This document shows positions 1 to 7,826 of a stretch of 7,826 bases of DNA, piece by piece (position 1 is the first letter of the stretch; each line of letters begins with the position of its first letter). The notes under the pieces are model-generated. The model saw nothing but the letters and a program-made list of their open reading frames with translations. It did no database searches and had not been told where the DNA came from. Both the position numbers and the translations under genes were made by a program. Origin of the DNA: Lachnospiraceae bacterium (GTDB lineage: Bacteria > Bacillota_A > Clostridia > Lachnospirales > Lachnospiraceae); assembly GCA_017540915.1 (NCBI GenBank), contig JAFYAD010000337.1, forward strand, positions 1 to 7,826, in the 5' to 3' direction.

Positions 1-1753
1 CAAAAAGATATGTGTTTTCCACCGGTACCAGCGCGTCCTCTTCGGTCTGCCAGAGGAAGCAGGGCGGTGTATCTGCCGACACATGTTTTTCCAGAGAGAA
101 ATAATCGATATCTTCATCCGAAGGATCAAAACCCAACAGCGCATGTATTGAATCCTCGTGAGTGTATTCCCCTGCCGTGATAACCGGGTAAGAGAGGATA
201 ACACCGTCCGGTTTATTGGACACCTCTGAATACTCCGGATTATCGTCCGCTATGTCGGCATAGTGAACTGCAAGGCTTCCGCACACATGCCCTCCTGCGG
301 AGAAGCCACAGGCGAAAAGCTTGCGTCCGTCAATGTTATACTCCGCCGCATGCTTTCTGATCCACCTGACCGCTCTTGAGATATCCCTGAGCGGCTGCAT
401 CTTTAACGGAACCGACATGGTAATGTCAGTCGTATATACCAGCACGAAAACATTCATGCCCCTGTCATAAAACTCTCTTGCCGCAAGCTCACCCTCATGT
501 GCCACCACCATGCAATACCCGCCTCCGGGCACCATGAGCATGCAGTCTCTTTTTTCATCATCATCGTGGATATATCCAAACACGAAGGGCTCGAATCCGT
601 ATGCCGCAGCATAGTCATATTCGCCCTCCTTCCATATGTTCATGCGAAATTTCCGGGCTCCTCCGCCCTGTTTTTTCTGTGTCCTGAAATCCTCCTCCGG
701 AAGCTCAAACTCCCATTTATCGATGTCTTCCTTTGAAACTGCAGCCTCCAGAACTGCGTAGTAGGCTTCCTTGGCCTCAAACTTACCCCTGAACAGCAGC
801 GGATAGCTGGTCTCTCTGCGAAATCCGGAAAGCCAGCTTTCCTCATCTCTCAGATTCCAGAAGGTGACACAGGTGATGTCAGCTACTCCCGATCTTTTGA
901 CATCCAGATACAGCTCAAAAACCTGACGATAACGCTCAGCCAGGGCATGCATGGACTCATCTCCGGGATCGGCATTGTGCATGTCAAGCTCCGTGATATG
1001 GATCTGAAGTCCCAACTTTCCATATTTTTCAAATGCGGCGCGATACTCATCCATACCGGGATGATCCATGAGAAGATGCGACTGCATTCCCATACCATCC
1101 ACTAACTTCCTTTCGGACAAAGGTTTTAAAATATGCTCATATATGAAGTCTCTCTTCCAATCCAGCGCCGTCTCATAATCATTGTAAAACAGCAAAACAC
1201 CGGGAGCCGCATATTTTCTGGCAAACTCAAAAGCCTTTATCACATAATCCTCACCCACGGTGGCAGTCCAGAGTGATTTCCTGATGTCTCCCTCATCCAC
1301 AGCTTCATTCACCACATCCCAGGCGTAGATAACTCCCGGGAAATTCTCTGCCGTATACTCGAGTACGCCCTTGATATAGTTCTCCAGCCTCTTTAAGATC
1401 TTGTCCCTGTCTGCATATGGGAAATTTTCATTATAGTGCTCGCAGAAAAACCACTTCGGTGTCTGGTTGTGCCACACCAGAGTATGTCCGCGCATGGATA
1501 TACCATTCTCTTTTGCAAATTCCAGAAAGGGAGTTGCCGTGTCAAAGTTAAGAGCCGGGGCAAGATCGTATTTGTCCGGATCATCCTTATTGGCATCCCT
1601 GTCCAGATAATACATGGGCTTCATCTCGTTCTCACAGGTAAAGCTGTTGAACTGAGCCGTCAAAAACTTCAGATCCGCCGGTGTCCGCAGGTTTTTACGC
1701 GAGATCGCTGCGCCAACCTTAAAATACGGTTCATATGCTTCCTTAAGATTCAT
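1..1753 (-). CDS. Bifunctional GH10 endo-beta-1,4-xylanase / alpha-beta-hydrolase esterase, C-terminus cut by window edge
   Basis: I translated this frame by hand; 584 codons are visible with no stop before the window edge. Residues 1 to about 338 form a complete glycoside hydrolase family 10 domain. It has the GHTLVWHNQTPKW substrate-site block (89-101), the acid/base Glu150 in WDVVNEAV, the nucleophile Glu255 in IHITELDMH, and TFWNLRDEESW (297-307). After a charged linker (about 340-370), a second domain shows a VPGGGY oxyanion-type segment (408-413), the nucleophile elbow GFSAGG with Ser485, and a probable acid Asp573. The catalytic His would lie beyond the edge. This second half resembles esterases that remove acetyl or feruloyl groups from xylan. 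The ATG follows GGGAGG at 9 nt. The N-terminus (MNLKEAYEPYFKVGAAI) is not a signal peptide, so the enzyme probably works in the cytoplasm on imported decorated xylo-oligosaccharides. The GH10 call is secure; the exact esterase specificity is not. Confidence 0.95.
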   Translation of the reverse strand, partial: MNLKEAYEPYFKVGAAISRKNLRTPADLKFLTAQFNSFTCENEMKPMYYLDRDANKDDPDKYDLAPALNFDTATPFLEFAKENGISMRGHTLVWHNQTPKWFFCEHYNENFPYADRDKILKRLENYIKGVLEYTAENFPGVIYAWDVVNEAVDEGDIRKSLWTATVGEDYVIKAFEFARKYAAPGVLLFYNDYETALDWKRDFIYEHILKPLSERKLVDGMGMQSHLLMDHPGMDEYRAAFEKYGKLGLQIHITELDMHNADPGDESMHALAERYRQVFELYLDVKRSGVADITCVTFWNLRDEESWLSGFRRETSYPLLFRGKFEAKEAYYAVLEAAVSKEDIDKWEFELPEEDFRTQKKQGGGARKFRMNIWKEGEYDYAAAYGFEPFVFGYIHDDDEKRDCMLMVPGGGYCMVVAHEGELAAREFYDRGMNVFVLVYTTDITMSVPLKMQPLRDISRAVRWIRKHAAEYNIDGRKLFACGFSAGGHVCGSLAVHYADIADDNPEYSEVSNKPDGVILSYPVITAGEYTHEDSIHALLGFDPSDEDIDYFSLEKHVSADTPPCFLWQTEEDALVPVENTYLF

Positions 1754-1776
1754 AACTGTTTTCCTCCCGTTTTCTT

Positions 1777-1929
1777 TTACACCTTTACCTTTGCTTTGGG
1801 ATTTCCCGCTTTCTTAAGCTGTTTTTGTATATTCTTCTTTTCAGCCTTAAAGTTTATACAATCGTTATTTCGTTCCGAATATCCTGTCACCGGCATCACC
1901 GAGACCGGGGCAAATGTACGCGTTTTCAT
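1777..1929 (-). CDS. Doubtful 50-residue Lys-rich small ORF overlapping the 3' end of upp
   Basis: An ATG-to-TAA frame of 50 codons starts inside the last codons of upp in a different frame and runs through most of the gap to the xylanase gene. Its second half is strongly basic ([19 protein letters not shown], residues 28-46) and it stops just before the xylanase ribosome binding site. No convincing Shine-Dalgarno precedes the ATG, and the first 21 codons are shadow sequence of upp. An A-rich minus-strand spacer reads as lysine by chance, so this could be noise. It could also be a real small basic peptide, or a leftover tail of a decayed gene. I do not recognise a family. Confidence 0.15.
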
Positions 1930-2509
1930 TTAATTCACGGTCAAGATGCCCGACGTAGATCTGCACATCCGGATGTTCACTGTGCAGCCGCTCCAATCCT
2001 TCCGGCGCTGCTATAATGCACATGAACTTGATGATCTTGCCACCCTTCTCTTTTATGAAATTGATAGCATCAACCGCAGATCCGCCGGTAGCCAGCATAG
2101 GATCCGTCACTATGATAATGCGCTCACTGATCGGATCGGGCAGCTTGCAGTAGTAGCTCTGTGGCTTATGTGTCTTTTCGTCACGACTCATCCCTATATG
2201 TCCGACCTTCGCAGTCGGCAGGAGCTTTAAAACCCCCTCTGTCATGCCAAGCCCGGCACGCAATATCGGTACCACCGCCTGCTTGCGACCTGATATCACA
2301 GGACATTTCGCCTTTTCGATAGGTGTTTCGACCTCTATCTCGGTTGTCTCCAGATCACGCAAAGCCTCATAGCCCATCAGCATCGCGATCTCCTCCGCAA
2401 CTTTTCTGAACTCCGCAGTTCCCGTGTTTTTATCACGCAATCTTGTAATCTTATGCTGTATCAACGGGTGATCCAATATAAAAATGTTCTTCTCGTTCTG
2501 AAAATCCAT
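1865..2509 (-). CDS. upp: Uracil phosphoribosyltransferase
   Basis: Upp is a soluble pyrimidine-salvage enzyme that makes UMP and pyrophosphate from uracil and PRPP. The 214-residue product is close to the usual length of about 208-210. It carries the family motifs in order: ILRAGLGM (82-89), the PRPP-binding loop [12 protein letters not shown] (134-145), and the C-terminal uracil-binding segment [16 protein letters not shown] (198-213). The frame stays open upstream to 2680, but the ATG at 2509 is chosen because AGGAGG lies 9 nt before it and the upstream 57 codons have no Upp similarity and would overlap ade. The gene follows ade by 112 bp, and a candidate promoter lies in that gap, so it may be transcribed with ade, alone, or both. 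No clear terminator follows it, and read-through into the xylanase gene is possible. Confidence 0.97.
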
Positions 2510-2518
2510 GCTGCCTGT

Positions 2519-2524
2519 CCTCCT
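2519..2524 (-). promoter_or_regulatory. Ribosome binding site that fixes the upp start
   Basis: A perfect AGGAGG on the minus strand sits 9 nt before the ATG at 2509. It settles the start of upp against longer in-frame possibilities that reach back into the end of ade. Confidence 0.9.
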
Positions 2525-2567
2525 ATAATATGATCTGAGGGTCACTTCTCTATTATCTGCTCCTTCA

Positions 2568-2596
2568 ATTGTAGGTCTTTCCTTCTGCCGCATCAA
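2568..2596 (-). promoter_or_regulatory. upp: Candidate sigma-A promoter of upp
   Basis: On the minus strand TTGATG (-35, 4 of 6 matches) is separated by exactly 17 nt from TACAAT (-10, 5 of 6). The expected transcription start is near 2560, giving an untranslated leader of about 50 nt before the upp ATG. It lies wholly between the ade stop and the upp start. The match was found by eye and is unproven. Confidence 0.55.
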
Positions 2597-2621
2597 GCTT
2601 TGAGAGAATAGTATAATCCTT

Positions 2622-4331
2622 TTATAATGTATGATCCTCTCTGTCGGTGAACAAGGGTAAAATACGCTGAGTATGCACATCCGCCAGACCGTGTGTTGTC
2701 ATTTTGATATGCGGGATCACCGTCAGTGAAACGAAGGCCATATTCATAAAGGGCGATATGTTCTCCGGAACACCCAGATCCCTTACCGTGTCATCGAGGT
2801 TTTTATTAAGCCATGCAACTGTCTGTGCATCCTTGTCGCTCATAAGGCCTGCGATGGGCAAGGGCAATTCTGCGAGCACCTGTCCATTTTTCACGGCTAC
2901 GCTGCCTCCTTTAAGCTCACGCACACGATTGGCTGCCACCGCCATATCCTCGTCATTGGTACCGATCACTATAAGATTGTGCGAATCATGCGACACCGAT
3001 GCAGCGATAGCACCGCTTTTTAAGCCTATGCCTTTTATAAACCCGACGCCCCGGTGTCCGGTATTCTTATGACGTTCTATGACCGCAAGCTTCAAAACAT
3101 CATTTGCCACATCGATACCGTTATTTTCCGAAAAATCAAGCTTCATCTCGAGCTCGTCAGTGATCAGTTCACCTGGGATAACGCCGATAACACGACAGGT
3201 ATCTCCCTCCTGTTCAACATGAAAATCCGAAGCTGACAACGGCGACAGATTAAAAGAATCCAGAATGCTGTCCCACTGTGCGTTATCATAAGACGGTGCG
3301 TCAAACTCCTGACACACACCGTCTATGACCACAGGCTTTCCGCCACAGTAAACATCACGTACAGCCACAGTATCAAGATCGCTCAGTACCAGAAGATCCG
3401 CGCGATATCCCGGAGCAACTGCTCCAATGCCCTTCAGTCCAAAACACTGTGCCGCATTTATGGTAGCCATCTGTATGCTTGTCACAGCGCTCTTTCCCTT
3501 CTGTACGGCACTCCTTATGATGTTGTCGATATGCCCGTCCATCAGTATATCTGCCGGATGTCTGTCATCGGTCACCAAAAGACTCCGGCGGCAGTACGGC
3601 TCCTCAAACATGGGCAGTAATGCCTCAAGATTTCTCGCCGCGGTGCCCTCGCGTATCATAAGCCACTGGCCTTTTCTGATGCGCTCCTCGGCTTCTGCGG
3701 CCGATGAGCACTCATGATCTGTGGAGATTCCGGCAGCGATATATTTATCCAGATCATGCCCCGATAACAGCGGCGCATGACCGTCTATATTTTTACCCGC
3801 AGCCTTTGCAGCTTTGATCTTGTCCATCACAAAGTCTTCTCCTGCGATAACTCCGGGATAGTTCATCATCTCTGCAAGTCCCGTGACACGCGGATGTGTA
3901 AAATATTTTACCATGTCCGCTGCCAGTATTTCGGCGCCGGATTCATCAAGGGGCATCGCCGGAACGCAGGACGGAACATTGACATACACTGTCAGAGGCA
4001 AACCTTCGCTCATCGCCAGCATAAAGTCAATGCCCTTTGTTCCGCACACATTAGCTATCTCATGAGGGTCGGTGACGACTGCGGTAGTTCCGTGAGGCAG
4101 GACCGCCCTTGCAAGCTCTGCAGGAGCCAGCATCGTGCTCTCGATGTGGATATGCCCGTCTATAAGCCCCGGACATATGGTACACCCTGAAACATCAGTC
4201 ACCATATCAGCATCGGAGTCCGCGTAATCACCGACTCCGACAATGATATCATCACATATCAGTACATTCTCACGGCTCACTTCACCCGTGAAAACATTGA
4301 CCACTGAACCGTTTTTTAACAAAGTTTTCAT
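2622..4331 (-). CDS. ade: Adenine deaminase
   Basis: Adenine deaminase converts adenine to hypoxanthine and ammonia in the cytoplasm, feeding purine salvage and releasing nitrogen. The 569-residue product has the usual bacterial Ade length and looks intact. It is an amidohydrolase-superfamily enzyme: metal-binding GHIHIEST (59-66, His60 and His62), TDPHE (87-91), SCVPA (121-125), GLAEMMN with Glu154, DGHAP with His185, STDHE with His206, and TDDRHP (254-259). The family-specific C-terminal region contains SHDSHN (447-452). The ATG is preceded by AGGAG at 9 nt. The gene follows a purine permease by 139 bp and precedes upp by 112 bp, so uptake and conversion of adenine are encoded together. The gap before it contains inverted repeats and a PurBox-like sequence, which suggests control by purine availability. 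Confidence 0.97.
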
Positions 4332-4403
4332 TATGCTGTACTCCTGATGAAAATACTATACTCGTAAACGATTTTAGTCACTTCTTCACCCGACTATTGA
4401 ATG

Positions 4404-4416
4404 AAATCCGAACAAT
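4404..4416 (+). promoter_or_regulatory. PurBox-like site upstream of ade
   Basis: The plus strand reads AAATCCGAACAAT. This fits the lactococcal PurBox consensus AWWWCCGAACWWT at every position, and the following bases also resemble the Bacillus PurR box core (CGAACATTAT, 9 of 10). A PurR-type regulator is therefore a plausible controller of ade. A second well-matched CGAAC half needed for a Bacillus-type paired box was not found, and no regulator gene is visible here. Confidence 0.45.
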
Positions 4417-4424
4417 ATTCCGGA

Positions 4425-4453
4425 TTTAGAAAATGGCAGTTAATCTCGTTCAA
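4425..4453 (-). promoter_or_regulatory. ade: Tentative ade promoter
   Basis: On the minus strand TTGAAC (5 of 6 to the -35 consensus TTGACA) is followed after 17 nt by TCTAAA (4 of 6 to TATAAT). The predicted start near 4418 would fall beside the PurBox-like site, as expected for repression. A second weaker option is TATAGT at 4355-4360, with a poor -35 region. Neither is certain. Confidence 0.35.
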
Positions 4454-4456
4454 TAG

Positions 4457-4478
4457 TGTAAATGTCCTGTTTACAGGA
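4457..4478 (-). repeat. Two overlapping, mutually exclusive palindromes at the permease stop codon
   Basis: TGTAAA (4457-4462) and TTTACA (4470-4475) form perfect 6-bp arms with a 7-nt loop. TCCTG (4465-4469) and CAGGA (4474-4478) form perfect 5-bp arms around the TTTA that includes the stop codon complement. The two pairings cannot form together. No T-run follows on the minus strand, so a standard intrinsic terminator is not supported. An operator-like dyad is also possible. Confidence 0.4.
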
Positions 4479-5832
4479 AAATATACTTGAGGATAAACAA
4501 AACACATAGAACAGACATTATCGGCGTGATCTCCTTAGCCTTACCGCAGATGAGATTTATAATATCATAAGAGATAATACCGATGGAAATACCCTCTGAT
4601 ATGCTGTAAAACAGCGGCATTGAGATAATGCAGAGGTATGCGGGTATTGCCGATGTATAGTTATCGGCGTCACACTTAAGCTCCGTAATGGAACTGAACA
4701 TCAAAAATCCCACGAAGAGAAGTGCCGGTGCCGTAGCGAAAGACGGAATAGCCGTGAATATCGGTGCGAACAGCATCGACAACAGGAACAGCAATCCTGT
4801 CACCACAGCGGTAAGACCTGTCCTGCCGCCTGCGCCGACGCCGGCTGCGGATTCGACGAAAGTCGTTGTGGTAGATGTACCGAGCACAGCGCCTGCTGTT
4901 GTTGCGATAGCATCTGAAAGAAGTGCGGGGCGTATTCCCGGAAGCCTGCCCTCTTTATCCAGCATATCCGCTTTTGAGGCAACTCCGATAAGTGTTCCCA
5001 GTGTATCGAAAAGATCCACAAACAGGAAAGAAAATACCACTATTATAAAGTTCACAATACCGACGGTGCTCATGTCAATGTTGAAACACTGTCCGAAAGT
5101 AAGCCCGATCTTTGAAAAATCGGTCATTGTAAATGTGGGTATCAGAGAATAAAAACCGGCATCCGGATTCGGCACGTAAAGGCCGACAACCTCACAGATT
5201 ATACCGAGTATCCATGTTCCGAAAATACCTACCAGTATGGATCCGGGCACTTTTCTGATATACATGACAGCCATGGCAAACAGACCGATAACCGTCAAAA
5301 GCGCACATATACCTGCTGATGAAAAATTACTGCGGAAATCCACAATGCCGACCAGTGTTGCCGAAGATACCACGATCCCGGCATTCTGAAGTCCTATGAA
5401 TGCAATGAAAAGTCCGATGCCGACTGAAACAGCACGTTTTAATGACAGCGGAATACTGTTGAATATTGCTTCACGGATATTGGTGACCGACAGGATGATA
5501 AAGATCACACCTTCAATAAATACGGCAAAAAGTGCTACCTGCCATGAATAACCGTATCCCAGCACAACCGTGTAAGCAAGATAAGCATTAAGTCCCATAC
5601 CTGCAGAAAGTGCAAAGGGCAGATTTGCCATCACGCCCATGCAGATCGTTCCGACAAAGGAAGCCAGGCAGGTTGCCAGCATTACCGCTGTGCTGTCCAT
5701 ACCTGTAGCCGACAGGATACTGGGGTTCACCGCCAATATGTACGCCATTGTCATGAATGTGGTGACACCTGCAACGATCTCTGTTTTTACATTCGTTTTG
5801 TGTTGTTTCAGCTTAAATAGTTTTTCAAGCAT
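4471..5832 (-). CDS. Purine nucleobase permease, NCS2 superfamily, AzgA/PbuG type
   Basis: This is an inner-membrane, proton-coupled transporter for purine bases (adenine, guanine and/or hypoxanthine). The 453-residue product has the normal family length and many hydrophobic segments. Family landmarks are TTFMTMAYILAVNP (24-37), ALSAGMGLNAY (74-84), FIEGVIFIILS (105-115), DLFDTLGTLIGVA (273-285), the LGTSTTTTFVESAAGVGAGG block (317-336) and ISEGISIGI (411-419). Together these point to the AzgA/PbuG/PbuO group rather than to the uracil or xanthine permeases. GGGAGG lies 8 nt before the ATG, and the start is natural for the family. Adenine deaminase follows directly, which makes adenine a likely substrate, but sequence alone does not separate adenine from guanine and hypoxanthine transport. 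The end of the gene overlaps a small palindrome. Confidence 0.93.
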   Translation of the reverse strand: MLEKLFKLKQHKTNVKTEIVAGVTTFMTMAYILAVNPSILSATGMDSTAVMLATCLASFVGTICMGVMANLPFALSAGMGLNAYLAYTVVLGYGYSWQVALFAVFIEGVIFIILSVTNIREAIFNSIPLSLKRAVSVGIGLFIAFIGLQNAGIVVSSATLVGIVDFRSNFSSAGICALLTVIGLFAMAVMYIRKVPGSILVGIFGTWILGIICEVVGLYVPNPDAGFYSLIPTFTMTDFSKIGLTFGQCFNIDMSTVGIVNFIIVVFSFLFVDLFDTLGTLIGVASKADMLDKEGRLPGIRPALLSDAIATTAGAVLGTSTTTTFVESAAGVGAGGRTGLTAVVTGLLFLLSMLFAPIFTAIPSFATAPALLFVGFLMFSSITELKCDADNYTSAIPAYLCIISMPLFYSISEGISIGIISYDIINLICGKAKEITPIMSVLCVLFILKYIFL

Positions 5833-5874
5833 CGGATTGTCCTCCCTATAGTGTTGTTTATAAGATTTTTATAC

Positions 5875-5889
5875 GCTCCTTTGCGGAGC
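5875..5889 (-). repeat. Small GC-rich hairpin in the purine permease leader
   Basis: GCTCC and GGAGC form a perfect 5-bp stem with a 5-nt loop, 42 nt upstream of the permease start codon. No T-run follows on the minus strand, so it is not a convincing terminator by itself. It could be part of a leader structure with the neighbouring hairpin. Confidence 0.35.
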
Positions 5890-5896
5890 TGCATCT

Positions 5897-5912
5897 AAAA
5901 CCTTCGGGTTTT
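5897..5912 (-). terminator. Weak possible terminator after the symporter gene
   Basis: AAAACC and GGTTTT pair perfectly around a 4-nt loop, 43 bp after the symporter stop. On the minus strand the only U-tract is the stem's own TTTT, making it weak. On the plus strand the same hairpin has a TTCG tetraloop and five Ts, which is a better terminator, but no plus-strand gene leads into it. It may partly separate the symporter and permease transcripts. Confidence 0.3.
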
Positions 5913-5955
5913 TCTCCATCTTCTTCTATTCTGAAAAAGCTTTTGGGTTGCAAAA

Positions 5956-7557
5956 CTACCCTCTGCTCTTATCCCTTAAAATGTTCACATCCAGTATATC
6001 AAGATGAGCTGCCTGAACAGTCATCTCCATAAGCTGCCCTGTGACCTTCGCTGCTGTGGATGGGAAATCCATGATCGTAGCGATCACTCCTGCCAATCCA
6101 AGCCCCTCTAACGGTATCCCGAGCTGTGTGAACAGAATTGTAAGACATACCATGGCTCCGCCGGAAACCTGTGGAGAAGCATAAGATACCAGCAATATGA
6201 TAATGGCAGCCTTTATAAACCAGGCAGTAGATACTCCTACGCCATAGACCTCCGCCAGATAGTACGGCATTATCACAAACAGCGGGATATAATTAGCGTC
6301 ATACAGACTTATCCCCAGCGGATACGCAATATCCGCATATTTGGTGTCCATTCCAAGATTTTCCTTACTTGCTTCCAAACCCTTCGCGTAAGCTGCCATG
6401 GAAGATCCGGTGGTAACTGCTACTATAAACGCGCCTCTTATCTTCTTCATGATCATGGCCGGACTTATACCAAATTTGACACAGACCCATATAACCTGCA
6501 TGATGCACAGTACCGCTTCGGCTAAGATTCCCACAGCCAGAGGTCTCCACAATCCTATAAATGTATCCAGTCCGTTCTCCCAGAAAAGCTTCAGAAGTGA
6601 AGCAAAAATAAATATCGGTATCACTCTGCACACAATATCCATGGCAGATGAAAAAACATTGTAGGAATCTTTCAGAACATCTTTTATATTGTCTGCCTTA
6701 TTGTCGAGCCCCAGTATGATCACACCGAGAAATATGGCTATAAATATAATCTGCATCATATTCCCTTCCGAAAAAGGCAGTATGAGATTACCCGGTATGA
6801 TGTCTAAGAGCATGTCATAAAGTTCTTTGAATCCCCCGCCCGTGGCGGATGCACCACCTGTTCCGTAGGTGAATCCGAAAAAAGGTATCAAGATCAGTGA
6901 AAACACAACGGCTGACGCCATGGATAAACCCACGTATCTGCCTATGGTATATCTGCTCATGCGTCCGAATTCGGAACCGCTTACGCTCTTACAAACGCCG
7001 GTGATGATGCTGAGAAATATCAATATTGGCGCTACGATCATCAGTAATTTCATAAATGTATCCGCTATCGGTATCAGCAGATAGTCTGATATAACGTCCC
7101 TTACTCCTGCCGGTATCACACCCGACAACAGTCCCAGTACCATAGCGAGTACCACAGCGATGCCCAACATCGCCTCCTGCCTGATACCTTCTCCCGGAAA
7201 AGAAAATACTATCTTATTTACACCAAACCGGTAACTGAAAGCGGGGTTTATATCAAGGCTGTCAAATATGAGCTCCGACACCTCATCTCCCACACCTTCT
7301 TCAACCGGATTGAATTTTCTGCTCTTGTATTTTAATACTATATTCGGCTTCCCCAGATTTTTTGAAAAGATAAGCTCTGCTTCCAATCCATCACCGAATT
7401 CATCCATGATCGCAAGGAGCATTTCCTCCATACAAAGGCGAATCCGCAATGCCACTTCCCTGCTCACCTTATTCTCTTTCAGATAATTACCGACTTTTTC
7501 GGAAATATCATCAACTGCCTGCGCATCAATTACACAAGACTTTATTTCCTGCCTCAT
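5956..7557 (-). CDS. Dicarboxylate/amino acid:cation symporter (DAACS/SDF) family protein with N-terminal degenerate GHKL (RsbW-like) domain
   Basis: The 533-residue product is about 100 residues longer than an ordinary GltP/DctA-type symporter. Residues 1 to about 122 are soluble and resemble a GHKL ATPase of the anti-sigma RsbW kind: an N-box-like helix RLCMEEMLLAI (40-50), FNP (82-84), and the closing strand pattern FSYRFGVNKIVFSF (107-120). The expected Asn of the N-box is Ala49, and the Asp and Gly of the DxG box are missing, so ATP binding is doubtful. From about 128 onward the membrane body follows the DAACS layout: TTGSS reentrant-loop segment (382-386), PLGISLYDAN (413-422), ASPQVSGGAM (460-469) and MDFPSTAAKVTGQ (496-508). 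The NMDGT cation motif and several substrate-site residues are replaced. The ATG has AGAGGGAG 8 nt upstream. An HD-GYP-type gene precedes it by 65 bp. The substrate is unknown; transport could be altered or the protein could act as a sensor. Confidence 0.85.
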   Translation of the reverse strand: MRQEIKSCVIDAQAVDDISEKVGNYLKENKVSREVALRIRLCMEEMLLAIMDEFGDGLEAELIFSKNLGKPNIVLKYKSRKFNPVEEGVGDEVSELIFDSLDINPAFSYRFGVNKIVFSFPGEGIRQEAMLGIAVVLAMVLGLLSGVIPAGVRDVISDYLLIPIADTFMKLLMIVAPILIFLSIITGVCKSVSGSEFGRMSRYTIGRYVGLSMASAVVFSLILIPFFGFTYGTGGASATGGGFKELYDMLLDIIPGNLILPFSEGNMMQIIFIAIFLGVIILGLDNKADNIKDVLKDSYNVFSSAMDIVCRVIPIFIFASLLKLFWENGLDTFIGLWRPLAVGILAEAVLCIMQVIWVCVKFGISPAMIMKKIRGAFIVAVTTGSSMAAYAKGLEASKENLGMDTKYADIAYPLGISLYDANYIPLFVIMPYYLAEVYGVGVSTAWFIKAAIIILLVSYASPQVSGGAMVCLTILFTQLGIPLEGLGLAGVIATIMDFPSTAAKVTGQLMEMTVQAAHLDILDVNILRDKSRG

Positions 7558-7573
7558 AAAAAATACTCCCTCT

Positions 7574-7593
7574 CTGATGTATCAATTCATCAG
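7574..7593 (-). repeat. Hairpin abutting the symporter ribosome binding site
   Basis: CTGATG and CATCAG form a perfect 6-bp stem with an 8-nt loop. The 3' arm in the minus-strand transcript touches the AGAGGGAG Shine-Dalgarno sequence of the symporter gene. It has no T-run after it, so a role in translation control is more likely than termination, though the stem is short. Confidence 0.35.
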
Positions 7594-7622
7594 AATATAT
7601 ATTTCGCCCGGCTTTATCCCCG

Positions 7623-7826
7623 CTATTCCACTTCTCGCAGTTTGTATTCGGTATCTTCGTCTATCATGTCTATCATGTATTTTGCTATGACGGGGTCGAA
7701 CTGTGTTCCCATACACCTTACTATCTCTTCCCTGACCTCATGCTGGGGACGGGGAAAAGAGTATGAGCGTTTTGATGTCATGGCATCGTAGCAATCCGCA
7801 AGACAGATGATCCTGGCCTCCTCCGG
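7623..7826 (-). CDS. C-terminal fragment of an HD-GYP/HD-domain protein (probable cyclic-di-GMP phosphodiesterase), start outside window
   Basis: The last 67 codons are visible and end in TAG. The segment PEEARIICLADCYDAMTSKR (first 20 visible residues) and the later GTQFDPVIAKYM are typical of the end of HD-GYP domains, where the sequence D-x-YDAMTS-x-R-x-Y follows the catalytic HD and GYP motifs. Those motifs lie outside the window, so catalytic competence and any sensor domain cannot be judged. HD-GYP proteins usually hydrolyse cyclic-di-GMP. A 9-nt tandem repeat (TCTATCATG at 7660-7668 and 7669-7677) encodes a doubled Met-Ile-Asp near the C-terminus. The symporter fusion gene starts 65 bp downstream and may share its transcript. 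Confidence 0.88.
   Translation of the reverse strand, partial: PEEARIICLADCYDAMTSKRSYSFPRPQHEVREEIVRCMGTQFDPVIAKYMIDMIDEDTEYKLREVE

Follow-up and report, generated by a model that had tools for sequence, protein, structure and literature searches.

A 533-residue protein encoded on the reverse strand of a Lachnospiraceae contig (5956..7557 of the window, the whole 7,826-nucleotide stretch that was analysed) joins an RsbW-like domain, a likely pseudokinase, to a DAACS/SDF membrane body, and is probably part of a partner-switching system whose output is a transporter, with the pseudokinase as the candidate docking site for a STAS protein. Partner-switching between a kinase, a STAS protein and a phosphatase is the textbook mode of sigma-factor control. 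The fusion was recognised from its open reading frame, a Pfam SDF match and a full-length AlphaFold2 model (pLDDT 83.5, pTM 0.75; 37 rows), in which an N-terminal alpha/beta domain is followed by a helical body.

The degenerate RsbW/SpoIIAB-like GHKL domain occupies residues 1-122 (7192..7557, reverse strand), as delimited by model, fold match and alignment, and the membrane body, of glutamate-transporter fold, occupies residues 130-530 (5968..7170, reverse strand) on the basis of Pfam, sequence and structure matches and alignment. A Shine-Dalgarno-like AGAGGGAG read from the sequence (7566..7573, reverse strand) ends 8 nt 5' of the ATG. The Pfam SDF match spans residues 133-510 with an E value of 4.6e-56 (190.9 bits against a curated cut-off of 27.9) and no other Pfam family was matched on the 533-residue protein at E up to 10. 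Downstream lie genes with Pfam matches to Xan_ur_permease, adenine deaminase and UPRTase, and the upstream neighbour is an HD-domain fragment (a weak match, E 0.039, under the cut-off). No STAS, SpoIIE or RsbW gene was found in the window, which stops 269 bp upstream of the fusion gene. A gene at 2-1753 on the reverse strand, which runs past the window edge, joins a GH10 glycosyl hydrolase to a hydrolase domain of BD-FAE type.

The model of residues 5-124, an alpha/beta domain predicted with confidence (pLDDT 87.7, pTM 0.80), has the RsbW/SpoIIAB fold, a GHKL fold of RsbW topology, and its best solved matches were UsfX, RsbW and SpoIIAB, most of them solved with STAS partners. The original prediction had placed an anti-sigma/GHKL module before a DAACS domain, a claim that a model other than a Bergerat fold, or homologues all lacking the module, would have spoken against; the predicted structure is of the RsbW-type GHKL fold and the module is kept in 50 distinct fusions. 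In the HMM comparison of HATPase_c_2 with SDF that it had proposed, SDF was matched as above and the window N-domain alone gave no Pfam match, HATPase_c_2 included; HATPase_c_2 was matched in nine of the 18 fusion-family members scanned (E up to 10, best 2.2e-5). Against an HMM built from RsbW-like kinases the window N-domain scored -0.6 bits, the best of 1300 shuffled sequences reaching 7.8, a level topped by 16/48 SDF fusions and by 7/7 MATE and 8/10 ABC proteins carrying a similar domain. The window domain is tied to RsbW via its family and its fold. NCBIfam gave a chance-level match only for residues 1-122 (E 0.041), and a protein search with residues 1-128 yielded none of 181 candidates at E <= 0.01. 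A PDB sequence search with the family profile ranked an unrelated hypothetical protein (E 0.0054) ahead of RsbW (0.02), so that sequence alone leaves the RsbW identity undecided.

When the domain is aligned with RsbW-like kinases, the position of the N-box Asn is taken by Ala49, that of the G1 Asp by Tyr77 and those of the GxG by Glu92 and Ser94, in agreement with the original prediction that the nucleotide-binding residues, the N-box Asn among them, had been lost. Glu45 and G112-x-N114 are retained, and the alignment columns of the N-box remnant, with Glu45 kept and Ala49 in place of Asn, correspond to 7411..7425 on the reverse strand. Across the family the N-box Asn is present in 2/50 fusions and the G1 Asp and GxG in none of the 50; the N-box Glu is found in 45/50 and GxN in 41/50. 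All three of the Asn, Asp and GxG are present in 11/11 comparison RsbW-like kinases. To judge from these columns the N-domain is likely a pseudokinase.

The closest relative, L001, comes from an uncultured Lachnospiraceae MAG, is 73% identical over residues 1-528 and has the whole architecture; a scan of contigs with the window protein had given 35 matching stretches, which led to this one relative. The total, window counted, rose to the 50 distinct fusions when 200 and 397 genomes from L001's family and 398 from its phylum were searched, with both halves of each ORF verified by local HMMs. Fusion-bearing genomes numbered at least 29/397 in the family and at least 9/398 in the phylum, both lower bounds as the loci were made from best matches only. 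Two pairs, L135/L137 and L138/L141, are near-copies, and the incomplete L076 and L078 were excluded from the trees and from the table of membrane residues. In the SDF tree a single branch (100/99) splits 48 fusions from 18 ordinary SDFs. The same division of 22 fusions, the window's clade, from 26 others appears in the SDF tree (100/100) and, with weak support, in the tree of the short N-domain (84/70), which is in line with joint inheritance of the two halves. A database search with the N-domain of the L041 DAACS fusion found 16 SDF-fusion relatives for which PF00375 is the sole listed Pfam domain, so the signalling half is overlooked by annotation.

The body matches GltTk (Foldseek E 7e-14) and GltPh (E below 1e-11), the TM score by target for GltPh being 0.82-0.84 for inward-facing forms and about 0.5 for others. 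Its best solved sequence match is an ancestral sodium-uncoupled carrier, 9bgz. In a multiple alignment, on which these residue calls and the counts that follow rest, the NMDGT column reads YDANY, which has an Asp one column away, and N310, D312, R397, N401 and D405 (GltPh numbering) are all replaced, the last three by S, K and Q respectively. The table of membrane residues takes in 38 of the 50 fusions; 17/38, including the window, are without the NMDGT Asn, its Asp and D405, another 17/38 retain NMD, and D405 is retained in 19/38. Ordinary SDFs have NMDGT in 16/18 and D405 in 18/18. Excerpts of PMC12668577, the paper on 9bgz, state that the NMD motif of GltPh helps to coordinate Na1, Na2, Na3 and substrate and is a "nexus" for solute binding. 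Loss of this motif makes it unlikely that the window protein works as an ordinary symporter of sodium and aspartate. Lost coupling is no proof of lost transport, since a reconstructed ancestor in the same excerpts binds aspartate without sodium and is termed an uncoupled transporter (PMC12668577). In the window's clade, where the key sodium-site residues N310, D312 and D405 are gone, the body could be a receptor or else a carrier without coupling. At L037 a DAACS fusion (5647-7311, forward strand) is followed 7 bp on by an ordinary SDF gene with the ligand residues (7318-8568, forward strand), a possible regulator/transporter pair.

The genes that lie beside some of the relatives point to a partner. 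Genes for STAS, SpoIIE-phosphatase or RsbW proteins lie within 4 kb (a limit chosen by the analyst) of 11/50 fusion loci and within 200 bp of 9/50, and 20/20 matches are on the same strand as the fusion, in a tally that counts the near-copies L135 and L137 each and uses context HMMs seeded partly with the STAS, SpoIIE and RsbW genes of these same loci (the second SpoIIE of L091 was excluded from the SpoIIE seed). By Pfam STAS matches within 4 kb, six were observed where 0.53 were expected for 39 fusions in 29 genomes (Poisson P 2e-5). STAS genes occur in 28/29 of the genomes and SpoIIE genes in 29/29. Partner genes accompany 8/22 fusions of the window's clade and 3/26 of the other. At the remaining 39/50 loci, the window included, no such gene lies within 4 kb, some flanks being short, so that partners would often need to act in trans. 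An all-against-all comparison of neighbours within 5 kb found no family in more than 7/40 loci, and the largest cluster may consist of GGDEF proteins.

The most complete cluster is found at L041, where the order is fusion, STAS (70 bp away), a MATE with an RsbW-like tail (HATPase_c_2 E 1.7e-8), GNAT, SpoIIE with dCache and HAMP, and an RsbW with intact ATP motifs (HATPase_c_2 E 1e-18). At L093 a SpoIIE-RsbW protein is encoded 4 bp upstream of the fusion and at L091 a STAS gene lies 9 bp upstream; L041, L090 and L093 each have in their cluster an RsbW gene with intact motifs. In each of the five STAS neighbours inspected out of ten (L001, L041, L091, L092, L093), Ser-Ser precedes (Ala/Ser)-Gly, in the loop that we take to be where RsbV-like proteins are phosphorylated. 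As the STAS, SpoIIE and RsbW genes adjoin some relatives on the same strand, partner binding is preferred out of the "sensor or partner-binding" role first suggested for the domain, and the sensor part of that suggestion is less favoured. Similar genes, which we take to resemble GH3-type acyl-amide ligases, share a stretch with STAS genes in L001 (471-2186, forward strand) and L032 (5355-6956, reverse strand). A STAS domain is joined to an APH-type phosphotransferase in L093 (9043-10233, forward strand) and in L121 (310-1893, forward strand), the latter also having an RsbW-like kinase.

RsbW-like C-terminal domains were also found on seven MATE proteins and ten ABC ATPases which, like the sodium-site losses in the body, had not been visible to the original prediction. 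The MATE proteins with a C-terminal HATPase_c_2-like domain are encoded on the reverse strand in L041 (4842-6608), L032 (7010-8734), L120 (1498-3270) and L128 (1498-3285), and on the forward strand in L089 (133-1854), L126 (100-1887) and L033 (4158-5921), the last with Asn at the N-box by alignment. For two of them (L041, L033) a DAACS fusion is no more than 400 bp away. The L032 gene is a biased find, as that locus was sampled via its RsbW gene; L089, L120, L126 and L128 were sampled via their own MATE-tail matches, and the L033 tail was added manually (no match to the fusion profile, Pfam E 0.1, RsbW HMM 21.1 bits). A Pfam scan covered two of the ten ABC ATPases, L117 (1489-2595, reverse strand; HATPase_c_2 E 1.9e-4) and L119 (1492-2577, reverse strand; E 2.2e-4), both matches falling under the cut-off, and the others were called by the fusion profile. 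Of 40 database proteins matched by the L041 MATE tail, 26 are listed as MatE plus HATPase_c_2, so this architecture is already visible to databases.

In the proposed mechanism the N-domain, devoid of ATP motifs and expected to be cytoplasmic, would dock a STAS-domain protein of the RsbV/SpoIIAA type. A true RsbW kinase would add a phosphate to the STAS protein, which a SpoIIE-type phosphatase would remove again. In one of its two states, in the simplest case the one without phosphate, the STAS protein would bind the pseudokinase and there gate, or report on, the membrane body, so that a transporter would take the place of a sigma factor as the output. STAS binding, its dependence on phosphorylation and its effect on the body are what we infer from the fold and the neighbouring genes. 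A wider reading is put forward tentatively: partner-switching may, as a general rule, control membrane transport post-translationally in Lachnospiraceae and their relatives, with RsbW-like pseudokinases on three unrelated types of transporter (DAACS, MATE and ABC ATPase) acting as receivers of phospho-regulated STAS proteins, and with the DAACS body of the window's clade turned into a non-transporting receptor, the whole being a double pseudo-protein.

Other explanations of the fusion have to be weighed against docking of a STAS protein. The fold could have been recruited only as a self-contained domain that regulates or assembles the transporter, through dimerisation or allostery and unlinked to partner-switching, for which the loss of the nucleotide motifs and the 39/50 loci without a partner gene within 4 kb both speak; the same-strand clusters with STAS, SpoIIE and RsbW, and the similar domain on MATE and ABC proteins, with the L041 MATE in the very same cluster, make this rather unlikely. 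The domain might instead have remained a kinase or nucleotide sensor, binding ATP in an unusual way and itself phosphorylating the STAS protein. The N-box Glu of 45/50 fusions and the N-box Asn of two members speak for this, but neither G1 Asp nor GxG survives in any of the 50, the window has none of Asn, Asp and GxG, and L041, L090 and L093 have RsbW genes with intact motifs in their clusters, so that activity of this kind is highly improbable.

RsbW and SpoIIAB proteins are anti-sigma factors, and the fusion could accordingly be a membrane-anchored anti-sigma factor, the RsbW-like domain holding a sigma factor and releasing it when the transporter body binds substrate. At L041 the strand of the fusion carries, some 0.5 kb upstream of it, a sigma-70 family gene with a Sigma70_r2 match, presumably of ECF type, and at L142 too a sigma-like gene is found inside the 4 kb limit; both loci belong to the 11 loci with partner genes, which leaves room for such a role at these two. 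However, single-seed phmmer, which may miss some, placed a sigma-like gene inside 4 kb at only 2/50 loci, close to the one or so expected by chance on rough arithmetic from at least 274 Sigma70_r2 matches in 36 genomes (a mean of at least 7.6), whereas STAS, SpoIIE and RsbW neighbours are commoner (11/50). Sequestration of a sigma factor is thereby weakened and is judged quite improbable.

Several known systems come close to the fusion. With RsbW/SpoIIAB (HATPase_c_2, GHKL) the fusion shares the RsbW-topology GHKL fold, but it is without the N-box Asn, G1 Asp and GxG, is joined to a membrane transporter and has few sigma-like genes nearby. With DAACS/SDF proteins (GltPh, GltTk and DctA, the last itself an SDF protein; PF00375) it shares the Pfam SDF match and the glutamate-transporter fold; it differs in its additional N-domain and in the five replaced residues. 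In the SLC26/SulP proteins, which have a C-terminal STAS domain, partner-switch folds are likewise attached to transporters, but there the STAS half is fused and here the kinase half. The SLC26 protein DauA is bound by DctA at the membrane according to excerpts of PMC5703999, a section heading of which places the contact in the transmembrane domain. In MlaFB a STAS protein, MlaB, binds an ABC ATPase and so acts on a transporter; the excerpts of PMC7367683 mention no RsbW-like domain, whereas the STAS receiver proposed here is a transporter-fused pseudokinase. Excerpts on CapK/CapS and SiaB/SiaC mention no transporter output, and STAS domains are reviewed in PMC8256260. Among the literature matches listed, a set that left preprints and most subscription papers outside its scope and was seen in part, no description of an RsbW-like domain on a transporter was recognised.

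A receiver-like domain thus sits on transporters, and 9/11 of the loci with partner genes are without a sigma-like gene within 4 kb. For part of the STAS, SpoIIE and RsbW complement of these genomes, the proposal names a specific, testable receiver. If it is true, the Lachnospiraceae, a common family of the gut and rumen, would have a fast control of transport, and these bacteria may wire an RsbW-type switch straight to their membrane transporters.
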